Below, piece by piece: positions 1 through 64,000 of a stretch of DNA of 64,000 nucleotides (within the stretch, counting starts at the first letter, position 1; each line of letters begins with the position of its first letter). The DNA is taken from the NCBI RefSeq assembly GCF_004765605.1, contig NZ_SRLC01000001.1:2232001-2296000 (forward strand), in the 5' to 3' direction. The notes beneath the pieces are model-generated. The model ran no database searches. It worked only from the letters and a program-made list of their open reading frames with translations, and was not told the DNA's origin. Both the position numbers and the translations under genes were made by a program. Origin of the DNA: Hymenobacter aquaticus (lineage in GTDB: Bacteria; Bacteroidota; Bacteroidia; Cytophagales; Hymenobacteraceae).

Positions 1-717
1 GCGGTGAAAGCCCGGATTATGCGGCTGGCGCCCACCCAACCGGTTCTGGACATCAGCCACGCTGTCGAACCCTTTAACATCGCGCACGCCCTACACGTTC
101 TCGATTCGGTATTTCGGGACTTCCCGAAGGGCACGGTGCACCTCGTTGGCGTCAATGACCACGGCGGCAGCAAGGGCAGCTGGCAAGCCGCCCTGTTTGA
201 GGACCACTACTTCGTGGCGGCCAACAACGGCCTGCTGACCCTGCTCACCGACGGCAAGCCCGAGGAGCTGGTGCAGATTCCGGCGGCGGCCACCGCCTCC
301 CCCACCCGCGACATTCTGGCCCCGGCCGCCGTGCACCTGGCCCAGGGCGGCCTGCTCGCCGATCTGGGCCCGGCGGCCCATGACTCGTACCAGCTGCTGA
401 ACCGACAGCTGCGCCTGCAGGACAACCGCATTACCGGCCACGTCATTCACGTGGACCACTACGGCAACCTGATTACCAACATCAGCCGCACGGCGCTGGA
501 AGTTATTGGCCGCGGCCGGCCCTGCACCATTCACTTTGCCCGCGAAACCGTGCGCGAGGTGGCCGCCCACTTTCAGGCCGCCGACCCCGGCGACGCGGTG
601 TGCATTTTCAACAGCCAGGACCGGCTGTGCATCGGCGTCAACCAGGGCAACGCCGCCGAGCTGCTCGGGCTCTACTTCGATTCGCAGGTGGACATTCGCT
701 TCCCGGTGGAAGGGTAA
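1..717 (+). CDS. SAM hydroxide adenosyltransferase (DUF62 family), 5' end cut by window
   Basis: The reading frame is open from the first base, so the true start lies upstream and only about 238 residues are visible. The visible protein opens with VKARI-RLAPTQPVLDISH, the usual continuation of the N-terminal domain in the SAM hydrolase/fluorinase-like superfamily (S-adenosyl-L-methionine hydroxide adenosyltransferase, which splits SAM into adenosine and methionine using water). The C-terminal part has HVDHYGNLITNIS and the NSQDRLCIGVNQGNAAELLG tail typical of the family. There is no signal peptide in the visible part, so it is probably cytosolic. Family assignment is by recognition of these motifs; substrate is inferred from the family. 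Confidence 0.88.
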   Translation, partial: AVKARIMRLAPTQPVLDISHAVEPFNIAHALHVLDSVFRDFPKGTVHLVGVNDHGGSKGSWQAALFEDHYFVAANNGLLTLLTDGKPEELVQIPAAATASPTRDILAPAAVHLAQGGLLADLGPAAHDSYQLLNRQLRLQDNRITGHVIHVDHYGNLITNISRTALEVIGRGRPCTIHFARETVREVAAHFQAADPGDAVCIFNSQDRLCIGVNQGNAAELLGLYFDSQVDIRFPVEG

Positions 718-847
718 GCAACTGGCGGCGGCTATTAAAAACCGGCTTCAACTGGTTTAAACGAACTTTCTTGGCTTGTTTATTTATTATGTTAAGTATT
801 GATAGTCATTCTGTCAGTGCTCCTTTTTCTACTTTCGCCCCCAGCAG

Positions 848-1168
848 ATGCTGACTCGTATCGTGCGCATGACTTTCCAGCCGGAAAAAGTAGCCGATTT
901 CCTGGCCATATTTCAAGACTCGGAAAATAAAATCCGGAATATGCCCGGCTGCCGGCACTTGGAGCTCTGGCAGGACGCCGACCTGCCCCATGTGTACTGC
1001 ACCCACAGCCGCTGGGACTCGGCCACCGACCTAAACAATTACCGCCATTCGGCCTTATTTGGGCAGGTGTGGCCGGCAACGAAGGCGTTGTTTGCGGCTC
1101 CGCCCCTGGCTTTCTCCGTATACCCGGCGGGCCAGGACTCATCCTCTCCTGCCCTCCCGACCACCTAA
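848..1168 (+). CDS. Antibiotic biosynthesis monooxygenase (ABM) domain protein
   Basis: A 106-residue single-domain protein with the dimeric alpha/beta-barrel ABM signature: an N-terminal strand MLTRIVRMTF, then a PGCRHLELWQD segment and a WDSATDLNNYRHS segment. Proteins of this family include quinol monooxygenases and heme-degrading enzymes, but most members are uncharacterised, so no substrate is proposed. The stop codon overlaps the start of hscB by one base (TAATG at 1166-1170), so the two are probably translationally coupled. Confidence 0.8.
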   Translation: MLTRIVRMTFQPEKVADFLAIFQDSENKIRNMPGCRHLELWQDADLPHVYCTHSRWDSATDLNNYRHSALFGQVWPATKALFAAPPLAFSVYPAGQDSSSPALPTT

Positions 1169-1704
1169 TGCGTACTGACTACTTCGAATTTTACGGCCTA
1201 CCGGAAACCTTCCAGCCCGACGCGGCGGCCCTGAAAAGCAAATACTACGCGCTGAGCCGCGAATATCACCCCGATTTTCACGCCACGGCCAGCCCCGAGC
1301 GGCAGCAGGAAATTCTGCAGCTGGCCACGGTGAACACCAATGCCTACCGCACCCTCACCGACCCCGACCTGCGCATGGCCTATATCCTGGGCCGCCACGG
1401 TTTGCTGGAAGAAGGCAAGCAGGAGCTGCCCCCGGATTTTCTGATGGAGGTGATGGACCTGAACGAGCAGCTAATGGAGCTGGAGTTTGAGCCCGACCCG
1501 GCCATCGTGCAGCGCGTAACCCAGGAAACCCAAGACCTGACCGCCACCCTCGACGCGGGCATTGCGTCGGTTCTGGCTGGCTATGAGGGCTTACCGGTGG
1601 ACGTGCGCCCCCAGGCCTTACAACAAATCCGCACGTATTATCTCAAAAAGCGGTATTTGTTGCGTATTCACGAAAGTCTCGCTAAGTTTGCAACCCGTTC
1701 CTGA
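1168..1704 (+). CDS. hscB: Fe-S assembly co-chaperone HscB (J-domain)
   Basis: The 178-residue protein starts at the ATG in TAATG that overlaps the stop of the preceding gene; a longer frame exists upstream but that part overlaps the ABM gene. The N-terminal J domain (residues 1-75) begins with DYFEFYGLPETF and carries the HPD motif at 34-36 (REYHPDFHA) that stimulates the Hsp70 HscA. The C-terminal three-helix part (MDLNEQLMELEFEPD) matches the HscB IscU-binding domain. Length is typical (about 170-180 residues). It would help transfer Fe-S clusters from the IscU scaffold; hscA and iscU are not in this window. Confidence 0.92.
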   Translation: MRTDYFEFYGLPETFQPDAAALKSKYYALSREYHPDFHATASPERQQEILQLATVNTNAYRTLTDPDLRMAYILGRHGLLEEGKQELPPDFLMEVMDLNEQLMELEFEPDPAIVQRVTQETQDLTATLDAGIASVLAGYEGLPVDVRPQALQQIRTYYLKKRYLLRIHESLAKFATRS

Positions 1705-1722
1705 GTTGAGGGAACGAGTGAA

Positions 1723-1807
1723 GCCCAGATGGCGGAATCGGTAGACGCGTCGGTCTCAAACACCGATATCGAAAGATGTGCCGGTTCGACCCCGGCTCTG
1801 GGTACCA
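1723..1807 (+). tRNA. tRNA-Leu (anticodon CAA), CCA encoded
   Basis: A complete cloverleaf can be drawn. Acceptor GCCCAGA (1723-1729) pairs with TCTGGGT (1797-1803). The anticodon stem is TCGGT/ACCGA with loop CTCAAAC, giving anticodon CAA. There is a long class II variable arm, and the T arm is GCCGG-TTCGACC-CCGGC. Discriminator A at 1804 is followed by CCA at 1805-1807. The long variable arm and A73 fit leucine, reading UUG codons. Confidence 0.95.
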
Positions 1808-1820
1808 AGAGTACAAATTG

Positions 1821-1874
1821 AAAAAGCCTGAAAAGCTGCACATCTGGTGACAGAAGCAGTTTTTCAGGCTTTTT
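1821..1874. terminator. Bidirectional rho-independent terminator
   Basis: A 14-base arm AAAAAGCCTGAAAA (1821-1834) is exactly complementary to TTTTCAGGCTTTTT (1861-1874). The arms carry A and T runs on the outside, so the hairpin can end both the tRNA-Leu transcript and the convergent MBL-fold hydrolase transcript (stop at 1921). The loop is long (26 nt). Confidence 0.75.
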
Positions 1875-1920
1875 GCCTTCCATACCCTCGGGTATGATTT
1901 ACTATCGTAGCCAAACCTCC

Positions 1921-3552
1921 CTATAGCCGCACGGTGTACTGCTTCCAGAGCACTTGGGCGGTTTTGTTAGGGGCGTGCTGGGCGTAGTCGGGCAGGGAGG
2001 CGAGAGAAACCGTGTCCGAGGGCGGGTTGACGATGTCGTTCTCATTCATAATGATGCAGCGGCCCTCGCACCGCTCGATGAGCTCACTGAGCAGCGGGCT
2101 GTTGGGCATCGTTGTTTTCCACCGCGACGAGATGCGCGTGCGGTCCAGCGTTACCATCGTGGTCAGACTGGGGTTGCTCATCAGCTTGATACCCTTGTCC
2201 AGGGGAGTGCCGTTGTAGCTCAGGTGATGACTCACCTTGTAGAAAACGGTGCGGTTGAGCAGGTCTTCCACGAAGTGTTTTCCGTTGGGGCCGGCGCCGG
2301 CCCACTTTTCTATCATGTGCCAGCTTTCCCAGCTGCCGTACTCAGCGTCGCCGGGTAGCAGGAGTACCTTGCCGTTTTTGCCCGTTTCGATGGCCAGTGC
2401 CAGGCTGGTGTTGTTGATGTGCGAGTTTAGCCGAATGGCCAGTGAACCGGCCGTATACAGCCACTCGTTTTCAATCTGCCGCCATTTTTCGTCGTCGGCA
2501 TCTTCTTGGCCGCTCTCTTGTACGCCGTTGTATGCGTTGAGCAGCGTTCTGACCTTTTTCAGGTACTCCTGCATATTGTCGGCGGCTTTCTTGATGTCGG
2601 CGTTGGTCAGCGCCTTTTCGTCGACTACGTATTCCCGCCCGAAAGGCAAGTCGGCATATGCCTCGTCGGAGTTCAGGTTGGCAAAGGTGTTCATGGCCAA
2701 AATACCTTCCCCAATGGAGAAATGCCGCTTGTGGACGTCTTTTCCTTCGCGCCCGTCCTTATAGATGTATTTCTTGTCGAGTGGGGGACCGAGCACGTGA
2801 AACTTGACGTCGGGGAGTTGCGGAAACGACAGCGAGGTGCCCGGGCTCAGGTAGCGCACCACGGTATCCGGATTGTTCGTGACCAGCTTCTTGATGGATA
2901 CCATGCCGGCCAAGGGCTTACCGGGCGGGCTTCCTTTCTCGTCGAGGTTGATTTCTCCCAAGGTTTCCAGCCCCATAAACAGGGATTCCAGGGCCGCTAG
3001 GGCCTGCGTATTCTCTTTTTCAATGGCCTTCCGGTTATCGTCGACCTTGTTCAGGGCTTTCTGAAAGCCTTCCCGCATCCGCAGCCGCTTATGCTGCAGA
3101 TCCTGGGCCGTCCCACTGGGGTCTTTCGGATTTTCCGTCCAGGCAAACCACGCCTGCCGGATCTTCAGCTGCTCGAAAATGTCGGCGCACTTAGCAAAGC
3201 CATTGACGTGGTCCTGGTGCTCGTGCGTGACGACCAGCAAGTCGATAACGCCTCCCTCCCACCGCTCTGGGTCGCTGGTGTTTTTACCCTCCGGCTCCGC
3301 GTCATGTTTGATCCACGTCGCCAGGTTTTCCACGTACGGGCGAAAGTCGTTGGCGTCGCCGACGCAGCTGCCGCAGTCTATCATCATGGTGAAGATGCGC
3401 TCCGGGCCGGCGTAGAATTTCAGGCCAAAACAGTCGCCGGTACCCATGCAATACATGCGAATTTCAACCCGCGTGGGCTTTTTCGGGAGCAGAATTTCTC
3501 CTTCTGCCAACTCCTGGGCCATGCGGGCGGCGGTAGCTGAATTATGAGCCAT
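1921..3552 (-). CDS. MBL-fold (metallo-beta-lactamase) hydrolase, ComEC-like
   Basis: A 543-residue protein without a signal peptide. I start it at the ATG at 3552 (MAHNSATAARM...), 13 bases after the stop of the upstream peptidase gene; a longer frame to 3639 would overlap that gene by 74 bases. Near the N-terminus, MGTGDCFGLKFY...MMIDCGS resembles the entry strand of ComEC/Rec2-type MBL domains. THEHQDH at about residues 108-114 is the metal-binding HxHxDH motif. A later SHHLSYNGTPL segment could supply the distal histidine. The middle is a long insertion of unknown role. It is the last gene of a cluster with a patatin and a peptidase. Sampled GC is about 50%, visibly lower than the roughly 63% of the neighbours. 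Reaction and substrate are unknown. Confidence 0.8.
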   Translation of the reverse strand: MAHNSATAARMAQELAEGEILLPKKPTRVEIRMYCMGTGDCFGLKFYAGPERIFTMMIDCGSCVGDANDFRPYVENLATWIKHDAEPEGKNTSDPERWEGGVIDLLVVTHEHQDHVNGFAKCADIFEQLKIRQAWFAWTENPKDPSGTAQDLQHKRLRMREGFQKALNKVDDNRKAIEKENTQALAALESLFMGLETLGEINLDEKGSPPGKPLAGMVSIKKLVTNNPDTVVRYLSPGTSLSFPQLPDVKFHVLGPPLDKKYIYKDGREGKDVHKRHFSIGEGILAMNTFANLNSDEAYADLPFGREYVVDEKALTNADIKKAADNMQEYLKKVRTLLNAYNGVQESGQEDADDEKWRQIENEWLYTAGSLAIRLNSHINNTSLALAIETGKNGKVLLLPGDAEYGSWESWHMIEKWAGAGPNGKHFVEDLLNRTVFYKVSHHLSYNGTPLDKGIKLMSNPSLTTMVTLDRTRISSRWKTTMPNSPLLSELIERCEGRCIIMNENDIVNPPSDTVSLASLPDYAQHAPNKTAQVLWKQYTVRL

Positions 3553-3565
3553 GATGCGGTACGGA

Positions 3566-5737
3566 TTAGTGCTGGTGCAGGAAAGCAAAAGGCTCGCTGA
3601 GGCAGTGCAGCTGCTCGCCAAAGTAGAGCGAATACGCATTATGGTCGCGGCCTACCTGCCCGTATTGGTATTGATACTGGCGCACTACCCGGGCCACGTC
3701 AATTTTGAGCTCGATCTGGGGAACACGCCGGGCCATCTGGTCTTCCAGGTCCTGGCGGGCGATAAGCGGCTTCGACACGGCATACTTCAGCTTTTGCGTG
3801 TCCAGGTCGAAAATAAGGGTACAGCCGCCCCGAAACTCCATGGCCTGTATCCCGGGCGAGACATCAACCGAGGGCTTGGTCAGATCATAATAGCCCTCGA
3901 TGCTGGGGGCCGCGGCCGTTCGTTGTCCGTTGCTGTCGTACGAGACCATCCGGATCAGCACCCCGCTGCGCTGGGTCAGGGAGAATACCACGTGGTTGAT
4001 TTGGGTGCCGTCGGGCCCGATGCGGTTCACGAGGCGCAGGTTTTGGATCTGGAAAGACGGGCCGGTGTACCCTTCGCTGTTGGTCGTATGCACCCCCACG
4101 TCGAGGGGGTTGGCGGTGAAGACCAGGCCCGTGAGGCGGGAGAAGTGCATGGAAGCCCCAAACTTGGATTTGATGCGCGCGTGCAGGCCGGTCATCTCAC
4201 TGGTTTCCATCTGCTTGGAATACGCCCCGGCAATATATTTACGGGTTACGTCGTAAATGTCGCCGCGGTCTTTCACGTACTGAATCTCGTTGGCGTAGTC
4301 GCGCAGGAAGTTGTTAATCGTGGTCAGCAGCTCGTGCGTGTCTTTGTCGACCTCGAAGGTGTGCGTGTCGCCGGTGCTGTCCATCTGCACGATTTTGCTT
4401 TCACCATTTTGGTCGGGCCGCGGCTTGTCGACTCCCAAGTTCCAGAGCTTATACTGCAGGCTTTCCACGCTCAGGGTCTTGATGCCCGTGGGGTAGATGC
4501 CGCGCCGGCGAAAAGCGTCGATAAAGGCCAAGCGGTAATCTTGCTCATCGTCGCGTACCAGGTCCACGTCGGCCGTAATGATGGCGCGTAGGTACTCCCC
4601 GAAGGTAATATCCACCGGCGGACAATAGTCCAGGGCCCGGATACACATGTTCAGCACATGGTTGGCCGACTTGGCAGCCTCATTCGCCAGGCGGTTTACC
4701 AGGTCGGGGTGCAGATTGCCCTGGGGCAGCACCCCGGTGCCGCCCGAGGCAATGCGCAGCAGGTCGGCAATGCGGTTTTTGTAGATTGAGAGGAAGGCTT
4801 CGAACACCGCCGCCACCAGGATGCTGCCCCGCGCGTGCGGCTCCTGCACCAGGCGGTAGTCGTCGCCGTTGGGCTCCTTGGGCCGCCATTTGCCGGTTTC
4901 CGGGTCCCGCTCGCCAATGGCGTCGCGCAGGCTGCCGTAGCCGCCGATGGCCGAGCCAAACTGCTGCGCCAGCTCGCCCAGCAGATTCTGCGACGATAGG
5001 TCGCCGCGGGTGCGGGCAATCTGGTGCTTGAGCACTTCGGGAAAGGTAAAGTGCTGAAACAGGGCCACGATGTCGGCAAAGGCTTCGTGAAATGCCAGCA
5101 CGTCGGGGTTCGAGGCCTCGTTATAGTAGTAGTGCATGCCGTCGAGCAGGGCGTGGGTCAGCTCGTGGGCAATGATGTCGTGGCTCAGGCAGGTAAACAC
5201 CAGCGAATCGGGCATGAGCATGGTTTCGTCGGCCGGCGCAGACGAGAAATAGCCAAAGAGTAAGGCTTTTTTCAAGGGGCTGTAAAAGGCATTGGCGTCG
5301 CGCAGGGCGTGCGGATACACCCGCAGCCGCCGCACAAAGCCCTCGTACTGCTTGCCGCCAATGGTGCGGCGCGCACTCCAGAGCACCTTGCGGCCCAGCG
5401 CATTTTCGAAGTTCTTGATGGTTGTCATGGCCACCGCGTACACCATCTGCTGGTGAAACTGCGGGTTGCTTTCACTGGGCTCCAGCCCATCCTGGGCCAC
5501 GATGTACCGGTCGCGTAGGTCTACGGGCTTGTAGAAGCGCTTTACGGTCGGGTCGTAGTCAATCACCTCCAGGTACTCGCCTACCGGGCCGGGCTCCAGG
5601 TGCTCCCAGTCGAGCTTATAGGTGATGTTGTTGATGTCGACCGTGTCCATGCGCAACGACAGGGATGGGTCGAAGCTGTAGGCCCGCAGCTTGCGGAAGG
5701 CGGGGCGCTTGGTCAGGTTGATATGGTTGGTCGACAT
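3566..5737 (-). CDS. Thermolysin-like zinc metallopeptidase (gluzincin)
   Basis: A 723-residue protein. HELTH at residues 190-194 is the zinc-binding HExxH motif. The following FHEAFADIVALF, about 25 residues later, matches the third-ligand helix of M4/thermolysin-like gluzincins (NEAxSD in thermolysin). No signal peptide or membrane segment is evident, so unlike classical M4 peptidases it may act in the cytosol or be delivered by its neighbours. The C-terminal 250 residues do not resemble anything I recognise. The gene follows the patatin gene with a 24-base gap and precedes the MBL hydrolase, consistent with one transcript. Substrate unknown. Confidence 0.78.
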   Translation of the reverse strand: MSTNHINLTKRPAFRKLRAYSFDPSLSLRMDTVDINNITYKLDWEHLEPGPVGEYLEVIDYDPTVKRFYKPVDLRDRYIVAQDGLEPSESNPQFHQQMVYAVAMTTIKNFENALGRKVLWSARRTIGGKQYEGFVRRLRVYPHALRDANAFYSPLKKALLFGYFSSAPADETMLMPDSLVFTCLSHDIIAHELTHALLDGMHYYYNEASNPDVLAFHEAFADIVALFQHFTFPEVLKHQIARTRGDLSSQNLLGELAQQFGSAIGGYGSLRDAIGERDPETGKWRPKEPNGDDYRLVQEPHARGSILVAAVFEAFLSIYKNRIADLLRIASGGTGVLPQGNLHPDLVNRLANEAAKSANHVLNMCIRALDYCPPVDITFGEYLRAIITADVDLVRDDEQDYRLAFIDAFRRRGIYPTGIKTLSVESLQYKLWNLGVDKPRPDQNGESKIVQMDSTGDTHTFEVDKDTHELLTTINNFLRDYANEIQYVKDRGDIYDVTRKYIAGAYSKQMETSEMTGLHARIKSKFGASMHFSRLTGLVFTANPLDVGVHTTNSEGYTGPSFQIQNLRLVNRIGPDGTQINHVVFSLTQRSGVLIRMVSYDSNGQRTAAAPSIEGYYDLTKPSVDVSPGIQAMEFRGGCTLIFDLDTQKLKYAVSKPLIARQDLEDQMARRVPQIELKIDVARVVRQYQYQYGQVGRDHNAYSLYFGEQLHCLSEPFAFLHQH

Positions 5738-5761
5738 ACAATAGAGTAGTTGAGGAAGTAG

Positions 5762-7159
5762 TCAGGCCAGAACCGGGGCCGGGCTGGAAACTTGGAGCAA
5801 GTGCGGGCAATAGAGCTTTACCTGCAGCTCCGTGAGGTTTTCGCCCTGCCGGATCAGCCCCTCGAGCTGAGCGTCGGTTAAGGGCGTCAGGTTGGTGGGC
5901 GTGGTGCGGGCAATGTTCCAGGCCGCGTCGGTCAGGTCGCGGGCGGCCAGCTCGGCATAGCCTATTTGCTGCTCGGTGCGCTCAATCAGCCAGGCGCGGA
6001 CCTGTTCGGCCTGTCCGGGCTGGCGGTAGCGCTCCAGCACTTCCTGCCACCCTTGTGAGTCGAAGCCGTGGGCTAGCAGCACCTCGGGCAGCACGTCGCC
6101 CCGCAGGCAGTTATCCACGAAGCCCGGGATGCAGTTGGCCAGCCGCCAGCCCAACGACAGGAAGGCAATCGGCCGGTCGGCCAGCTCCACGTTGCGGTAG
6201 AGGTTGACGCTCATCTGCACGTTCTTGATGCGGTTCATGAACAAATCCACGGTGCGGACCAGCACCCCGATGGTGTTGGTGTAGGCCTCGTCGTCGGGCA
6301 GTCCGGCCCCGGCGTCGGAGCTGATAACGGTGCGGCACTCGTAGCCGCTGCCGGGCTGGGTTATCTTCTGAATTCCCTGGTTATCATACACGCCGCCGTC
6401 GATGAGCTGGGGCACCACCTCGGAATTCCGCGTCGGCTGCTGGAAAAAGGTTCGGGCGATGCGTACTGGGGTAAAGGCAAACGGGACGCAGGAAGAAGCC
6501 ATAACGGCCCGGGCCACCGGAAACCCGGTGGTCACGAAGCGCACCGGCGGCAGGCCATAGTGGTAAGTGTGGCTGCGCACTGCCGTGTAGGCCGAGTCGC
6601 CCATGCGCGTTTGCGAAAACGTGAAGGGCCGCCCCGTCTGCAGATTCGACGAGCCAATGGCCATCAAAGGCCGCGCGGGCAGCTGGGCCAAGGTGGCGCC
6701 CTGAAAAAAGAACTGGTCGTAGGCCCGCTCGATTTCCTGGCTGATCGGGAACAGCGCGAACTGGTAGCGGAGCAGCACGGCCACTAAGCCCGCCAGCACC
6801 AGCACCGCCCAGGGTGCGTACCGACTAAACAGCAGCCACCCCGCCGCCACCAGAAAAGCGGCGACGACGGCCAAGCCGCGGATAAACCAGGCCGAGCGTA
6901 GCACGTACCCAATCACGCTTTTCTGCCGGAGGGCGGCGTGCATCCGCGCGTGAAACGCGGGGTAATCGGTTTGGCCATTCAGGCAGTAAGCCGCCCCCGT
7001 GATGGAGCCGCCGGAAATGGTCGACAGCACCTCTACGTGCGGCAGAATGCCCAGCTCGTGCAACTTGCGGAGGGTGCCCAGGTGGAAAGCGGCCGCCCGG
7101 TAGCCGCCCCCCGACAGGGCCAGCCCCAGGGCATGAGGGTAGTTGGAGGTAGTCGTCAT
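5762..7159 (-). CDS. Patatin-like phospholipase with two membrane helices
   Basis: 465 residues, started at the ATG at 7159 (MTTTSNYPHALGLALSGGG); 14 further codons upstream are possible but do not look like family sequence. The oxyanion-hole motif SGGGYR is at residues 16-21, the nucleophile elbow STISGGS at about 46-52 (candidate Ser49; the usual first Gly of GxSxG is Thr here, as in other bacterial patatins of this subtype), and the catalytic Asp in IDGGVYDNQG near residue 258. Two hydrophobic stretches after residue 95 (IRGLAVVAAFLVAAGWLLF and WAVLVLAGLVAVLL) look like a membrane hairpin inserted in the lipase domain. It would hydrolyse acyl esters of membrane lipids. It is the first gene of the patatin-peptidase-MBL cluster. 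Confidence 0.85.
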   Translation of the reverse strand: MTTTSNYPHALGLALSGGGYRAAAFHLGTLRKLHELGILPHVEVLSTISGGSITGAAYCLNGQTDYPAFHARMHAALRQKSVIGYVLRSAWFIRGLAVVAAFLVAAGWLLFSRYAPWAVLVLAGLVAVLLRYQFALFPISQEIERAYDQFFFQGATLAQLPARPLMAIGSSNLQTGRPFTFSQTRMGDSAYTAVRSHTYHYGLPPVRFVTTGFPVARAVMASSCVPFAFTPVRIARTFFQQPTRNSEVVPQLIDGGVYDNQGIQKITQPGSGYECRTVISSDAGAGLPDDEAYTNTIGVLVRTVDLFMNRIKNVQMSVNLYRNVELADRPIAFLSLGWRLANCIPGFVDNCLRGDVLPEVLLAHGFDSQGWQEVLERYRQPGQAEQVRAWLIERTEQQIGYAELAARDLTDAAWNIARTTPTNLTPLTDAQLEGLIRQGENLTELQVKLYCPHLLQVSSPAPVLA

Positions 7160-7461
7160 ACGAGCGGAAATGAACCTGTGACGGAGGCTGACTTCGGACA
7201 AGATCCGGAGGCTAATTTGCGTATCCTGCTGCTAGTAAACATCAGTACTACCACTGTATTACCCGGCAAATGCCCGCCCAGAGCACGCAACGGCCACCGG
7301 GCGCGGAAAACTGGCGTTGAAACAGCAGAAAGGGTTTCCCGCTTCCGCCGGGTAGCCGTATATTTGAAGGATATAGCCTCTTGAATTTTTGCTTTTTGGC
7401 GGCAGGAGGAGCTAGTCTGTTATCCTGCTTTCTTGTTTACATCTGTGTGCTTACCCATTTC
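7160..7461. other. Divergent promoter region, no gene seen
   Basis: About 300 bases between the divergent patatin and glycosyltransferase genes. The only clear signal is the plus-strand -7 box described separately. No structured RNA or additional ORF with family-like sequence was recognised. A TTG-started extension of the glycosyltransferase begins at 7381 but would start only about 8 bases after the predicted transcription start. Confidence 0.5.
7359..7366 (+). promoter_or_regulatory. Bacteroidetes -7 box TATATTTG
   Basis: TATATTTG fits the TAnnTTTG -7 element. A TTTC about 20 bases upstream could be the -33 element. It would drive the glycosyltransferase gene and gives a leader of roughly 90 bases to the GTG start at 7462. 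Confidence 0.5.
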
Positions 7462-8667
7462 GTGACCCATTCCGTCGTCACAGCCACCGCTGCTGCTTCG
7501 CCTTTGCGTATTGCGTTTGTTAGTTCCTGCTCCGGCGAATGGGGAGGCAGTGAAGAACTGTGGTCCGGCACGGCGCTGCTGCTGGCCCGGGCAGGCCATA
7601 CGGTGCGGGCCTTCAAAACCAATGTGAATGCCAACCACCCTCGCCTGGTAGCCCTGCGCGTGGCCGGCTGCCCCATTACCGACCTTACGCCGGCCGTGAC
7701 GCTACGCAAGCGCATCACCAACCGGCTGCTGCCCTACCGCCGGCAGTATACCTGGCGCAAAATCAGCCAGCAGCTGCTCACGCGGGGCCTGCGCGCCCTG
7801 GAGCCCCAGCTCACCGTTATTTCGCAGGGCTCCAACTACGACGGGTTTGTGCTGGCCGACGTGTGCCGCAGCATGGGCCTGCCCTACGTGCTGTTGTCGC
7901 AGAAAGCCATTGACTTTTTTCTACCCCCCGACCTGGAACGGGGCCTGGTGCAGGAAATCTACCGGCTGGCCCAGCGGTGCTACTTCGTGTCGCGCCACAA
8001 CCTGGAGCTGACGGAGCTGCAGCTGGGTATGCGGCTGCCGGAGGCGGAGGTGGTCTGGAACCCCTACAACGTACCCTTCGCGGGAGAACTGGCGTGGCCC
8101 GCTCCTACTGCTACCGAGGTGGTGCAGCTGGCATGCGTGGCCCGCCTGCACGTGCCCGACAAAGGCCAGGATCTGCTTTTGCAGGTGCTGGCGCAGCCGA
8201 AGTGGCGGCAACGGGCCGTGCACGTTACCCTGTTCGGGGATGGCCCGGATGAGGCCGCTATTCAGGAGATGATTGCCTTTCTGAACTTGCAGGACAAGGT
8301 GAGCTTCGGCGGCCATACCTCCGACGTGGCGGGCATCTGGCGCAGCCACCACGCGCTGATATTGCCCTCCCGCCACGAGGGCCTGCCCCTGGCTTTGGTC
8401 GAGGCCATGCTGTCGGGGCGGCCCACTATTGCGGCCAATGCCGGCGGCATCGCCGAGCTGCTGACCGACGAAGTAACCGGGTTTCTGGCCGCCGCCGCTA
8501 CCGTGCCGGCCCTCGATGAAGCCCTGGAGCGGGCCTGGGCAGCCCGGGCAGCTTGGCCGCAGCTCGGAGCCGAGGCCGCCCGGCAGGCCCGGGCCTCTGT
8601 GCCGATAGATGCCCCGCGGCTGCTGGCGCAGAAACTGCTGAATCTGGTGGCCGTTAGCGCCAGCTAG
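7462..8667 (+). CDS. Glycosyltransferase family 4 type (GT-B)
   Basis: I start at GTG 7462 (THSVVTATAAASPLRIAFVSS), 401 residues. There is no ATG near the N-terminus, and a TTG at 7381 is possible but unlikely from the promoter position. The N-terminal GT-B domain opens with RIAFVSSCSGEWGGSEELW. The C-terminal nucleotide-sugar domain has ARLHVPDKGQDLLLQVL, then the GT4 signature RHEGLPLALVEAMLSGRPTI with the E-x7-E spacing and AANAGGIAELL. No membrane segment. Its stop overlaps the stop of the convergent UbiA gene by 3 bases. Donor and acceptor are unknown; the neighbouring prenyl-lipid genes suggest, but do not show, a lipid acceptor. Confidence 0.88.
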   Translation: MTHSVVTATAAASPLRIAFVSSCSGEWGGSEELWSGTALLLARAGHTVRAFKTNVNANHPRLVALRVAGCPITDLTPAVTLRKRITNRLLPYRRQYTWRKISQQLLTRGLRALEPQLTVISQGSNYDGFVLADVCRSMGLPYVLLSQKAIDFFLPPDLERGLVQEIYRLAQRCYFVSRHNLELTELQLGMRLPEAEVVWNPYNVPFAGELAWPAPTATEVVQLACVARLHVPDKGQDLLLQVLAQPKWRQRAVHVTLFGDGPDEAAIQEMIAFLNLQDKVSFGGHTSDVAGIWRSHHALILPSRHEGLPLALVEAMLSGRPTIAANAGGIAELLTDEVTGFLAAAATVPALDEALERAWAARAAWPQLGAEAARQARASVPIDAPRLLAQKLLNLVAVSAS

Positions 8668-9713
8668 GCCAGGCGGCTCATTACTTTGCGCACAACCAGC
8701 GAGCCGGCCCAACCAAAGAGGTACACGGTTTGCCAGAAGCGCAGACCGAATAGCAGCAGGTGCAAGGCCAGCACCCACCCATCGATGGGGTGGCGCAGGC
8801 TCAGGACCAGCACGAAGGCCAGGGGGTAGAACACCTCGTAGTACTCGCCCAGCAGGATGCGGGAATTGGGCTGGAGCACCCGGGGCGGACTGCTCCAGAG
8901 GCGCCACTTAAAGGCTTCCATGGCGGCATACACGCCCAGCAGCAGCACCGGCCAGATCTGCTGGCTCAGCACCAGCATGGTGCCAAAGGCCAGCACTTCA
9001 ATTGGAAACACCACGTATTGCCCGAAACGCTGGGCAAAGCGGGTGCCACGCAAGCTCACCCAGGTACTGACGCCGGCCTGCGCATCGGCCTCCACGTCGT
9101 CGAGCTGGTGCAGCAAGATGTTCCGGATGCCGCAGGCCAGGGCCCACACGCCCACGGCGGCATACCACAGGCCCGGCAGCGGATGGCTGGTCCAGGCCGA
9201 AACCAGGGAAACGGTGAGCAGCTGGGGAAACAGGTGGGAGCCCGAGGCATCGGACAGAACCCCGGCCAGGCCCCGCTTTTTCAGCCGGATGGGGGGCAGG
9301 GAATAACAGGAAAACGCCACCCACGAGCCCAGGTACAGCATGCCACTGAGCGGGCTGGTGTGCCAGAAGTACACGCCCAGCACCAAGCCCGTGCCCAGGC
9401 AGAGCACCAGCAGCGCCATCGGGAAAACGGTGGGCTTGTTGGCCACCCGGTTGTATTTACCGCCGGCCTGGTCGTCGGCCTGGTCAGTCCAGTCGTTGAT
9501 GACGCTGACGTAGGTGGCCCCCACCGTGAGACTCAGCAGCAGCAGCAGCAGCTTGGGCAGCAAAGGCCACACCGTTACGCCGGCCAGGCAGGCAGAAGCG
9601 TAAAACGTAGCCAGAACCGGCGAAAACTTGCAACTCCACCAATCCTGCACCCGGGCTATTTCAGCTAACTGACCACTGAAACCCAAGGCAGCCGGAGCTT
9701 GTACTCGTGCCAT
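8664..9713 (-). CDS. UbiA-family prenyltransferase
   Basis: 349 residues, polytopic (about eight or nine hydrophobic helices). The first aspartate-rich motif is NDWTDQADDQAGGKYNR near residue 73, and the second is DDVEADAQAG near residue 195; together they bind the Mg-diphosphate of the prenyl donor in UbiA enzymes. Family members make ubiquinone/menaquinone precursors, prenylated aromatics, digeranylgeranylglyceryl lipids, or act as terpene cyclases. Nothing here fixes the acceptor. It is divergent from a terpene-cyclase-like gene (start 10010) across a 296-base AT-rich region, which hints at a shared isoprenoid pathway. Confidence 0.88.
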   Translation of the reverse strand: MARVQAPAALGFSGQLAEIARVQDWWSCKFSPVLATFYASACLAGVTVWPLLPKLLLLLLSLTVGATYVSVINDWTDQADDQAGGKYNRVANKPTVFPMALLVLCLGTGLVLGVYFWHTSPLSGMLYLGSWVAFSCYSLPPIRLKKRGLAGVLSDASGSHLFPQLLTVSLVSAWTSHPLPGLWYAAVGVWALACGIRNILLHQLDDVEADAQAGVSTWVSLRGTRFAQRFGQYVVFPIEVLAFGTMLVLSQQIWPVLLLGVYAAMEAFKWRLWSSPPRVLQPNSRILLGEYYEVFYPLAFVLVLSLRHPIDGWVLALHLLLFGLRFWQTVYLFGWAGSLVVRKVMSRLA

Positions 9714-9769
9714 TGTACTAAATTGTAGCTAAGATAAGAATGACGGACCGTTGCCGATAAGCCGCAGCT

Positions 9770-9791
9770 CTTTATTTTGTACAAAGTAAAG
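9770..9791. promoter_or_regulatory. 22-bp near-perfect palindrome in divergent promoter
   Basis: The perfect core TTTGTACAAA (9776-9785) is extended by CTTTA on the left and TAAAG on the right with a single mismatched pair in between. It sits in the 296-base AT-rich region between the divergent UbiA and cyclase-like genes, which otherwise contains no gene, and is a candidate operator for both. Confidence 0.4.
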
Positions 9792-10009
9792 AAATAATTT
9801 ACAATTATCGGCCACAACTCGACACTCTCACTTTAATTCTTCCTAAAATAATACGTAAGATTGCGCCCTGTATTTGTAGAGCACAATACTTCTGGCAGAA
9901 GTTCAAAACGCCTTAGCCCCCTGTTTCGCCCGCCTACCGGCTAAGCTGCTTTTCTTATCTATTGTGCCTGATATCCGTCTCCGTTTTCTTAGTTCTTCCC
10001 TGCCGTATC

Positions 10010-11107
10010 ATGCAACCTGAACCGCTTCCCTTGGCCCCCGTCGCTTCCGCGCCCTCCGACCTCAACCCGGCTATTGAGCGGGCTCTGACCTATCTGCACC
10101 GGCGCCAGCTGGCCGACGGGCAGTTTGCCGTGTATTGCGCCCTCGAGCTGCCCATGCAGGGCTGGCGCTACGCCGACAGCGCCGTGTTTCCCACGGCCCT
10201 GGTGGCGCATTGCCTGCTGCACGCCGAAAAGCAAAGCGCCCTGGCGGATGAAATGCTGAGCCAGGCCACCGAGTTTATGCGCAACCAGATGAACCACGGC
10301 GGCCTGTGGAATCATTTTACCAACCTGCACCACCTGCGCCACCTCTGCCCGCTCGACATCGACGACACGGCCTGCGTGTCGGCGGTGCTGCGGGCGCGGG
10401 GCGTTGCCTGCCCGGTCCCGACCAACGTGCCGCTGATTTTGGCCAACCGCAACGACGAGGGGCTGTTTTACTCCTGGTTTCTGCTGCGCCTGCGCTGGGT
10501 GCCCAACCGCACGTTCTGGCGGGTGGCGGCCCGCGAGCTGCTGCACCCGGTGAAAAGCCTGCTGTTCTGGCGCGGGGTGGAAGCCAGCCGCAACGACGTG
10601 GATGGCGTGGTCAACGCCAATGCCCTGTATTACCTGGGCGACATTCCCGAGACGCAGCCGGTTATTGCCTTCCTGCTGCGCATCATTGCCCAAAAGCAGG
10701 AAGGCACCTGCGACCTGTGGTACCTCGACCCGTTTTTCGTGTACTACTCGTTCACGCGCTGCTACCACGCCGGCATCACGCAGCTGGAGCCCATGCGCCA
10801 GCCCATCATCGACCGGATTCTGGCCCAGGCCAAACCCGACGGCCGCCTGGGCGAAACCCTGGCCGATACCGCCTGGGCCGTGTGCAGCCTGCTGAACCTG
10901 GGCAGCTACCCGGCCGAGCTGGTCCCGGCCGTGCGCTACATTCAGCAAACCCAGGGCGAGCATGGCGAGTGGCCCCGCTGGCTGCTCTACTACGGCGGCC
11001 CCAAGCGCCTGCTGGGCTGGGGCTCGGAGGAACTCACTACGGCCTTCTGCCTCGAAGCCCTGGTGCGCTACCAGGCGCTGGCCGGCGGAACTAACGAACC
11101 GAAATAG
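10010..11107 (+). CDS. Short squalene/terpene-cyclase-like protein with DxDD motif
   Basis: 365 residues starting at ATG 10010 (MQPEPLPLAPVAS); an upstream TTG frame adds an unlikely N-terminus. The protein shows alpha/alpha-toroid repeats with QW-like motifs (RRQLADGQF near the N-terminus, NQMNHGGLW about residue 90, TQGEHGEW about residue 318). DIDDTA at 116-121 matches the DxDDTA catalytic motif of class II terpene cyclases and squalene-hopene cyclases. It is much shorter than squalene-hopene cyclase (about 630 residues) or class II diterpene cyclases (about 500), so it may be a single-barrel cyclase or a non-catalytic relative. It is divergent from a UbiA prenyltransferase. Function is inferred only from the motif and context. 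Confidence 0.7.
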   Translation: MQPEPLPLAPVASAPSDLNPAIERALTYLHRRQLADGQFAVYCALELPMQGWRYADSAVFPTALVAHCLLHAEKQSALADEMLSQATEFMRNQMNHGGLWNHFTNLHHLRHLCPLDIDDTACVSAVLRARGVACPVPTNVPLILANRNDEGLFYSWFLLRLRWVPNRTFWRVAARELLHPVKSLLFWRGVEASRNDVDGVVNANALYYLGDIPETQPVIAFLLRIIAQKQEGTCDLWYLDPFFVYYSFTRCYHAGITQLEPMRQPIIDRILAQAKPDGRLGETLADTAWAVCSLLNLGSYPAELVPAVRYIQQTQGEHGEWPRWLLYYGGPKRLLGWGSEELTTAFCLEALVRYQALAGGTNEPK

Positions 11108-11135
11108 AGTTACGCCACCACGAATTTACCCATAG

Positions 11136-11172
11136 AAAAGCCCCCGCACCGAGCTGGCGCGGGGGCTTTTTT
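11136..11172. terminator. Bidirectional rho-independent terminator
   Basis: AAAAGCCCCCGC (11136-11147) pairs perfectly with GCGGGGGCTTTT (11159-11170), followed by more T on the plus strand and A-rich sequence on the other side. It lies between the convergent cyclase-like gene and the SDR gene. Confidence 0.9.
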
Positions 11173-11193
11173 ATGGAGAATAGTTGAGCCTGT

Positions 11194-12036
11194 CTACTCC
11201 GGGAAGTCCGCTGAGTCGCCGATGCTGGCGACGCTTTCCAGCTCTTTTACCAGGGCGGCAAATTTCTCGCGGGCGCCTTTCACGGCGGCTTTGCCCAGGG
11301 GCAAATGCAGGGGCGGATTTTCCTGGCGCACCACGTCGTACATAATCTGAGCGGCGCGCTGCGGGTCGCCGGGCTGGCGGCCACTGTAGCCCTGAATGCC
11401 CTTCAGGTTTTCGCCCACGGTGCTGCGGTAGTCCTCGATGCTGGTGTCGGCGTAGGTGGCCGAGCTGCCGGCCCACTCGGTGCGGAAGCCGCTGGGCTCA
11501 ATGTTCGTCACCTTGATGCCGAGCGGCGCCACCTGCTGGGCCAGGCTTTCGCCAATGGCTTCGAGGGCAAACTTGCTGGCGTTGTAAACGCCCACGCCGG
11601 GGAAGGTTTTCAGGCCCCCGATGCTGGTGATGTTGAGCACGTGGCCGCTGCGCCGCTCGCGCAGGTGGGGCAGCACGGCCCGCAGCACGTGTAGTGGCCC
11701 GAATACGTTCACCTCGAACTGGCGCTGCACCTCGGCCGCGTCGATTTCCTCGATGCTGCCCAGTGAGCCGTAGCCCGCGTTGTTGACGATAACGTCGAGG
11801 TGGCCGAAGTGCTGGATGGCATCGGCAATTCCCTGCTTCACCTGAGCCTCGTCGGTTACTTCCACCACGAAGCCGCGGCCGTTAGCGCCGGCTTTTTGGG
11901 TGAAGGCCTCGGCCTGCTCCGGCTTGCGGAAGGTAGCCGCTACTTTGTCGCCTTTCTCGAGCAGCAACTCGGCCAGCGCCGCACCGAAGCCAGTGCTGAC
12001 GCCGGTAATAAACCAGTGTTTGGGGGTAGTAGCCAT
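11194..12036 (-). CDS. SDR-family NAD(P)-dependent oxidoreductase
   Basis: 280 residues from the ATG at 12036 (MATTPKHWFITGVS); 20 upstream codons are open but do not look like family sequence. Classical short-chain dehydrogenase features: TGVSTGFG (TGxxxGxG cofactor loop) near residue 11, NNAGYGSLG, the catalytic Ser in NITSIGG, and YNASKFALEA (YxxxK). The sequence resembles the oxidoreductase/retinol-dehydrogenase-like SDRs that are common and poorly characterised. It stands alone and shares a bidirectional terminator with the convergent cyclase-like gene. Confidence 0.9.
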   Translation of the reverse strand: MATTPKHWFITGVSTGFGAALAELLLEKGDKVAATFRKPEQAEAFTQKAGANGRGFVVEVTDEAQVKQGIADAIQHFGHLDVIVNNAGYGSLGSIEEIDAAEVQRQFEVNVFGPLHVLRAVLPHLRERRSGHVLNITSIGGLKTFPGVGVYNASKFALEAIGESLAQQVAPLGIKVTNIEPSGFRTEWAGSSATYADTSIEDYRSTVGENLKGIQGYSGRQPGDPQRAAQIMYDVVRQENPPLHLPLGKAAVKGAREKFAALVKELESVASIGDSADFPE

Positions 12037-12258
12037 GTCGGAAGGATATGGGGAGAATAGAAAGTCATGCCGGCTGGTGCCGGCTGGCTGTTTCAACCGG
12101 CAGCCGGCCCCGCAGGTTTGCCCCCGGCCGAAATTACTTAGCAGAATCAGCGCCTGACGCGCCGGCGAATTATTATCAACCCCTGATTTACAATACTTTC
12201 ACCTTCATGCCAGGAATTTCTTTTCCGTCTCGGTTTCCCGGTGAAAGCCCAAACGAAA

Positions 12259-12284
12259 GCAGCCGCCCTGGTCGGGGCGGCTGC
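12259..12284 (-). terminator. Hairpin terminator after the universal stress protein
   Basis: A perfect 10-bp stem GCAGCCGCCC/GGGCGGCTGC with a 6-base loop. On the minus strand it is followed by TTTCGTTT. It lies 22 bases beyond the stop of the universal stress protein gene. Confidence 0.65.
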
Positions 12285-12305
12285 CAAAAAATCCAGCGCT
12301 GCGGG

Positions 12306-13151
12306 CTACACCCGGAAGGTGAGCACCGGGGGCGCGGCGTGCACGGCCACGTTTTCGGCCACGTTGTGGTGCAGGTAGTGGCTCAGGCCGGTGTGGGCGT
12401 GGGTCGGCATCACGACCAGGTCGGCGTGGGCCTGCTGGGCAAACAGCGGAATGCCCACGCTGACGTCGGCCGCGTCGATAACCTCCGCCTCGCAGTGCGC
12501 CAGGTGGTGGCGCTCGGCAAACGACTGGATGCGGGCCATAGCCTCCGAGTACTGGTCGATGTCGGGCACGACTTTGAGCAGGTGCAGGGTGGCATCGGGG
12601 AAAACCGCCTGAATGCGCTGCAAATCGGGTACGGCCCGGTCGGCTTCGGCCGAGAAGTCGGACGGAAACACGATGTGCTGCACGTTGAACTGCATTTCCG
12701 GGTGCTTCACGGTGAGCACCGGGCAGGGTGCCGTGCGCACCAGCCGCTCGGTGTTGGAGCCGGCAAAAAAGTGCTGCCAGGCGCTGTGCTTCTGTGCCCC
12801 CATCACCACCAGGTCGATGTTGCGCTCGGCAATGACGTCGAGCACCGACTGCACCAGCGTCGAGGTCCGCAGCACGTCCTGCACGGGCACTTCGGGTACC
12901 AGGCGCTGGCCCTCGGCCATGAGCTCGTGCATCTGGTGCTTGATCTTTTGCAGCAGCTTAATCATGAACACGTCTTCGATGGTGCTGCCGCCAATGCGCC
13001 CGCCCGACGAGCTGAAGCGGGGCGTGTCGTGCTGCTCTTCCACGTGCAGCAGCGTGATGCTGCCGCCCGTGCGCTGCGCCAGCCGCAACGCCACTTCGAA
13101 GGCATTGTGGGCGGCGGGGGAAAAATCGGTGGGTACCAGGAGGTTTTTCAT
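12306..13151 (-). CDS. Tandem universal stress protein (UspA-like)
   Basis: 281 residues forming two UspA domains. Domain 1 begins KNLLVPTDFSPAAHNAF and ends with the nucleotide-binding pattern VMGAQKHSAWQHFFAGSNTERL (G-2x-G-9x-G-S type, here G-A-x-K-H). Domain 2 (from about residue 155, QHIVFPSDFSAEADRAV) ends VVMPTHAHTGLSHYLHHNV and has lost the clear glycine loop, so probably only the first domain binds ATP. No signal peptide. Stand-alone gene; role in stress response is inferred from the family. Confidence 0.9.
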   Translation of the reverse strand: MKNLLVPTDFSPAAHNAFEVALRLAQRTGGSITLLHVEEQHDTPRFSSSGGRIGGSTIEDVFMIKLLQKIKHQMHELMAEGQRLVPEVPVQDVLRTSTLVQSVLDVIAERNIDLVVMGAQKHSAWQHFFAGSNTERLVRTAPCPVLTVKHPEMQFNVQHIVFPSDFSAEADRAVPDLQRIQAVFPDATLHLLKVVPDIDQYSEAMARIQSFAERHHLAHCEAEVIDAADVSVGIPLFAQQAHADLVVMPTHAHTGLSHYLHHNVAENVAVHAAPPVLTFRV

Positions 13152-13535
13152 ACGAATGGAACCTGAGTGAGCAACTGGGTTTGGGAACAGCGCCTCGAAA
13201 GGCCGGCCATCCTGCCCCGCGCACGGGTATCTGGCAGCGTCGGTGGGTGATAAGCTGGGCTTTCAACCTGGATAATATATTCATTATTTATGATTATTAC
13301 AAGCAAACCCTCTTGACATTTACCTGGCCTCGTATGGGTTGCGGCTTTTTACCCCGGATACCTTCCGAAGCGCGCTACCGAGGCTTCGCCACCGGTGAGC
13401 GGGCCGCACCACTCGTAGTATTGTTTCCCGGTATCTTCACGCCCCGGCTGGCCGTGCTATGCGGCCGGTTATTGTCCTCCCTAAAGCATCGGTTTCGGCC
13501 AGCCCGACGGGCTGGGACTGCTGCTGTGCTCTGCC
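13152..13535. other. Intergenic region with AT-rich centre, no gene seen
   Basis: A 384-base gap between the divergent universal stress protein and dicarboxylate symporter genes. The AT-rich stretch around 13272-13300 and a TTGACA at 13312-13317 may belong to promoters, but I see no Bacteroidetes TAnnTTTG box at a convincing position and no structured RNA that I recognise. Confidence 0.4.
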
Positions 13536-14837
13536 ATGAAAAAACTCACCTCCAACCTCACCTTTCAGGTCCTGACGGCCATTGCCCTGGGCATCGTGGT
13601 CGGGGCGCTGTTTCCCGCGTTCGGGGCGGCCCTCAAGCCCATCGGCGACACGTTCATCAACCTGATTAAGATGCTCATCGCGCCCATCATTTTCCTGACG
13701 GTGGTGCTGGGCATCGGGGGCATGGGCGACCTGAAAAAAGTGGGCCGCGTGGGCGGCAAGGCGCTGCTGTACTTCGAAATCGTGACGACCCTGGCCCTGA
13801 TTATCGGCATCACGGCAGCCAACCTGAGCAAGCCCGGCGTGGGCATCGACGCCCGGGCCTCGGTGGCCACCCAGACGGCCGCGCAAGCCGCCGAAGCCTC
13901 CAAATACACGGCCCAGGCCGGAGAAATGAACTGGGTGGAGTTTTTTACCCACGTGGTGCCGCACAGCGTGGTGGGCGCCTTTGCCGAGGGCGACGTGCTA
14001 CAGGTTCTGCTCTTCGCGGTGCTGTTTGGCATGGCGCTGGGCCGCATTTCGCCCACCTACAGCCAGCCCCTGATTGCCACGTTTGAGCGGTTGTCGCACG
14101 CCATGTTTGCCGTGCTGGGGCTGGTCATGAAGCTGGCCCCGCTGGGCGCGTTTGGGGGCATGGCCTTCACCATCGGCAAGTACGGCCTGGCCACGCTGCT
14201 GCCGCTGGGCCAGCTGATGCTGGTGGTGTACGCCACCATGTTTCTGTTCATTTTCGGGGTGCTGAACGCCATTATGCGCTACTACGGCCTGAGCTTGTGG
14301 CGCTTCCTGGGCTTTATCAAGGAAGAAATCCTGCTGGTGCTGGGCACGTCCTCGTCCGAGTCGGCGCTGCCACGCATGATCGACAAGCTGGAACGCTACG
14401 GCTGCTCCCGCTCGGTGGCCGGCCTGGTCATCCCGACGGGCTACTCCTTCAACCTCGACGGCACCTCTATTTACCTCAGTATTGCCGCTATTTTCCTGGC
14501 CCAGGCCTTCGGCATCGAGCTTTCCTTAACCCAGGAGCTGACGCTCATCGGGATTCTGATGCTGACCAGCAAAGGCGCGGCCGGCGTCACGGGCTCGGGC
14601 TTCATCGTGCTGGCTTCCACGCTGGCCGCCACCAAAATTATTCCGGTGGAAGGCGTGGCCCTGCTGCTGGGCGTCGACCGGTTTATGAGCGAGGCCCGGG
14701 CCATTACCAACGTCATCGGCAACGGCGTGGCCACGCTGGTCATTGCCAAGAGCGAGGGCGAGTTTGACGAAGCCCGGCACCAGCTGGCCCTGGCCGGCGT
14801 AGTTTCCGCCGCCGAGTCGGATGAGGTGAACGTATAG
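13536..14837 (+). CDS. Dicarboxylate/amino acid:cation symporter (DAACS family)
   Basis: 433 residues, polytopic. The glutamate/aspartate transporter (SLC1-like) fold is recognised by the serine-rich HP1 loop [12 protein letters not shown] near residue 270. The other marks are the [14 protein letters not shown] segment of TM7 (the NMDGT-like cation site, here NLDGT), the HP2 loop [12 protein letters not shown], and the TM8 segment [20 protein letters not shown] with the substrate-binding Asp/Arg/Asn. It would import C4-dicarboxylates or acidic amino acids with Na+ or H+; the Arg in TM8 is compatible with either. Stand-alone gene. Confidence 0.92.
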
Positions 14838-14885
14838 CCGGCAGCCGGGGGCCGCCAGAAAAACCCTTTCGCCGGTTAAAAACCC

Positions 14886-14893
14886 TATTTTTG
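14886..14893 (+). promoter_or_regulatory. Possible -7 box TATTTTTG
   Basis: It matches TAnnTTTG 40 bases before the SGNH hydrolase ATG at 14933 and supports that start over a TTG at 14891, which lies inside the box. The -33 element is not clear at the usual spacing. Confidence 0.4.
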
Positions 14894-14932
14894 TCTTTCC
14901 GCCCCGCCTTCACCCAGCGGACCTTTCTGCTT

Positions 14933-15943
14933 ATGCCCCACCCTTGGCTCCGAGCCGGCCTGCTGCACCTGGGCGTGCTCGGCGCGCTGCTGTCTGCCCC
15001 CGGCCACGCCCAATCCCAGTCGCCCGCCGCGGCCCCGACCACGATTCTGTTCGTGGGCAACAGCTTTTTCCACGGCCGCTACGAGCCGGCGTTCAGCTAC
15101 AACGCGGCCACCATCACGGTGGAGAAAGTCGGGCAGCAGAAAATCGGGCCCTGGGGCGGCATCCCGGCTATTTTCAAAACCCTGACCGAACAGGCCGGCC
15201 TGCGCTACGACGTTCATTTTGAGTGCATCAACGGCGAGTCGCTGAAGATGCACTACGACAGCGCCCGGGCCATTATCGGGCAGCCGCGCTGGAACACGGT
15301 GGTGCTGCAGGAGCACAGCCTGTGGCCCCTGCCCGCCCGGCGCAGCGGCCGGCCCGAGGTATTCCGCGACTACGCCACCCGGCTGGAGCAAGTGGTGCAC
15401 AAGGCCAACCCCCAGGCCCGGCTGTACTTCTACCAGACCTGGGCCCGCGCCGACCAGACCTACGCGCCCGACAAAGCATATTCCGGGCTGCCCATCGACT
15501 CGATGACCCTGGACTTGCACCGCGGCTACTACCTGGCCGCCCGGCAAAACGGCCATTTCGCGGGCGTGGCCCCGGCCGGCGACGCCTGGCTGCGCGCCAT
15601 GCGGGCCGGCGTGGCCGTGCGCAACCCCTTCGCCCCGGAAGCCGGCCAGCTGAACCTGTGGGGCGAGGACAACTACCATCCCAGCCAGTGGGGCGCCTAC
15701 CTGAATGCCTGCGTGCTGCTGGCCGAAATTACGGGCTACGACCCGCGCCGGCTGGGCGCGCAGGAGGCGGCGGCGGCGGCGCTGGGCATCACGCCGGCCC
15801 AGGCCGTGAGCCTGCAGCGCATTGCCGCCGAGCAGGTGCTGGCGGCCCGCCCCGGCGCTTTTACGCCGGGCGCGGCTGCGAAGTCGGCCCCGAAAAGCAG
15901 CCCCCGCCAGGTCAAACTCAAGGCAGCGGCCCCGGGGAAATAG
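14933..15943 (+). CDS. Secreted SGNH/GDSL-like hydrolase
   Basis: 336 residues with an N-terminal signal peptide (MPHPWLRAGLLHLGVLGALL ending in GHAQS). After cleavage the protein opens with ILFVGNSFFHGRYEP, a block I of the SGNH type with the nucleophile Ser in GNSF. NTVVLQEHSLWPLP provides a later block, and EDNYHPSQWGAYL near residue 247 carries the Asp-x-x-His pair. The fold class is fairly clear but the subfamily is not: it resembles bacterial SGNH proteins next to DUF4886. It probably hydrolyses an ester in the periplasm or outside. A strong terminator follows. Confidence 0.75.
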   Translation: MPHPWLRAGLLHLGVLGALLSAPGHAQSQSPAAAPTTILFVGNSFFHGRYEPAFSYNAATITVEKVGQQKIGPWGGIPAIFKTLTEQAGLRYDVHFECINGESLKMHYDSARAIIGQPRWNTVVLQEHSLWPLPARRSGRPEVFRDYATRLEQVVHKANPQARLYFYQTWARADQTYAPDKAYSGLPIDSMTLDLHRGYYLAARQNGHFAGVAPAGDAWLRAMRAGVAVRNPFAPEAGQLNLWGEDNYHPSQWGAYLNACVLLAEITGYDPRRLGAQEAAAAALGITPAQAVSLQRIAAEQVLAARPGAFTPGAAAKSAPKSSPRQVKLKAAAPGK

Positions 15944-15966
15944 CGCCGGACTGCTGGTCGACTGCT

Positions 15967-15999
15967 GCCCGCCGGAACCTCCGGCGGGCTTTGTTGTTT
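15967..15999 (+). terminator. Rho-independent terminator
   Basis: GCCCGCCGGA (15967-15976), a 3-base loop and TCCGGCGGGC (15980-15989), followed by TTTGTTGTTT. It lies 24 bases after the SGNH hydrolase stop. Confidence 0.88.
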
Positions 16000-16118
16000 A
16001 CAGAGCATCCGGCGGCACCAGCGGCAGCTGGCCGGGTGAGGCTGCCAGCCGGTGGATTTGTAACTATCCACTTTGCGGCCTTACCTTCGCCGGGTCAATT
16101 CTTTCTGACCAAAGGATT

Positions 16119-16212
16119 GTTTTTATACAGAGGCGTGGAGAGACAGGCTCGACGAAACGCCGGCAACCACCCGCAGCAGCGGAACGGTGCCAATTCCTGC
16201 CCATATAAAAAC
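16119..16212 (+). ncRNA. SAM-I type (S-box) riboswitch
   Basis: The aptamer core is read directly. P1 is a perfect 9-bp stem GTTTTTATA (16119-16127) / TATAAAAAC (16204-16212). P2 is GGCGT/ACGCC enclosing GGAGAGACAGGCTCGACGAA, the conserved GGAGGGAxxGGCCCxxxGAA block with a compensatory GGG/CCC to GAG/CTC change. Next come CGGCAACC, a P3 hairpin CCGC-agca-GCGG, then GGTGCCAATTCC, the conserved 3' part. The P4 arm of canonical S-boxes is absent or only a few bases, giving a compact 94-nt form. It sits about 415 bases before the ATP-grasp gene. A weak hairpin AAGTTG/CAACTT followed by TTT (16213-16243) may be the expression platform. SAM binding would normally switch downstream sulfur genes off. 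Confidence 0.92.
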
Positions 16213-16626
16213 AAGTTGCCGTGGACGCTGCCAACAACTTTTTCGCCCTTTCCGCTGCTTTCGTAGCCCAGCCCCAGTCTGCCCCGGTTGCAGGCTGTTG
16301 TTGGCCGCTGGCTGCGGCTGGCTGTTGTTGCTAGTCCCCTTCCTCCTTCCTGCCGGTATCCGCTGACCGCCCTGCATTTCCTGCCGGGCCGGGTTGGCTT
16401 TGCGGCGGCGTATGGCCCGGCCGCGCCCCTGCCCGTCTGATGTTAACTCCCTAAACAGCTCCCCGCTGCGGCGGGGTGCGTCTGCGGGCTTCGGCCAGGG
16501 TTTTGCGCGCTTTCCAGCCCCGCGCGGCAGCTTCGTTTCCTGCTTCCTGCTTTTTCTCCGGCCCCTGCGTTGCCGCAGTTGGCTGCTGTCGTTTGTCCCC
16601 TTTCCTTCTTCATTTATTCTAGTCTC
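16213..16626 (+). other. Long leader between SAM riboswitch and ATP-grasp gene
   Basis: 414 bases with no gene I can support. Besides the weak hairpin next to the aptamer it is pyrimidine-rich, with many TTCCTGC and TTTCC runs and no ribosome-binding pattern before the ATG. An overlapping frame starting at 16394 (MALRRRMARPRPC) has arginine/proline-rich composition typical of a non-coding frame. Confidence 0.4.
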
Positions 16627-17637
16627 ATGGCCCAGCCTCAGAAGCCGATTGGCATTTATTACGAACACCCCGAATGGTTTAAGCCCCTGTTTGCCGAGCT
16701 GGACCGCCGGGGCCTGCCCTACGAAAAGATTGACGCCGCCCACCACCTCTTCGACCCGGCCGAAACCGAGAGCCGCTACTCCCTGGTGGTAAACCGGATG
16801 AGCTCCTCGGCTTACCTGCGCGGCCACGGCCAGGGCATTTTCCACACCGCCGGCTTTGCTACCCACCTGGAGCGCATCGGCACCCGCATCATCAACGGCT
16901 CGGCGGCCACCAGCATCGAAACCAACAAGGCCCGGCAACTCTCGCTGTTTGCCTCCTTGGGCTTGAAATACCCGAAGTCCTTCGTGGTCAACCACGCCTC
17001 GCGCATTGCCGACGCGGCCCGGCAGCTCCAATTCCCGATTGTGGTGAAAGTCAACATCGGCGGAAGCGGGGCGGGCATCATCCGCTTCGACACGCTGGAG
17101 GGCGTGGAGGCCGCCGTAGCCGCCAATCAGATTGATCTGGGCATCGACCAGACGGCCCTGGTGCAGGAATACGTGACGCCCCGCGGCGGCAACATTCACC
17201 GGGTGGAAACCCTCGACGGCAAGTTTCTCTACGCCATGAAGGTGTTTACGACCGGGGAAAGCTTCAACCTCTGCCCGGCCGAAATCTGCCAGATACCGGA
17301 GGAGCCGGCGGCCGAGTTCTGCCTGACCGAAGCGCCCAAGAAAGGCATTCAGGTGGAAGCCTTTACGCCCCCGGCCGAGGTGATTGAAGCCGTGGAGCGC
17401 ATCGTGGCCGCCGCCAAAATCGACGTGGGCGGCATCGAGTACCTGATTGACGACCAAACCGGCGACGTTCTCTTCTACGACGTCAACGCCCTGTCCAACT
17501 TCGTGGCCGATGCCGTGAACGTCGTCGGTTTCGACCCCTACGCCCGCTTCGTGGACTACCTCGAAAGCCAGCTGCCCGCCCCGGCAGCCGCCAAGGCACC
17601 TGTCGCCGAAGCCGCAGTAGCCTCAGTCACGGAGTAG
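16627..17637 (+). CDS. ATP-grasp ligase, RimK/glutathione-synthetase-like
   Basis: 336 residues, started at ATG 16627 (MAQPQKPIGIYYEHPEW), where family-like sequence begins. The ATP-grasp domain shows a lysine strand FPIVVKVNIGGSGAGIIRF near residues 138-156 and LVQEYVTPRGGNIHRVETL. The C-terminal GGIEYLIDDQTGDVLFYDVNALSNF carries the E-x-x-x-x-N type metal-binding residues. Such enzymes join a carboxylate to an amine or thiol through an acyl phosphate. Being under a SAM riboswitch and followed after 94 bases by a sulfonate-type monooxygenase, it is probably linked to sulfur metabolism, but its substrate cannot be read from the sequence. The C-terminal tail (PAPAAAKAPVAEAAVAS) is low complexity. 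Confidence 0.82.
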   Translation: MAQPQKPIGIYYEHPEWFKPLFAELDRRGLPYEKIDAAHHLFDPAETESRYSLVVNRMSSSAYLRGHGQGIFHTAGFATHLERIGTRIINGSAATSIETNKARQLSLFASLGLKYPKSFVVNHASRIADAARQLQFPIVVKVNIGGSGAGIIRFDTLEGVEAAVAANQIDLGIDQTALVQEYVTPRGGNIHRVETLDGKFLYAMKVFTTGESFNLCPAEICQIPEEPAAEFCLTEAPKKGIQVEAFTPPAEVIEAVERIVAAAKIDVGGIEYLIDDQTGDVLFYDVNALSNFVADAVNVVGFDPYARFVDYLESQLPAPAAAKAPVAEAAVASVTE

Positions 17638-17673
17638 CTGAGTGAGTGCGCGAGTAATGATTTAGCACATTAT

Positions 17674-17727
17674 TCACATTCGCCACATCAGCACATTAAT
17701 CTCACATTCACCACATTAGCACATTAA
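17674..17727 (+). repeat. Two direct repeats of 26 bp (period 28)
   Basis: TCACATTCGCCACATCAGC... at 17674-17699 and TCACATTCACCACATTAGC... at 17702-17727 differ at two positions and both end ACATTAA. They fill the space between the ATP-grasp and monooxygenase genes, ending four bases before the monooxygenase start. Confidence 0.8.
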
Positions 17728-17731
17728 GAAA

Positions 17732-18757
17732 ATGCGTTACGGATATTGGATGCCCGTTTTTGGCGGGTGGCTGCGCAACGTCGAAGACGAGAACATGCGC
17801 GCCGACTGGGACTACGTCAAAACGCTGGCCCAGCGCAGTGAGGAGCTGGGCTACGACCTCTCGCTCATTGCCGAGCTGAACCTGAACGACATCAAGGGCG
17901 AGGAAGCTCCCAGCCTGGATGCCTGGAGCACAGCCGCCGCCCTGGCCGCCGTGACCAAGAAAATCGAGCTGATGGTGGCCGTGCGGCCCACGTTTCACTC
18001 CCCGGCCCTGCTGGCCAAGCAGGCCGCCAACATCGACCACATCAGCGGCGGCCGGTTGTCCTTGAACGTGGTGTCGTCGTGGTGGCAGGACGAGGCCAAG
18101 AAGTACGGGGTGCACTTCGAGCAGCACGACGACCGCTACGCCCGCACCGCCGAGTGGCTGCACGTGGTGGATAATATGTGGAAGCAGGACCACTTCACCT
18201 TCGAGGGCAAGTTCTACCAGGTCACCGACTCGATTCTGCAGCCCAAGCCCGTGTCGCGCCCCCGGCCGTTTCTCTATGCCGGCGGCGAGTCGGAGGCGGC
18301 CAAAAACCTCATTGCCGCCCAGTGCGACGGCTACGTGATGCACGGCGACGACCCGGCGGCCATCGGCCGCCGCATTCAGGATCTGAGCCAGCGCCGCGAC
18401 AAGCTGGGCTTGCCGCCCATGAAGTTTGGGGTGGCGGCTTACTCGGTGGTGCGCAACACTGAAGCCGAGGTAAAAAAGGAGCTGGCGCGCATTACCAACG
18501 TGCAGGGCTCGGCGGCGGGCTACAAAAACTACCAGCAGTGGCTGGCCGGCACCCAGCTCGAAAACCAGGTTTCGTTGCAGGACTACTCGGTATCGAACCG
18601 CGGCCTGCGCTCGGGCCTCACCGGCACGCCCGACCAGGTAGCCGAGCAAGTGGCCGCCTTCGAGGCCGTGGGCGTAGATTTGTTCCTGCTCCAGTGCAGC
18701 CCCCAGCTGGAGGAAATGGAGCGGTTCTCGGAAGCCGTTATTCAGGTGCTGGCCTAG
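17732..18757 (+). CDS. LLM-class FMN-dependent monooxygenase (SsuD/SfnG-like)
   Basis: 341 residues with the luciferase-like TIM-barrel pattern: MRYGYWMPVFGGWLRN at the start, IELMVAVRPTFHSPALLAKQ, the HISGGRLSLNVVSSWWQDEA stretch that in SsuD and SfnG binds FMN phosphate and substrate, then RPFLYAGGESEAAKNLIAAQ. Closest recognisable relatives are alkanesulfonate and dimethylsulfone monooxygenases, which release sulfite from organosulfur compounds with FMNH2 and O2. The upstream SAM riboswitch supports a sulfur-scavenging role. A flavin reductase partner is not in the window. Confidence 0.88.
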   Translation: MRYGYWMPVFGGWLRNVEDENMRADWDYVKTLAQRSEELGYDLSLIAELNLNDIKGEEAPSLDAWSTAAALAAVTKKIELMVAVRPTFHSPALLAKQAANIDHISGGRLSLNVVSSWWQDEAKKYGVHFEQHDDRYARTAEWLHVVDNMWKQDHFTFEGKFYQVTDSILQPKPVSRPRPFLYAGGESEAAKNLIAAQCDGYVMHGDDPAAIGRRIQDLSQRRDKLGLPPMKFGVAAYSVVRNTEAEVKKELARITNVQGSAAGYKNYQQWLAGTQLENQVSLQDYSVSNRGLRSGLTGTPDQVAEQVAAFEAVGVDLFLLQCSPQLEEMERFSEAVIQVLA

Positions 18758-18793
18758 GCTGGGTTTCCGGAGCGGTTTACAGCACGGTCACCC

Positions 18794-18962
18794 CAGAACG
18801 TCATGTCGAGCAGCGCGAGACATCTCGCGTGCAATGGTAATTTGATTACTGTTGCGGGAGAGATGCTTCGGCTGTGCTCGGCATGACGTTCTGTTTTGTG
18901 TAGTTCTGGCCCCAACAACGACCGCACGCGAGATGTCTCGCGCTGCTCGACATGACGTTCTG
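18794..18962. repeat. Nested-palindrome element, family A copy 1
   Basis: Two 39-bp arms, 18794-18832 and 18924-18962, are exact reverse complements (left arm begins CAGAACGTCATGTCGAGC and ends CATCTCGCGTGC). Between them lies a lone third arm-like segment around 18856-18893 (AGAGATGCTTCGG...GGCATGACGTTCTG), seemingly the leftover half of an inner palindrome. No ORF. It lies between the monooxygenase gene and bshB1. Confidence 0.9.
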
Positions 18963-18976
18963 ATTTACCCCCTTCT

Positions 18977-19696
18977 ATGAAGCTCGATATTCTGATGATT
19001 GCGGCCCACCCCGACGACGCGGAAGTCGGCTGCGCGGGCACCTTGATGAAGCACATTGCCAAGGGCCGCCGCGTGGGCGTGGTCGACCTCACGCGCGGGG
19101 AGCTGGGCACGCGGGGCTCGGCCGAGCTGCGCGGCCAGGAAGCCGCCGACGCGGCCCGCATCCTGGGGCTGCACGTGCGCGAAAACCTGGGCATGCGCGA
19201 CGGGTTCTTTCTCAACGACGAAGCCCATCAGCTGCGGGTAATCGAGGTGATTCGCCGCTTCCGGCCGTCTATTATTCTGACCAACCCCAACGTGGACCGC
19301 CACCCCGACCACGGCCGGGCCGCCAACCTGGTGCACGACGCGGCGTTTCTGGCGGGCTTGCCCAAAATCGAAACCCGGTACCAGGGCCAGGCGCAGCCCG
19401 CCTGGCGGCCCGACCTGATGCTGCAAGTCATCCACAACACCTACGTCAAGCCCGACATCGTGGTGGATATCAGCGAGTACTGGGAGCGGAAGCTGGCGGC
19501 CGTAACGGCGTTCAAAAGCCAGTTTTACCACCCCGACTACGAAGACCCGACCTCGACCTACATTTCCTCGCCCGACTTTCTGAAGATTCTCGAAGGCCAG
19601 GCCCGCGACTGTGGCAAGTACATCAACGTGCCCTTTGCCGAGGGCTTTACCTGCCGCCGCCTGCTGGGCGTCGACGACTTATTTCAGCTGCGGTAG
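18977..19696 (+). CDS. bshB1: Bacillithiol biosynthesis deacetylase BshB1
   Basis: 239 residues of the PIG-L/LmbE deacetylase family. AAHPDDAEVGCAGT at residues 9-22 carries the zinc-binding HPDD. VVDLTRGELGTRGSAELR is the BshB1 signature (TxGExGTRG), and NPNVDRHPDHGRAANLV carries the second zinc histidine. The C-terminal YHPDYEDPTSTYISSPDF is typical of BshB1 rather than other LmbE proteins. It removes the acetyl group from GlcNAc-malate in the second step of bacillithiol synthesis. bshA and bshC are not in this window. The gene starts 15 bases after a family A palindromic element. Confidence 0.93.
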   Translation: MKLDILMIAAHPDDAEVGCAGTLMKHIAKGRRVGVVDLTRGELGTRGSAELRGQEAADAARILGLHVRENLGMRDGFFLNDEAHQLRVIEVIRRFRPSIILTNPNVDRHPDHGRAANLVHDAAFLAGLPKIETRYQGQAQPAWRPDLMLQVIHNTYVKPDIVVDISEYWERKLAAVTAFKSQFYHPDYEDPTSTYISSPDFLKILEGQARDCGKYINVPFAEGFTCRRLLGVDDLFQLR

Positions 19697-19727
19697 TTGG
19701 GCATGTGGGCGGGCCTGCGTATGTTTG
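19697..19727 (+). promoter_or_regulatory. Bacteroidetes promoter of the speD operon
   Basis: TTG at 19697-19699, a 20-base spacer and TATGTTTG at 19720-19727 fit the -33 TTG / -7 TAnnTTTG promoter. Transcription would start near 19733, about 35 bases before the speD ATG. The -33 element begins on the base after the bshB1 stop codon. Confidence 0.65.
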
Positions 19728-19767
19728 AAACTGTCGCGCTACCACTTTTAGGCCTGATAGTTACTGA

Positions 19768-20121
19768 ATGCAGCTGTATACTCCCGGGCTTCACATCCTG
19801 GCCACGTTCCGCGCGCCGGCCGCCCGCCTGACCGATGCCACCGCCTGCCGGGCCTTTTTCGATGAGCAAATCAGCCGGCTGGGGCTGGTGAAGGTGGGTC
19901 AGGTGTACCACTCGTTTCCCAACCAGAGCTTCACGGCGGTGGTGGGCCTGACCGAGTCGCACCTGAGCATTCACACCTGGCCCGAGTTCGGGCAGGCCAC
20001 CTTCGACGTGTTTTTGTCGAACTATCAGCGCGACAACTCGGCCACGGTGCGCCGGCTCTACGCCGAAACCCTGCGCTTTTTCGAGGCCACGGAGCTGTCC
20101 AAAACCGAGGTAGCCCGATGA
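19768..20121 (+). CDS. SpeD-like pyruvoyl decarboxylase (AdoMet decarboxylase homolog)
   Basis: 117 residues, the size of the short prokaryotic SpeD class. TESHLSIHTWPEFG at residues 62-75 contains the Glu63-Ser64 self-cleavage site that yields the pyruvoyl group, plus the processing His69. In characterised AdoMet decarboxylases a catalytic Cys follows in DVFTCG; here the same place reads DVFLSN, so Cys is replaced by Ser84. AdoMet decarboxylation is therefore likely but not certain; some SpeD homologs are reported to have become ornithine or arginine decarboxylases. It is the first gene of the operon, overlaps the next gene by four bases (ATGA) and sits with a spermidine-synthase-like gene, which would use decarboxylated AdoMet. 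Confidence 0.82.
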   Translation: MQLYTPGLHILATFRAPAARLTDATACRAFFDEQISRLGLVKVGQVYHSFPNQSFTAVVGLTESHLSIHTWPEFGQATFDVFLSNYQRDNSATVRRLYAETLRFFEATELSKTEVAR

Positions 20122-21446
20122 GCGAGCTGGCAACGACCCTGGAAGCCCACCTCAGCTGCCCTTCCTGCGCCAAGCTGCTGACCTACTACGACGCGGTAAA
20201 CAGCACCCATTTCGCCTGCCCGCAGTGCCACACCTTGTTTGCCCAAACCGCGAAGGGCGCCACCGAGAAAGTCCGGCAGTTTCAGGATGTGCCGCGCCTG
20301 GCGCCCTGCCTGCCGCTGGGCAGCATCGGCACCCTGCCCGACGGCCTGCTCTACCGCGTGACGGGCTACATGCTGCGCAAGGAAAAAAGCACGCCGGCCC
20401 GCTGGCAGGAGTTTATGCTCTTCAACCCCACGGCCGGCTACGCCCAGCTTTCCCTCTACGAAGGCCACTGGATGTTTATCCGGCCGACCCAGGAAGAATA
20501 CAAGGGCCTGTCGGGCCGCTCGGGCAACCACCGCGTGGTGTTGGACGGCGACACCACGTTTTCTATCTACAACAAGTACCAGCCCCAGATTCTGTACGCC
20601 ACCGGCGAGTTCGACTGGAACATCCTGGACGACGAGCGGCTCACCATCACCGAGTTTGTGGCCCCGCCCCGGATGCTGATTGAGGAAAAAGCCAAGGGCC
20701 GGGCCGTGGAGTGGTACCGGGCCGAGCACATCGAGCCCGGCGCGGTGGCCCGGGCGTTTGCCGTGCCCATGTCGCGCATCCCGTTCCGCACGGGCGTGGG
20801 CGCGGTGCAGCCGGCCCCCGGCGGCGACTCCTGGCCGGCCCTCAAGCAGTTCACCATTTTGCTGCTGCTGCTGGTGCTGGTCACGGAAATGGTGTTTGGT
20901 ATGATCCGGCCCCACCGGCAGCTGCTGCGCGAGAGTTTCGCCAGCGGCCCCACCCAGTCGCTGGTTTTGCCCGCGCCGGCCGCGGCGGCGGCCACTGCCA
21001 CGACCGAGAAGGTGCTGGTGTCGATGCCGTTTGAGGTGCCCGACAGCACTACCAGTCTGCAAGTCGAGGTGCGGGCCGACCTCGACAACAGCTGGCTGGA
21101 GCTGCCGGTGAGCCTGGTGAACGAGCAAACCGGCCGGGGCTTCGAGTTTACCAAGAACATCGAGTACTACCACGGCTACGAAAGCGGGGAAAGCTGGTCG
21201 GAAGGCAGCGTGGAGGCCGACGCCCTGCTGACCCGCATTCCCGCCGGCCGCTACCACCTGAACCTGTACCCGGCCTCGGAAAACAACCGCCCCGTGAGCT
21301 TTACCGTCACGGTGACGGAAAATCCCTGGCTGCCGTCCAACCTGCTGCTGCTCGTGCTGGGCCTGCTGCTCTACCCCGGCATTCTGATCTATCGGCGCCA
21401 ACAGCACGAGCAGAGCCGCTGGGAGCAAAGTGACTATACACCCTAA
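20118..21446 (+). CDS. Zinc-ribbon plus DUF4178 membrane protein
   Basis: 442 residues. The N-terminus has two CxxC pairs, CPSC (14-17) and CPQC (34-37), forming a likely zinc ribbon. Residues about 55-200 match the DUF4178 pattern (GSIGTLPDGLLYRVTGYM, a WQEFMLFNP segment and a GEFDWNILDDE segment). A first membrane helix lies around 238-260 (FTILLLLLVLVTEMVFGMI). A beta-rich probably extracytoplasmic part of about 140 residues follows, then a second helix around 404-428 ending in a basic tail. It starts inside the speD stop (ATGA). The DUF4178 function is unknown; recurrence with SpeD, DUF350 and spermidine synthase suggests a membrane scaffold or sensor. Confidence 0.83.
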   Translation: MSELATTLEAHLSCPSCAKLLTYYDAVNSTHFACPQCHTLFAQTAKGATEKVRQFQDVPRLAPCLPLGSIGTLPDGLLYRVTGYMLRKEKSTPARWQEFMLFNPTAGYAQLSLYEGHWMFIRPTQEEYKGLSGRSGNHRVVLDGDTTFSIYNKYQPQILYATGEFDWNILDDERLTITEFVAPPRMLIEEKAKGRAVEWYRAEHIEPGAVARAFAVPMSRIPFRTGVGAVQPAPGGDSWPALKQFTILLLLLVLVTEMVFGMIRPHRQLLRESFASGPTQSLVLPAPAAAAATATTEKVLVSMPFEVPDSTTSLQVEVRADLDNSWLELPVSLVNEQTGRGFEFTKNIEYYHGYESGESWSEGSVEADALLTRIPAGRYHLNLYPASENNRPVSFTVTVTENPWLPSNLLLLVLGLLLYPGILIYRRQQHEQSRWEQSDYTP

Positions 21447-21465
21447 TTCCCCACTCCCACGCGCT

Positions 21466-21657
21466 ATGGAATTGCCCGACCTATCTAAGATAAAAGTGTA
21501 CGCCGCGCTGGCCCTGCTGGCCTACGGCAGCTACGTGTGGGCCTCGCTGCACGGCATCCGCCTCCTGGGCGACGACAACGAAACCACCGAAAACATCAAC
21601 GGCACCGGCAGCCACTCCAGCGGCCACGCCGGCCGCTCCAGCTTCTACCACAAATAG
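21466..21657 (+). CDS. Small single-span membrane protein
   Basis: 63 residues from ATG 21466 (MELPDLSKIKVYAALALLAY); a GTG at 21430 would overlap the DUF4178 gene by 17 bases and is less likely. One hydrophobic segment (VYAALALLAYGSYVWASL) is followed by a polar tail with GDDNETTENINGTGSHSSGH and a His-containing end. No family recognised. Its place inside the operon and same strand argue for a real gene. Confidence 0.6.
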   Translation: MELPDLSKIKVYAALALLAYGSYVWASLHGIRLLGDDNETTENINGTGSHSSGHAGRSSFYHK

Positions 21658-21665
21658 GTGAGATG

Positions 21666-21743
21666 GTGAATGAGTGAATGAGCTGTTCTGCTCCTATCCG
21701 CTCAACCCTACTACTTCACTCATTCACTCATTCACTCATTCAC
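21666..21743. repeat. Octamer repeat forming an inverted repeat
   Basis: TCATTCAC-type octamers are repeated at about 21715-21743 (phase CTCATTCACTCATTCAC). The reverse complement GTGAATGAGTGAATGAG occurs once at 21666-21682, so a 17-bp hairpin can form in two registers just before the DUF350 start. Confidence 0.8.
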
Positions 21744-21754
21744 TACCTCACCGC

Positions 21755-21970
21755 ATGGAATACCTCAACTTCAAGCTCATTACCGCCTCCGTCGTTTACT
21801 CGGTTATCGGTATTCTGATTCTGGTCGTCAGCTTCGTTATCATCGACAAGCTCACGCCCAAGACGCTCTGGAAGGAAATCGTGGACGAGCACAACACGGC
21901 CCTGGCCATCGTGGCGGCCGCCTTTATGCTGTCGGTGGCCCTGATTATCAGCGCGGCAATTCATGGCTAA
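21755..21970 (+). CDS. DUF350 membrane protein
   Basis: 71 residues from ATG 21755 (MEYLNFKLITASVVYSVIGI). Two hydrophobic helices flank a short cytosolic or periplasmic turn with KLTPKTLWKEIVDEHNTALA, the DUF350 signature; most DUF350 proteins contain two such units, so this is a half-length form that probably oligomerises. It overlaps the spermidine-synthase-like gene by 8 bases. Function unknown; DUF350 genes recur next to spermidine-synthase-like and DUF4178 genes. Confidence 0.8.
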   Translation: MEYLNFKLITASVVYSVIGILILVVSFVIIDKLTPKTLWKEIVDEHNTALAIVAAAFMLSVALIISAAIHG

Positions 21971-23525
21971 CGGCCCCGTGCTGAGTCCGCCCGCCTTGGG
22001 CCGCCGGGCCCCGGCCGCCGACCACCTGCCGGCCCTGCTGCTGGGCTCGGTGTTCGTCATTGCCACCTGCGGCCTGATCTACGAGCTGATTGCCGGCACG
22101 CTGGCCAGCTACCTGCTCGGCGACTCGGTCACGCAGTTTTCCACCATCATCGGGGCCTACCTGTTTTCGATGGGCATCGGCTCGTGGCTGTCGCGCTACC
22201 TCGACGGGGCCCTGCTGAAGTGGTTTATCCGCCTCGAAATCCTGGTGGGGCTGGTGGGGGGCTTTTCCGCGCCGCTGCTGTTCGTGCTCTTCGAATACGT
22301 GGCCTCCTTCCGCCTGATTCTCTACTCGCTGGTCGGCCTCACCGGCATTCTGGTCGGGCTGGAAATTCCGCTGCTGATGCGGATTCTGGAGAACCGCTAC
22401 GAGTTCAAGGACCTGGTTTCGCGCGTGTTCACCTTCGACTACATCGGGGCCCTGCTGGCGTCGCTCATCTTCCCGCTGGTGCTGGTGCCCCAGCTCGGCC
22501 TGATTCGCACGTCCCTGTTTTTTGGGGCCCTGAACGTGGTGGTGGCCGCCGTGGCCCTGTACCGCTTCCCCGAAACCCGCCCCTACCGCCGCAGCTTCAC
22601 GGGCCTCATGGCCGGGGCGCTGCTGCTGCTGGCCCTGGGCTTTGGCTACGCCGAGCGCATCATGACCTACACCGAAACCCTGGCGTTTCAGGACCAGGTT
22701 ATCTACAGCAAAAGCACGGTCTACCAGCGCATTGTGCTCACGCGCAACAACCGGGAGCTGCGCCTGTTCCTCAACGGCAACCTGCAATTCAGCTCGGCCG
22801 ACGAGTACCGCTACCACGAAGCCCTGGTGCACCCGGCCATGCAGGCCCTGCCCCGGGCCCGGCGGGTGCTGGTGCTGGGCGGCGGCGACGGGCTGGCCGT
22901 GCGCGAGCTGCTGAAGTACCCCCAGCTCCAGCATATCCGCCTCGTCGACCTCGACGCGGGCATGACGGAGCTTTTTCAGCACAACCCGCTGCTGCTGGCC
23001 CTCAACCAGGGCGCCCTGAACAACCCGAAAGTGCAGGTCGTCAACGGCGACGCCTACCAGTGGGTGCGCCACGACACCACCCGCTACGACCTGCTGGTCA
23101 TCGACTTTCCTGACCCGTCCAACTACTCCATCGGCAAGCTGTACAGCACCTCCTTCTACGCCGAGCTGCACAAGCTGCTGGCCCCCGGCGGGCTGATGGT
23201 GGTGCAAAGCACCTCGCCCTACGTGGCCCGGCAGTCGTTTTGGTGCATCAGCCACACCCTGCAGGCGGCCGGCTTCCACACCATTCCCTACCACACCTAC
23301 GTGCCGTCGTTCGGCGAGTGGGGCTACGTGCTGGCCGGCCGCAACGGCCACTGGCGCGGCGACGGGAAGCTGCCCGCCGGCCTGCGCTACCTCACGCCCG
23401 GCACCCTGAAAGAAATGCTGCACTTCCCCCCCGACATGGCCGAAGTGCCCACCGACGTCAACCAGCTCAACAACCAGGTGCTCGTGCGCTACTTCGAAGA
23501 CGACTGGGCCCCTTACACCCACTAG
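21963..23525 (+). CDS. Polyamine aminopropyltransferase fused to membrane domain (SpeE-like)
   Basis: 520 residues. The N-terminal part (about 20-235) has roughly seven membrane helices (LLGSVFVIATCGLIYELIAG first). The C-terminal half is a spermidine-synthase fold: VLVLGGGDGLAVRELLKY near residue 301-318 (SAM-type nucleotide loop GGGDG), DLDAGMTELF, then NGDAYQW and VIDFPDPSNYSIGKLYS near 378-395 (DxxDP-like motif for decarboxylated AdoMet and amine). The membrane fusion is known in many bacterial SpeE homologs. It would transfer an aminopropyl group to an amine at the membrane. Acceptor unknown. Coupled to DUF350 by overlap. Confidence 0.87.
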   Translation: MANGPVLSPPALGRRAPAADHLPALLLGSVFVIATCGLIYELIAGTLASYLLGDSVTQFSTIIGAYLFSMGIGSWLSRYLDGALLKWFIRLEILVGLVGGFSAPLLFVLFEYVASFRLILYSLVGLTGILVGLEIPLLMRILENRYEFKDLVSRVFTFDYIGALLASLIFPLVLVPQLGLIRTSLFFGALNVVVAAVALYRFPETRPYRRSFTGLMAGALLLLALGFGYAERIMTYTETLAFQDQVIYSKSTVYQRIVLTRNNRELRLFLNGNLQFSSADEYRYHEALVHPAMQALPRARRVLVLGGGDGLAVRELLKYPQLQHIRLVDLDAGMTELFQHNPLLLALNQGALNNPKVQVVNGDAYQWVRHDTTRYDLLVIDFPDPSNYSIGKLYSTSFYAELHKLLAPGGLMVVQSTSPYVARQSFWCISHTLQAAGFHTIPYHTYVPSFGEWGYVLAGRNGHWRGDGKLPAGLRYLTPGTLKEMLHFPPDMAEVPTDVNQLNNQVLVRYFEDDWAPYTH

Positions 23526-23555
23526 CGGCCGTAGCACCGGCCGCCCGGCTCGCCC

Positions 23556-23723
23556 GAAGCGCCGGCAAGGATGATTGAAGCACTAAAAAGAACGGCCGAA
23601 GCACCGGCAAGAACATCCGAAGCGCTGGCAAGGCAGCCTGAAGCTTTGGAAAGAATGACCGAAGCCCCGGCAAGGACGGTCGAAGGCTTGAAAAGAACGA
23701 CCGAAGCAATAAAAAGAGCTATT
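23556..23723 (+). repeat. Eight-unit 21-bp minisatellite
   Basis: Eight degenerate units, each beginning GAAGC or GAAGG and 21 bases long (for example GAAGCACCGGCAAGAACATCC), run head to tail. The period is seven codons, so every frame stays open through the array. Unit identity varies mainly at positions 6-10 and 15-21. Confidence 0.85.
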
Positions 23724-23735
23724 TCCACTTCTTAG
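23571..23735 (+). CDS. Candidate 54-residue heptad-repeat peptide
   Basis: Within the 21-bp repeat the plus-strand frame starts at ATG 23571 and ends at TAG 23733-23735. It encodes repeats of the form E-A-[L/P]-x-R-x-x, that is EALKRTA, EAPARTS, EALARQP, EALERMT, EAPARTV, EGLKRTT and EAIKRAI. The regular E/K/R and leucine spacing could give an amphipathic helix, though three units have proline. It is on the operon strand, 45 bases after the speE-like stop and 53 bases before the oxidase start. It may equally be a non-coding minisatellite; no family is known to me. Confidence 0.35.
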   Translation: MIEALKRTAEAPARTSEALARQPEALERMTEAPARTVEGLKRTTEAIKRAISTS

Positions 23736-23788
23736 GTCGTCCTTTCTAACGCGGGCCGCCCTCTTTCCGCCTTTTCTTTCCCTCTCTT

Positions 23789-25447
23789 ATGCCCTCTCCC
23801 AATGCTTCCCAGTGCCCCTTCCTGCCCGGCCGCCGCGAGTTTCTCGGCCGCACGGGGCTGGGTCTGGCCGGGCTGCTGCTGAGCCCCGCGCTGCTGCACT
23901 CCTGCGCGCCCGGCTCGGAGCGGGCCCACATCCGGGGCACGCTGCGCGGGGCCAACCACGCCACGGGCCACCGGCTGCGGCAGCCAAACCAGCTGCCCGC
24001 GCCCAGCCGCACGCTGCGCACCGACGTGGTTATCATCGGCGGCGGGGTGGCGGGCCTCTCGGCCAAGCGCTGGCTGCACCGCCACGGCCAGCCGGAAGTG
24101 CTGCTGCTGGAGCTCGACGCGCAGGTGGGCGGCAACTCGGCCGCGGGCCACAATGCCACCTCGGCCTATCCCTGGGGGGCGCACTACCTGCCCCTGCCCG
24201 ACCCGCGCAACCATGAGCTGCTGGCGTTTCTGCGCGAGGCGGGCACCATCACCGGCTTTGCCCCCGGCGGCCTGCCCATCTACAACGAGTACCACCTCTG
24301 CCACGACCCCGAGGAGCGCCTGCACGTGCAGGGCCACTGGCAAACCGGCCTGGTGCCCGAGCTGGGCGTGCCCGCCCCCGACCGCGCCCAAACCGCCCGT
24401 TTCTTCGCCCTGATTGAGGAACTGCGCCGGGCCAAAGGCCAGGACGGGCGCGACGCCTTCGCCATTCCGCTGGATCAGTCGTCGGCCGATGCGCGGTTCC
24501 GGCAGCTCGACACCGTTTCCTTTGCCGACTACCTCACCCGCCAGGGCTTCACGGCCCCGGCCCTGCGCTGGTACCTCGACTACTGCTGCAAAGACGACTA
24601 CGGCACCACGGCGGCTTACACCTCGGCCTGGGCCGGCCTGCACTACTTCGCCTCCCGCAAGGGCCAGGCCCACAATGCTACCAGCGCCGACGTGCTGACC
24701 TGGCCCCAGGGCAACGGCTTTCTGGTGGAGGCGCTCCGCCAACAGGCCCCCGCCGGCATCGTCCCCCAGACGCTGGCCTACGCCGTGGAGGAAACCGCCA
24801 CCGGCGTGCAAGTGCTGGCCTACGACGCGGCCCGGCACGAAACCATCCGGGTGGAGGCCCGGCAGGCCTTGCTGGCGACGCCCCAGTTCGTCACCCAGCG
24901 CCTGCTCCGGGGCTTTGCGGGCGCGCCCCCACCCCGGCCGCCGCTGCACCGCGCCCCCTGGGTGGTGGCCAACCTGACCGTGGACGGCCTGCCCCAGGGC
25001 CCCGGCGCGCCCCTGAGCTGGGACAACGTGCTCTACGGCAGCGCCTCGGTGGGCTACGTGAATGCCAACCAGCAGGACCTGGCCCTGGGCACCCAGCAGA
25101 AAGTCATTACCTACTACTGGCCCCTGACCGACGAAGCCCCCGACGCGGCCCGCCGCCGGGCCTACGCCACCACCTACGACCAGTGGCTGCAACCCATTCT
25201 GGCCGACCTGGAAAAAGCCCACACCGGCATTACGGCCCGCGTGCGGCAGGCCGATATCTGGGTGTGGGGCCACGGCATGGTAGCCCCCACGCCCGGCGCG
25301 CTGTGGCACGCGGGGCGGCAAGAAGCGGCCCGGCCCCTGCGCGGCAAGCTGTTCTTTGCCCACACCGACCTGAGCGGCATGTCGATTTTTGAGGAAGGCT
25401 TTTACCAGGGCATCCGGGCGGCCCGCGAAATGCTGGGCAGCGCATGA
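23789..25447 (+). CDS. Exported FAD-dependent amine-oxidase-like flavoprotein
   Basis: 552 residues. The N-terminus has a twin-arginine signal GRREFLGRTGLGLAGLLLSP followed by LLHSC (Cys39), so it looks like a Tat-exported lipoprotein. The FAD-binding Rossmann motif VVIIGGGVAGLSAKRWL is near residues 78-94 with ELDAQVGGNSAA after it, the layout of flavin amine oxidases. The C-terminal HTDLSGMSIFEEGFYQGIRAA matches the closing FAD-binding segment. It would oxidise an amine outside the cytoplasm. In this operon the amine is plausibly a polyamine or polyamine-like product of the SpeD and SpeE-like enzymes; that is inference. It overlaps the next gene by four bases (ATGA). Confidence 0.82.
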   Translation: MPSPNASQCPFLPGRREFLGRTGLGLAGLLLSPALLHSCAPGSERAHIRGTLRGANHATGHRLRQPNQLPAPSRTLRTDVVIIGGGVAGLSAKRWLHRHGQPEVLLLELDAQVGGNSAAGHNATSAYPWGAHYLPLPDPRNHELLAFLREAGTITGFAPGGLPIYNEYHLCHDPEERLHVQGHWQTGLVPELGVPAPDRAQTARFFALIEELRRAKGQDGRDAFAIPLDQSSADARFRQLDTVSFADYLTRQGFTAPALRWYLDYCCKDDYGTTAAYTSAWAGLHYFASRKGQAHNATSADVLTWPQGNGFLVEALRQQAPAGIVPQTLAYAVEETATGVQVLAYDAARHETIRVEARQALLATPQFVTQRLLRGFAGAPPPRPPLHRAPWVVANLTVDGLPQGPGAPLSWDNVLYGSASVGYVNANQQDLALGTQQKVITYYWPLTDEAPDAARRRAYATTYDQWLQPILADLEKAHTGITARVRQADIWVWGHGMVAPTPGALWHAGRQEAARPLRGKLFFAHTDLSGMSIFEEGFYQGIRAAREMLGSA

Positions 25448-26502
25448 GCCAGCCTACGCCCCAACCCTGGATTCGCTCGGCCTGGTTTGATGGCCTGTGG
25501 CTGCTGGCGCCGCCGTTTCTGGCGCTGCTGGTCGTGCTGGCCCTGCCCGCCGAGTTTCGGGCCTCCACCCACATGCCGCTACTGGGCTGGGTGGTGCTGG
25601 TGGTTTTTATCGATGTAGCTCACGTATACAGCACGCTGTTCCGCACCTACTTCGATGCCCCGCGCCGCCGACAGCACCGGCAGCTGCTGTGGGTTGCGCC
25701 GCTGGGCTGCTACGCGGTGGGCGTGGCCCTGCACCAAGTGGGCGGCCTCGTGTTCTGGCGGGTGCTGGCTTATCTGGCGGTGTTCCACTTTATCCGGCAG
25801 CAATACGGCTTTCTGCGCCTCTACGCCCGGCACGAGCCCGCCTCGGCCCCCAGCCGCCGCCTCGATACCGCCCTAGTGTATTACGCTACCCTCTACCCGC
25901 TGCTGTACTGGCACTTTTCCCCCGGCCGCAACTTCACCTGGTTCGTGGAAGGCGACTTCCTGCAACTCGACTGGCCCGCCGGGCGCTACGCGGCCACGGT
26001 GCTGTACGTGGCCTTGCTGGGACTCTACGGGGCCAAAGAGCTGCGCCAGTGGCTGTTTTACCGCACCTTCAACCTGCCCCGCAACCTGCTGCTGCTGGGC
26101 ACGCTGCTGTCCTGGTACTTCGGCATCGTGTACTTCAACGGCGACCTGGCCTTTACCCTGCTCAACGTCGTGTCGCACGGCATTCCCTACCTGGCCCTGG
26201 TCTGGATTAGTCGGGAGCCGGCCGGGCCGCCCGTGGCCGGGCAGCGGCCCGGCTGGTGGCAGAATTATGCCGTGCTGGGCTTCCTGGGGTTTCTGCTGGC
26301 GCTGGCCTATCTGGAAGAAGGTATTTGGGATGGGCTGGTATGGCGGGAGCACGCCTCGGTGTTTGGCTGGTTTCAACAGCTGCCCGCCGTACAAAACCCG
26401 GCGCTGCTGGCCTGGCTGGTGCCGCTGCTGGCCTTGCCGCAGGCTACGCACTACGTGCTGGATGGCTTTATCTGGCGCCGCCCGAAAAAGGCCCGGGCCT
26501 GA
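25444..26502 (+). CDS. Polytopic membrane protein, unknown function, histidine-rich
   Basis: 352 residues with about eight or nine hydrophobic helices and short loops. I do not recognise the family. Histidines sit next to aromatic or acidic residues in or beside helices at several places: DVAHVYSTL, FHFIRQQYGF, LYWHFSPG, NVVSHGIPY and QATHYVLDGFIW. This could suit metal or heme binding. The gene starts inside the oxidase stop (ATGA), so it belongs to the operon and probably works with the exported oxidase or the membrane SpeE-like enzyme. The operon ends here; no clear terminator follows. Confidence 0.75.
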   Translation: MSQPTPQPWIRSAWFDGLWLLAPPFLALLVVLALPAEFRASTHMPLLGWVVLVVFIDVAHVYSTLFRTYFDAPRRRQHRQLLWVAPLGCYAVGVALHQVGGLVFWRVLAYLAVFHFIRQQYGFLRLYARHEPASAPSRRLDTALVYYATLYPLLYWHFSPGRNFTWFVEGDFLQLDWPAGRYAATVLYVALLGLYGAKELRQWLFYRTFNLPRNLLLLGTLLSWYFGIVYFNGDLAFTLLNVVSHGIPYLALVWISREPAGPPVAGQRPGWWQNYAVLGFLGFLLALAYLEEGIWDGLVWREHASVFGWFQQLPAVQNPALLAWLVPLLALPQATHYVLDGFIWRRPKKARA

Positions 26503-26685
26503 TGAGCACCTAATGCTACTTCGGCGACCAGCTGGTGCACGGCCGTGCGCGAAGAGCGGGGCAAGTGTATCCGGGGCCGCAACGGCTCAATGCTGGTGGT
26601 GTTTACCACCGGCCGGGCCATACCGGGCAGCTCCGCAAAACGCCGCCGGAATCCGGCCATCTTCTGTACGTTGCTTACGCTAAGC

Positions 26686-27588
26686 CTAGCTAAGATTCAG
26701 CTCTACTACTACGGCCGTGGAGCCACCCGCGTCGTCGTCCGTTACCAGCAGGGCTTCGTAGCGGGCGGCACTCAGGGCGCGGCGCACGACCACACTTTCC
26801 ACTTTGCCCCGGTAAGGCCGGCCATCGGGCAGCACCAGGTGGGCCATTCGCAGCGGAGCCTGCTGCTCGGCCGGCAAAAGCCCCACGAAGCTGCCCAGCA
26901 CCTCCCCATCGGCCACGGCATCCATAGTATCCTCTACTGAAGCGGTGATAAACACGGTGTTGTCGAAGGTGCAGGCGCCGGAGAAGCCCGCGGGCTTGCC
27001 CTGTAGCGTGGGCAGTTCGTAGTGCTGCTGCCGCACGGCCGGCACCGGACCCTGGTGGCGCAGGCAATTCAGGGCCGGCAGCAGCGGCAGCCGGTACACG
27101 ATGTTGCCGGCCGTGGCGCCCACGGTCCGCTGAAACAGCAGCAGCTCGGTGGCCGTAGCCGCCGCCGCTTCCAGGTTCAGCACGATACCAGCCGGCAGCG
27201 TCTGCCGCAACGTGGCGTACAGGCGGCTCAGCGACACGGGCTGCACCGTGGCCGAGCCCGGCCCGGCGGGCAGCGCCACCCAGAAACCCTGCTCCCGGGC
27301 CGCCGTGGCCCCCGAGCCCAGCACCAGCAGGCCGGTTTCGCCCCCGGCATCGGTAATGGCCGTCAGGCTTTCCAGGTCGGGCTTGCGGTCCTTCGGAATG
27401 CGGCCGGAGCTGAAGTGGGCCGTTTCGAACAGCATCAGACTGTGGCCCGCCACCAACGACTGCGCCGCGAAGCTGTACAGGTACGGCGAGTCGTCGCCGA
27501 TGATGTAGGCCGTGTCGCCGACTATTTCAATTCCCGAGGCCGAGGGTAGCTTGGGCAGGTCAATCTGGCGGAGAATGGTAGCTTTCAT
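26686..27588 (-). CDS. Beta-propeller-like protein (DUF6929-like)
   Basis: 300 residues from ATG 27588 (MKATILRQIDLPKLPSASGI); 13 more upstream codons are open. The sequence reads as repeated beta blades (GIEIVGDTAYIIGDDSPYLY, DLESLTAITDAGGETGLLVL, GACTFDNTVFITASVED), like the DUF6929 family of cytosolic propellers, a family I assign with moderate confidence. No signal peptide or catalytic motif. It is on the strand opposite to the polyamine operon and converges with it. Confidence 0.65.
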   Translation of the reverse strand: MKATILRQIDLPKLPSASGIEIVGDTAYIIGDDSPYLYSFAAQSLVAGHSLMLFETAHFSSGRIPKDRKPDLESLTAITDAGGETGLLVLGSGATAAREQGFWVALPAGPGSATVQPVSLSRLYATLRQTLPAGIVLNLEAAAATATELLLFQRTVGATAGNIVYRLPLLPALNCLRHQGPVPAVRQQHYELPTLQGKPAGFSGACTFDNTVFITASVEDTMDAVADGEVLGSFVGLLPAEQQAPLRMAHLVLPDGRPYRGKVESVVVRRALSAARYEALLVTDDDAGGSTAVVVELNLS

Positions 27589-27662
27589 AGCAGAAGAAGG
27601 GCAAAGCCGGGCCGCGCGGGCAAGCATCCGACAACCAAATACTAGCCTCTATTCGCAGCGGG

Positions 27663-29690
27663 CTACTGTTTGGTTATCGTAAACTCGACCCGGCGGTTCA
27701 GCTTGCGGGTTTCTTCCTTGGCGTTGCTGGCCCGGGGCTTGCTGCCGCCGTAGCCAATGGTGCTGATGCGGGCCTCACTGATGCCCCGCGTCACCAGGTA
27801 GCGCTTCACCTCCTGCACGCGGTCCTCGGAGAGCTGCTGGTTTAGGTCGGCCCGGCCCTGGTTGTCGGTGTGGCCCTCCAGCCGAATGGCCACGGTGGGG
27901 TTGTCGGTCAGGGTGCGGGCCAGCCGGTTCAGCTCGGCGTAAGACGCCGGCAGCAGGGTGTATTTGCCCTGCGCAAAAATCAGGGTGGGCAACTCGAGCT
28001 TGGCCCCGACCTCGGCCGGCACCACCAGCAGCTCCCGGGTAAGGGCGGCCGTCATGCGCACGGTGTCGGTGCTGGCCAGGAAGCCCGGGCTGGCCGCCGA
28101 CAGCCGGTAGCGCCCGGCCGGCAGCGAAAACTGAAATACCCCGCTGGCATCGGTGCGCAGCGTGGCGTTGAAGGCAATGTCGTTGTCCAGCCGGATGGCT
28201 TTCACCTCGGCCTTTACCGGCGTGCGAGTCTTGGCATCCAGCACTTTGCCGGTCAGCATCATGCGCTGTGCCACAGTGGGGGCGGCCGTCCGCACGGTGT
28301 CGGCGGGCGCTACCCCGCTGGCCGCCGTCCGAAACAGGTCGGCCGGACCGTTGGGGGTGCGCGACGAGGCATAGTAGGCCTGCTTGCCGTCGGCACTGAG
28401 CATGAAGTAAGCGTCGAAGCCCGGGCCGTTGAGGGTGGGCCCCAGGTTGCGGGGCTCACTCCACTTGCTCCAGCTGTCATCCAGGCGGGTACTCACGAAA
28501 ATATCGGCGCTGCCGTAGCCGGCATGCCCATACGAGGCAAAGTAGAGGGTGCGGCCATCGGGCGCCAGCCAGGGCGCAAACTCAAAGCCGGGCGAGTTGA
28601 GCACTCCGCCCAGGCTCTGTGGTTCGCTCCACGAGCCATCGGTCAGCGCCCGGCTCACGTAAATATCATTGCCCCCGAACGAGTCGCCGCGCTCCAGCGA
28701 CAGCAGCAGCAGCTTCTGGTCGGCCGACATGAAAAAGGTCGTCGCCGCGCCGGCCGAGTAGTAGTTCGCAATGTCCAGCACGGCGGGCCGGGTGGCTTTG
28801 GCCTTCATACCTCCGTCGCGGGGCACCAGCGAGGCGCCCTCATCCAGAAAGCTGCCGTCGCGCCCGTAGCTGCCCCGCACCAGCAGCAGGTCGCCCTGCG
28901 GCCCCACCACCGACATTACGCCGTTGTTTTGCCGCGTGTTCAGGGCATCCAGCCGTACGGCCGGGGCCCAGCTTTGCCCGTCGGCCGACTGGCTTACCCA
29001 GATATCTCCCGAGTCGGTGTTGCCTTCCAGGTTGCCCGCGTACTTGGTGCGGGCCAGGTACAGGGTTTTGCCGTCCGGCGTCAATACCGGGTGCAGCTCG
29101 TTGCCCGGCGTGTTCAGGCTGGTCAGGGGCTGGGCGGCGCCAAACCCGGGCTGGCTGGGGTCCAGGTTGAGGCGGAGCTTAAACAGCCGCCATTGCTGCG
29201 TGGCCCGGTTAGCCGAGCGCTGCGCGACAATGGGCGTGCCGTTAAACTTATCGGAGGAAGCAACCGCCGCGCATTTGTCATTGCCCCGGCTCACGAGCTC
29301 ATAGCTCCCGATGGGCCCGGCCGGCACGAGCTTCCACTGCTGATAAAAGCTGCCCGACCAGGGCCGTTGGACCAGAGCCGCGTTTTCATCGGGCTTCTCG
29401 ACGGTCAGGCACTTAGTGCTGTGCTTGGCTTCCAGCCGGAAATACTCGCCGCCCGGCGTGATGCGCACAAACCGCCACTGCTGGCTAGAGGCGTGCGTAA
29501 ATTCCCATTGCACTACTCCGGCCCCGGCCTCCGTCGATGCCCCGGCAATATCCAGGGAGCGGCCACTACCGCGGGCTACTACGCCGTACCAGGCGTTTTC
29601 ATCGGGAACAAAAGCGGCTGACTGCGCCACCGTTCCGGTAGCATGCAGCAGCAAGGGCAAGAGGAAAAAGCTAAACAGGAAACGACGCAT
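27663..29690 (-). CDS. OmpA-family outer membrane protein with ricin-type lectin and PD40 repeats
   Basis: 675 residues. Order of parts: signal peptide (MRRFLFSFFLLPLLLHATGT); ricin B-like lectin domain around 30-165 (RSLDIAGASTEAG, QQWRF, QQWKLVPAG, QQWRLF); PD40/TolB-like beta-propeller repeats around 185-455 (LTPDGKTLYLART, GGNDIYVSR, LAPDGRTLYFAS, LSADGKQAYYAS); a carboxypeptidase-regulatory-like Ig domain near 480-555 (LTGKVLDAKTRTPV). An OmpA C-terminal peptidoglycan-binding domain follows from about 580 (RLEGHTDNQGRADLNQQLS, ending RKLNRRVEFTI). It would tether the outer membrane to peptidoglycan and bind a carbohydrate. The lectin addition is unusual for this architecture. Confidence 0.88.
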   Translation of the reverse strand: MRRFLFSFFLLPLLLHATGTVAQSAAFVPDENAWYGVVARGSGRSLDIAGASTEAGAGVVQWEFTHASSQQWRFVRITPGGEYFRLEAKHSTKCLTVEKPDENAALVQRPWSGSFYQQWKLVPAGPIGSYELVSRGNDKCAAVASSDKFNGTPIVAQRSANRATQQWRLFKLRLNLDPSQPGFGAAQPLTSLNTPGNELHPVLTPDGKTLYLARTKYAGNLEGNTDSGDIWVSQSADGQSWAPAVRLDALNTRQNNGVMSVVGPQGDLLLVRGSYGRDGSFLDEGASLVPRDGGMKAKATRPAVLDIANYYSAGAATTFFMSADQKLLLLSLERGDSFGGNDIYVSRALTDGSWSEPQSLGGVLNSPGFEFAPWLAPDGRTLYFASYGHAGYGSADIFVSTRLDDSWSKWSEPRNLGPTLNGPGFDAYFMLSADGKQAYYASSRTPNGPADLFRTAASGVAPADTVRTAAPTVAQRMMLTGKVLDAKTRTPVKAEVKAIRLDNDIAFNATLRTDASGVFQFSLPAGRYRLSAASPGFLASTDTVRMTAALTRELLVVPAEVGAKLELPTLIFAQGKYTLLPASYAELNRLARTLTDNPTVAIRLEGHTDNQGRADLNQQLSEDRVQEVKRYLVTRGISEARISTIGYGGSKPRASNAKEETRKLNRRVEFTITKQ

Positions 29691-29826
29691 GCACGCAAAA
29701 CGGATGGACTGGCGCGCAAGTTAGGGTTAAATCTGAGCGGGCGGGGCTCCTGGGCCAAGCCAGCCGGCAGCAGTAGCAACCGGCCGGCTTGGCCCGGAAG
29801 GAGCAAACGGGCCACCCGGCACAGCC

Positions 29827-30027
29827 CTAATCGTTGTGGATGTACTTGAAGCGTACAAACCGCTCGTTTTCGTAGATGGCGGTAAAATGTCCACCCGACC
29901 CCTGCGTCTCCGACTTACGTTCGGCAGCCGCCCGGCTAGGCTTGGCGGGCATGGCGGAGGAGGTGGGAAATGCGCCGGGCATCATTGCGGGCACGTGGCA
30001 AATAAAGGATAGAATTTTGGACGCCAT
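29827..30027 (-). CDS. Small hypothetical protein (66 aa)
   Basis: The frame runs from ATG 30027 to a stop at 29827. The sequence has a short hydrophobic N-terminal part (KILSFICHVPAMMPGAF), a basic/polar middle (PSRAAAERKSETQGSGG) and an aromatic-charged end (HFTAIYENERFVRFKYIHND) that looks like genuine protein rather than a shadow frame. No family recognised. Upstream is a 260-base AT-rich stretch suited to a promoter. It could be a small secreted or precursor peptide, but nothing proves that. Confidence 0.5.
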   Translation of the reverse strand: MASKILSFICHVPAMMPGAFPTSSAMPAKPSRAAAERKSETQGSGGHFTAIYENERFVRFKYIHND

Positions 30028-30289
30028 GATGTGTTGTGTTAGGTGGTAAGAAAAAAGAGAAGTTCAACTACTTACAAGGAAACCAAGTGAAAGAAAATAT
30101 TTGAATAGTTCACTTACATCCCTTCCTAACAAATATAAAGATATTATTATTCGATTGAATGATGCTAAGGTATATTTTTTATTAAAATAATCTACTCCGT
30201 AGCAACCCGCAATTATTTCTCCGTACCAGTACGGATGTAGCGGTCCACATTCGCTGTTTGCGGGTCATGAGGCCGCTTTTCCTGCCGGC

Positions 30290-30967
30290 TTACGGAATGA
30301 GCTTGTTGCGTAGCGCGTACCGGATCAAGCCAATCACCGACTTCGACTTGGTTTTGGTTAGCATGTTTTTGCGGTGCGACTCCACGGTTCTTTCGCTGAT
30401 GAAGAGCTGCTCGGCAATATGCTGGTTGGAATGCTCCTGCGCGATGAGTTGCAGGATTTCAGCCTCGCGGCTCGTCAGCTCCACGACGGGCGGTGAGCTT
30501 CGGGTGGCATGACTGGCCTGAATCTCCATATTCTGCACCATAGTGGCCGTTACTTCCTGCCCAAAATAGCGCTGCCCGGCCGCCACCGCCCGAATGGCGG
30601 CGCTTAGCTCCTGCGGGCTGGTACTTTTCAGCAGGTACCCCGAGCCGCCGGCTTCCAGCACGTCGGCCACGGAAGCATGATCCTGAAACGTGCTCAGAAT
30701 CAGAATCTGCACCTGGGAATAACGCTGGCGAACGGCCCGAATAAGCTCCACGCCGCTCATGTGCGGCATGTTCAGATCGAGCAGGGCCACGGTGATTTCG
30801 GGGTGTTGCGCCAGCAGCGCCAGGGCCTCACTGCCGCTGTTAGCCACCGCCGCAATCCGGATATCCTCTTCCTTCCGCAACAGCGTGCTGATACCAGCAA
30901 CGACCAGTGGATGGTCGTCTACGACCAGCACTGCGATATTGGAAACGTCGGTACTTAATTTCTCCAT
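30290..30967 (-). CDS. LuxR-type (NarL/FixJ) response regulator
   Basis: 225 residues from ATG 30967 (MEKLSTDVSNIAVLVVDDHP). The receiver domain carries the acidic pair in VVDDHP, the phospho-acceptor Asp in ALLDLNMPHMSG, the Thr/Ser in ILSTFQD and the Lys in GYLLKSTS. The C-terminal GerE/LuxR helix-turn-helix begins LTSREAEILQLIAQEHSNQHI and contains ERTVESHRKNMLTKTKSKS. No sensor kinase lies beside it, so it is an orphan. Both flanking intergenic regions are AT-rich and share ACTTACA-like words. Confidence 0.92.
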   Translation of the reverse strand: MEKLSTDVSNIAVLVVDDHPLVVAGISTLLRKEEDIRIAAVANSGSEALALLAQHPEITVALLDLNMPHMSGVELIRAVRQRYSQVQILILSTFQDHASVADVLEAGGSGYLLKSTSPQELSAAIRAVAAGQRYFGQEVTATMVQNMEIQASHATRSSPPVVELTSREAEILQLIAQEHSNQHIAEQLFISERTVESHRKNMLTKTKSKSVIGLIRYALRNKLIP

Positions 30968-31288
30968 GACCAGAAGCTTCACTCACAACAGGCACTCAAT
31001 CTGGCAGCCGCGCCTACCCTTCAACCTCTTCACTTTCCGCGCTTGATCAGCTGTTATCCCAACTGCGGATCAATCGTAAGTGAAACTTAGGCAAATACTT
31101 ACAACTTTCCAAAAATCATTCTTATTGGCATATTACATTTTATAACTACTTAATTTACATATAAATACCCCTATATACACCCCTAAAAGCGGGGCACTTA
31201 AACGTTTTATAGGCTACTGAAGAACCGCTAAATGCCAATAAGTTGTACGTTAGGCCCAAAGGCCTGCCAGCCCCGGTCCGGACGTAAA
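30968..31288. other. AT-rich upstream region of the response regulator
   Basis: About 320 bases without a gene. CTTATTGGCAT (31121-31131) and ATGCCAATAAG (31232-31242) form an 11-bp inverted repeat 100 bases apart, and TACAACTT before the left arm matches AAGTTGTA after the right one. The region between is very AT-rich (31131-31185). It may hold regulated promoters; I see no TAnnTTTG box. Confidence 0.4.
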
Positions 31289-31319
31289 AAAGCCCCTGCT
31301 TGGGGTAAGCAGGGGCTTT
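31289..31319 (-). terminator. Rho-independent terminator of the amidohydrolase operon
   Basis: A perfect 13-bp stem AAAGCCCCTGCTT (31289-31301) / AAGCAGGGGCTTT (31307-31319). On the minus strand it is followed by a T run (plus-strand AAAAAA at 31286-31291). It is 20 bases past the stop at 31339. Confidence 0.92.
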
Positions 31320-31338
31320 CGTTGGGATGAGCAGGCAA

Positions 31339-32652
31339 CTAGTTCTTCATGCCGTACTTGGCCCGAAACTTCTGGTTCAGGTAGGTTTGCTTGTTGGTCA
31401 TGCTGAACGCGCGGCCGTCGATAAAGGCGTGGGTCACGTTGTTGGTGCGCATGTCCAGCAAGTCGCCGCTGCTGACCACGAGCGTGGCACTTTTCCCGGC
31501 TTCGAGGCTGCCGTAGTCCTTATCGAGACCCATGATGCGGGCCGGGCTGAGCGTCACGGCCGTCAGGGCCTGCTCCTTGGTGAGGCCGTGGCCGGCGGCG
31601 GTGCCAGCAATAAAGGCCAGATTGCGCGAGCCGGCCGTTTCCTGGTCGCCCTCGTAGTCGAGGCAGAACCGCACGCCGGCTTGCTGCAACAGGCTGGGTA
31701 GCTTGTAGGGCAGGTCGTAATCGTCGCCGGCCCGGCGGGGCAGGGCGTGAATGCGGGACAGAATTACGGCCACGTCGTTCTGCTTCAGGAAGTCGAGCAT
31801 CATCCAGGCGTCGCGGGCCCCGATGACGGTGACTTTCTGCACGCCCAGGCGCTTGGCAAACCGCACGCCCTCAATGATTTCCTTACCGTAGTCGGCGTGA
31901 ATAAACAGGGTTTTAGAACCGTCGAAGAGGCCGGCCAGGGACGAGAGGCGCAGGTTTTCCCGGCGGCCGGCGGGCAGGGCGCGGTAGGCCGAGGCTTCGG
32001 AGAGCAGTTGCTCCAGGTCGCGGAGCTGCTGTTGCCGGGCCTTGTCGCGCTTTTCCACGGCCATCGGGTCTTCGGTCGGGTTGAGCTTGATGACCATCGG
32101 CGGCCAGTTCAGGTGCAGACCGTCGTCGGCTTTTACGGCCGCGTCCTGCCAGTTCCAGGCGTCGAGCTGCACCACGCTGCTCTGGCCCGAGAGCATGCCG
32201 CCGCGGGGCGTCACCTGGGCCAGCAGCACGCCGTTGGTGCGCACCGTCGGGATGATGTCGGAATCGGTGTTGTAGGCAATCAGGGCCCGCACGTTGGGGT
32301 TGAGCAGGCCCACTTCCCGCTCGTCGACGGTGGCCCGGATGGCTTCTACTTCGGTCAGGCCCAGAGTCGTATTGGGCAGAATCAGGCCGGGGTAGATTTC
32401 CTGGCCTTTCACGTCGACTACCTCGTAGACCGCTTTGTCCTGGCTGAAGCCCGCCTGGGTTCCGGCGTAGAGGATGCGGCCCTTGTCGAAGGCCACGGCG
32501 GCGTCGGGCACTACGGTGCCGTTGCCCACGTGCAGGGTGCCGCCCACGAGCAGCACGGGCTTGCTCTGGGCGGGCGCCGGGGCGGGCACCTGGGCCAGCA
32601 GCGGCGCGGCCGTGAGCAGGGTTAGGGAAAGAAATAATGCGGAAAAACGCAT
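31339..32652 (-). CDS. Secreted amidohydrolase-like protein lacking the HxH metal site
   Basis: 437 residues from ATG 32652 (MRFSALFLSLTLLTAAPLLA, a signal peptide ending in LLAQ); a longer upstream frame lacks family-like sequence. The beta-sandwich part (LLVGGTLHVGNGTVVPDAAV, DVKGQEIYPGLILPN) and the C-terminal AGSRNLAFIAGTAAGHGLTKEQALTA belong to the imidazolonepropionase-like amidohydrolases. Where active relatives have PGxIDxHxH, this protein reads PGLILPNTTLG, so the first metal-binding histidines are gone. It is probably a non-catalytic partner of the larger gene upstream, 61 bases away in the same operon. Confidence 0.85.
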   Translation of the reverse strand: MRFSALFLSLTLLTAAPLLAQVPAPAPAQSKPVLLVGGTLHVGNGTVVPDAAVAFDKGRILYAGTQAGFSQDKAVYEVVDVKGQEIYPGLILPNTTLGLTEVEAIRATVDEREVGLLNPNVRALIAYNTDSDIIPTVRTNGVLLAQVTPRGGMLSGQSSVVQLDAWNWQDAAVKADDGLHLNWPPMVIKLNPTEDPMAVEKRDKARQQQLRDLEQLLSEASAYRALPAGRRENLRLSSLAGLFDGSKTLFIHADYGKEIIEGVRFAKRLGVQKVTVIGARDAWMMLDFLKQNDVAVILSRIHALPRRAGDDYDLPYKLPSLLQQAGVRFCLDYEGDQETAGSRNLAFIAGTAAGHGLTKEQALTAVTLSPARIMGLDKDYGSLEAGKSATLVVSSGDLLDMRTNNVTHAFIDGRAFSMTNKQTYLNQKFRAKYGMKN

Positions 32653-32713
32653 GAGAGTGCAGTTATGTAAGGTTAAAGCAGCTGGCTTTTCTTGGGAGAA
32701 AATGGTGGCCGGC

Positions 32714-35700
32714 TTAGTTGTCCAGTTCCTTGTCTTCGCCCATCGTGTCGCAGTGGAAGTGCTTGTTGGCCTTGGCCGTGGCCCCCTGCGTGGGCGCGCC
32801 GGCTTTCTTGGCGTCCAGCATTTTCTGCACGATGCGCAGCCGCTCCTTTTCCACTTCCTGGCGCATCCGGGCGTCCGATTCCACGTCGAACATCTGGCGG
32901 CCATCCACGAAAGTGCGCTCGGGGTGGGCGTAGATACTCAGCGGGTGGTCGGTCCAGAGCACCACGTCGGCGTCCTTACCTTCCTTGATGCTACCCATGT
33001 TCTTGTCCAAGTGCAGCATTTTGGCCGGGTTGATGGTCACCAGCTTCAGGGCTTCCTCTTCCGAGAGGCCGCCGTACTTCACCGTTTTGGCCGCTTCCTG
33101 GTTGAGGCGGCGGCTCATTTCGGCGTCGTCCGAGTTGATGGCCACGTTCAGGCCCGCGTCGTGCATGATGGCCGCGTTGTAGGGAATTGCGTCGCGCACC
33201 TCGTTTTTGTAGGCCCACCAGTCGGAGAAGGTACTGGCATTCACGCCGTGGGCCTTCATCTTGTCGGCCACCTTGTAGCCTTCCAGAATGTGGGTCAGGG
33301 TGTTGACCTTGAAGCCCATCCGGTCGGCCACGTTCAGCAGCATGTTGATTTCGCTCTGCACGTAGCTGTGGCAGGTGATGAAGCGCTGCTGGTTGAGGAT
33401 TTCAACCAGGGCTTCGAGTTCCAGGTCGCGGCGCGGAGCCTCCCCTTTCTTCTGCTTGCCCTTGCCGAGCTTGTTCCAGGCTTTCCACTCCTGCTCGTAC
33501 TCCTTGGCCCGGGTGAAAGCATCCACGAACACCTGCTCCACGCCCATGCGGGTCTGGGGGAAGCGCAGCACGTTCATCTCGCCCCAGTTGCTTTGCTTCA
33601 CGTTTTCGCCCAGGGCAAACTTGATGAAGCCCGGCGCGCCCTCGATTTTCATCTGCTCGGCCGTCATGCCCCAGCGCATCTTGATCAGGGCCGACTGCCC
33701 GCCGATGGGGTTGGCCGAGCCGTGCAGCAGCTGGGCAGCCACCACGCCGCCGGCCAGGTCGCGGTACACGTCCACGTCCTCGGCATCGACCACGTCGCCG
33801 ATGCGTACTTCGCTGGTCACGGCCTGGGTGCCTTCGTTCACGCCCTCACTGATGGCCAGGTGGGAGTGCTCGTCGATGATGCCGGGCGTGAGGTGCTTGC
33901 CGGTCCCGTCGATGCTGCGGCCCCCGCTGGGCACGCTCAGGTTTTTGCCGATCTTCTGGATTTTGCCGTTTTGCAGCAGCACGTCGGTGTTTTCGAGCTT
34001 GCCGGCGGCCTCACTGGTCCACACGGTGGCATTCTTGATGAGCACCGTTTCCTGCTGGGGCACCTGGGCGCGGCCGAAAGCCACAAAGGGAAACAACGCC
34101 TGCCCGATCTGCACGGGCTCGGGCGCTTTGATCGAGTCGCGGCGGGCGGCGCGGGTGGCTTCCTCCTGGCGCTGGGCGCTCCACTTCACGCTTGTGGCGT
34201 CGGCGAGCTGCCCGTCGCCCTGAAACAGGCGGGTTTCGGGCGTGTAGAAGCCACTCAGGCGCACGGCCGCGCCCTTGGTTTTGGGCGTGGGGTTATACAC
34301 AATCGTGGCCAGCTCCCCATTCACCGACAGCGCGCCGCGCACGGTGTCCTTGGGGGCCAGCACGAGGCGCATTTCGGGGGCGTCGGGCTTGCCGGCCACC
34401 AGCATTTTCAGCTCGGGCTGGCTGCCGATTTTAAGCGTGTACACGCCGCGGTAGTCGCTGGGCACGGTGCTGAGCTGGTAGCGCTGGCCCTGCACCCAGT
34501 TGTCGAGCAGCACGTTGTCGTCGGCAAAGAGGCGGTTAGAGCACACCAGGAAGTTGGCCACCATGCCCGCTTTAAGGCTGCCCACCTGGTTCTGCAGTTG
34601 AAGCAGCTCGGCTGGCGTGGCGGTAAGGGCGCGCAGGGCCTGCTCCTCGGTCAGGCCGTACTGAATGGCCTTGCGCAGGTTGGGCAAGAACTTCTTCTTG
34701 TCCTTCAAGTCGGCGGCCGACAGGGCAAAAGGCACGCCCGCTTTGGCCAGCATGGCCGCGTTGGCCGGGGCCATTTCCCAGTGCTTGAGCTCCTCCAGGG
34801 AAATGCGCGACGCGTCGTAGAGGTCATCTACATTATAGGCGTCGGGGAAGTTGAGGCTGACGATGAGCGGGGCCTTGGTAGCCTGCACGTCGGAGAGGCG
34901 CTGGTACTCGTCGCCGCGGCCTTTGAGAATGTACTGCACCCCAAACTCGTCACCGACCTTATCGGCCCGCAACGCCGACTGCTTGTCGCGCACGTCGAAA
35001 ATCTGCGGGAGCTGGCGCTGCTGGTTGAAGGCCCTGAGCGACAGGTTTTGCTCCTTGGCCGGGTTGCGCTGGTTCCAGTCGGCGTCGAGGTAAGTTTGGC
35101 GCAGCAGGGCGATGCTGCCCATCAGGGAGCTGGGGTAGTCCTGGGTGCTGGTGCCTTTGTCAAAGGAAAAGGCGGCGGCGGCGCGGTCGGCCAGCACTAC
35201 TTCCTGCTCCTTGCGGTTGGTATTGAGCGTGACCAGGGCGGCGGTACCGCGGGCTATGCCGTCGGCCTGCTGGGTGAGCACCGCCCCGAAGCCCAGACGG
35301 CGGTAAGCGTCGGCCTGGTCGTCGTTGACTTTGAACAGCTCGGCGGCGCTGGTTTCGGGATGAATGGCCTGATTCCAGTCGTAGGCCCCGGCTTTCTGGC
35401 TTTCAAACTGCGGCCCACTGCGGCGGCCCTGGCGCTCGGGCGCCTTCACCTCGGGCAGGCCGTAGCTGGCGTACAGATCCACGAAGCCGGGGTAGATGTA
35501 GCGGCCTTTGAGGTCGGTAACTACCGCGCCGGCCGGAATCTTCACGCCCGTTCCCACTGCCTCTACCCTACCATCCCGGATAACGAGCGTGGCGTCGGTG
35601 AGGCGGGTTTTGTAGTCGGTGAAGATGGTGGCGTGGGTAAAGGCGTAGAGCCCGGGCCGCTGGTCGTACACGCCGTTGCGCGGGTAGGTGCTGGGCTGGG

Positions 35701-35770
35701 CCTGGGCGGCCACCGCCGTGCTGAGCAGCAGGCCGCCCGCCAGACCTAGCTGGCGTAGAAATAGGGACAT
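32714..35770 (-). CDS. Large secreted tandem amidohydrolase
   Basis: 1018 residues from ATG 35770 (MSLFLRQLGLAGGLLLSTAV, signal peptide). Two amidohydrolase modules lie in tandem. The N-terminal one (to about 560) has DLKGRYIYPGFVDLYASYG in place of the HxH motif and is probably inactive. The C-terminal one has TPGIIDEHSHLAISEG with the HxH, HSYVQSEINMLL and LTHILEGYKVADKMKAHG with further metal histidines, and NSDDAEMSRRLNQEAAKT with the catalytic Asp. Substrate unknown; relatives hydrolyse cyclic amides or peptides. The C-terminal end is lysine-rich. It leads a two-gene operon. Confidence 0.86.
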   Translation of the reverse strand: MSLFLRQLGLAGGLLLSTAVAAQAQPSTYPRNGVYDQRPGLYAFTHATIFTDYKTRLTDATLVIRDGRVEAVGTGVKIPAGAVVTDLKGRYIYPGFVDLYASYGLPEVKAPERQGRRSGPQFESQKAGAYDWNQAIHPETSAAELFKVNDDQADAYRRLGFGAVLTQQADGIARGTAALVTLNTNRKEQEVVLADRAAAAFSFDKGTSTQDYPSSLMGSIALLRQTYLDADWNQRNPAKEQNLSLRAFNQQRQLPQIFDVRDKQSALRADKVGDEFGVQYILKGRGDEYQRLSDVQATKAPLIVSLNFPDAYNVDDLYDASRISLEELKHWEMAPANAAMLAKAGVPFALSAADLKDKKKFLPNLRKAIQYGLTEEQALRALTATPAELLQLQNQVGSLKAGMVANFLVCSNRLFADDNVLLDNWVQGQRYQLSTVPSDYRGVYTLKIGSQPELKMLVAGKPDAPEMRLVLAPKDTVRGALSVNGELATIVYNPTPKTKGAAVRLSGFYTPETRLFQGDGQLADATSVKWSAQRQEEATRAARRDSIKAPEPVQIGQALFPFVAFGRAQVPQQETVLIKNATVWTSEAAGKLENTDVLLQNGKIQKIGKNLSVPSGGRSIDGTGKHLTPGIIDEHSHLAISEGVNEGTQAVTSEVRIGDVVDAEDVDVYRDLAGGVVAAQLLHGSANPIGGQSALIKMRWGMTAEQMKIEGAPGFIKFALGENVKQSNWGEMNVLRFPQTRMGVEQVFVDAFTRAKEYEQEWKAWNKLGKGKQKKGEAPRRDLELEALVEILNQQRFITCHSYVQSEINMLLNVADRMGFKVNTLTHILEGYKVADKMKAHGVNASTFSDWWAYKNEVRDAIPYNAAIMHDAGLNVAINSDDAEMSRRLNQEAAKTVKYGGLSEEEALKLVTINPAKMLHLDKNMGSIKEGKDADVVLWTDHPLSIYAHPERTFVDGRQMFDVESDARMRQEVEKERLRIVQKMLDAKKAGAPTQGATAKANKHFHCDTMGEDKELDN

Positions 35771-35948
35771 GGAAAAACGGTGGAAGGTGATGGATAAGGC
35801 ATCGGACTGGAAAGGTAGCGGCACCGTTGCACTTTCCGGCCGTTTTTCCGGAAAAATCCGCACTACCACCGGCTTTTATAGCATCCGTCAACCTTTCCGG
35901 TTCATCAATAGTAGTTACCGTATTATCTGCTCCAAACCCTATCCCACC

Positions 35949-36191
35949 ATGCGCAAAGGCACCCAAGTAAGCTGGAAATACGGCACCGGCACGGCCACCG
36001 GCAAAATCGAAGAAACCCACAAAGAGTCCGTCACCCGCAAGCTGCAGGGCGCCGAAATTACCCGCCACGGCACCCCCGATAACCCCGCATTCGTCATCGT
36101 GCAGGAAAACGGCGACCGGGTGCTCAAGCTCCAAAGCGAAGTGAAGGCACGCCTCACCCCCGGCCCCTCTCCCAAGGAGAGGAGAGCCTGA
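35949..36191 (+). CDS. DUF2945 (HVA1/TUDOR-like) protein with repeat-derived C-terminus
   Basis: 80 residues. MRKGTQVSWKYGTGTATGKI, then ITRHGTPDNPAFVIVQENGD and VLKLQSEV are the DUF2945 pattern (hypervirulence-associated TUDOR-like domain, often around 65-75 residues). The last 13 residues (RLTPGPSPKERRA) are encoded by a repeat element that occurs inverted at 36317-36356, so the normal C-terminus seems to have been replaced by repeat-derived sequence. Function unknown. Confidence 0.82.
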   Translation: MRKGTQVSWKYGTGTATGKIEETHKESVTRKLQGAEITRHGTPDNPAFVIVQENGDRVLKLQSEVKARLTPGPSPKERRA

Positions 36192-36356
36192 CGACGCAGA
36201 ATCGTCGGCTTTCGCCTCCGGTTCTGCCCCCGCCGGTTTATTAAGCCGCTAAATTCAGAAGTCGTTAAACGCAACTGCCTCCGCTGAAAAGCGGAGGCAG
36301 TTGTTCGTTGGCACCGTCAGGCTCCCCTCTCCTCGGGAGAGGGGCCGGGGGTGAGG
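36152..36356. repeat. Inverted 40-bp repeats bracketing a convergent gene pair, with inner hairpin
   Basis: The arm 36152-36191 (starting CCTCACCCCCGGCCCCTCTC) and the arm 36317-36356 are reverse complements with two mismatches. The left arm holds the DUF2945 stop; the right one ends one base before the permease gene's last base. Between them a perfect 14-bp hairpin with a GAAA loop (36272-36303; stem CAACTGCCTCCGCT) can form. This is the widespread element whose translation reads LTPGPSP. Confidence 0.88.
36272..36303. terminator. Strong hairpin, likely bidirectional terminator
   Basis: A 14-bp perfect stem closed by GAAA. Neither side has a clean T run (TTCGTTGG on plus, CGTTTAACG on minus), so termination is likely but not certain. 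It lies between convergent genes. Confidence 0.55.
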
Positions 36357-36357
36357 T

Positions 36358-37944
36358 TTAGCGGTTGTGTACGTCGGGCTCGATGAAGGCCTGCTCTTCC
36401 ATTTCGGTGGGCACCACCACGATGCCCTTCTGGAGCATGGAGTTGCGCTTGCCGTAGAGGAAGTACACGATGAAGCCCAGCAGCATCCAGCCCATAGCCA
36501 CCTTCAGGGTGAAGGCATCCAGGGCCAGAATCATCAGCGTGCACACCAGAATGCCCATAATAGGCACGAAGGGGAACGAGGGCGACGACAGCGGCGCGCG
36601 GAACGGGCGGTGCTGCCCGGGGTCGGAGCGGCGCATGATCCAGACGCCGGCCGATACCAGCACGAAGGCCAGCAGCGTCCCGAACGAGGTCAGGTCGCCG
36701 GCCAGGGAGCCGGGCACGAAGGCGGCAAACGCGCCCACAAACACCAGCAGGGCCAGGTTCGACTTATAAGGCGTGCCGAAGCGGGGATGCAGCTCGGAAA
36801 AGGCTTTAGGCATCAGGCCGTCTTTGGCCATCGAGAAAAACACGCGGCTCTGTCCCATCAGCATCACCAGGATTACCGACGAGAAACCCAGCAGAATAGC
36901 CATGGTCACGGCCGTACCGAGCCACTCGTAGCCGGGCATGTGCGCCTTGATGGCGTAGGTTACGGAAGCCTCGCCGCCCAAAGCCGGGTCGGCAAATTCG
37001 CGCCAGCTGGCAACGCCCGTCAGCACGTGGCCAAACAGGATGTAGAGCACGGTGCACACGGCCAGCGAGCCGAGGATACCGATGGGCATGTCGCGCTTGG
37101 GGTTCTTGGCTTCCTGGGCCGCAGTGCTCACGGCATCGAACCCGATGAAGGCGAAGAACACAATGGCCGCACCGCCCAGGATACCGCCCCAGCCGTGCTT
37201 GTTCCACTCCGTGTACTCGCGCACGACGGTGCCGGCCGCGTTTTTCACGGGCTCCGCGTTTTCGGGAATCAGGTAGGGCGTGTGGTTGGCGGGGTTGATG
37301 AACTGCCAGCCCACGGCAATGAATACCAGCACGATGGCCACTTTCAGGAACACCACCACGGCGTTGAACAGCGCCGATTCCTGGGTGCCTTTAATCAGCA
37401 GCAGGCTCAGGGCCACGATAATCAGCAGGGCGGGCAGGTTGATAATGCCGCTGTGCATCACCCCGTTGATGGCGGCGCTTTCGAAGGGTGAGTGGCTAAG
37501 CTCATAGGATATCGGCGCCATATGAAACGCCTCCAAGAGCTTGTTCAGGTATTCGCTCCAGGCAATAGACACCGTGGCGGCCCCCAGGGCGTATTCCATA
37601 ATCAGGGCCCAGCCGATAATCCAGGCCACAAACTCGCCCATCGTGGTGTAGGCGTAGGTGTAGGCCGAGCCGGCAATGGGAATCATGGCGGCAAACTCGG
37701 CGTAGCACAGGCCCGCGAATACGCAGCCGATGGCCGCTACCACAAACGCCAGCGTCACGCCCGGACCCGAGGCCTGGGCCGCGGCGGCGGCCGTGCGCAC
37801 AAACAGGCCCGCGCCAATAATGGCGCCCACGCCCAGCGCGACCAGGTTGCCGGCGCCCAGCGTGCGCTTCAGCGTGCCATGCCCGGTGGAGTTAGCCTCG
37901 CCCAGTAGCTGAGCCAGTGGTTTTTTGGCGAAAATGTTTGCCAT
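36358..37944 (-). CDS. APC-family amino acid permease
   Basis: 528 residues, 12 or more membrane helices. The APC core is clear: LKRTLGAGNLVALGVGAIIGAGLFVRT (TM1 with the GxGIGAGIF-like loop at about residues 38-47), GLCYAEFAAMIPIAGSAYTYAYTTMGE, and FFAFIGFDAVSTAAQEAKNPKRDMP in TM6. The sequence resembles the cationic amino acid (CAT/YfnA-like) branch. It would import amino acids by proton coupling. Its 3' end abuts the LTPGPSP-type repeat. The specific substrate cannot be read. Confidence 0.92.
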   Translation of the reverse strand: MANIFAKKPLAQLLGEANSTGHGTLKRTLGAGNLVALGVGAIIGAGLFVRTAAAAAQASGPGVTLAFVVAAIGCVFAGLCYAEFAAMIPIAGSAYTYAYTTMGEFVAWIIGWALIMEYALGAATVSIAWSEYLNKLLEAFHMAPISYELSHSPFESAAINGVMHSGIINLPALLIIVALSLLLIKGTQESALFNAVVVFLKVAIVLVFIAVGWQFINPANHTPYLIPENAEPVKNAAGTVVREYTEWNKHGWGGILGGAAIVFFAFIGFDAVSTAAQEAKNPKRDMPIGILGSLAVCTVLYILFGHVLTGVASWREFADPALGGEASVTYAIKAHMPGYEWLGTAVTMAILLGFSSVILVMLMGQSRVFFSMAKDGLMPKAFSELHPRFGTPYKSNLALLVFVGAFAAFVPGSLAGDLTSFGTLLAFVLVSAGVWIMRRSDPGQHRPFRAPLSSPSFPFVPIMGILVCTLMILALDAFTLKVAMGWMLLGFIVYFLYGKRNSMLQKGIVVVPTEMEEQAFIEPDVHNR

Positions 37945-38373
37945 ACAATCGAAAAGAGAGAAGAAGAAAGGTGAGAAAGGATAGAGAATGAGGTGCGAAT
38001 TGGCTTCGCCTGGCCCGAATATAGGCGATAATCAGCACTCTTCCGGCAAAGAGCGACGCTCCACGCATTAGTTGCACCGACGGCAAAACCACCGGTCTGG
38101 AGCCAGTCAGCCCCAATCTTGGCTGGTCGGCAACCCGGCCCCGAAAACAAACTCAACCTTTCGGGGACGACTCCGCCATATGGTCGTACTTCCTTTACCT
38201 CATATTCTTTCTTGGCACTATTTTGAATAATACCTTAAAATAATATAACAAAACATCTTCCAGACTACTCCTCTTTTCGTTTAATAGTCACTTAAACCCT
38301 GGCCGCCTGGGCCGCTACTTTCGCACTAAACACCGCTCCTTCTTAAGCCGCCGTATCGGCCGCTACCGCGTTT
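37945..38373. other. Intergenic region, no gene recognised
   Basis: 429 bases between the divergent permease gene and a small ORF. It contains an AT-rich block at 38218-38252 and a GC-rich part with a short hairpin CAGCC/GGCTG (38108-38125). I considered a leader riboswitch for the permease but found no match to a class I know. Confidence 0.4.
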
Positions 38374-38697
38374 GTGCAGGGCGAGCGGACTCCCACTAAA
38401 GAGGCTTCGGCCATCGTAACGCGCTTCGAGCAGGCCTTCGGTGGCCTCAACAACGGCCAGCGCGACGCTATCCGCCAGGGTGCCGAAACCTACGTGCGCG
38501 ACCGTACCACGGCCCAGCAAACCAACAACGCGCAGCTATTGGCCGGCGCTATCGCTCAGTTCGACAATCTGGTAAAGCAGCAGCTCACGGCCGAGCAGTT
38601 TGCTACCTACCAGAACAACCGCGACTTCTACCTCAATGGGCGCGGTGGTGGCCAGGGCCGCTTGGTGAAGCCCGGTATGCGCCGGGGCCAGCGGTAA
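38374..38697 (+). CDS. Small helical protein, probably missing its signal peptide
   Basis: The open frame allows only GTG 38374 as a start, giving 107 residues (QGERTPTKEASAIVTRFEQA). Directly upstream in the same frame, after a TAA at 38344, the codons read AAVSAATAF, which looks like the end of a signal peptide. The gene may therefore have lost its 5' end or be frameshifted. The body has QQLTAEQFATYQNNRDFYLN, similar to TAEQ motifs of the next gene, so the two may be distant relatives (Spy/DUF4890-like periplasmic helical proteins). It could be a remnant. Confidence 0.55.
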   Translation: MQGERTPTKEASAIVTRFEQAFGGLNNGQRDAIRQGAETYVRDRTTAQQTNNAQLLAGAIAQFDNLVKQQLTAEQFATYQNNRDFYLNGRGGGQGRLVKPGMRRGQR

Positions 38698-38713
38698 GCT
38701 TTCCGTAGCAATA

Positions 38714-38763
38714 CGCACCACTAAAAAAGGGCAGCCCGCGGGCTGCCCTTTTTTAGTGGTGCG
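38714..38763. terminator. 50-bp perfect palindrome, terminator
   Basis: The halves 38714-38738 and 38739-38763 are exact reverse complements with no loop; the inner part is AAAAAAGGGCAGCCCG and its complement with TTTTTT. It terminates the preceding ORF and could act on both strands. Confidence 0.88.
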
Positions 38764-38852
38764 GGCATGGCTTTGCACCGTTCGTTGCGCCGGCGGATTA
38801 AACTTTTGCCGGCTTTGGGCCTCTAACCTTGGTACTCACACTTCCCTGTTCA

Positions 38853-39275
38853 ATGAAAACGTTCTTCCTGCTTCTGACTGCTTTCTCGCTTTCGGCTGGT
38901 GTAGCCAGCGCCCAAACCCAGCCCGCGCAACGGCCCGGGGGCCGCATGGCCCAGACCACGCCCGAGCAGCGCGCCGAGATGATGACCAAGCGCTTAACCC
39001 AGCAGCTTAGCCTCACGGCCGAGCAAACCGAGAAAGTACGGCAACTGGCCCTACAGGAAACCCAGCAACTGGAAGCGGTACGCGCCAAATACGCCGGAGC
39101 CAACGACCGCAAAGGTATGGGCCAGGAGCTGAAAGCCCTCAAAGCCCAGAACGACACCCAGCTTCAGCAAATCCTGACGGCCGAGCAGTTCAGCAAGTAC
39201 GGCCAGCTGCAGGCTGACCGCCAAGAGCAGCGCAAAGCCCGCATGGGCAACCGCAGAACCGCCGGTGATTTGTAG
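38853..39275 (+). CDS. Secreted helical protein with TAEQ motifs (Spy/DUF4890-like)
   Basis: 140 residues from ATG 38853 with a signal peptide (MKTFFLLLTAFSLSAGVASA). The mature part is Gln/Glu/Arg-rich and helical: RLTQQLSLTAEQTEKVRQLA, then LQQILTAEQFSKYGQLQADR. This pattern of LTxEQ near the start of a helix resembles Spy/CpxP-type periplasmic chaperones and the Bacteroidetes DUF4890 proteins. Function is inferred weakly. A terminator follows. Confidence 0.75.
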   Translation: MKTFFLLLTAFSLSAGVASAQTQPAQRPGGRMAQTTPEQRAEMMTKRLTQQLSLTAEQTEKVRQLALQETQQLEAVRAKYAGANDRKGMGQELKALKAQNDTQLQQILTAEQFSKYGQLQADRQEQRKARMGNRRTAGDL

Positions 39276-39304
39276 CCCGCAACATCTTCTTGGTCCAATG
39301 AACG

Positions 39305-39334
39305 AGCCCCGGGCCCACGGCCCGGGGCTTTTTA
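39305..39334 (+). terminator. Rho-independent terminator
   Basis: AGCCCCGGGCC (39305-39315), loop CAC, GGCCCGGGGCT (39319-39329), then TTTTT. Confidence 0.93.
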
Positions 39335-39461
39335 TTTGCATAGAGGCCGGCAGGGCTGGTTGCGGCTTATCTTCCGGCCGCCAACTGAATTGATACCGGA
39401 CCGGAGTGAGCCCGACAACTATTTACCGGTGACCGAACCCATGTTTCCCGGCACCGTTTGT

Positions 39462-39469
39462 TATATTTG
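39462..39469 (+). promoter_or_regulatory. -7 box TATATTTG before MBL-rhodanese gene
   Basis: It matches TAnnTTTG 49 bases before the ATG at 39519. A -33 element at the usual spacing is not clear. Confidence 0.45.
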
Positions 39470-39518
39470 ACCTATCCGCCTGCTTTCCGAAGGCCGGCGC
39501 CCACCAACTATACACCCC

Positions 39519-40892
39519 ATGAGTCCGCTTCCCAGTAGTACCGCGTCGGTACAGATTCAGCAATTCTACGACAAGGGCCTGGCCCACGCCAGCTACGCCA
39601 TCCGCTGCGGCCGGCAGGTGGCCATCATCGACCCGGCCCGCGACCCGCAGCAGTACTACGATTTCGCCGACGAGCACGAGGCCGACATCGTAGCCGTTAT
39701 CGAGACGCACCCGCACGCTGACTTTGTGTCGTCGCACCTGGAAATAGCACAGGAAACCGACGCTGTTATCTATTGCAGCAAGCTGGTGAAGGCCAGCTAC
39801 CCCCACCGCCCGTTCGACGACGGCGACCGTATCACGCTGGGCAGCGTGGAGCTGCACGCCCTCAACACGCCCGGCCACTCCCCCGACAGCATCTCCATCC
39901 TGCTCATCGACGACCTGGCCCAGACCCGGGCCGTGTTCACCGGCGACACGCTGTTTGTGGGTGACGTCGGCCGCCCCGACCTGCGCGAGAGTGAGCTGGT
40001 TGGCGGCCACAAGCGCGAGGAGCTGGCCGCCCAGATGTACCACAGCACCCGCACCAAGCTGATGACTTTGCCCGCCACCACGCGGGTATACCCGGCCCAC
40101 GGCCCCGGCAGCCTCTGCGGCAAAACCACCAGCACCGACCTGGACAGCACCATCGGCAAGGAGCTGAAAACCAACTACGCCCTGCAGCCCATGAGCGAGC
40201 AGGAATTCGTGAAAGTGCTGCTGGAAGACCAGCCCTTCGTGCCCAAGTATTTCGGCCACGACGTGCAGCTCAACAAAGCCGGCGCCCTGCCCTTCGAAGA
40301 CAGCATCCGGGCCGTGCCGCGCGTGCAGCCCGACGCGGCCCTGCAAAACGGCGTGGTTATCATCGACACCCGCCCCCAGGCCGATTTCAAGCGGGGCCAC
40401 CTGCCCGGCGCTATCAACCTGCAGGACGGCGGCAAGTTTGAAACCTGGCTGGGCTCGGTGGTGGGCCCCAACGAGCCGTTCTACCTCATTGCCGACTCCC
40501 AGATTGCCCTGGATACGGTGATTCGCAAAACGGCCAAAATCGGCTACGAAAGCAACATCAAAGGGGCCCTGCTGACGCCCTCGGTGCTGCCCGCCACCAG
40601 CCCCGTGGCCGACGTGGAGCACGTGCGCGAGCATCCCGAGGACTTTACCATCGTCGACATCCGCAACTATACCGAGGCCAAGCAGCCCGTCTTTGCCGAC
40701 GCCCTGGTGATTCCCTTGCCCGAGCTGCGGGAGCGGGCCCACGAGGTGCCAACCGATAAGCCGATTATGGTGCACTGCGCGGGCGGCTACCGCTCGGCCG
40801 CGGGCAGCAGCATCCTGGAAGCGGCCCTGCCCGGCGCCCAGATTTATGATCTGAGCGACGCAATATCACAGATGACGCCGATTTTACACTGA
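39519..40892 (+). CDS. MBL-fold / double rhodanese fusion protein
   Basis: 457 residues. The N-terminal MBL domain has ETHPHADFVSSH at about 67-78 (HxHxD with Phe in place of the usual His, as in other MBL-rhodanese proteins), NTPGHSPDSISILL and AVFTGDTLFVGDVGRPDL, typical of persulfide dioxygenase/ETHE1-like enzymes. Two rhodanese domains follow. The first (VVIIDTRPQADFKRGHLPGA) has LIADSQ where the catalytic Cys should be, so it is inactive; the second has VHCAGGYRSAAGSS with the Cys near residue 420. It probably handles persulfide or thiosulfate sulfur. The last eight codons or so lie in a terminal inverted repeat of the GxxExxY element. Confidence 0.88.
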   Translation: MSPLPSSTASVQIQQFYDKGLAHASYAIRCGRQVAIIDPARDPQQYYDFADEHEADIVAVIETHPHADFVSSHLEIAQETDAVIYCSKLVKASYPHRPFDDGDRITLGSVELHALNTPGHSPDSISILLIDDLAQTRAVFTGDTLFVGDVGRPDLRESELVGGHKREELAAQMYHSTRTKLMTLPATTRVYPAHGPGSLCGKTTSTDLDSTIGKELKTNYALQPMSEQEFVKVLLEDQPFVPKYFGHDVQLNKAGALPFEDSIRAVPRVQPDAALQNGVVIIDTRPQADFKRGHLPGAINLQDGGKFETWLGSVVGPNEPFYLIADSQIALDTVIRKTAKIGYESNIKGALLTPSVLPATSPVADVEHVREHPEDFTIVDIRNYTEAKQPVFADALVIPLPELRERAHEVPTDKPIMVHCAGGYRSAAGSSILEAALPGAQIYDLSDAISQMTPILH

Positions 40893-40949
40893 TTTCGCTG
40901 ATTCCAATGGTAGCTGCTTTGTAGGCTTTTGGAGTTACCTTATAGTAAG

Positions 40950-40985
40950 AATACGGTGGTGCCCGTGCGCCACCGTATTTTTTAT
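40950..40985 (+). terminator. Rho-independent terminator
   Basis: AATACGGTGG (40950-40959) pairs with CCACCGTATT (40970-40979), followed by TTTTTTATTT. It lies 58 bases after the MBL-rhodanese stop. Confidence 0.88.
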
Positions 40986-41033
40986 TTATACCTTATCCTA
41001 CCTTAATTACTTAGTATATAGACTATCAGAACC

Positions 41034-41423
41034 ATGACCCAATCTTATAAATTTCAAGAACTTACTCATACAATTATTGGCTGCGCCATGCGGGTACATA
41101 GCACGTTGGGCAGTGGGTTTCCGGAAGTCATTTATCAGCGCAGCTTGGCTCAAGAATTATCGAAAGCCGGCGTTGCTTTTCAACGCGAAGTTAGTCTTCC
41201 CATTTACTACGAGCAGGAAATAGTAGGCCACCGGCGGGTTGATTTTCTGGCGGCAGAACAAGTATTGGTTGAGTTAAAAGCAACATCCGAGCTTACGAAT
41301 ATTCATTTCAACCAAATTCTCAACTACTTAACTGCTTACCGGCTTGAAATAGGTTTACTGATTAATTTTGGTGAACCAAGCCTCCGATTTCGGCGGTTTA
41401 TCAAGACAAAAAGGCAGCCTTAG
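41034..41423 (+). CDS. GxxExxY family protein
   Basis: 129 residues starting at ATG 41034. GSGFPEVIYQRSLAQEL at about residues 27-43 contains the naming motif G-F-P-E-V-I-Y. HRRVDFLAAEQVLVELKATSEL with the D...E-L-K pattern near residues 62-83 is like a PD-(D/E)XK nuclease core, and ILNYLTAYRLEIGLLINFGE matches the conserved C-terminal part. GC is clearly lower than in all neighbours (about 43% by eye), a sign of recent transfer. The function of the family is not established. It sits between inverted repeats. Confidence 0.88.
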   Translation: MTQSYKFQELTHTIIGCAMRVHSTLGSGFPEVIYQRSLAQELSKAGVAFQREVSLPIYYEQEIVGHRRVDFLAAEQVLVELKATSELTNIHFNQILNYLTAYRLEIGLLINFGEPSLRFRRFIKTKRQP

Positions 41424-41511
41424 CTTCACTCTCAGGGAGCAAAAACTTTGGTAGAAGCTTGCGTCAACGTCGCCTGAATCTGCGTCATCTGCCCAAAATC
41501 AGCGTAAATCT

Positions 41512-42753
41512 GTGATAGTACTACACACCGCCGACTGGCACCTGGGCCAGCGTTTTATCAGCGGCCACGAACGGACCGATGAGCACCGCTACTTCCTGGA
41601 GTGGCTGGTGGCGGTAGTGCGCGCGCAGCGGGTGGAAGTGCTGATCATTGCCGGCGACGTTTTTGATACCGGCTCGCCGTCCAATCAGGCCCTGGAGCTG
41701 TATTACTCCTTTCTGCTGAACATGCGCGGCACCGGCTGCCGCGACATTGTGGTGGTGGGCGGCAACCATGACTCCCCGGCCACGCTCAACGCCCCGGCCC
41801 GGCTGCTGCGCCACCTGCGCGTGCACGTGGTAGGCTGCGTGCCCGAGTGTTTCGACGACCAGGTGCTGGTGCTCGACGATGCTGACGGCAAACCCGGCCT
41901 GGTGGTGTGCGCCGTGCCGTTTCTGCGCGACCGGGACGTGCGCCTCTCGGTGCCGGGCGAGTCGGCGGAGGAGCGCGAGGCCCGCATCAAGCAGGGCATT
42001 GCCGACCACTACGCCCGGGTTGCGGAAATCGAGCGGGTGTGGCAGCTCAAGGATCTGGGGCTGCCGGTGCTGGCTACCGGCCACCTCTACGCCGCCGGGG
42101 CCGCCCCTTCCGACTCGGAGCGCACCATTCACGTGGGCAACCTGGGCCAGGTCACGGCCGACCATTTCCCCACCATTTTCGACTACGTGGCCCTGGGGCA
42201 TTTGCACCGGCCGCAGCGCGTGGGCGGGCGGGAGCATATCCGCTACAGCGGCTCGCCCATTCCGCTGTCGTTTTCCGAAGTCGACCATCCCAAGGAAATC
42301 CTGCTGCTCGACTTTGCCGCCGGCAAGCTCCACGGCATTGAGGCGCTGCCCGTGCCCGGCACGCGCCGGCTGGCCCGCTTTCATGGGGCGCTGGACGAAG
42401 TGCTGGCCAGCCTGACGAGCTACGACAACGCGGGCTTTCTGCTGCCCGCCTGGGTGGATGTGGAGGTGCGCTCGGAGCTGACCCAGCTGGAAGTAGCCGA
42501 GCAGCTGCTCAAAACCATCGAGCAGCTCGACCGCCAGCACATTGAGGTGCTGGCCCGCCGCCACTTCCGGCTCGTGACGCTGCGGGCCCTGGGCGAAGAG
42601 GCCACCGACGAGCCGCTTACCCCCAGCCTCGACGATTTCACGGAGCGGGAAGTGTTTGAGCGCCGCCTGGCGGACGAGCCCGAAGCCAGCCGCCCGGAGC
42701 TGCTGGGCGCCTTCGACGAGCTGCTGGAGTGGATGCGCGACGAGCGTTCCTGA
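41512..42753 (+). CDS. sbcD: Exonuclease subunit SbcD
   Basis: 413 residues from GTG 41512 (then IVLHTADWHLGQRF). Calcineurin-like phosphoesterase motifs appear in order: TADWHLG (metal Asp and His), IAGDVFDTGSPSN, VGGNHDSPATL, ATGHLYAAG and ALGHLHRPQ. SbcD is the nuclease of the SbcCD complex, which processes hairpins and blocked DNA ends. Length and order are typical. The start codon and the second codon (ATA) lie within the right terminal repeat of the GxxExxY unit. sbcC follows after 96 bases. Confidence 0.93.
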   Translation: MIVLHTADWHLGQRFISGHERTDEHRYFLEWLVAVVRAQRVEVLIIAGDVFDTGSPSNQALELYYSFLLNMRGTGCRDIVVVGGNHDSPATLNAPARLLRHLRVHVVGCVPECFDDQVLVLDDADGKPGLVVCAVPFLRDRDVRLSVPGESAEEREARIKQGIADHYARVAEIERVWQLKDLGLPVLATGHLYAAGAAPSDSERTIHVGNLGQVTADHFPTIFDYVALGHLHRPQRVGGREHIRYSGSPIPLSFSEVDHPKEILLLDFAAGKLHGIEALPVPGTRRLARFHGALDEVLASLTSYDNAGFLLPAWVDVEVRSELTQLEVAEQLLKTIEQLDRQHIEVLARRHFRLVTLRALGEEATDEPLTPSLDDFTEREVFERRLADEPEASRPELLGAFDELLEWMRDERS

Positions 42754-42849
42754 CTTCCCTACTCCTGATTCCGCTTTATCTTTACTAGCCCGCGGGCCGG
42801 TAGCATTCTTAAGAACAGCGCCTTACCGGCCTGTCAGAGGTATTTTGGC

Positions 42850-45800
42850 ATGAAGATTCTCCGCGTCCGTTTTTACAACCTGAACTCCCTGCGCGGGCAG
42901 CACGAAGTCGACTTTGCGGCCTCTCCCCTGTCCGATGCGGGCTTGTTTGCCATTACCGGCCCCACCGGCGCGGGCAAAACCACCATTCTGGACGCCATTA
43001 CGCTGGCCCTCTACGGCCAGGTGCCCCGCCACGACGGTAGCGGCCCCGAGCAGGTGATGAGCCACGGCACCGGGGAAAGCTGGGCCGAAGTCGAGTTTCA
43101 GGTCAACGACAAGCACTACCGCTCGAAGTGGGGCCAGTACCGGGCACGCAAGCAGCCGGGCGGCAATCTGCAACCCCCCAAAATGGAGCTGAGCGAGCGG
43201 CAGATAGCCGCCGACGGCCAGGAAACGTGGCCGTTTCTGGAAACCTACAAGATGAAGGTGCCGGTGCGCGTAGCCGAGCTCAGCGGCCTGGAATACCGGC
43301 AGTTTCTGCGCTCGGTGCTGCTGGCCCAGGGCGAGTTTACCCGGTTTTTGAAGTCGAGCCCCGGGGAGCGGGCCCAGCTGCTGGAGAAGATTACCGACAC
43401 GCGCAAGTATTCCGACATCTCGAAAGCGGCCTTCGAGAAAGCCAAGCAGGAAGCCCAGCAGGTCGACGTACTGCGGGCCGGCCTGGCGGGCGTCACGCTG
43501 CTCAGCGCTGAGGAAGTAGCGTTTCTGGAAGCCGAAGCAGCCGACTACCAGCGCCAGATTACGACGGCCACGGCCGAGCAGCAGCGCCTGAGTGAGGCCC
43601 AAACCTGGCTGCTGCGCCTGCAGGAGCTCACCGCCCGGCAGCAGCACGGCCAGCAGCGGCTCTTGTCATTGGCCCAGGAAGCGGAGGCATTATCGCCGGT
43701 TCGGCGGCGCGTGAGTCAGCACGAGCAGGCCCTGCCCTTCCGCACGCCCTGGGCTTTGTTGCAGCAGGCCGACCGGCAACTGCACGCCTTACATCAGGAA
43801 GCCGATATGTTGCGCCAGCGGCTGCCGGGGCTCCAGCAGCAGCGGGCCGGCGCGAAGGTGGCCCAAGCTGCCGCCCACCAGGCATACGAAACGGCCGCCG
43901 TGGCCCGGGAAACCCGGGAGCCTCAGCTTCGGGCCGCCGAGCAACTCGACCAAGCCATTGCCCAGCACACCCAGCAGCTCGAGGAGAAGCGCCACGCTTA
44001 CGAGCAGCAAAACAGTGAGTGTAAGCGCCTGACCGAGGAGTTGCGCACCACGGAAGACCGCACCCGGCAGGCTCGCGAAGTGCTTGCCACTACCACTAAA
44101 TGGTTGCAGCAAAACGCGCACCGGGCCGAGATGGTAGACGTATTCGCCGCTTTCACGGGTTTGGTGCAGGACTGGGACCGGCTGCATACGGAAAAGGGTG
44201 AAGCGGATAGACGGGTGGCGCTGCTAGCCCAGCGCCTGACCACGCTGCAGCAGGAAGAGCAGCAGGCCGCCGATGCGGCCCACACCGCTCGCCAGCAGCA
44301 AGCCTCCTGGCAACAGCAGCTGCAGCTGGCCGCCGCCGCCCGCGACGAGCGACTGCGCCAGCTCCACCATCATGTCCAGAACTTACGCCGGGAGCTGGCC
44401 GAGAAGGAAACCCACCGCGAAACTCAGCGCCAGCTGGTACAGGCCCAACAGCTGATTCTGAGCCACGAAGAGGCCCGCCAACAGTTGCGCCCCCACGAGC
44501 CCTGCCCACTCTGCGGGGCCTTGGAACATCCGTATGCGGTTGGGGTACTAGGCTTTACAAACGAAGGCCTGGCCCGGGAACAAGCCAAAGCTGAGTTTCT
44601 TACGCAAGAGGCCCATGCCCTGAATGCCCGCGTGAATCATCTCAACACCTTCCTCAACCTGCTCGAAAATGCCGGTGGCAATCTGCTCCAATCAGCGCCC
44701 GAGGCTCCGCTTCACCTGCTGACCCCGGCGCTGGAAGAAGCCATTCCAGCGGAAAGCCGCAGCCTGGTGCGCCAGCTGAAGGAGCTGGAGCAGCAGCAGG
44801 CCGCCGGCGAAAAGCAGCTGGCCCAGGCCGTGGCTGAGCAGCAGGCAGCGGTGAAGGCCCAGGTCACCGTACGTCACGATTTGCGGGAGGCCCAGCTGCA
44901 GCTCAAAGATGTACACGAGCAGCTGCCAACTGTAGAAAGCCAGCTAAAAAGCCTGTTGAGCAACTTTGAGCTGACTTTTACAGGGGAAAACGGCGCTGCT
45001 ATGCAAGCCCAGCTGCGCCAACTGGAAACTGAGTATAAAACGCGGCAGGCGGAATTCAACAAAGCCAGCGAACAGGTCGAAGTGGGCCTGGCGCTGGTGG
45101 CAAAGCTGACTCAGAACGAGCAAGCAGTGCGGGCCTGGCTTAAAGAAAACAAGCAGGACGTCATCGACCGTTACCAAGCCATTGAGCGGCAGAAAGCCGA
45201 GCGGCAGGCTTTGCTGCAGGATTCTGAGGTGGCCGCGGTGCGGCGGCAGCTGGAGCAGGCCACGCGCGCGGCCGACCAGCTTCGCCAGCAGGCCGATCAG
45301 CATTTTCTGGCCTCCGAAACGGCGTTGCAGGTAGCCACCGAGAGCCTGCGCAAGAGCGAGCAGGAAGCCGCCCGCCAGCGCCGGGAGCACGAGCAGCAGC
45401 ACGCGGCCCTGATTGCCGACCTGCAAACCGCCGGCCTGGCTCCCGACCCCGCCGCCCTGGCCAGCCTGCTGCTGCCCGATACGGAAGTGCGCCGCCTCGC
45501 CGACCAGCTCCAGGCCCACGAGCAGGCCGTGGCCATTACCCAGCAGAACCTGGCCGAAGCCGCCCAGCAGTTTCAGCAGGAGCAAACCCGCAACCTGACC
45601 ACCGAGCCGGCCGAAACGGTGGGCTTTCAGCTGCGCGCTACCAACGAGCTGCTGGCCCAGCTCAACCAGCAGCTCGGGCAGCGGCAGCAGCGCCTGCTCG
45701 ACCACCACCAGGGCCTGGAGCGCCACGCCACCCTGGCCCAGCAGCTGGAAAAGCAGCAGCAGCAGGCCCGGCGCTGGCGGCAGTTGGCCGACCTTATCGG

Positions 45801-46290
45801 CTCGGCCGACGGCAAGAAGTTCAGCGAGTTTGCCCAGGGCCTTACTCTGGCCCGGCTCGTGGAGCTGGCCAACCGTCACCTGCACCGCCTCACCGACCGG
45901 TACCGCATCACGCGCAACCCCGATGAGCACCTGGAGCTGCTGATTGTGGACGAGTACCAGGCCGGCAACAGCCGCACGATGAACTCCCTGTCGGGCGGGG
46001 AAAGCTTCCTGGTGAGCCTGGCCCTAGCCCTGGGCCTGTCGGAGCTGGCGGGCCGCAAAACCCAGATTGACACGCTCTTTATCGACGAGGGCTTCGGCAC
46101 GCTCGACCCCGACACGCTCGAAGTGGCGCTGTCGGCGCTGGAAACGCTGCAGGGCACGGGCAAAACCATCGGCATTATCTCCCACGTCGAGGCCCTAAAG
46201 GAGCGCGTCACGACCCAGATCAACGTGCGCAAGGGCGCCGGTGGCGTCAGTTCGTTGCGCGTCGTGGGGTTTGGCACCGAGGTGGAGTAG
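42850..46290 (+). CDS. sbcC: Exonuclease subunit SbcC (SMC-like ATPase)
   Basis: 1146 residues. The Walker A motif GPTGAGKTTILDAI is at 37-50. A very long Gln/Glu/Ala/Arg-rich coiled coil (about 190-1000) is interrupted by the zinc hook CPLC at 552-555 (HEPCPLCGALEHPYA). The ABC signature LSGGESFLVSLALALG is near 1046 and the Walker B DTLFIDEGFGTLDPDTLE near 1074, followed by the His switch in IISHVEAL. It partners with SbcD encoded upstream. The coiled coil is extremely rich in glutamine. Confidence 0.95.
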   Translation: MKILRVRFYNLNSLRGQHEVDFAASPLSDAGLFAITGPTGAGKTTILDAITLALYGQVPRHDGSGPEQVMSHGTGESWAEVEFQVNDKHYRSKWGQYRARKQPGGNLQPPKMELSERQIAADGQETWPFLETYKMKVPVRVAELSGLEYRQFLRSVLLAQGEFTRFLKSSPGERAQLLEKITDTRKYSDISKAAFEKAKQEAQQVDVLRAGLAGVTLLSAEEVAFLEAEAADYQRQITTATAEQQRLSEAQTWLLRLQELTARQQHGQQRLLSLAQEAEALSPVRRRVSQHEQALPFRTPWALLQQADRQLHALHQEADMLRQRLPGLQQQRAGAKVAQAAAHQAYETAAVARETREPQLRAAEQLDQAIAQHTQQLEEKRHAYEQQNSECKRLTEELRTTEDRTRQAREVLATTTKWLQQNAHRAEMVDVFAAFTGLVQDWDRLHTEKGEADRRVALLAQRLTTLQQEEQQAADAAHTARQQQASWQQQLQLAAAARDERLRQLHHHVQNLRRELAEKETHRETQRQLVQAQQLILSHEEARQQLRPHEPCPLCGALEHPYAVGVLGFTNEGLAREQAKAEFLTQEAHALNARVNHLNTFLNLLENAGGNLLQSAPEAPLHLLTPALEEAIPAESRSLVRQLKELEQQQAAGEKQLAQAVAEQQAAVKAQVTVRHDLREAQLQLKDVHEQLPTVESQLKSLLSNFELTFTGENGAAMQAQLRQLETEYKTRQAEFNKASEQVEVGLALVAKLTQNEQAVRAWLKENKQDVIDRYQAIERQKAERQALLQDSEVAAVRRQLEQATRAADQLRQQADQHFLASETALQVATESLRKSEQEAARQRREHEQQHAALIADLQTAGLAPDPAALASLLLPDTEVRRLADQLQAHEQAVAITQQNLAEAAQQFQQEQTRNLTTEPAETVGFQLRATNELLAQLNQQLGQRQQRLLDHHQGLERHATLAQQLEKQQQQARRWRQLADLIGSADGKKFSEFAQGLTLARLVELANRHLHRLTDRYRITRNPDEHLELLIVDEYQAGNSRTMNSLSGGESFLVSLALALGLSELAGRKTQIDTLFIDEGFGTLDPDTLEVALSALETLQGTGKTIGIISHVEALKERVTTQINVRKGAGGVSSLRVVGFGTEVE

Positions 46291-46294
46291 CGGC

Positions 46295-47368
46295 TTAGCG
46301 CGTGGGTAGCAACTGCCCGGCGGCCTTTATTTCGGGCCACGTCCAGTAGCGGCGGGGCTGCATGGCGGCGTAGCCCTGCTCAAAGAATTGCACGACGGTC
46401 TGCTCCAACACTTCGGGCGAGATGCTGGAGGCGTGGATGGGCCGCTGGTCGGGGTCGGCGTAGCGCTGCGGCTTGGTCAGGCGTTTGCCCTCCAGGCGCA
46501 GCAGCGGCCCGGTGTCGGTGATGCCGTCGAACGTCCAGCGGCGCGGGCTGTGCTCCTGGGCGTTCAGCCGGGCGGCCAATGCATTCAGGGGCAGGCGCGG
46601 CAGCGTGGGCCGCGACTCCAGGTCAATCCAGGTGGTGTATTTGTATTCCAGCTCGTAGCGCTGCCCGTCGTAGATGCTCAGCACGATGTCGGACCCGGTG
46701 GTGGGGCCAAACAGCGCGTAATACGGCAGCGGCTCGGGCGTGCGCACCACCACGAGGCCAATTTCGGGGTAGCGCGTGAGCGTAGTGGCCGGGCTTCGCA
46801 TCACGGCCGTGGCCTGCCGCACCCGTGCGTATTCCGGTTCCCAGGCCGCCTTTCCGCTTTCGGGCCGCCGCACCACGTCGGCGAAGCGGGGCAGAAACCA
46901 GTCGAACTTCTCCGCGCTGGCCTCGTCCTCGCGGCGGCGCAGCACCGGGGCTCCGAAGGGTGGGTAAAACAGCTCCTTTTCCTTGGCGTTCAGCCAGCAG
47001 ACCAGTTGCAGCGCCTGTTCGGCCAGCGGATCAGCCCAGGGCAGCTCCCGAAAGTCGCCGAGCAGGGCCGTGAGCCGCAGCAGGGCCTCGTGGTGCAGAG
47101 CCAGCGCGGGGTGCAGCAAACTCCAGACGCCCACGAAGCCGTCGACATCGAAGTGATTGGCCGTCACGGCCCGGGCGGCCAGGCCGGGCGTGGCCGGCGC
47201 GTGCAGCGCCCGCAACACCGAGCCGGCGCTGGTATCGTCGCGGAGCGGGGCGGGCGTGGGCGCCCCGCGCCAGTGGGCCAGCACCAGGGCGGCCCCATTG
47301 GCGGTACTGTCGACCACGATAGTAGGCTGCTGGCGCAGCTGCTGAAACGGCACGAACTGGTAGGACAT
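46295..47368 (-). CDS. DUF6687-like protein, unknown function
   Basis: 357 residues from ATG 47368 (MSYQFVPFQQLRQQPTIVVD). The N-terminal part has VDSTANGAALVLAHWRGAPT and ANHFDVDGFVGVWSLLHP. The latter resembles the DHH-like D-x-D-G pattern of the DUF6687 group. Further segments: YPEIGLVVVRTPEPLPYYAL and a terminal YWTWPEIKAAGQL. No signal peptide, no membrane helix. It converges with sbcC with a 4-base gap. Function unknown; the DFDG-like motif suggests, without proof, a hydrolase. Confidence 0.65.
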   Translation of the reverse strand: MSYQFVPFQQLRQQPTIVVDSTANGAALVLAHWRGAPTPAPLRDDTSAGSVLRALHAPATPGLAARAVTANHFDVDGFVGVWSLLHPALALHHEALLRLTALLGDFRELPWADPLAEQALQLVCWLNAKEKELFYPPFGAPVLRRREDEASAEKFDWFLPRFADVVRRPESGKAAWEPEYARVRQATAVMRSPATTLTRYPEIGLVVVRTPEPLPYYALFGPTTGSDIVLSIYDGQRYELEYKYTTWIDLESRPTLPRLPLNALAARLNAQEHSPRRWTFDGITDTGPLLRLEGKRLTKPQRYADPDQRPIHASSISPEVLEQTVVQFFEQGYAAMQPRRYWTWPEIKAAGQLLPTR

Positions 47369-47428
47369 ACGGCGGCGGGCAAGAAAAATAAAACGGACGA
47401 TGCCCGGCAAAGCTAGCAGCCGGCCGCT

Positions 47429-47761
47429 CTAGTCCCGGCGCCGCCGATTGGAAATACGCTCGACGCGGCTGCGCCGCACCCAGTGCAGATACTTCTGCAG
47501 CTCGGGGGCCGCCTGCAGGGCCTCAACCGTGGAATAGCGGCGGGCCAGCTCCCGGTTGGAAAACATCAGGTGCACGGTGCTGTGGCAAGGCTGGCACAAC
47601 GCCACCGTGGGGCCGTACCGGCCGCCTTCTTCCCGGGGTACCAAATGGTGGCGCGATACCGACCCTACCTCCCGCAGGCACAGCTCACAGCAGGGTTCCG
47701 CCGGTTTTTTTTCTGGCCCGGGGCCGGGTAGCACTAGCCGCCGGTTACGCCGCCGCGCCAT
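47429..47761 (-). CDS. HNH endonuclease
   Basis: 110 residues. CCELCLREVGSVSRHHLVPR and LCQPCHSTVHLMFSNRELA carry the two CxxC zinc pairs, the general-base His pair in RHHLVP and the H-x-x-x-H end of the HNH beta-beta-alpha-metal fold. The N-terminus is strongly basic (MARRRNRRL), as is the C-terminus (SRVERISNRRRRD), consistent with DNA binding. Stand-alone HNH proteins of this size are common and mostly uncharacterised; it lies next to the sbcDC genes but on the other strand. Confidence 0.85.
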   Translation of the reverse strand: MARRRNRRLVLPGPGPEKKPAEPCCELCLREVGSVSRHHLVPREEGGRYGPTVALCQPCHSTVHLMFSNRELARRYSTVEALQAAPELQKYLHWVRRSRVERISNRRRRD

Positions 47762-48025
47762 AATACAAAGAAAGGCAATACGTTGGAGGGCAAATCTCTG
47801 GCACGCTTTTTATAAACGGACAACGACGAGAAATAAAAAAAGATGTTGCATCTGCATTCAATTTAATTCTATATTTGATTGCGGGTATGGAGTAAATACC
47901 CTTCAGCGCTGACATTTACTCGCTTTAAGGACTTCTACGGCAAGGGGTGCTTTTCCGCCTTTTATCGTTAAAGTCCTATTCAAGACCTTTTTCGTTCTGC
48001 ACATTAACCCTTTTTCCATACACAC

Positions 48026-48472
48026 ATGCGTGACTTTACTCCCAGTTCTTCACTTCGCCTTTCGCACCTGCTGCGCGCCGCCGGCCTGGTGTTAGCCTTG
48101 TTGGTACTGACGCCAACGACTTCGCGCGCCCAAACCTGGCTGGTTTCAACCGACGGCTACATCAAGATGGGCGTTATGGATAAGTTCGGCCAGTTGGGAG
48201 CGTACACCGCGCGCTTCGTGGTGACGAGCCAGACGACCGGCAAGGCCTATATCCTGGTCAAGCAGATTGCCAAAGGCCAGAACGGCATCGACGTGGTATT
48301 CCCCTCCGAGCCTTCCGACCCGGATTATTTCCAGACCGAATCGGGGGAAGCCGCCAAGGGCACGCCCGGGCGCTACACCTGGGAATGCCAGGTAGCCGGC
48401 AAGAAAGTAGTGGGGGGGCGGTTCAACTTCCCCGAAGTAGGCAACGACGTAACCGTGGTGGACAAGCGGTAA
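48026..48472 (+). CDS. Secreted hypothetical protein
   Basis: 148 residues with a clear signal peptide (LLRAAGLVLALLVLTPTTSRA, then QTWLVS). The mature domain is a small beta-rich unit (DGYIKMGVMDKFGQLGAYTA, FVVTSQTTGKAYILVKQI, GRYTWECQVAGKKVVGGRF). No family recognised. The gene is preceded by an AT-rich 260-base region and followed by a terminator, so it is probably a monocistronic unit. Confidence 0.75.
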   Translation: MRDFTPSSSLRLSHLLRAAGLVLALLVLTPTTSRAQTWLVSTDGYIKMGVMDKFGQLGAYTARFVVTSQTTGKAYILVKQIAKGQNGIDVVFPSEPSDPDYFQTESGEAAKGTPGRYTWECQVAGKKVVGGRFNFPEVGNDVTVVDKR

Positions 48473-48500
48473 AGCGCTTGACCAGTTCCGAGTTTTCTGC

Positions 48501-48536
48501 AAAGCCCGCCCTGCTACCCGCAGCGGCGGGCTTTTT
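48501..48536 (+). terminator. Rho-independent terminator
   Basis: AAAGCCCGCC (48501-48510) pairs with GGCGGGCTTT (48525-48534), with an inner CTGC/GCAG extension, then TTC. It lies 29 bases after the secreted protein's stop. Confidence 0.87.
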
Positions 48537-48646
48537 CTTGTCTGGCAGCCGCGCCCTTGCCACCCGGCTTTGCGTATACTGGCTACCGACCGGGCCCAGC
48601 CGGGCTCCCCGCCTTCCTTTTCCTCACTGCTTAACCCGTAGCAGCC

Positions 48647-48952
48647 ATGCCTAAGAAATCATTCAGCGAGCTTATCAACAGTCCGGGCATGCCGGTGCTG
48701 GTCGACTTTTACGCCGACTGGTGCGGGCCCTGCAAAACCATGGCCCCGATTCTGGAGCAGGTGGCTTCCCAGCACCAGGGCAAGCTCAAAGTCATTAAGA
48801 TTGACGTGGACAAGAACCCGGCCGTGGCCCAGCAGTTTCGGGTGCAGGGCATTCCCACCCTGATTCTGTTCCACAAGGGCCAGCCGGTGTGGCGGCAGTC
48901 GGGGGTGGTGCCGGCCCAGCAGCTCAGCCAAACGGTGCAGACTTACCTGTAG
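48647..48952 (+). CDS. trxA: Thioredoxin
   Basis: 101 residues, the usual length. VDFYADWCGPCKTMAPILEQ carries the redox WCGPC at about residues 27-31, and GIPTLILFHKGQPVWRQSG contains the cis-Pro segment. No signal peptide, so cytosolic. It may be one of several paralogs in the genome, so the symbol is a family name. Alone between a terminator upstream and the TonB receptor promoter downstream. Confidence 0.93.
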   Translation: MPKKSFSELINSPGMPVLVDFYADWCGPCKTMAPILEQVASQHQGKLKVIKIDVDKNPAVAQQFRVQGIPTLILFHKGQPVWRQSGVVPAQQLSQTVQTYL

Positions 48953-49107
48953 CAGGCAACCTTTCCCGCCTTCTCCGACTCTATTCCGGAGTGCCGCTTC
49001 TAGCCCGCTGCCCCAGCGGGGCCGGGCCGGGTGCGGTAATTCACTCATCAACAGGTAGTAGTCGTAAACTATCCGCTTTTAATCGGGGTTGGGCAGGCTA
49101 AGCTGAC

Positions 49108-49115
49108 TACCTTTG
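49108..49115 (+). promoter_or_regulatory. -7 box TACCTTTG before the TonB receptor gene
   Basis: It matches TAnnTTTG 25 bases before the ATG at 49140. A TTGG 16 bases upstream is a little close for a -33 element. Confidence 0.45.
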
Positions 49116-49139
49116 TGTTAGCTCGTTCTGTTTGCCCCA

Positions 49140-51482
49140 ATGCGTTTATACTTTACGTCTCTCCGATTTGGCTTATTCCTTTTACTCAGCAGTTTGCCCC
49201 TGGGCCTGCACGCCCAGCAGCGTTATACCCTAACCGGCTACGTCCGCTCCGGGGCCGACCGGAGCGTGCTGCCGGGCGCTTCGGTGGCCGTGCCTTCCCT
49301 GGGAACGGGCGTTACGGCCGATGCGGAGGGCTTCTATACCCTGACCCTGCCCGAGGGCCGCTACCAGCTGGTGATTTCCTTTATCGGCTACCAGACCCAG
49401 ACCCGCGACCTGAACGTGAACCGCTCGGCCCGCTTGTCGTTCAGCTTGCCCGAAGCCAGCAACCAGCTGGGCGAAGTCGTCATCGAGGGCACGGGCACGC
49501 TGGAGCAGAAGCTGCAAACCACCCAGATGAGCGTGGAACACCTCAACGCCCGCGACGCCAAGCTGCTGCCGGCCCTGTTCGGGGAAGTGGATTTGCTCAA
49601 AACCCTGCAACTCAAGCCGGGCGTGCAAAACGGCGGCGAAGGCACCAGCGGCCTGTTTGTGCGCGGCGGCTCGGCCGACCAAAACCTGTTTCTGCTCGAC
49701 GACGCGGTGGTGTACAACCCCTCGCACCTGTTCGGCCTGTTTTCGGTGTTCAACGCCGACGCCGTGCAGAGCGTGGACCTGTACAAAGGTGGCTTCCCGG
49801 CCCAGTACGGCGGGCGGTTGTCGTCGGTGGTGGATGTGAAGACGCGGGAAGGCAACCCGGAAAAGTATAGCGTGAGCGGGGGTCTGGGCCTGATTTCGTC
49901 GCGCCTGACGGTGGAAGGCCCCATCGTGAAAGACAAGGGCGCGTTTTCCCTGTCGGGGCGGCGCACCTACTTCGACGTGTTTACGCGCCAGATCAACAAG
50001 CTCAACAAGAACAAGGAAGACTACAGCCCCATTCCGGACTACTATTTCTACGACTTCAACGCCAAAGCCAACTACAAGCTCGGCGAGAAGGACCAGATTT
50101 TCCTGACCGGCTACTACGGGCGCGACGTGTTCGGCTTCAACAGCACCGGGGGCTTCAACTTCGACTTCACCTGGGGCAATACCGTGGGCGTGGCGCGCTG
50201 GAACCACGTGTTTACGCCCAAACTGTTTCTGAATACCTCGTTCTCGCGCACGTCCTACCAGTACCAGATTGCCAACCGCCTCGACCAGTTCGGCTTCAGC
50301 CTGTCGTCGGAAATCCAGGACTACGCCGTGCGCTCCGACCTCGATTATATCGCCAACGACCGGCACACGCTCAAGCTGGGCCTGAGCGCCACGGCGCACC
50401 GCTTCAACGTGGGCCGGCTCTCGGCCAGCAGCACCGACGGCAGCCTGAACATTGGCTCCGAAACCGGGTACCGGGGCCAGGAAGCCTCGGTGTATGGCTC
50501 CGACAACTTCAAGGCCAGCGACAAACTCCAGCTCGATTACGGCCTGCGCCTGACCGGCTTCCAGAGCGGCACCGACCGGTTTGCGGCCCTTGAGCCCCGG
50601 GGCGCGGCACGCTACTCGCTCACGCCCAAAACCTCGCTCAAGGCCAGCTACGCCATGATGTACCAGTACGTGCACCTGGTCAGCAACTCGGGCGCCTCGC
50701 TGCCCACCGACATCTGGTACCCCTCGCGCCTGAACGTGAAGCCCCAACGCTCCCAGCAGGTAGCCGCCGGGGTGAGCTTCTTGCTGGGCCAGGGCAAGTA
50801 CCTGCTCACCAACGAGGTGTACTACAAATGGGCCCAGAACCAGGTGGATTTCCGCGACGGAGCCCAGCTGTTTGCCAACGAAGACTTGGACGCCGAATTT
50901 CTGTTCGGTAAGGGCTGGGCCTACGGCAACGAGCTGTATCTGGAAAAGAAAACCGGCCGCACCACGGGCTGGGTGGGCTACTCCCTGGCCTGGACCAAGC
51001 GGCAGTTTCCGGCCCAGCGCGGCACCAGCGGCATCAACAACGGCAAGGTGTTTTACCCCACCTACGACCGGCGCCACAACCTGACGGTGGTGGTACTGCA
51101 CCAGCTCAACGAGCGGATCAACCTCACCGGCTCGTTCGTGTTTACCTCGGGGGCGCCCACTACCCTGCCCCAGGGCCGGTTTCTGCTCCAGGATATTTTC
51201 GGCGACGACGTGACGGCCGTGCCGATTTACCCCGACCGCAACACCTACCGCATGGCCCCCTACAACCGCCTCGACCTGGGCATGGTGTACAAGCTGCGGC
51301 CCAAGCGCGGCGAGTCGGACCTGACGTTTTCGGTGTACAACGCCTACAACCGGCGCAACCCCTACTTCATCTACTTCGAGCAGGTGCGCAACAAGGAAAC
51401 CGGCGACGTAACCAACTTCCGCGCCCGGCAGGTGTCCCTGTTCCCGGTTATCCCGTCGGTGACGTATAACTTCAAATTCTAA
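49140..51482 (+). CDS. TonB-dependent receptor with carboxypeptidase-like N-terminal domain
   Basis: 780 residues. Signal peptide (LRFGLFLLLSSLPLGLHAQ); CarboxypepD_reg-like domain at about 25-110 (LTGYVRSGADRSVLPGASVA, EGFYTLTLPEGRYQLVISFI); plug domain from about 115 (VVIEGTGTLEQKL, LLKTLQLKPGVQNGGEGTSG, FVRGGSADQNLFLLDD). The outer membrane beta-barrel runs to the aromatic C-terminus (PVIPSVTYNFKF). It is a substrate-specific TonB porin; the ligand is unknown. Typical Bacteroidetes pairing with the downstream DUF4249 lipoprotein, 44 bases away. Confidence 0.93.
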   Translation: MRLYFTSLRFGLFLLLSSLPLGLHAQQRYTLTGYVRSGADRSVLPGASVAVPSLGTGVTADAEGFYTLTLPEGRYQLVISFIGYQTQTRDLNVNRSARLSFSLPEASNQLGEVVIEGTGTLEQKLQTTQMSVEHLNARDAKLLPALFGEVDLLKTLQLKPGVQNGGEGTSGLFVRGGSADQNLFLLDDAVVYNPSHLFGLFSVFNADAVQSVDLYKGGFPAQYGGRLSSVVDVKTREGNPEKYSVSGGLGLISSRLTVEGPIVKDKGAFSLSGRRTYFDVFTRQINKLNKNKEDYSPIPDYYFYDFNAKANYKLGEKDQIFLTGYYGRDVFGFNSTGGFNFDFTWGNTVGVARWNHVFTPKLFLNTSFSRTSYQYQIANRLDQFGFSLSSEIQDYAVRSDLDYIANDRHTLKLGLSATAHRFNVGRLSASSTDGSLNIGSETGYRGQEASVYGSDNFKASDKLQLDYGLRLTGFQSGTDRFAALEPRGAARYSLTPKTSLKASYAMMYQYVHLVSNSGASLPTDIWYPSRLNVKPQRSQQVAAGVSFLLGQGKYLLTNEVYYKWAQNQVDFRDGAQLFANEDLDAEFLFGKGWAYGNELYLEKKTGRTTGWVGYSLAWTKRQFPAQRGTSGINNGKVFYPTYDRRHNLTVVVLHQLNERINLTGSFVFTSGAPTTLPQGRFLLQDIFGDDVTAVPIYPDRNTYRMAPYNRLDLGMVYKLRPKRGESDLTFSVYNAYNRRNPYFIYFEQVRNKETGDVTNFRARQVSLFPVIPSVTYNFKF

Positions 51483-51526
51483 GCAATACCGTTAGCTCCG
51501 CGCTGTTTGTAGCTGTATCCAACTCA

Positions 51527-52399
51527 ATGACTTCTTTCCTTCGCCTGCTTCATCCATCTTTGTTTACCCGCGCCGGGCAGCACCTGCGGCGGAGCGTAGC
51601 GGCCCTCGGGGTGGCGCTGGCCGTTGCCGGCTGCAACCTGCAGAAGGACATTGACGTGGACATACCGGCCGGCCCCTCCCAGCTGGTGGTGGAGTGCTAC
51701 CTGGAGCCGGGCGTGGTGCCCCGCCTCACCGTCAGCGAAACGGTGCCCTACCTGAGCAGCCCCACGCCCACCCTGCTCACCGACGTAGCGGTGGTGCTCA
51801 CCCATCCCTCGGGCCAGAAAGAGGCGTTTCGCTTCACGCCCGGCCTCGACACACTCACGCAGAAGCTGTTCACCCACAAGGGCAAAAACCCCTTAATAGC
51901 CCGGCCCGGCGACACGTTTAAGCTGGAAGTGTACGACACCCAGGGCCGGCGCGTGACGGCCACGGCCACCATGCCCGCGCGCGTCCCCCTCGACACGGTG
52001 CAGTGGAAATTCAACGATAAGTCGGCCGAGGAGCGCCGGGCCTACCTGCTGGTGAAGTTCCGGGACCCGGGGGCCACGGCCGACTTCTACCGCCTGCAGA
52101 TCCACAAGGACAGCATTTCCAACGACCCCAACCGCGACTTTGAGCTGGATGACCGCCTGACCAACGGCCAGCTCGTGACGCTGGGCACCAGCTACCGATA
52201 CTCGACCAACGACACGCTGCTGGTCACGCTCTACCACATCGACCAGCCCTACTACCGCTTCCTGCAGTCGGTGCGCGATGCGCAGAATGCCAACGGCAAC
52301 CCCTTCGCCCAGCCCGCCGCCGTGCGCTCCACGGTCGAAGGCGGCGTGGGCATCTTCACCATTCTGAGCTACGACCGGCGCCGGGTGATTGTGCGGTAG
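51527..52399 (+). CDS. DUF4249 lipoprotein
   Basis: 290 residues. The N-terminus (ALGVALAVAGC, Cys36) is a lipoprotein signal. The body follows the DUF4249 pattern: LVVECYLEPGVVPRLTVSET, VAVVLTHPSGQKEAFRF, GDTFKLEVYDTQGRRVTATA, ending in GGVGIFTILSYDRRRVIV. DUF4249 proteins accompany TonB receptors of this type in Bacteroidetes and probably bind part of the substrate at the outer membrane, though this is not shown. It forms an operon with the receptor gene. Confidence 0.88.
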   Translation: MTSFLRLLHPSLFTRAGQHLRRSVAALGVALAVAGCNLQKDIDVDIPAGPSQLVVECYLEPGVVPRLTVSETVPYLSSPTPTLLTDVAVVLTHPSGQKEAFRFTPGLDTLTQKLFTHKGKNPLIARPGDTFKLEVYDTQGRRVTATATMPARVPLDTVQWKFNDKSAEERRAYLLVKFRDPGATADFYRLQIHKDSISNDPNRDFELDDRLTNGQLVTLGTSYRYSTNDTLLVTLYHIDQPYYRFLQSVRDAQNANGNPFAQPAAVRSTVEGGVGIFTILSYDRRRVIVR

Positions 52400-52410
52400 G
52401 TTATTCGGTC

Positions 52411-52603
52411 GTTGTTCGTTGTTAGGACTGTCATCCTGAGCTTGCGAAGGACCTTCCTCACCTGCCCCACTGACGTTTCTGCAACGTGAAAAAGCCCTTT
52501 ACCACCGGCGTGGTAAAGGGCTTTTTCACGTTGAATCAGGCTTGTCACTTATCAGAGGAAGGTCCTTCGCAAGCTCAGGATGACAGCCCTAACAACCAAC
52601 AAC
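52411..52603. repeat. Nested-palindrome element, family B copy 1
   Basis: Outer arms 52411-52459 and 52555-52603 (49 bp) are reverse complements with two mismatches; the arm core is GTCATCCTGAGCTTGCGAAG. Inside, 52483-52505 and 52510-52532 form a perfect 23-bp stem with loop CGGC (core AAAAAGCCCTTTACCAC). It fills the gap between the convergent DUF4249 and PNP genes. Confidence 0.93.
52483..52532. terminator. Inner hairpin of family B element, likely bidirectional terminator
   Basis: A perfect 23-bp stem with a 4-base loop, containing A5 on the left side and T5 on the right side. It lies between two convergent genes and could stop transcription from either strand. Confidence 0.7.
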
Positions 52604-52623
52604 TGACAACGACCAACGAACAA

Positions 52624-53442
52624 CTAACAACCAGCCAGCACCGCTTTGAGCAGGGCCGTCAGGCGGGGCTCGGCGTCGGCGGCTACGCGCAGGATGTCGG
52701 CCAGCTCGACGCGCTTGAGCTTGCCGGGGGAGCACAGGTCGGTGATGACGGACACGGCCAGCACGGGCAGGCCCATGTGCACGGCGGCAATAACCTCGGG
52801 CACGGTGCTCATGCCCACCGCGTCGGCCCCGATGGTGCGCAGGTAGCGGTACTCGGCCGGGGTTTCGAGCATGGGGCCGGGCAGGCTGGCGTACACGCCG
52901 CGCCGCACCTTCTCGCCGAAGCCCAGCTGCTGGGCCGCATCCCGGGCCTGGGTCAGCAGGGCGTGGTCGTAGGGCTCCAGCATGTCGGGGAAGCGGGCAC
53001 CCAGCTCGTCGAGGTTGCGGCCCACCAGCGGGTTGGTCGGCTGCAGGTTGATGTGGTCCTCGATGAGCATCAGGTCGCCGTAGTTGTAGTCGGGGTTGAG
53101 GCCGCCGCTGGCGTTGCTCACAAACAGCTTCCGGATGCCCAGCAGCTTCATTACCCGCACCGGAAACACCACCTGCGGCATCGAGTAGCCTTCGTAGTAG
53201 TGGAAGCGCCCCTGCATAACCAGCACCCGGCGGCCGGCCAGCGTACCGGCCAGCAGGTTGCCCGAGTGGCTTTCCACCGTCGAAACCGGGAAGTGCGGCA
53301 GGCGGGCGTAGGGCAGCGTGAAGGCAATGTCGATATCGTGCACCAAGGCCCCCAGCCCGGTGCCGAGGATGATGCCAAATTCGGGTTGAAAGTCGCCAAT
53401 CTGCTGGCGGATGTAGTCGGCGGCTTCGCGCAAGTCTTGCAT
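52624..53442 (-). CDS. Purine nucleoside phosphorylase
   Basis: 272 residues from ATG 53442 (MQDLREAADYIRQQIGDFQP); 26 more upstream codons overlap a long palindrome and are not family-like. The trimeric PNP signatures are all present: GIILGTGLGALV (phosphate loop), QGRFHYYEGYSMPQVVFPVR, VSNASGGLN, LPGPMLETPAEYR and the purine-binding GMSTVPEVIAA. It phosphorolyses inosine and guanosine in purine salvage. Length is typical (about 270-290). Confidence 0.94.
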   Translation of the reverse strand: MQDLREAADYIRQQIGDFQPEFGIILGTGLGALVHDIDIAFTLPYARLPHFPVSTVESHSGNLLAGTLAGRRVLVMQGRFHYYEGYSMPQVVFPVRVMKLLGIRKLFVSNASGGLNPDYNYGDLMLIEDHINLQPTNPLVGRNLDELGARFPDMLEPYDHALLTQARDAAQQLGFGEKVRRGVYASLPGPMLETPAEYRYLRTIGADAVGMSTVPEVIAAVHMGLPVLAVSVITDLCSPGKLKRVELADILRVAADAEPRLTALLKAVLAGC

Positions 53443-53505
53443 AAAAGGTCGGTGGTTGGGGAGGCAAGGTACAACGCTGACGGCGACGCGCATAACGTAG
53501 CCAAC

Positions 53506-53571
53506 GAAAGGGGGGTACACTTTTGCCTGTAACAGTTTAAAGTGTTACAGGCAAAAGTGTACCCCCCTTTC
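53506..53571. repeat. Perfect 29-bp inverted repeat with 8-base loop
   Basis: Arm 53506-53534 (GAAAGGGGGGTACACTTTTG...) and arm 53543-53571 are exact reverse complements; the loop GTTTAAAG itself contains TTTAAA. It is unlike the other palindrome families here. It lies between sppA and PNP, both on the minus strand. Confidence 0.9.
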
Positions 53572-53629
53572 AAAAGCGGCCAGCAGGTTGCCCGTAGGGT
53601 ACCCCGCCGGGGTTGCTGTCTGCGCTGCG

Positions 53630-55393
53630 CTACTGAATGTTCAGCTCGAAGGGCAGGCGGGCCTGCACGCCGGTCATGGTCGAGAGCTTCTTGTACTGCT
53701 CGTACATGGGGTACAGCGGGCCCATTTCCTGCTGCACCAGCTTCAGGCGGATTTCCTCGCTGGTGGTGCTGAACATGGTTTCCACCATGTTTTTCTGGCG
53801 GGGCAGGCGCTGAATGCGGTAGTCGTTTTCCTTCAGGTTGGCGCGGCGGGCGGCAATGCGCATGGCGTCCTCGAACGAGCCCAGCACGTCGACCAGCCCG
53901 CGGGCCTTGGCTTCGGTGCCCGACCACACCCGGCCCGAGGCCAGGCGGCGCAGACGCTCCACGGGCATGTGGCGGCCCTGGGCGGCCTTGGTGGTGAAGT
54001 CGGCGTAGATGCGGTTTACTTCCTGTTGCAGCTGCTGCTGCTCAAACGCGGTGAGCGGGCGGGTGATGGTGGGCAAATCCGAGAACTTGCCGGTCGTGAC
54101 CCGGTCGGTGGTGATGCCGAGCTTGTCGCGCAGCAGGGGCTGAATGTTGGGCAGCACCCCAAACACGCCGATGCTGCCGGTAATGGTGTTGGGGTGGGCC
54201 ACGATGGTGTCGCAGGCCATGGCAATGAAGTAGCCGCCCGAAGCCGCCACGTCCGACATCGAGCAGACGATGGGCTTCACTTTTTTGGTCAGGATAACTT
54301 CGCGGTAGATGATGTCGGAAGCCAGCGAGGAGCCGCCGGGCGAGTTCACGCGCAGCACCACGGCCTTCACGTTGTCGTCGAGGCGGGCCTTGCGGATGGC
54401 TTCGGCGAAGCGGGTGCTGCCGATGTTGTCGTTGCCGCCCTTGCCGGTCACGATGTCGCCGTCGGCGTAAATCACGGCAATGCGGTTGCCGCTGGTGCTG
54501 CCTTCGTCGTCCTTGTCGTCGGCGTCCTGGTAGTCGCCGAGGCTGATGAGGCTGAGCTTTTTCTTCTGCTCCAGCCCGATTTTACCCTTCATGTAGTCCA
54601 GGGCCTGGTCGTAGTAGCCCAGGTTGGTCACCAGCCCGAGGCGCTTGGCGTCGTCGGCGTTGTGCACCAGCATGGAGTCAGAAATCAGCTTGAGGCGCGA
54701 AGTTTCGATGCCGCGGGCCTTGGCCACGTTCTGCAGCATGAAGTCGTTGATGGAGTTCAGGAACGAGGACGTCTGCAACCGGGCCGAATCCGACATGGAG
54801 TCGCGGAAGAACGGCTCCACGGCGCTCTTGAACGAGCCCACCCGGAAGATGTAGGGCTCGATGCCGGCCTTGGCGAACAGGTTTTTGTAGTAGTAAGTCT
54901 CCGAGCTCAGGCCGTTGAATTCGAGCGTGCCCTGGGGGTTGAGGTAGAGCTTATCGGCCACCGAGGTCAGGTAGTAGCTTTTCTCGGAGGCAATGTCGTT
55001 GTAGGCCACGATGAACTTGCCCGACTTCTTGAAGTCCAGCAGCTCGTTGCGGATTTCCTCCAGCGAGGCCATGCCGGCCTGCACCAGCTCCACGTTCAGG
55101 AAAATACCCTTGATGTCGTCGTCCTTTTTGGCCCGCCGGATGGCCAGCTTGAGCTGCTCCAGCCCGATGTTATCGGCCTGGGAGCTAAACAAAGCGGCAA
55201 ACGACTCCCGGCTTTCGCGCTCGGCCACCGGGCGGTCCAGCTTCAGCTCCAGCACCGAGTCCTGGGCCACCGTCACGGAGCCCTCGCCGCTGACGGCCGA
55301 GAAGATCAGGCCCAGGCCGATGAGAAAGGCCACCAGCCCAAACAGCGCCAGCCCGGTAAGCGTGGCCAGCACGTACTTCAAAAATTGTCTCAT
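53630..55393 (-). CDS. sppA: Signal peptide peptidase SppA (67K type)
   Basis: 587 residues from ATG 55393 (MRQFLKYVLATLTGLALFGL), with an N-terminal membrane anchor (about 5-32). The two tandem S49 domains are clear. The catalytic Lys is in RVGSFKSAVEPFFRD in the N-terminal domain, as K209 of E. coli SppA. The nucleophile Ser is in SDVAASGGYFIAMACD in the C-terminal domain. NSPGGSSLASD and GSIGVFGVLPNIQPL are further conserved blocks. It digests released signal peptides in the membrane. Length matches the long SppA type. Confidence 0.93.
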   Translation of the reverse strand: MRQFLKYVLATLTGLALFGLVAFLIGLGLIFSAVSGEGSVTVAQDSVLELKLDRPVAERESRESFAALFSSQADNIGLEQLKLAIRRAKKDDDIKGIFLNVELVQAGMASLEEIRNELLDFKKSGKFIVAYNDIASEKSYYLTSVADKLYLNPQGTLEFNGLSSETYYYKNLFAKAGIEPYIFRVGSFKSAVEPFFRDSMSDSARLQTSSFLNSINDFMLQNVAKARGIETSRLKLISDSMLVHNADDAKRLGLVTNLGYYDQALDYMKGKIGLEQKKKLSLISLGDYQDADDKDDEGSTSGNRIAVIYADGDIVTGKGGNDNIGSTRFAEAIRKARLDDNVKAVVLRVNSPGGSSLASDIIYREVILTKKVKPIVCSMSDVAASGGYFIAMACDTIVAHPNTITGSIGVFGVLPNIQPLLRDKLGITTDRVTTGKFSDLPTITRPLTAFEQQQLQQEVNRIYADFTTKAAQGRHMPVERLRRLASGRVWSGTEAKARGLVDVLGSFEDAMRIAARRANLKENDYRIQRLPRQKNMVETMFSTTSEEIRLKLVQQEMGPLYPMYEQYKKLSTMTGVQARLPFELNIQ

Positions 55394-55427
55394 GGAAAAA
55401 GAAAGGAATAGCGGGTTGGTTAGTAGG

Positions 55428-55435
55428 CAAATGTA
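55428..55435 (-). promoter_or_regulatory. -7 box TACATTTG before sppA
   Basis: Read on the minus strand, TACATTTG fits TAnnTTTG 34 bases before the sppA start. The -33 element is not clear. Confidence 0.4.
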
Positions 55436-55550
55436 GAAGCCTTTCGGCACTCCTGCATAGAGACGCGAAAGTCCGGAAGCGTTGCTTCTACAGTAGGCTG
55501 ACGAAAGTAGTCGGCGGATACTTTTGGGCCGCTTGGTAACATGCGGGTAG

Positions 55551-55757
55551 AAGAACGTCATTCCGAGCGGAGCCGAGGAATCTCGCGTGCAATGGTAATA
55601 TGTCATGCTGAGCGGAGTCGAAGCATCTTTACCGCTTCGTTGCAATTCCAATCAGTCACCATTGCGGTAGAGATGCTTCAACTCCGCTCAGCATGACGTT
55701 CTTTCCCAACACCGTCAGCACGCGAGATTCCTCGGCTCCGCTCGGAATGACGTTCTT
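55551..55757. repeat. Nested-palindrome element, family A copy 2
   Basis: Outer arms 55551-55590 and 55718-55757 are exact 40-bp reverse complements (starts AAGAACGTCATTCCGAGCGG). An inner pair, about 55602-55634 and 55664-55696, pairs at 31 of 33 positions (core GTCATGCTGAGCGGAGT). It fills the gap between rarA and sppA; no ORF. Confidence 0.93.
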
Positions 55758-55768
55758 TATAATTCGTT

Positions 55769-57106
55769 CTAATACCCGTACTTCTCGCCCCACCACTGGC
55801 GCAGGCGCTCCTGCATCTTGTGCTCGGCGGGGTTGTGGCCGGGCTGGTAGAACACCCGGCCGCTGAGGCCGGCGGGCATGAACTCCTGGTAGGCGAAGTT
55901 GCCCGCGTAGTCGTGGGAGTACTGGTACTGGTCGCCGTAGCCCAGCTCCTTCATCAGCTTGGTGGGGGCGTTGCGCAGCGGGATGGGCACGGCCTGCACG
56001 CCCTGCTGCCGCACCAGGGCCCGGGCTTCGCGAATGGCCTTGTAGCTGGCGTTGCTCTTGGGCGAGGTGGCCAGATACACCACCGTCTGCCCCAGGATGA
56101 TGTCGGACTCGGGCATGCCGATGACCGTGACGGCCTGGAAGCAGCTCTGGGCCAGCATCAGGGCGTTGGGGTTGGCGTTGCCCACGTCTTCGGAGGCCAG
56201 AATCAGCAGGCGGCGGGCAATGAACTTGGCATCCTCGCCGCCTTCCAGCATCACGGCCAGCCAGTAGAGGGCCGCGTTGGGGTCGGAGCCGCGGATGCTC
56301 TTGATAAAGGCCGAAATAACGTCGTAGTGCATTTCGCCGCCCTTGTCGTAGCGGGCCAGGTTCTGCTGGGCCAGCTGCTGCACTACCGCGTCGGTAATGA
56401 CGATTTCGCCGGTTTTGGCATCGGGCCGGCTCGACTCCACCACGATTTCGAGCAGGTTGAGCAGCTTGCGCGCGTCGCCGCCCGAAATCATGAGCAGGGC
56501 TCCGTACTCGGCCACCCGCACCTTCTTCTGCTTGAGAATCTCGTCTTCGGCCAGGGCCTTATCCACCAGCTCGGTCAGCACGTCCTTGCTCAAAGGCTCC
56601 AGCACGTAGACCTGGGCCCGGCTGAGCACGGCCGGAATCACCTCGAACGACGGATTCTCGGTCGTGGCCCCGATGAGCGTGACGATGCCCTGCTCCACGG
56701 CGCCCAGCAAGGCATCCTGCTGCGACTTGCTGAAGCGGTGAATCTCGTCGATAAACAGCACCGTGCCGCGCTGCCGCCGGGCTTTCTCGATGACGTCGCG
56801 CACGTCTTTCACCCCGGCATTTACGGCGCTGAGGGCGGCAAAGGGCTGGCCCAGGGCCTCGGCCAGCAGGTGGGCCAGGGTGGTTTTGCCCACGCCGGGC
56901 GGACCCCACAAAATCAGGGAGGGCAGGCGCTTGGCCGTGAGGTAGCGCCGCAGCACGCCCTCAGGGCCCACCAGGTGCTGCTGCCCGGCGTACTCGTCGA
57001 GGGTGCGGGGGCGGCGGCGCTCGGCCAGCGGGGCATTGGCCGCCACGGGTGGGCGCACGGGGGCCGCGGAGGAAGGTTCGGAATCGAAGAGGGAGCCGGT
57101 AGCCAT
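55769..57106 (-). CDS. rarA: Replication-associated recombination ATPase RarA (MgsA)
   Basis: 445 residues from ATG 57106 (MATGSLFDSEPSSAAPVRPP); the longer frame upstream is not family-like. After a short low-complexity N-terminus come RPRTLDEYAGQQHLVGPEG, Walker A WGPPGVGKTT (67-76), Walker B VLFIDEIHRFSKSQQDALLG, sensor 1 GATTENPSFEV, and the arginine finger region AVLSRAQVYVLEPL. The C-terminal tetramerisation part includes MHYDVISAFIKSIRGSDPNAALYWLA. It acts at stalled replication forks. Confidence 0.94.
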   Translation of the reverse strand: MATGSLFDSEPSSAAPVRPPVAANAPLAERRRPRTLDEYAGQQHLVGPEGVLRRYLTAKRLPSLILWGPPGVGKTTLAHLLAEALGQPFAALSAVNAGVKDVRDVIEKARRQRGTVLFIDEIHRFSKSQQDALLGAVEQGIVTLIGATTENPSFEVIPAVLSRAQVYVLEPLSKDVLTELVDKALAEDEILKQKKVRVAEYGALLMISGGDARKLLNLLEIVVESSRPDAKTGEIVITDAVVQQLAQQNLARYDKGGEMHYDVISAFIKSIRGSDPNAALYWLAVMLEGGEDAKFIARRLLILASEDVGNANPNALMLAQSCFQAVTVIGMPESDIILGQTVVYLATSPKSNASYKAIREARALVRQQGVQAVPIPLRNAPTKLMKELGYGDQYQYSHDYAGNFAYQEFMPAGLSGRVFYQPGHNPAEHKMQERLRQWWGEKYGY

Positions 57107-57227
57107 AGAAAAGGAATAAGCCCTAAAGGTACGGCGGCCGGCGGCGGCATGGTTACCCACGGGCCGCCGGGCGAAAACTACCGGTCGGCGGCGCGGTTGT
57201 TGGGCTTCCGAACCGCCGACCCCGGCG

Positions 57228-57235
57228 TACCTTTG
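57228..57235 (+). promoter_or_regulatory. -7 box TACCTTTG just before the EamA gene
   Basis: The box ends six bases before the ATG at 57242. If used, transcription would start at or next to the ATG, giving a leaderless or nearly leaderless mRNA. Confidence 0.4.
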
Positions 57236-57241
57236 CCGACA

Positions 57242-58186
57242 ATGAAAAATTCTCTCCGCGTGCACGCGGCTTTATTCGTGGTGGCCGTCATCTACGCGGC
57301 CAACTATAGCTTGTCGAAAGATGTGATGCCGCACTACATGGGCCCCTTCGGCATCGTGACGCTGCGCATTCTGGGAGCGGCCCTGTTCTTTGCCCTCGTC
57401 AGCCGCCTAATAGCGCCCCACGACCGGATACAGGGCCGCGCCGACACCGTGCGGTCCATTCTGTGCGGCATTATCGGCATTGGGGGCAACCAGCTGCTGT
57501 TTTTCTCGGGCCTGAACTTCACCTCGCCCATCAACGCCTCCCTGCTGCAAACCATTGCCCCGATTGTGGTGGTCGTTGCCTCGGCCATTCTGCTCAGCGA
57601 GAAGATAACCCTGCTGCGGGTGCTGGGCATCGTGCTGGGCGGTATCGGGGCGGCCACGGTTATTCTGAGCCGGGAGGCGGGCACTGTCGTGTACCCCAAC
57701 GCCACGCTGGGCAACCTGTTCATTCTGCTCAACGCCACGGCCTTTGGCGTGTACCTGGTTATCGTGACGCCCCTGATGCGCAAGTACCACCCGTTCACGG
57801 TGCTGGCCCGCATTTTCCTGGTGGGCGCTTTCGTGGCCGTGCCCTTCGGCTGGCGCGGCGTGCTTTCGGCCGACTACGGCAGCTTCCCGCTTTACATCTG
57901 GGCCGAAATCGTGTACATGATTGTCTGCCTGACCATTCTGGCGTATTTGCTCAACAACTGGGCCCTGAAGTACGCCTCCCCCGCCCTGCTGGGCGTGTAC
58001 ATCTACCTGCAGCCCATTCTGGCCGTGCTCATTGCCGTGGCCCTGGGCAAAGACCACTTCACCCCCGCCCGCGCCCTGCAGGCAGCGTTGATTTTCGGAG
58101 GTGTATTCCTGGTGAGCCGCAAGCCGAAAAACACGGCAGCACCAGCCCCGGACGACGCCATTCCGCTGGAGCCGGTGCAGGATTAG
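57242..58186 (+). CDS. EamA/DMT-family transporter
   Basis: 314 residues from ATG 57242 (MKNSLRVHAALFVVAVIYAA). Ten hydrophobic helices in two EamA repeats; VIYAANYSLSKDVMPHYMGP, TLRILGAALFFALVSRLI, NFTSPINASLLQTIAPIVVV in repeat 1 and YASPALLGVYIYLQPILAVL in repeat 2 are typical of drug/metabolite exporters. An open frame extends far upstream but runs antisense through rarA and is not coding. Substrate unknown. It is divergent from rarA. Confidence 0.92.
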   Translation: MKNSLRVHAALFVVAVIYAANYSLSKDVMPHYMGPFGIVTLRILGAALFFALVSRLIAPHDRIQGRADTVRSILCGIIGIGGNQLLFFSGLNFTSPINASLLQTIAPIVVVVASAILLSEKITLLRVLGIVLGGIGAATVILSREAGTVVYPNATLGNLFILLNATAFGVYLVIVTPLMRKYHPFTVLARIFLVGAFVAVPFGWRGVLSADYGSFPLYIWAEIVYMIVCLTILAYLLNNWALKYASPALLGVYIYLQPILAVLIAVALGKDHFTPARALQAALIFGGVFLVSRKPKNTAAPAPDDAIPLEPVQD

Positions 58187-58218
58187 AGCGGTAGGGTGCG
58201 AAACTCGTCTTACTAAGT

Positions 58219-58256
58219 AAGAACGTCATTCCGAGCCGGCGAGGAATCTCGCGTGC
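58219..58256 (+). repeat. Solo arm of a family A element
   Basis: AAGAACGTCATTCCGAGCCG... to CTCGCGTGC matches the left outer arm of the element at 55551-55590 with a few changes in the middle (GCCGGCGAGG in place of GCGGAGCCGAGG). No partner arm is found nearby. Confidence 0.85.
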
Positions 58257-58376
58257 TTGACGTTGCCAGAGTAATTATCTTATTTGGTTTCCTTATAGTG
58301 GCAAAAAGCAAGAACTCATCCCGCTTCCTTGGCAGAAAGTTGAGCTCAGCACCCAATCACCCTAACTCAACTACCT

Positions 58377-59051
58377 ATGGCGGCTTACGAGTTAAAGCAT
58401 TTCGATCGTGAGGATATCGAGGCTGTACTGGCCCAGGCAGAGCGGTCCTTCAACATCCGGTTCGTGAGCAATGAGCTGACTCACCTGAGCACCTTTGGTG
58501 AGCTATGCGACTATATCACCACCAAGATTCCGCTCGACCACAGCGGCAACTGTACCAGCCAACAAGCTTTCTACAAGCTACGCCAGGCGCTAGCCAATAC
58601 GCTCCCCACTGCGACTAGCGTTATTGCGCCCTCTACACTTCTTACGGACCTGCTGCCCCCAAAGGGCCGCCGACAGACAGTACAGCAAATTGAACGCAGC
58701 CTGGGTTTCCAAATCAACTTGTTGAGTCCTCCGGTTTGGCTGTTAGCTATTTTATTCTTTAGCGCCTTGGCTTCCTTAGTAAGCCTTCCTTTCAGTGGGC
58801 AGGTGGGTTTGGCGGGATTTATCTTGTCCGCGCTTGGCTTCCGGCTGGCGTATCGGTTTGCCAGCAACACGCTCCAGTTGCAAACCGTAGCGCAAGTGGC
58901 CGAACAAATGACGCGGGAGCATTACCTGCATTCCAGACGAAACCCGAGCACCTTCAACCGAGCGGAGGTAACCAAGGTGCTCACCGATTTATTTGCCACC
59001 GAGCTAGAGTTGGACAAAGCTCTTCTAACCCGGGAAACGCGGTTTGTGTAA
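58377..59051 (+). CDS. Hypothetical protein with central membrane hairpin
   Basis: 224 residues. The N-terminal 40 residues (DREDIEAVLAQAERSFNIRF, LTHLSTFGELCDYITTKIPL) look like an acyl-carrier-protein-like helical bundle without an obvious phosphopantetheine serine. Two membrane helices (PPVWLLAILFFSALASLVSL and VGLAGFILSALGFRLAYRF) follow near 120-165, then a helical C-terminus. Not a family I can name. Lower GC than its neighbours suggests transfer or drift. It ends 60 bases before the convergent lpdA stop. Confidence 0.7.
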   Translation: MAAYELKHFDREDIEAVLAQAERSFNIRFVSNELTHLSTFGELCDYITTKIPLDHSGNCTSQQAFYKLRQALANTLPTATSVIAPSTLLTDLLPPKGRRQTVQQIERSLGFQINLLSPPVWLLAILFFSALASLVSLPFSGQVGLAGFILSALGFRLAYRFASNTLQLQTVAQVAEQMTREHYLHSRRNPSTFNRAEVTKVLTDLFATELELDKALLTRETRFV

Positions 59052-59053
59052 AA

Positions 59054-59089
59054 AAAAAGGCCCGCTGCAGTACTGCAGCGGGCCTTTTT
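59054..59089. terminator. Bidirectional terminator palindrome
   Basis: A 36-base perfect palindrome centred in AGTACT, with AAAAAGGCCCGCTGC on one side and its complement ending TTTTT on the other. It lies between two convergent genes. Confidence 0.93.
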
Positions 59090-59110
59090 AACATCTAAAC
59101 TCCAAAAACC

Positions 59111-60511
59111 TTACAGGTGAATCACCTCGCCGTAAGCGGCGGCGGCGGCTTCCATCACGGCTTCGCTCATCGTGGGATGCGGGTGCACGGCCTTAATGAT
59201 TTCGTGGCCGGTGGTTTCGAGCTTGCGGGCGACGACCACCTCGGCAATCATTTCCGTGACGTTGGCCCCAATCATGTGGGCACCGAGCCACTCGCCGTAC
59301 TTCTTGTCGAAGATAACCTTCACGAAGCCGTCCTTGGCACCGGCGGCCGAAGCCTTGCCCGAGGCCGAGAAGGGGAACTTGCCCACCAGCACGTCGAAGC
59401 CTTTGTCGCGGGCCTCTTTCTCGGTGAGGCCGACGCTGGCAATTTCGGGCTGGGCGTAGGTGCAGCCGGGAATGTTCTGGTAGTTGAGCGGCTCGGGGTG
59501 GTGGCCGGTAATCTGCTCGACGCAGATGATGCCCTCGGCCGAGGCTACGTGGGCCAGCGCGGGGCCGGGCACGATGTCGCCGATGGCGTAGATGCCGGGC
59601 ACGCTGGTCTGGTAGTAGTCGTCCACGATGACGCGGCCTTTCTCCACCTTGATGCCCAGCTCTTCCAGACCCAGGTTTTCGAGGTTGGTCACCACGCCGG
59701 CGGCGCTGAGCACGATGTCGCAGGCAATCTGCTGGTCGCCCTTGGCCGTTTTCACGGTGACGTTGCAGCCCGCGCCGCTGGTATCCACCTTCGTTACCTC
59801 GGCCGAAGTCATGACCTCAATGCCGATTTTCTTGAAGGATTTCTCCATCTGCCGGCTCACTTCCTCGTCTTCCACGGGCACGATGCGGGGCAGGTATTCC
59901 ACCACCGTTACCTCGGTGCCCATCGTGCGGTAGAAGTAGGCAAACTCGACGCCGATGGCGCCCGAACCCACCACAACCATCTTCTTGGGCAGGGCGGGCA
60001 GGGTCATGGCCTGGCGGTAGCCGATGATTTTCTTGCCGTCAATCGGCAGGGCGGGCAGCTCGCGCGAGCGGGCCCCGGTGGCCAGAATGATGTGCTTGGC
60101 CTCCACGGTTTCCTTCGAGCCGTCTTCTTTGGTCACCTCCACCTTGCCGGGGGCCAGCAGCTTGCCCACGCCCGATACGGTTTCGATTTTATTCTTTTTG
60201 AACAGGAAGTTGATGCCCTTGCTCATGCCGTCGGCCACGCCGCGGCTGCGCTTGATGACGGCCTCGAAGTCGAAGCCCGTCTCCCCTACTTTCAGACCGT
60301 AGTCCTGGGCGTGCTGGAGGTACTCATACACCTGCGCCGTTTTGAGCAGGGCTTTGGTCGGGATGCAGCCCCAGTTGAGGCAGATACCGCCGAGCGACTC
60401 CCGCTCCACCACGCCTACTTTCAAGCCGAGCTGAGAAGCCCGAATAGCAGCTACGTAGCCTCCGGGGCCGCTGCCGATAACGACCAGGTCGTATTGCAAT
60501 GCCATATTCAT
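59111..60511 (-). CDS. lpdA: Dihydrolipoyl dehydrogenase
   Basis: 466 residues from ATG 60511 (MNMALQYDLVVIGSGPGGYV; ATG 60505 is also possible). The FAD loop GSGPGGYVAA is at 13-22 and the redox-active disulfide GGICLNWGCIP (Cys44 and Cys49). An NAD loop VVVGSGAIGVEFAYFY follows in the middle, then GDIVPGPALAHVASAEG, and the C-terminal interface has HPHPTMSEAVMEA with the catalytic His. It is the E3 component of 2-oxo acid dehydrogenases or the glycine cleavage system; E1/E2 genes are not here. Confidence 0.95.
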   Translation of the reverse strand: MNMALQYDLVVIGSGPGGYVAAIRASQLGLKVGVVERESLGGICLNWGCIPTKALLKTAQVYEYLQHAQDYGLKVGETGFDFEAVIKRSRGVADGMSKGINFLFKKNKIETVSGVGKLLAPGKVEVTKEDGSKETVEAKHIILATGARSRELPALPIDGKKIIGYRQAMTLPALPKKMVVVGSGAIGVEFAYFYRTMGTEVTVVEYLPRIVPVEDEEVSRQMEKSFKKIGIEVMTSAEVTKVDTSGAGCNVTVKTAKGDQQIACDIVLSAAGVVTNLENLGLEELGIKVEKGRVIVDDYYQTSVPGIYAIGDIVPGPALAHVASAEGIICVEQITGHHPEPLNYQNIPGCTYAQPEIASVGLTEKEARDKGFDVLVGKFPFSASGKASAAGAKDGFVKVIFDKKYGEWLGAHMIGANVTEMIAEVVVARKLETTGHEIIKAVHPHPTMSEAVMEAAAAAYGEVIHL

Positions 60512-60736
60512 TTGGGTTTTATAAAGATTTGCTTTATCCTTACCAGGAAAACACCTCTTTGTGGTAACGAAAGAACCTGCCATCGGGCCTGCAACAGCTC
60601 GGGATGGTGCGGTAAAGATAAGGAGCGAATCCGTCTTCCCGCACTCGGCTTTGGGTTCGGGGCGGTAGGTTCGGGAAGTTGCCGCAGAATCGTTTTTTCG
60701 CCGTTTCCATCCCGACCTTCTTTCCACTAATACCCG

Positions 60737-61387
60737 ATGAAACACTTTTCCGCGCTACTTTTTCTCGGCGCCCTGGCGCTGCCCGCCGCCCACGCCCAGC
60801 AGGCCCTGACGGCCACGGCCACCCCGGCCCCTACGGCTACTGCCCCGACCACCGCCCCGGCCCCCGCCAGGCGCCTGTCGAACGGCGAGTACAAAGCCCA
60901 GATCAAGGCGGCCGACGCCACGCTCAAAACCAAGCCCAAGGACGTGGACGCCCGCCTGAGCCGGGCCGCTGCTCACCTCGAGCTGAAAGATTATGAGGAA
61001 GCCGTGGCCGACTACACGGCCCTGCTGCGCACCCAGCCCGCCAACGCGGACTGGCTCTACCAGCGCGGCACGGCTTACCTGCGCGCCGAGAAGTTTCAGC
61101 CGGCCATCAACGACTTCTCCAAGATTCTGAAAGCCGACCCCAAGAACACGCCCAGCCTGCTGTACCGGGGTGTGGCCAAGATGAAGATGCTCAACTTCAA
61201 AGGAGCCATTCCGGACTTCGGGGCCATTATTGAGCAGGAGCCCGAAAATGCCGAGGCCCTGGAGTACCGGGGTGTGTGCTACTCGCACGCGGGCCAGGAC
61301 GACCTAGCCATGCAGGACCTGGAAAAAGCCGCGGCGTTGAACCCCGCCGCCGCCAAAACCCTGAAGCGCTACCGCCCCAGCAAGTAG
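60737..61387 (+). CDS. Periplasmic TPR protein
   Basis: 216 residues with a signal peptide (MKHFSALLFLGALALPAAHA) and a Thr/Pro/Ala linker (about 25-45). Three to four tetratricopeptide repeats follow: DARLSRAAAHLELKDYEEAV, DWLYQRGTAYLRAEKFQPAI, PSLLYRGVAKMKMLNFKGAI and ALEYRGVCYSHAGQDDLAMQ. It is a paralog of the next gene (same order of repeats, same FxGAIPDF and LEKAAAxNPxAAK segments) but exported as a soluble protein. Protein-protein interaction role inferred. Confidence 0.87.
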   Translation: MKHFSALLFLGALALPAAHAQQALTATATPAPTATAPTTAPAPARRLSNGEYKAQIKAADATLKTKPKDVDARLSRAAAHLELKDYEEAVADYTALLRTQPANADWLYQRGTAYLRAEKFQPAINDFSKILKADPKNTPSLLYRGVAKMKMLNFKGAIPDFGAIIEQEPENAEALEYRGVCYSHAGQDDLAMQDLEKAAALNPAAAKTLKRYRPSK

Positions 61388-61410
61388 ACAACCCCCGCGT
61401 TGGAAGCTAC

Positions 61411-61444
61411 AGCGCCCTGGCCGGTTGGTCGGGGCGCTTTTTTT
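61411..61444 (+). terminator. Rho-independent terminator
   Basis: AGCGCCC (61411-61417) pairs with GGGCGCT (61432-61438), followed by TTTTTT. It separates the two TPR genes. Confidence 0.85.
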
Positions 61445-61570
61445 GGGCGAAACGGCAACCTCTCCCCGGTCTTCACGTCTACACGCTGGATGAGCCCGGC
61501 GGCGGGGGAAAGCTCCAGCTGAAGCCCGCCGCTGCCTCCTGCTTACTTTTGATTATCTGCCGCTTGCAAC

Positions 61571-62329
61571 ATGAAAAACGGGTTACTCTACTTGGTAGCG
61601 GGTGCCGCTACGGTTCTGCTTACCACCCAGTGCGCCTCCACCGCTGAAAACGACACGCCGGGTGCGCGGCGCGCGGTTTCGACCGAAACCTCGGCCCCGC
61701 GCCTGCCCACGGCCTCGGCCATAACCAACGCGGCGGCGGCTCCGGCTACCTCGCCCACCCCGGCCCTGACGGCCAGCACGGCCGCCACTCCCACCGTGGT
61801 GGAGCCGGCGGCCCGCAAAAACAACGCGGACTACAAAGCCGACATCCGGGCGGCCGACGCGGCGCTGAAGGCCAAGCCCAAAGACGCGGAAGCTCTGCTG
61901 CTGCGAGCCAAGGCCAAAAGCCACCTGAAAGACTACCGCGAGGCCGTGACGGACTACAACACGGTGCTGCGCCTGAAGCCCACCAACGCCGAGGCCTACT
62001 ACAACCGGGGCCTGACGCGCCTCAAGCTCAAGGAATACACGCCCGCCATCAGCGACTTTTCCAAAGCCCTGAAGTACCGCCCCGACGACAAAGAGGCGTT
62101 TTTCGGGCGCGGCGCGGCCAAAATGCAGCTCTTCAACTTCAAGGCCGCCATTCCGGATTTCACCAAGGCCATCAGCCTCGACAGCGCCTACGCCGACGCC
62201 TGGGAATACCGGGGCATCAGCTACTCGTCCATCAACAAGCCCAAAGAAGCCAAAGCCGACCTGGAAAAAGCCGCGGCCATCAATCCGGAAGCCGCCAAAA
62301 GCCTACGCCGCTACGCCGGCAAGGAGTAG
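61571..62329 (+). CDS. TPR lipoprotein, paralog of the preceding gene
   Basis: 252 residues. The N-terminus MKNGLLYLVAGAATVLLTTQ-CAST is a lipoprotein signal (Cys21). A Thr/Ala/Pro-rich linker runs to about residue 80. Four TPR units follow: EALLLRAKAKSHLKDYREAV, EAYYNRGLTRLKLKEYTPAI, EAFFGRGAAKMQLFNFKAAI and DAWEYRGISYSSINKPKEAK. The repeats align one for one with the preceding protein, pointing to a tandem duplication followed by a switch from soluble to lipid-anchored export. Confidence 0.87.
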   Translation: MKNGLLYLVAGAATVLLTTQCASTAENDTPGARRAVSTETSAPRLPTASAITNAAAAPATSPTPALTASTAATPTVVEPAARKNNADYKADIRAADAALKAKPKDAEALLLRAKAKSHLKDYREAVTDYNTVLRLKPTNAEAYYNRGLTRLKLKEYTPAISDFSKALKYRPDDKEAFFGRGAAKMQLFNFKAAIPDFTKAISLDSAYADAWEYRGISYSSINKPKEAKADLEKAAAINPEAAKSLRRYAGKE

Positions 62330-62343
62330 TTTTTTAGTTGGTA

Positions 62344-62560
62344 GTTGCTCGTTGTCAGCTATTAGGTCGTCTGTCATCCTGAGCAGAGCGAAGGACCTTC
62401 CTCACCTACCCCAACAGCAGTTCGTACCAACGTGACAAAGCCCTTTACCGCGCCGGTGGTAAAGGGCTTTGTCACGTCGGATCAGCTTTGTCACTCATCA
62501 GAGGAAGGTCCTTCGCTCTGCTCAGGATGACAGACGACCTAATAACGGACAACGAGCAAC
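62344..62560. repeat. Nested-palindrome element, family B copy 2
   Basis: Outer arms 62344-62403 and 62501-62560 (60 bp) are reverse complements with two mismatches; the arm core is GTCATCCTGAGCAGAGCGAA. Inside, 62431-62449 and 62458-62476 form a perfect 19-bp stem (CGTGACAAAGCCCTTTACC). It fills the gap between the convergent TPR gene and the oxidoreductase gene. Confidence 0.93.
62431..62476. terminator. Inner hairpin of family B copy 2, likely bidirectional terminator
   Basis: A perfect 19-bp stem with an 8-base loop between two convergent genes. It corresponds to 52483-52532, but the A/T run near the base of the stem is interrupted by a C-G pair, so termination may be weaker. Confidence 0.6.
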
Positions 62561-62574
62561 GAACAACTAAAAGC

Positions 62575-63819
62575 CTACTTTCCGCCGAACAGCAGCTTGA
62601 CGTAAAAGCTGGGCTGGCGCAGCCGCTCCCGCAGATTCAAATCCAGGAACATGCTGGACAGGGTTTCGGCCAGGGTGGCATTGTTGGCGGCGCGGTTGGC
62701 CACGAAGTTGAACAAAGCCGGAAACTGGAGCAGCCGTTGCAACCAGTGGCTCAGGCGCAGCTCCTGGCCCAGCCGCCGGTACACGGCCGCATCGTACTGC
62801 CTGAGAAAAGCGGCGCTGGTATCCTGGGCGGCCAGGGCCCGCCCGGCCCAGTCGGCCGCGTGCCGCCCGCTGACCATAGCGTGGCTGATGCCTTCCCCCG
62901 TGAATGGGTCGATAAGGGAAGCCGCGTCGCCGAGCAGCAGGTAGCCGTTGCCGGAAATCGGGCGGCGCTTCGAGCCCAGCGGCAGGCCAAAGCCCCGCAC
63001 CGGCCCCAGCCGCCGCGCCGCCCGGAACCGCTCCCGCAGGGCGGGGTGGGTGTCGAGCATTTCGGCCAGCTTTTCGCGCAGATTCACTTTTTGGGCCGAT
63101 ATGGCCTGGGTCAGCATGCCCACGCCCACGTTGGCCTGGCCGTTGGGCAAGGGAAACACCCAGAGGTAGCCGGGCAGGAAGTCTTTGATGAAGTGCAGCT
63201 CGATAAAGTTGTCGGCACTCAGGCCCTGCACTCCGTCGTAGTAGGCTCGCACGCCGGCGCAGTGGTGGGCGGGCTCCAGGGCGTGGCCCGCAACGTGGCG
63301 CGCAAAGACTGACTGCGCCCCGTTGGCCACCAGCAGGATGCGCGCCGAAACCAGGGCCTCACCCTCGGCAGTGCGCAGCAGCCAGCGGCCGTCGGCCGTG
63401 CGTTCGTGCTGGGCAACGTCCACGCCTTCCAGCAGCTCAATTTCGGGCCGCTGGCGCACCTCCCGCACCAGAAAATCGTCGAAGTCGAGGCGCTTGATAA
63501 CGTGGCCGGCCGGCGCATCGGTGGCCGGGTTGTAGCGCGGCTTGAACGGCACCGACAAGCGGCGGCCGTTGGGGGCGAAAAAGTCGATGCCCCAGGAAGG
63601 CACCTGCGCGGCCGACGCCGAAAGGCGGCTGAGTACCTCGGGCCCCAGGCGCCGCAGCTCACTGATAACCTTGCCGCTGAGCCCATCACCGCAGATTTTG
63701 TCGCGGGGAAACACGGCTTTGTCAATGAGCAGTACTTTGTGGCCCGCCGCGGCCAGGTGAAGCGCGGCCGTTGCGCCGCCCGGTCCGGCTCCCAGAATAC
63801 AAATATCGACGTGGCGCAT
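62575..63819 (-). CDS. Geranylgeranyl-reductase-family FAD oxidoreductase
   Basis: 414 residues. The FAD-binding N-terminus DICILGAGPGGATAALHLAA is followed by KICGDGLSGKVISEL, the cysteine-containing signature (CGDG) of the geranylgeranyl reductase family. GYLLLGDAASLIDPFTGEGI near residue 295 is the second FAD motif (GDAA..DP..GEGI). Family members saturate isoprenoid chains or menaquinone tails. It might serve the isoprenoid genes near 8.7-11.1 kb, but nothing here links them. The gene is preceded upstream by GTTGGTTG-like low-complexity sequence. Confidence 0.9.
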   Translation of the reverse strand: MRHVDICILGAGPGGATAALHLAAAGHKVLLIDKAVFPRDKICGDGLSGKVISELRRLGPEVLSRLSASAAQVPSWGIDFFAPNGRRLSVPFKPRYNPATDAPAGHVIKRLDFDDFLVREVRQRPEIELLEGVDVAQHERTADGRWLLRTAEGEALVSARILLVANGAQSVFARHVAGHALEPAHHCAGVRAYYDGVQGLSADNFIELHFIKDFLPGYLWVFPLPNGQANVGVGMLTQAISAQKVNLREKLAEMLDTHPALRERFRAARRLGPVRGFGLPLGSKRRPISGNGYLLLGDAASLIDPFTGEGISHAMVSGRHAADWAGRALAAQDTSAAFLRQYDAAVYRRLGQELRLSHWLQRLLQFPALFNFVANRAANNATLAETLSSMFLDLNLRERLRQPSFYVKLLFGGK

Positions 63820-64000
63820 TCAGTTGGTTGTTGGTTGTTAGTTGTTGGTTGCTGAACTGTTCAACGCCACCAACGAGAGACGAAGATGGGGACTTAATCC
63901 TGGTTTTAAGCGCTACCGTGCTCTGGCTCCATGCTCAACATTATGGTACCACCGGCCTGATTGGGGCAAAAACCAACAATCAACAGTCAACAACTACCAA

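Follow-up and report, generated by a model that had tools for sequence, protein, structure and literature searches.

Which molecule do a membrane-bound aminopropyltransferase and an exported amine oxidase act on when their genes lie in one operon? The question is raised by a locus of Hymenobacter aquaticus, which we analysed within a stretch of 64,000 nucleotides (the window). The linkage of its core, SpeE with DUF350 and DUF4178, is already published. The original prediction, made from the DNA alone, held that an amine is produced at the inner face of the membrane and oxidised on the outer side. Our comparison of related loci suggests that the enzymes modify the conserved end of a small protein of the operon rather than a free polyamine. 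We propose, with a probability of about one half, that the operon is an envelope protein-modification module in which SpeE and the exported oxidase act on the C-terminal lysine of this small protein.

A conserved operon

The genes had been predicted with the correct order, strand and coordinates (Table 1). In a draw of 247 genomes from the window's phylum, all nine strong homologues of the oxidase, one of them the window's own, adjoined a membrane SpeE and shared one gene order; the expected co-occurrence of the oxidase with the SpeE core was found. Because this order is kept across many genera, we rejected a chance neighbourhood. Contrary to what had been assumed, not all genes are joined by overlaps. 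Overlaps occur at three junctions, between speD and DUF4178 (ATGA), between DUF350 and speE (8 nt) and between the oxidase gene and the last gene (ATGA). Elsewhere the genes are spaced: DUF4178 and the small gene by 19 nt (if the latter starts at ATG 21466), the small gene and DUF350 by 97 nt, and speE and the oxidase gene by 263 nt. Tandem repeats occupy both of the larger gaps. Most relatives have a tight speE-oxidase junction, with a gap of ≤30 nt in 55/76 pairs. ORF 23571-23735 is probably not a gene, since it lies inside the tandem repeat; it has no family match.

A good promoter had been placed at 19697-19727. The pattern GTTG-N15-25-TAnnTTTG, which we take to be the Bacteroidota promoter consensus, occurs six times in the window (0.75 expected), once at 19696-19727, the pattern having been written after this site was seen. 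A sigma-70 scan gave two sites (0.8 expected), none of them at that position. A promoter at 19696-19727 is plausible. The description of the second gene product as a zinc-ribbon DUF4178 protein held for the DUF4178 domain, whereas the zinc-ribbon matches were weak and sub-threshold.

Table 1. Features of the operon and their positions in the window
Feature	Position	Strand	Evidence and remarks
Promoter-like site GTTG-N-TATGTTTG	19696..19727	+	At end of bshB1; putative
SpeD-like protein, AdoMet decarboxylase family	19768..20121	+	PF02675, 70.6 bits (cut-off 25)
DUF4178 protein, N-terminal zinc-ribbon-like motif and hydrophobic segments	20118..21446	+	PF13785, 47.3 bits (cut-off 25); ATGA overlap with speD
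Small one-helix membrane protein, ends ...SSFYHK	21466..21657	+	ORF 21430-21657 opens at GTG 21430; ATG 21466 is the likely start; proposed modification acceptor
Codons CAC AAA, C-terminal His-Lys, then TAG	21649..21654	+	Sequence and conservation
DUF350 two-helix membrane protein	21755..21970	+	PF03994, 53.5 bits (cut-off 26); sole DUF350 match in this genome
Membrane-fused aminopropyltransferase (SpeE), 7 hydrophobic segments and SpdSyn domain	21963..23525	+	NF002956, 681.5 bits (cut-off 472)
Degenerate tandem repeat, 21/42/63 nt	23554..23717	+	In the speE-oxidase gap
FAD amine oxidase, predicted to be exported; Tat motif RREFLG, Cys39 after hydrophobic run	23789..25447	+	R15 and C39 invariant in 9
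Polytopic membrane protein (memb)	25444..26502	+	Invariant His H60, H115, H245 and H336 in four different helices; E291/E292

The small membrane protein ends in an invariant His-Lys

We collected 80 loci with memb as the anchor (set S1), of which 75 entered the count of tails together with the window; L059, L071, L101, L115 and L134 were left out because they have no frame between DUF4178 and speE. All 76 small proteins end in His-Lys-COOH, and positions from -5 on vary. The original prediction, which listed the small protein, had not noted this conserved end. Lys and Arg are more numerous before the helix than after it in 60 of them, fewer in 4 and tied in 12. The tail is rich in Gly and Ser and is probably flexible. 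In fusions of the small gene with DUF4178 (e.g. in L038, L102, L266, L268, L270 and L282), HK remains at the very end.

Among 6433 mechanically called ORFs of 45-110 aa in the S1 loci, Lys was the last residue in 435 and His-Lys, counted within these, in 81, of which 73 occupy a single slot before speE. Chance HK-ending short ORFs also occur, e.g. in L048 and L051. In a bait-free test on 75 other loci, 44 of which yielded such ORFs, those of ≤110 aa with a TM segment in operonic positions were chosen irrespective of their last residue, and 40/57 ended in Lys, compared with the 435/6433 of the mechanically called ORFs. The DUF350 protein itself is K-ending in L257, L258, L304 and L306. Most tails were curated by eye: an automatic rule requiring a strong helix retrieved HK in 66/81 S1 sequences and missed the window's own, so the tail counts rest on reading. 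A search of the open-access literature found no mention of the lysine-tail idea.

The form of the tail tracks the enzyme content of the locus

A K-ending tail protein was present within ~6 kb in 158/172 membrane-SpeE loci and ~10 kb away in one further locus. When the oxidase was present, the tail was HK in 106/108 loci, the other two being HGK (L173) and GGK (L324). In its absence, 50/64 loci had a K tail other than HK, mostly Gly-Lys, Val-Lys or Ile-Lys, and two had a Gly-Gly tail; in both of the latter a YgiC-like ligase adjoins SpeE (L049 is itself among the three seeds of the profile used). The tail form therefore tracks the enzymes encoded at the locus. The loci are not independent, L035 and L120 sharing one contig.

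At first look, a tail was missing from 12 of the 75 S4 loci. Four of these are cut by contig ends (L257, L260, L275, L326), and L267 has an HK protein ~10 kb off. The other seven (L295-L299, L233 and L314), from the phylum of L126, have SpeE, but a search for DUF350, DUF4178 and a tail protein found none of them, indicating that such a partner is not obligatory for SpeE. In L274, HK was seen and no oxidase was found, the contig beginning ~0.8 kb before speE; for L263, a full oxidase lies on L134, a different contig from that MAG.

Instead of being a substrate, the tail could serve as a signal for docking or sorting. We considered the possibility that HK or GK is left unmodified and acts in regulation, either as the site through which the small protein docks to one of the two enzymes, SpeE or the oxidase, or by binding a metal. 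Docking can rely on an invariant extreme C-terminus, a Gly/Ser-rich and probably flexible tail would suit such a role, and the His beside the Lys could bind metal. Yet recognition does not by itself account for Gly-Gly in the ligase-bearing relatives, nor for an invariant residue that bears exactly the amine used by SpeE and amine oxidases, and we regard this explanation as unlikely.

SpeE, its topology and the supply of decarboxylated AdoMet

All eight SpeE residues that were checked are kept, and Q275, D309, D331, D381, D384 and Y443 are invariant in 29/29 sequences. Of the seven hydrophobic segments, whose borders were set by hand, the second is weak. The mean number of Lys plus Arg is 1.6, 2.0, 4.1 and 3.5 for the N-terminus and the even loops, whereas it is 0 for the odd loops, a pattern that suggests that the catalytic domain lies outside the cytoplasm. 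Against this topology, the 40 residues past the last segment hold 5.8 K+R and 3.4 D+E. The prediction that a free amine is made at the inner face is thus unsupported as written. If the domain is outside, decarboxylated AdoMet would have to cross the membrane.

PF01564 (SpeE) and PF02675 (SpeD) each match once in this genome. Among 13 genomes of the genus that were searched, PF01564 is missing from six and both families are missing from five. No match over the cut-off was obtained for carboxyspermidine decarboxylase. We set aside housekeeping spermidine synthesis on these grounds. The literature search found no paper on homospermidine in Hymenobacter.

These data also bear on a pathway in which SpeE aminopropylates a small free amine, the exported oxidase oxidises the product outside and the small protein is a mere membrane subunit. 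The eight conserved residues of SpeE would fit such a pathway, as would an oxidase fold nearest putrescine oxidase (see below), and the three matches to PF02784 (the ornithine/arginine decarboxylase family) in this genome mean that an amine acceptor may exist. The absence of SpeE from 6/13 genomes of the genus indicates that the enzyme is not a housekeeping one, and SpeE fusions of this kind reportedly fail to complement a spermidine synthase mutant (Li, 2019). As this pathway leaves unexplained both the invariant C-terminal Lys, which changes with the oxidase, and the pairing of Gly-Gly with a ligase, we think that it is probably not the correct one.

Compared with class 1b S-adenosylmethionine decarboxylases, the SpeD-like protein exceeded the family cut-off (PF02675) but scored 63.9 bits against the TIGR03330 equivalog, below the cut-off of 75.65. 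Ser63, His68 and Pro71 (T. maritima numbering) are kept in 77/77 aligned operon SpeDs, the window's included. Cys83 is replaced by Ser in 68 of the 77, the window among them, and is Cys in nine. In T. maritima SpeD this cysteine is essential for processing and catalysis (PMC10407285), and its replacement in most operon SpeDs makes the supply of decarboxylated AdoMet uncertain. No speD was found alongside DUF4178, SpeE, the oxidase and memb in eight S1 operons (L088, L093, L112, L123, L126, L129, L130 and L133). A switch of the operon SpeD to decarboxylation of ornithine or arginine, for which PMC10407285 provides a precedent, was considered and tentatively set aside; Pro71 is kept in all 77.

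The probably exported oxidase and the last membrane protein

PF01593 was matched by 34/36 aligned oxidases at E 0.01, the window protein itself not being listed. The fold of the oxidase is nearest that of putrescine oxidase (Z 27.9, rmsd 3.5 over 423 residues), with MAO, renalase and phytoene desaturase within 1 Z. Family profile and fold agree with a flavin amine oxidase of the MAO/PAO type, predicted to oxidise amines. An RR.[FLVI]-like motif is present in 34/36 aligned oxidases and a strict lipobox pattern in 16/36. The window's LLHSC fails the latter, yet its Cys follows a hydrophobic run, and the oxidase is probably lipid-anchored.

The membrane location of SpeE and DUF350 and the export and probable anchoring of the oxidase would also agree with a lipid as substrate: SpeE would modify an amine-bearing membrane lipid, DUF350 would move it and the oxidase would trim it outside. 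However, no additional gene keeps a fixed place in a majority of the 80 loci (the largest extra cluster covers 19 loci at scattered positions), and the conservation of the tail would be left unexplained. We consider this reading very unlikely.

Contrary to the prediction, the last membrane gene is not a fixed member: memb follows in 6/8 loci outside the window and is rarer in oxidase-bearing loci drawn without it as bait, exceeding 100 bits in 2/18 of those in the 75-locus set. L291 has a memb fragment near a contig end, and none of three plasmid loci with the oxidase has memb. A known sequence family for memb was set aside, no Pfam family over its cut-off, NCBIfam match or PDB sequence match having been found. 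Its model (pLDDT 86) gave a best Z of 6.8, to UbiA and rhodopsins, which is within the chance range for helical bundles, and Foldseek returned no match at E 0.001; memb may nevertheless belong to a known fold family. Weak relatives of memb occur alone at other genomic places.

A proposed mechanism

In the protein-modification module that we favour, SpeD would supply decarboxylated AdoMet and SpeE, held together with DUF350 and DUF4178, would aminopropylate the side-chain amine of the C-terminal Lys of the small protein. The side chain of Lys, -(CH2)4-NH2, mimics putrescine, the normal acceptor of SpeE; the product would be a spermidine skeleton attached to a protein. The modified tail would next be the target of the Tat-exported oxidase, which would either remove the modification or mature the tail to an aldehyde or a cross-link, and memb, where present, may assist this step. 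The physiological role might be in membrane stress or surface charge. What the data show is a conserved operon, an invariant tail that matches the enzyme content, intact catalytic residues, a Tat-like motif and the fold of the oxidase; the modification with its site, the sequence of steps, the topology and the role are inferred. The invariant catalytic residues of SpeE and the resemblance of the oxidase to putrescine oxidase are in favour of this scheme.

A broader version, which we offer tentatively and think less likely to hold than to fail, is an envelope-wide tail chemistry. Dedicated membrane proteins or lipoproteins would end in a flexible stretch rich in Gly and Ser, and the final residue would specify the modification: Lys would be aminopropylated by membrane SpeE (HK with the oxidase, GK, VK or IK without it), and a YgiC-type ligase would join a polyamine to Gly-Gly through an amide bond. 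For the window's operon, this would mean a reaction outside the cytoplasm that draws on exported decarboxylated AdoMet; the oxidase would generate a reactive aldehyde, a cross-link or a protein-derived cofactor.

Comparison with known systems

Group 2 of PMC11237479 comprises a PspA-linked 7TM-SpeE with DUF350, DUF4178 and an envelope lipoprotein (Ctha_1186 domain), for which a function in membrane stress was proposed. Membrane SpeE, DUF350 and DUF4178 are common to both systems, whereas the window has in addition SpeD, the Tat oxidase and the histidine-rich membrane protein, and a tiny HK-tailed protein where group 2 has the lipoprotein. By term search, 'lysine' and 'C-terminus' are absent from the main text of PMC11237479. 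The PspA profile had no match above 25 bits in window positions 9001-37000 or in the 80 loci; PspA is present in 8/57 oxidase-lacking loci and in 0/18 with the oxidase.

In E. coli, YgiB ends in SMGG and YjfM in HWGG, and their neighbours YgiC and YjfC are annotated as peptide--spermidine ligases. YgiB and YjfM are envelope DUF1190 proteins with a Gly/Ser/Arg-rich, GG-ending tail beside an enzyme that joins polyamine to peptide, and YjfL is a DUF350 protein, as in the window's operon. The E. coli systems pair an ATP-grasp ligase with a C-terminal Gly, whereas the window pairs a decarboxylated AdoMet-type enzyme with a C-terminal Lys. No ATP-grasp ligase of the YgiC/YjfC type was matched above 50 bits in window positions 9001-37000 or in the 80 loci.

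The 2019 study by Li (Biochem J 476:2579) is said to describe clusters of AdoMet decarboxylase, an MFS-SpdSyn fusion and DUF350, which would share SpeD, membrane SpeE and DUF350 with the window. The acceptor is said to differ from putrescine, and the study reportedly put forward neither a protein as substrate nor an oxidase or a tail. For the acceptor used by such fusions, the invariant C-terminal Lys offers a concrete candidate within the same operon, which is cheap to test. If the proposal is true, aminopropylation of a protein's C-terminal Lys would join the known modifications, the E. coli DUF350 system (YjfL/YjfM/YjfC) and the PspA-linked ones would share one logic, and the presence of polyamine genes within membrane-stress operons would be accounted for.

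The proposed chemistry would resemble the formation of hypusine, for which a spermidine-like chain is built on a Lys of one dedicated protein, eIF5A, and is then oxidised. Hypusine formation differs in its enzymes and donor, in using an internal Lys and in being cytosolic; what the window's operon would share with it is a spermidine-type chain on the Lys side chain of a dedicated protein, followed by oxidation.

Strong oxidase homologues lie with the SpeE core

All seven genes of the operon are present on the plus strand as originally predicted. They had also been described as joined by overlaps, which is correct for speD/DUF4178, DUF350/speE and oxidase/last gene but not for the other three junctions, which have gaps of 19, 97 and 263 nt. 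Much of the two longest gaps is taken up by tandem repeats (TTCACTCA x3.8; degenerate 21/42/63-nt units). The peptide ERHVEQRETSRV is encoded in window ORFs on both strands, the pattern expected from inverted copies of a short repeat. The genome comprises four contigs totalling 5.5 Mb.

Coordinates of the features discussed (window positions unless a fetched locus, L, is named)
Feature	Position	Strand	Remark
bshB1	18977-19696		directly upstream of operon; TIGR04001, 269.7 bits
Operon	19768-26502	+	seven genes
Small protein	21466-21657	+	ends HK
Last gene	25444-26502	+	histidine-rich polytopic membrane protein
Gap repeats	21715-21744		tandem
Gap repeats	23554-23717		tandem
ORF encoding ERHVEQRETSRV	18538-18840	+
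ORF encoding ERHVEQRETSRV	18754-19215	-
Band_7/SHOCT gene	L118:3508-4509		head of operon
Band_7/SHOCT gene	L129:3359-4444		head of operon
Duplicated segment	L084:2919-11026		within operon
Intervening genes	L089:2543-6669		between HK gene and speE

In a draw of 247 genomes of the phylum, oxidase relatives (E 1e-10 or better) occurred in 16 and SpeE relatives (E 1e-40 or better) in 17; the top nine of each came from the same nine genomes, window included, with SpeE identities of 51-100%. The eight remaining SpeEs (36-44% identity) had no oxidase in their genome at E 1e-10. The seven weak oxidases had no SpeE match in their 1.5-kb flanks, nor did four of them in the 16 kb around each. The order speD-DUF4178-DUF350-speE-oxidase was kept in all eight non-window loci (in L038 the gene at the DUF4178 position shows only weak similarity), which bears out the proposed co-occurrence of the oxidase with the SpeE core. 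The last gene, also proposed as a fixed member, follows the oxidase in six of these eight loci. Less biased sets often lack this gene: among the 75 further SpeE loci, it exceeded 100 bits in 2 of the 18 that bear the oxidase.

A scan of named genomes gave 454 relatives of the last gene. Around the best 80, profiles detected the oxidase in 79, speE in 76, DUF4178 in 75, speD in 68 and DUF350 in 63. With the last gene itself as bait, such a sample is uninformative on the frequency of operons without it. The sole locus lacking the oxidase (L059) starts at a contig end. These 80 include Hymenobacter, Spirosoma, Mucilaginibacter, Pedobacter, Chitinophaga, Dyadobacter and Pontibacter, as well as MAGs labelled Verrucomicrobia, Oligoflexia, Leptospiraceae and Cyanobacteria. 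Some of these MAG operons yielded no speD and others carry it at the 3' end (L117, L118); in some, a Band_7/SHOCT gene (L118, L129) and an additional DUF4178 stand ahead of the other genes. An SPFH gene is also present in a Novosphingobium locus. One operon carries a tandem duplication of DUF4178, small HK protein and DUF350 (L084). In another, two genes that look by eye like a helix-turn-helix gene and a restriction-modification gene (1263 residues for the latter) separate the HK gene from speE (L089).

The tail of the small protein varies with the presence of the oxidase

The small protein encoded between DUF4178 and DUF350/speE (44-111 residues, with mechanical start codons) is variable and rich in Gly, Ser, His and Arg upstream of position -4. 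An alignment anchored at the C-terminus has K at -1 and H at -2 in 76/76 proteins (69/76 in a stricter first pass); -3 is usually Y, F or H, and -4 usually F, Y or M. The same loci contain 6433 mechanical ORFs 45-110 aa in length. HK ends 81 of them, and 73 of these 81 occupy the slot of the small protein, which is retained in 12 loci where the DUF350 profile gives no match. DUF4178 fusions carry HK at their own C-terminal end (L038, L102, L266, L268, L270, L274, L282, L284); the conserved feature is therefore the extreme C-terminal position, not the carrier. Since K+R are more numerous before the helix than after it in 60 proteins (fewer in 4, tied in 12), the tail probably lies outside the cytoplasm.

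We also read SpeE neighbourhoods without the oxidase in the same phylum (L047-L054), 75 loci from the phyla of three further genomes (SpeE at 1e-90 in 11/337, 28/398 and 38/392 genomes) and five of 11 plasmids with a match. The final count, by reading, covers 172 loci (76 + 8 + 8 + 75 + 5), at least one of them counted twice, as L035 and L120 come from one contig. With the oxidase present (n = 108, including L265 and L284, where it lies within 20 kb, and L263, whose MAG carries it on a different contig), 106 loci had HK, among them L267 with its HK protein ~10 kb away, and two another K tail (L324, GGK; L173, HGK). With the oxidase absent (n = 64), the tail was another K in 50, GG in two and HK in one (L274); none was found in 11. 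In these further neighbourhoods, tails without the oxidase were FGK, GGK, SGK, RVK, RIK and similar, and those with it HK, the exceptions being L324, L173, L274 and the two GG tails. A list blind to the last residue gave short ORFs with a TM segment at operonic positions in 44 of the 75 loci. Of these 57 ORFs, 40 end in K, compared with 435 of the 6433 mechanical ORFs, a figure that includes those in HK.

Lys is also the last residue of the DUF350 protein in four oxidase-lacking loci (L257, L258, L304, L306), whether by chance or as another tail carrier. In the phylum of locus L126, L295-L299, L233 and L314 encode a membrane SpeE, and no DUF350, DUF4178 or tail protein was found. Of the five inspected for neighbours, four have a gene ending in GRF before SpeE, and in three SpeE is followed by what we take, from its look, to be a photolyase-like gene.

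The analysis establishes the operon, the tail pattern, the conserved residues and the fold of the oxidase. We give roughly even odds (about 0.5) to the C-terminal lysine of the small protein being the acceptor. The lysine tail would accept the modification and the oxidase would act on the modified tail; the topology of the system and its role are likewise what we infer. A rival account of the same invariant ending is that the tail docks without modification.

The enzymes of the operon

SpeE can be aligned with aminopropyltransferases of solved structure (best E 1.1e-42) and keeps Q275, E281, D309, D331, D363, D381, D384 and Y443 in 29/29 sequences; a free amine, rather than the tail, is a rival acceptor. 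Mean K+R is 1.6 at its N-terminus, 2.0, 4.1 and 3.5 in loops 2, 4 and 6, and zero in the odd-numbered loops (1, 3, 5). With seven segments (borders hand-set, the second weak), this hydropathy argument suggests that the catalytic domain is outside; however, the 40 residues past the last segment carry 5.8 K+R vs 3.4 D+E, a balance that points to the opposite side. Lipid aminopropylation is a further rival to the lysine-acceptor reading.

The operon SpeDs keep Ser63 and His68 (T. maritima numbering) and have Ser in place of Cys83 in 68/77, the window gene at 19768-20121 among them. Cys83 is retained in L036-L039, L041 and L042 (genomes of the phylum) and in the MAG loci L117, L118 and L134, and Cys is visible at this position in many of the SpeDs inspected. 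Because PMC10407285 calls Cys83 essential for SpeD processing, the supply of decarboxylated AdoMet in the window is in question. Eight of the 80 operons had no speD found alongside.

The oxidase model (pLDDT 88.7) has putrescine oxidase as its best match (Z 27.9; 423 residues at rmsd 3.5), level with MAO and others. Distant Tat-type relatives occur in other contexts (L043-L046), in L044 and L045 next to two further genes starting with twin-arginine motifs. In the protein of the last gene, H60, H115, H245 and H336, each on a different helix, never vary in alignments of 30 and 7 rows, nor do E291/E292. Sequence family, PDB and structure searches found no family and no clear fold match; that the histidines form a metal site is our guess. 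Its distant relatives outside the operon (L165-L170; 390-436 aa), as far as their sequences were read, show D-x-P-H in place of the DVAH of the operon protein.

Comparison with known systems

The SpeE/DUF350/DUF4178 core is already known in print, from the PspA-linked operons of PMC11237479. Searching the main text of that paper for 'lysine' and 'C-terminus' returned neither term. Searches of an open-access library gave no mention of the HK-tailed protein, of how its tail tracks the oxidase, or of the fixed position that the oxidase has. A Gly-Gly counterpart exists in E. coli K-12, where YgiB ends SMGG and YjfM HWGG, in contrast to the HK of the window protein. They adjoin YgiC and YjfC, named peptide--spermidine ligases in the record and, in PMC12568646, recently characterised peptidylpolyamine synthetases; YjfL is a DUF350 protein. 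Among our loci, L048 and L049 alone matched a YgiC-like profile (L049 itself being among its seeds), and each encodes, besides SpeE and the ligase, an envelope protein with Gly-Gly at its C-terminus. With a ligase beside the GG tails in E. coli and in these two loci, covalent chemistry, by analogy, would be the natural reading for the lysine tail as well.
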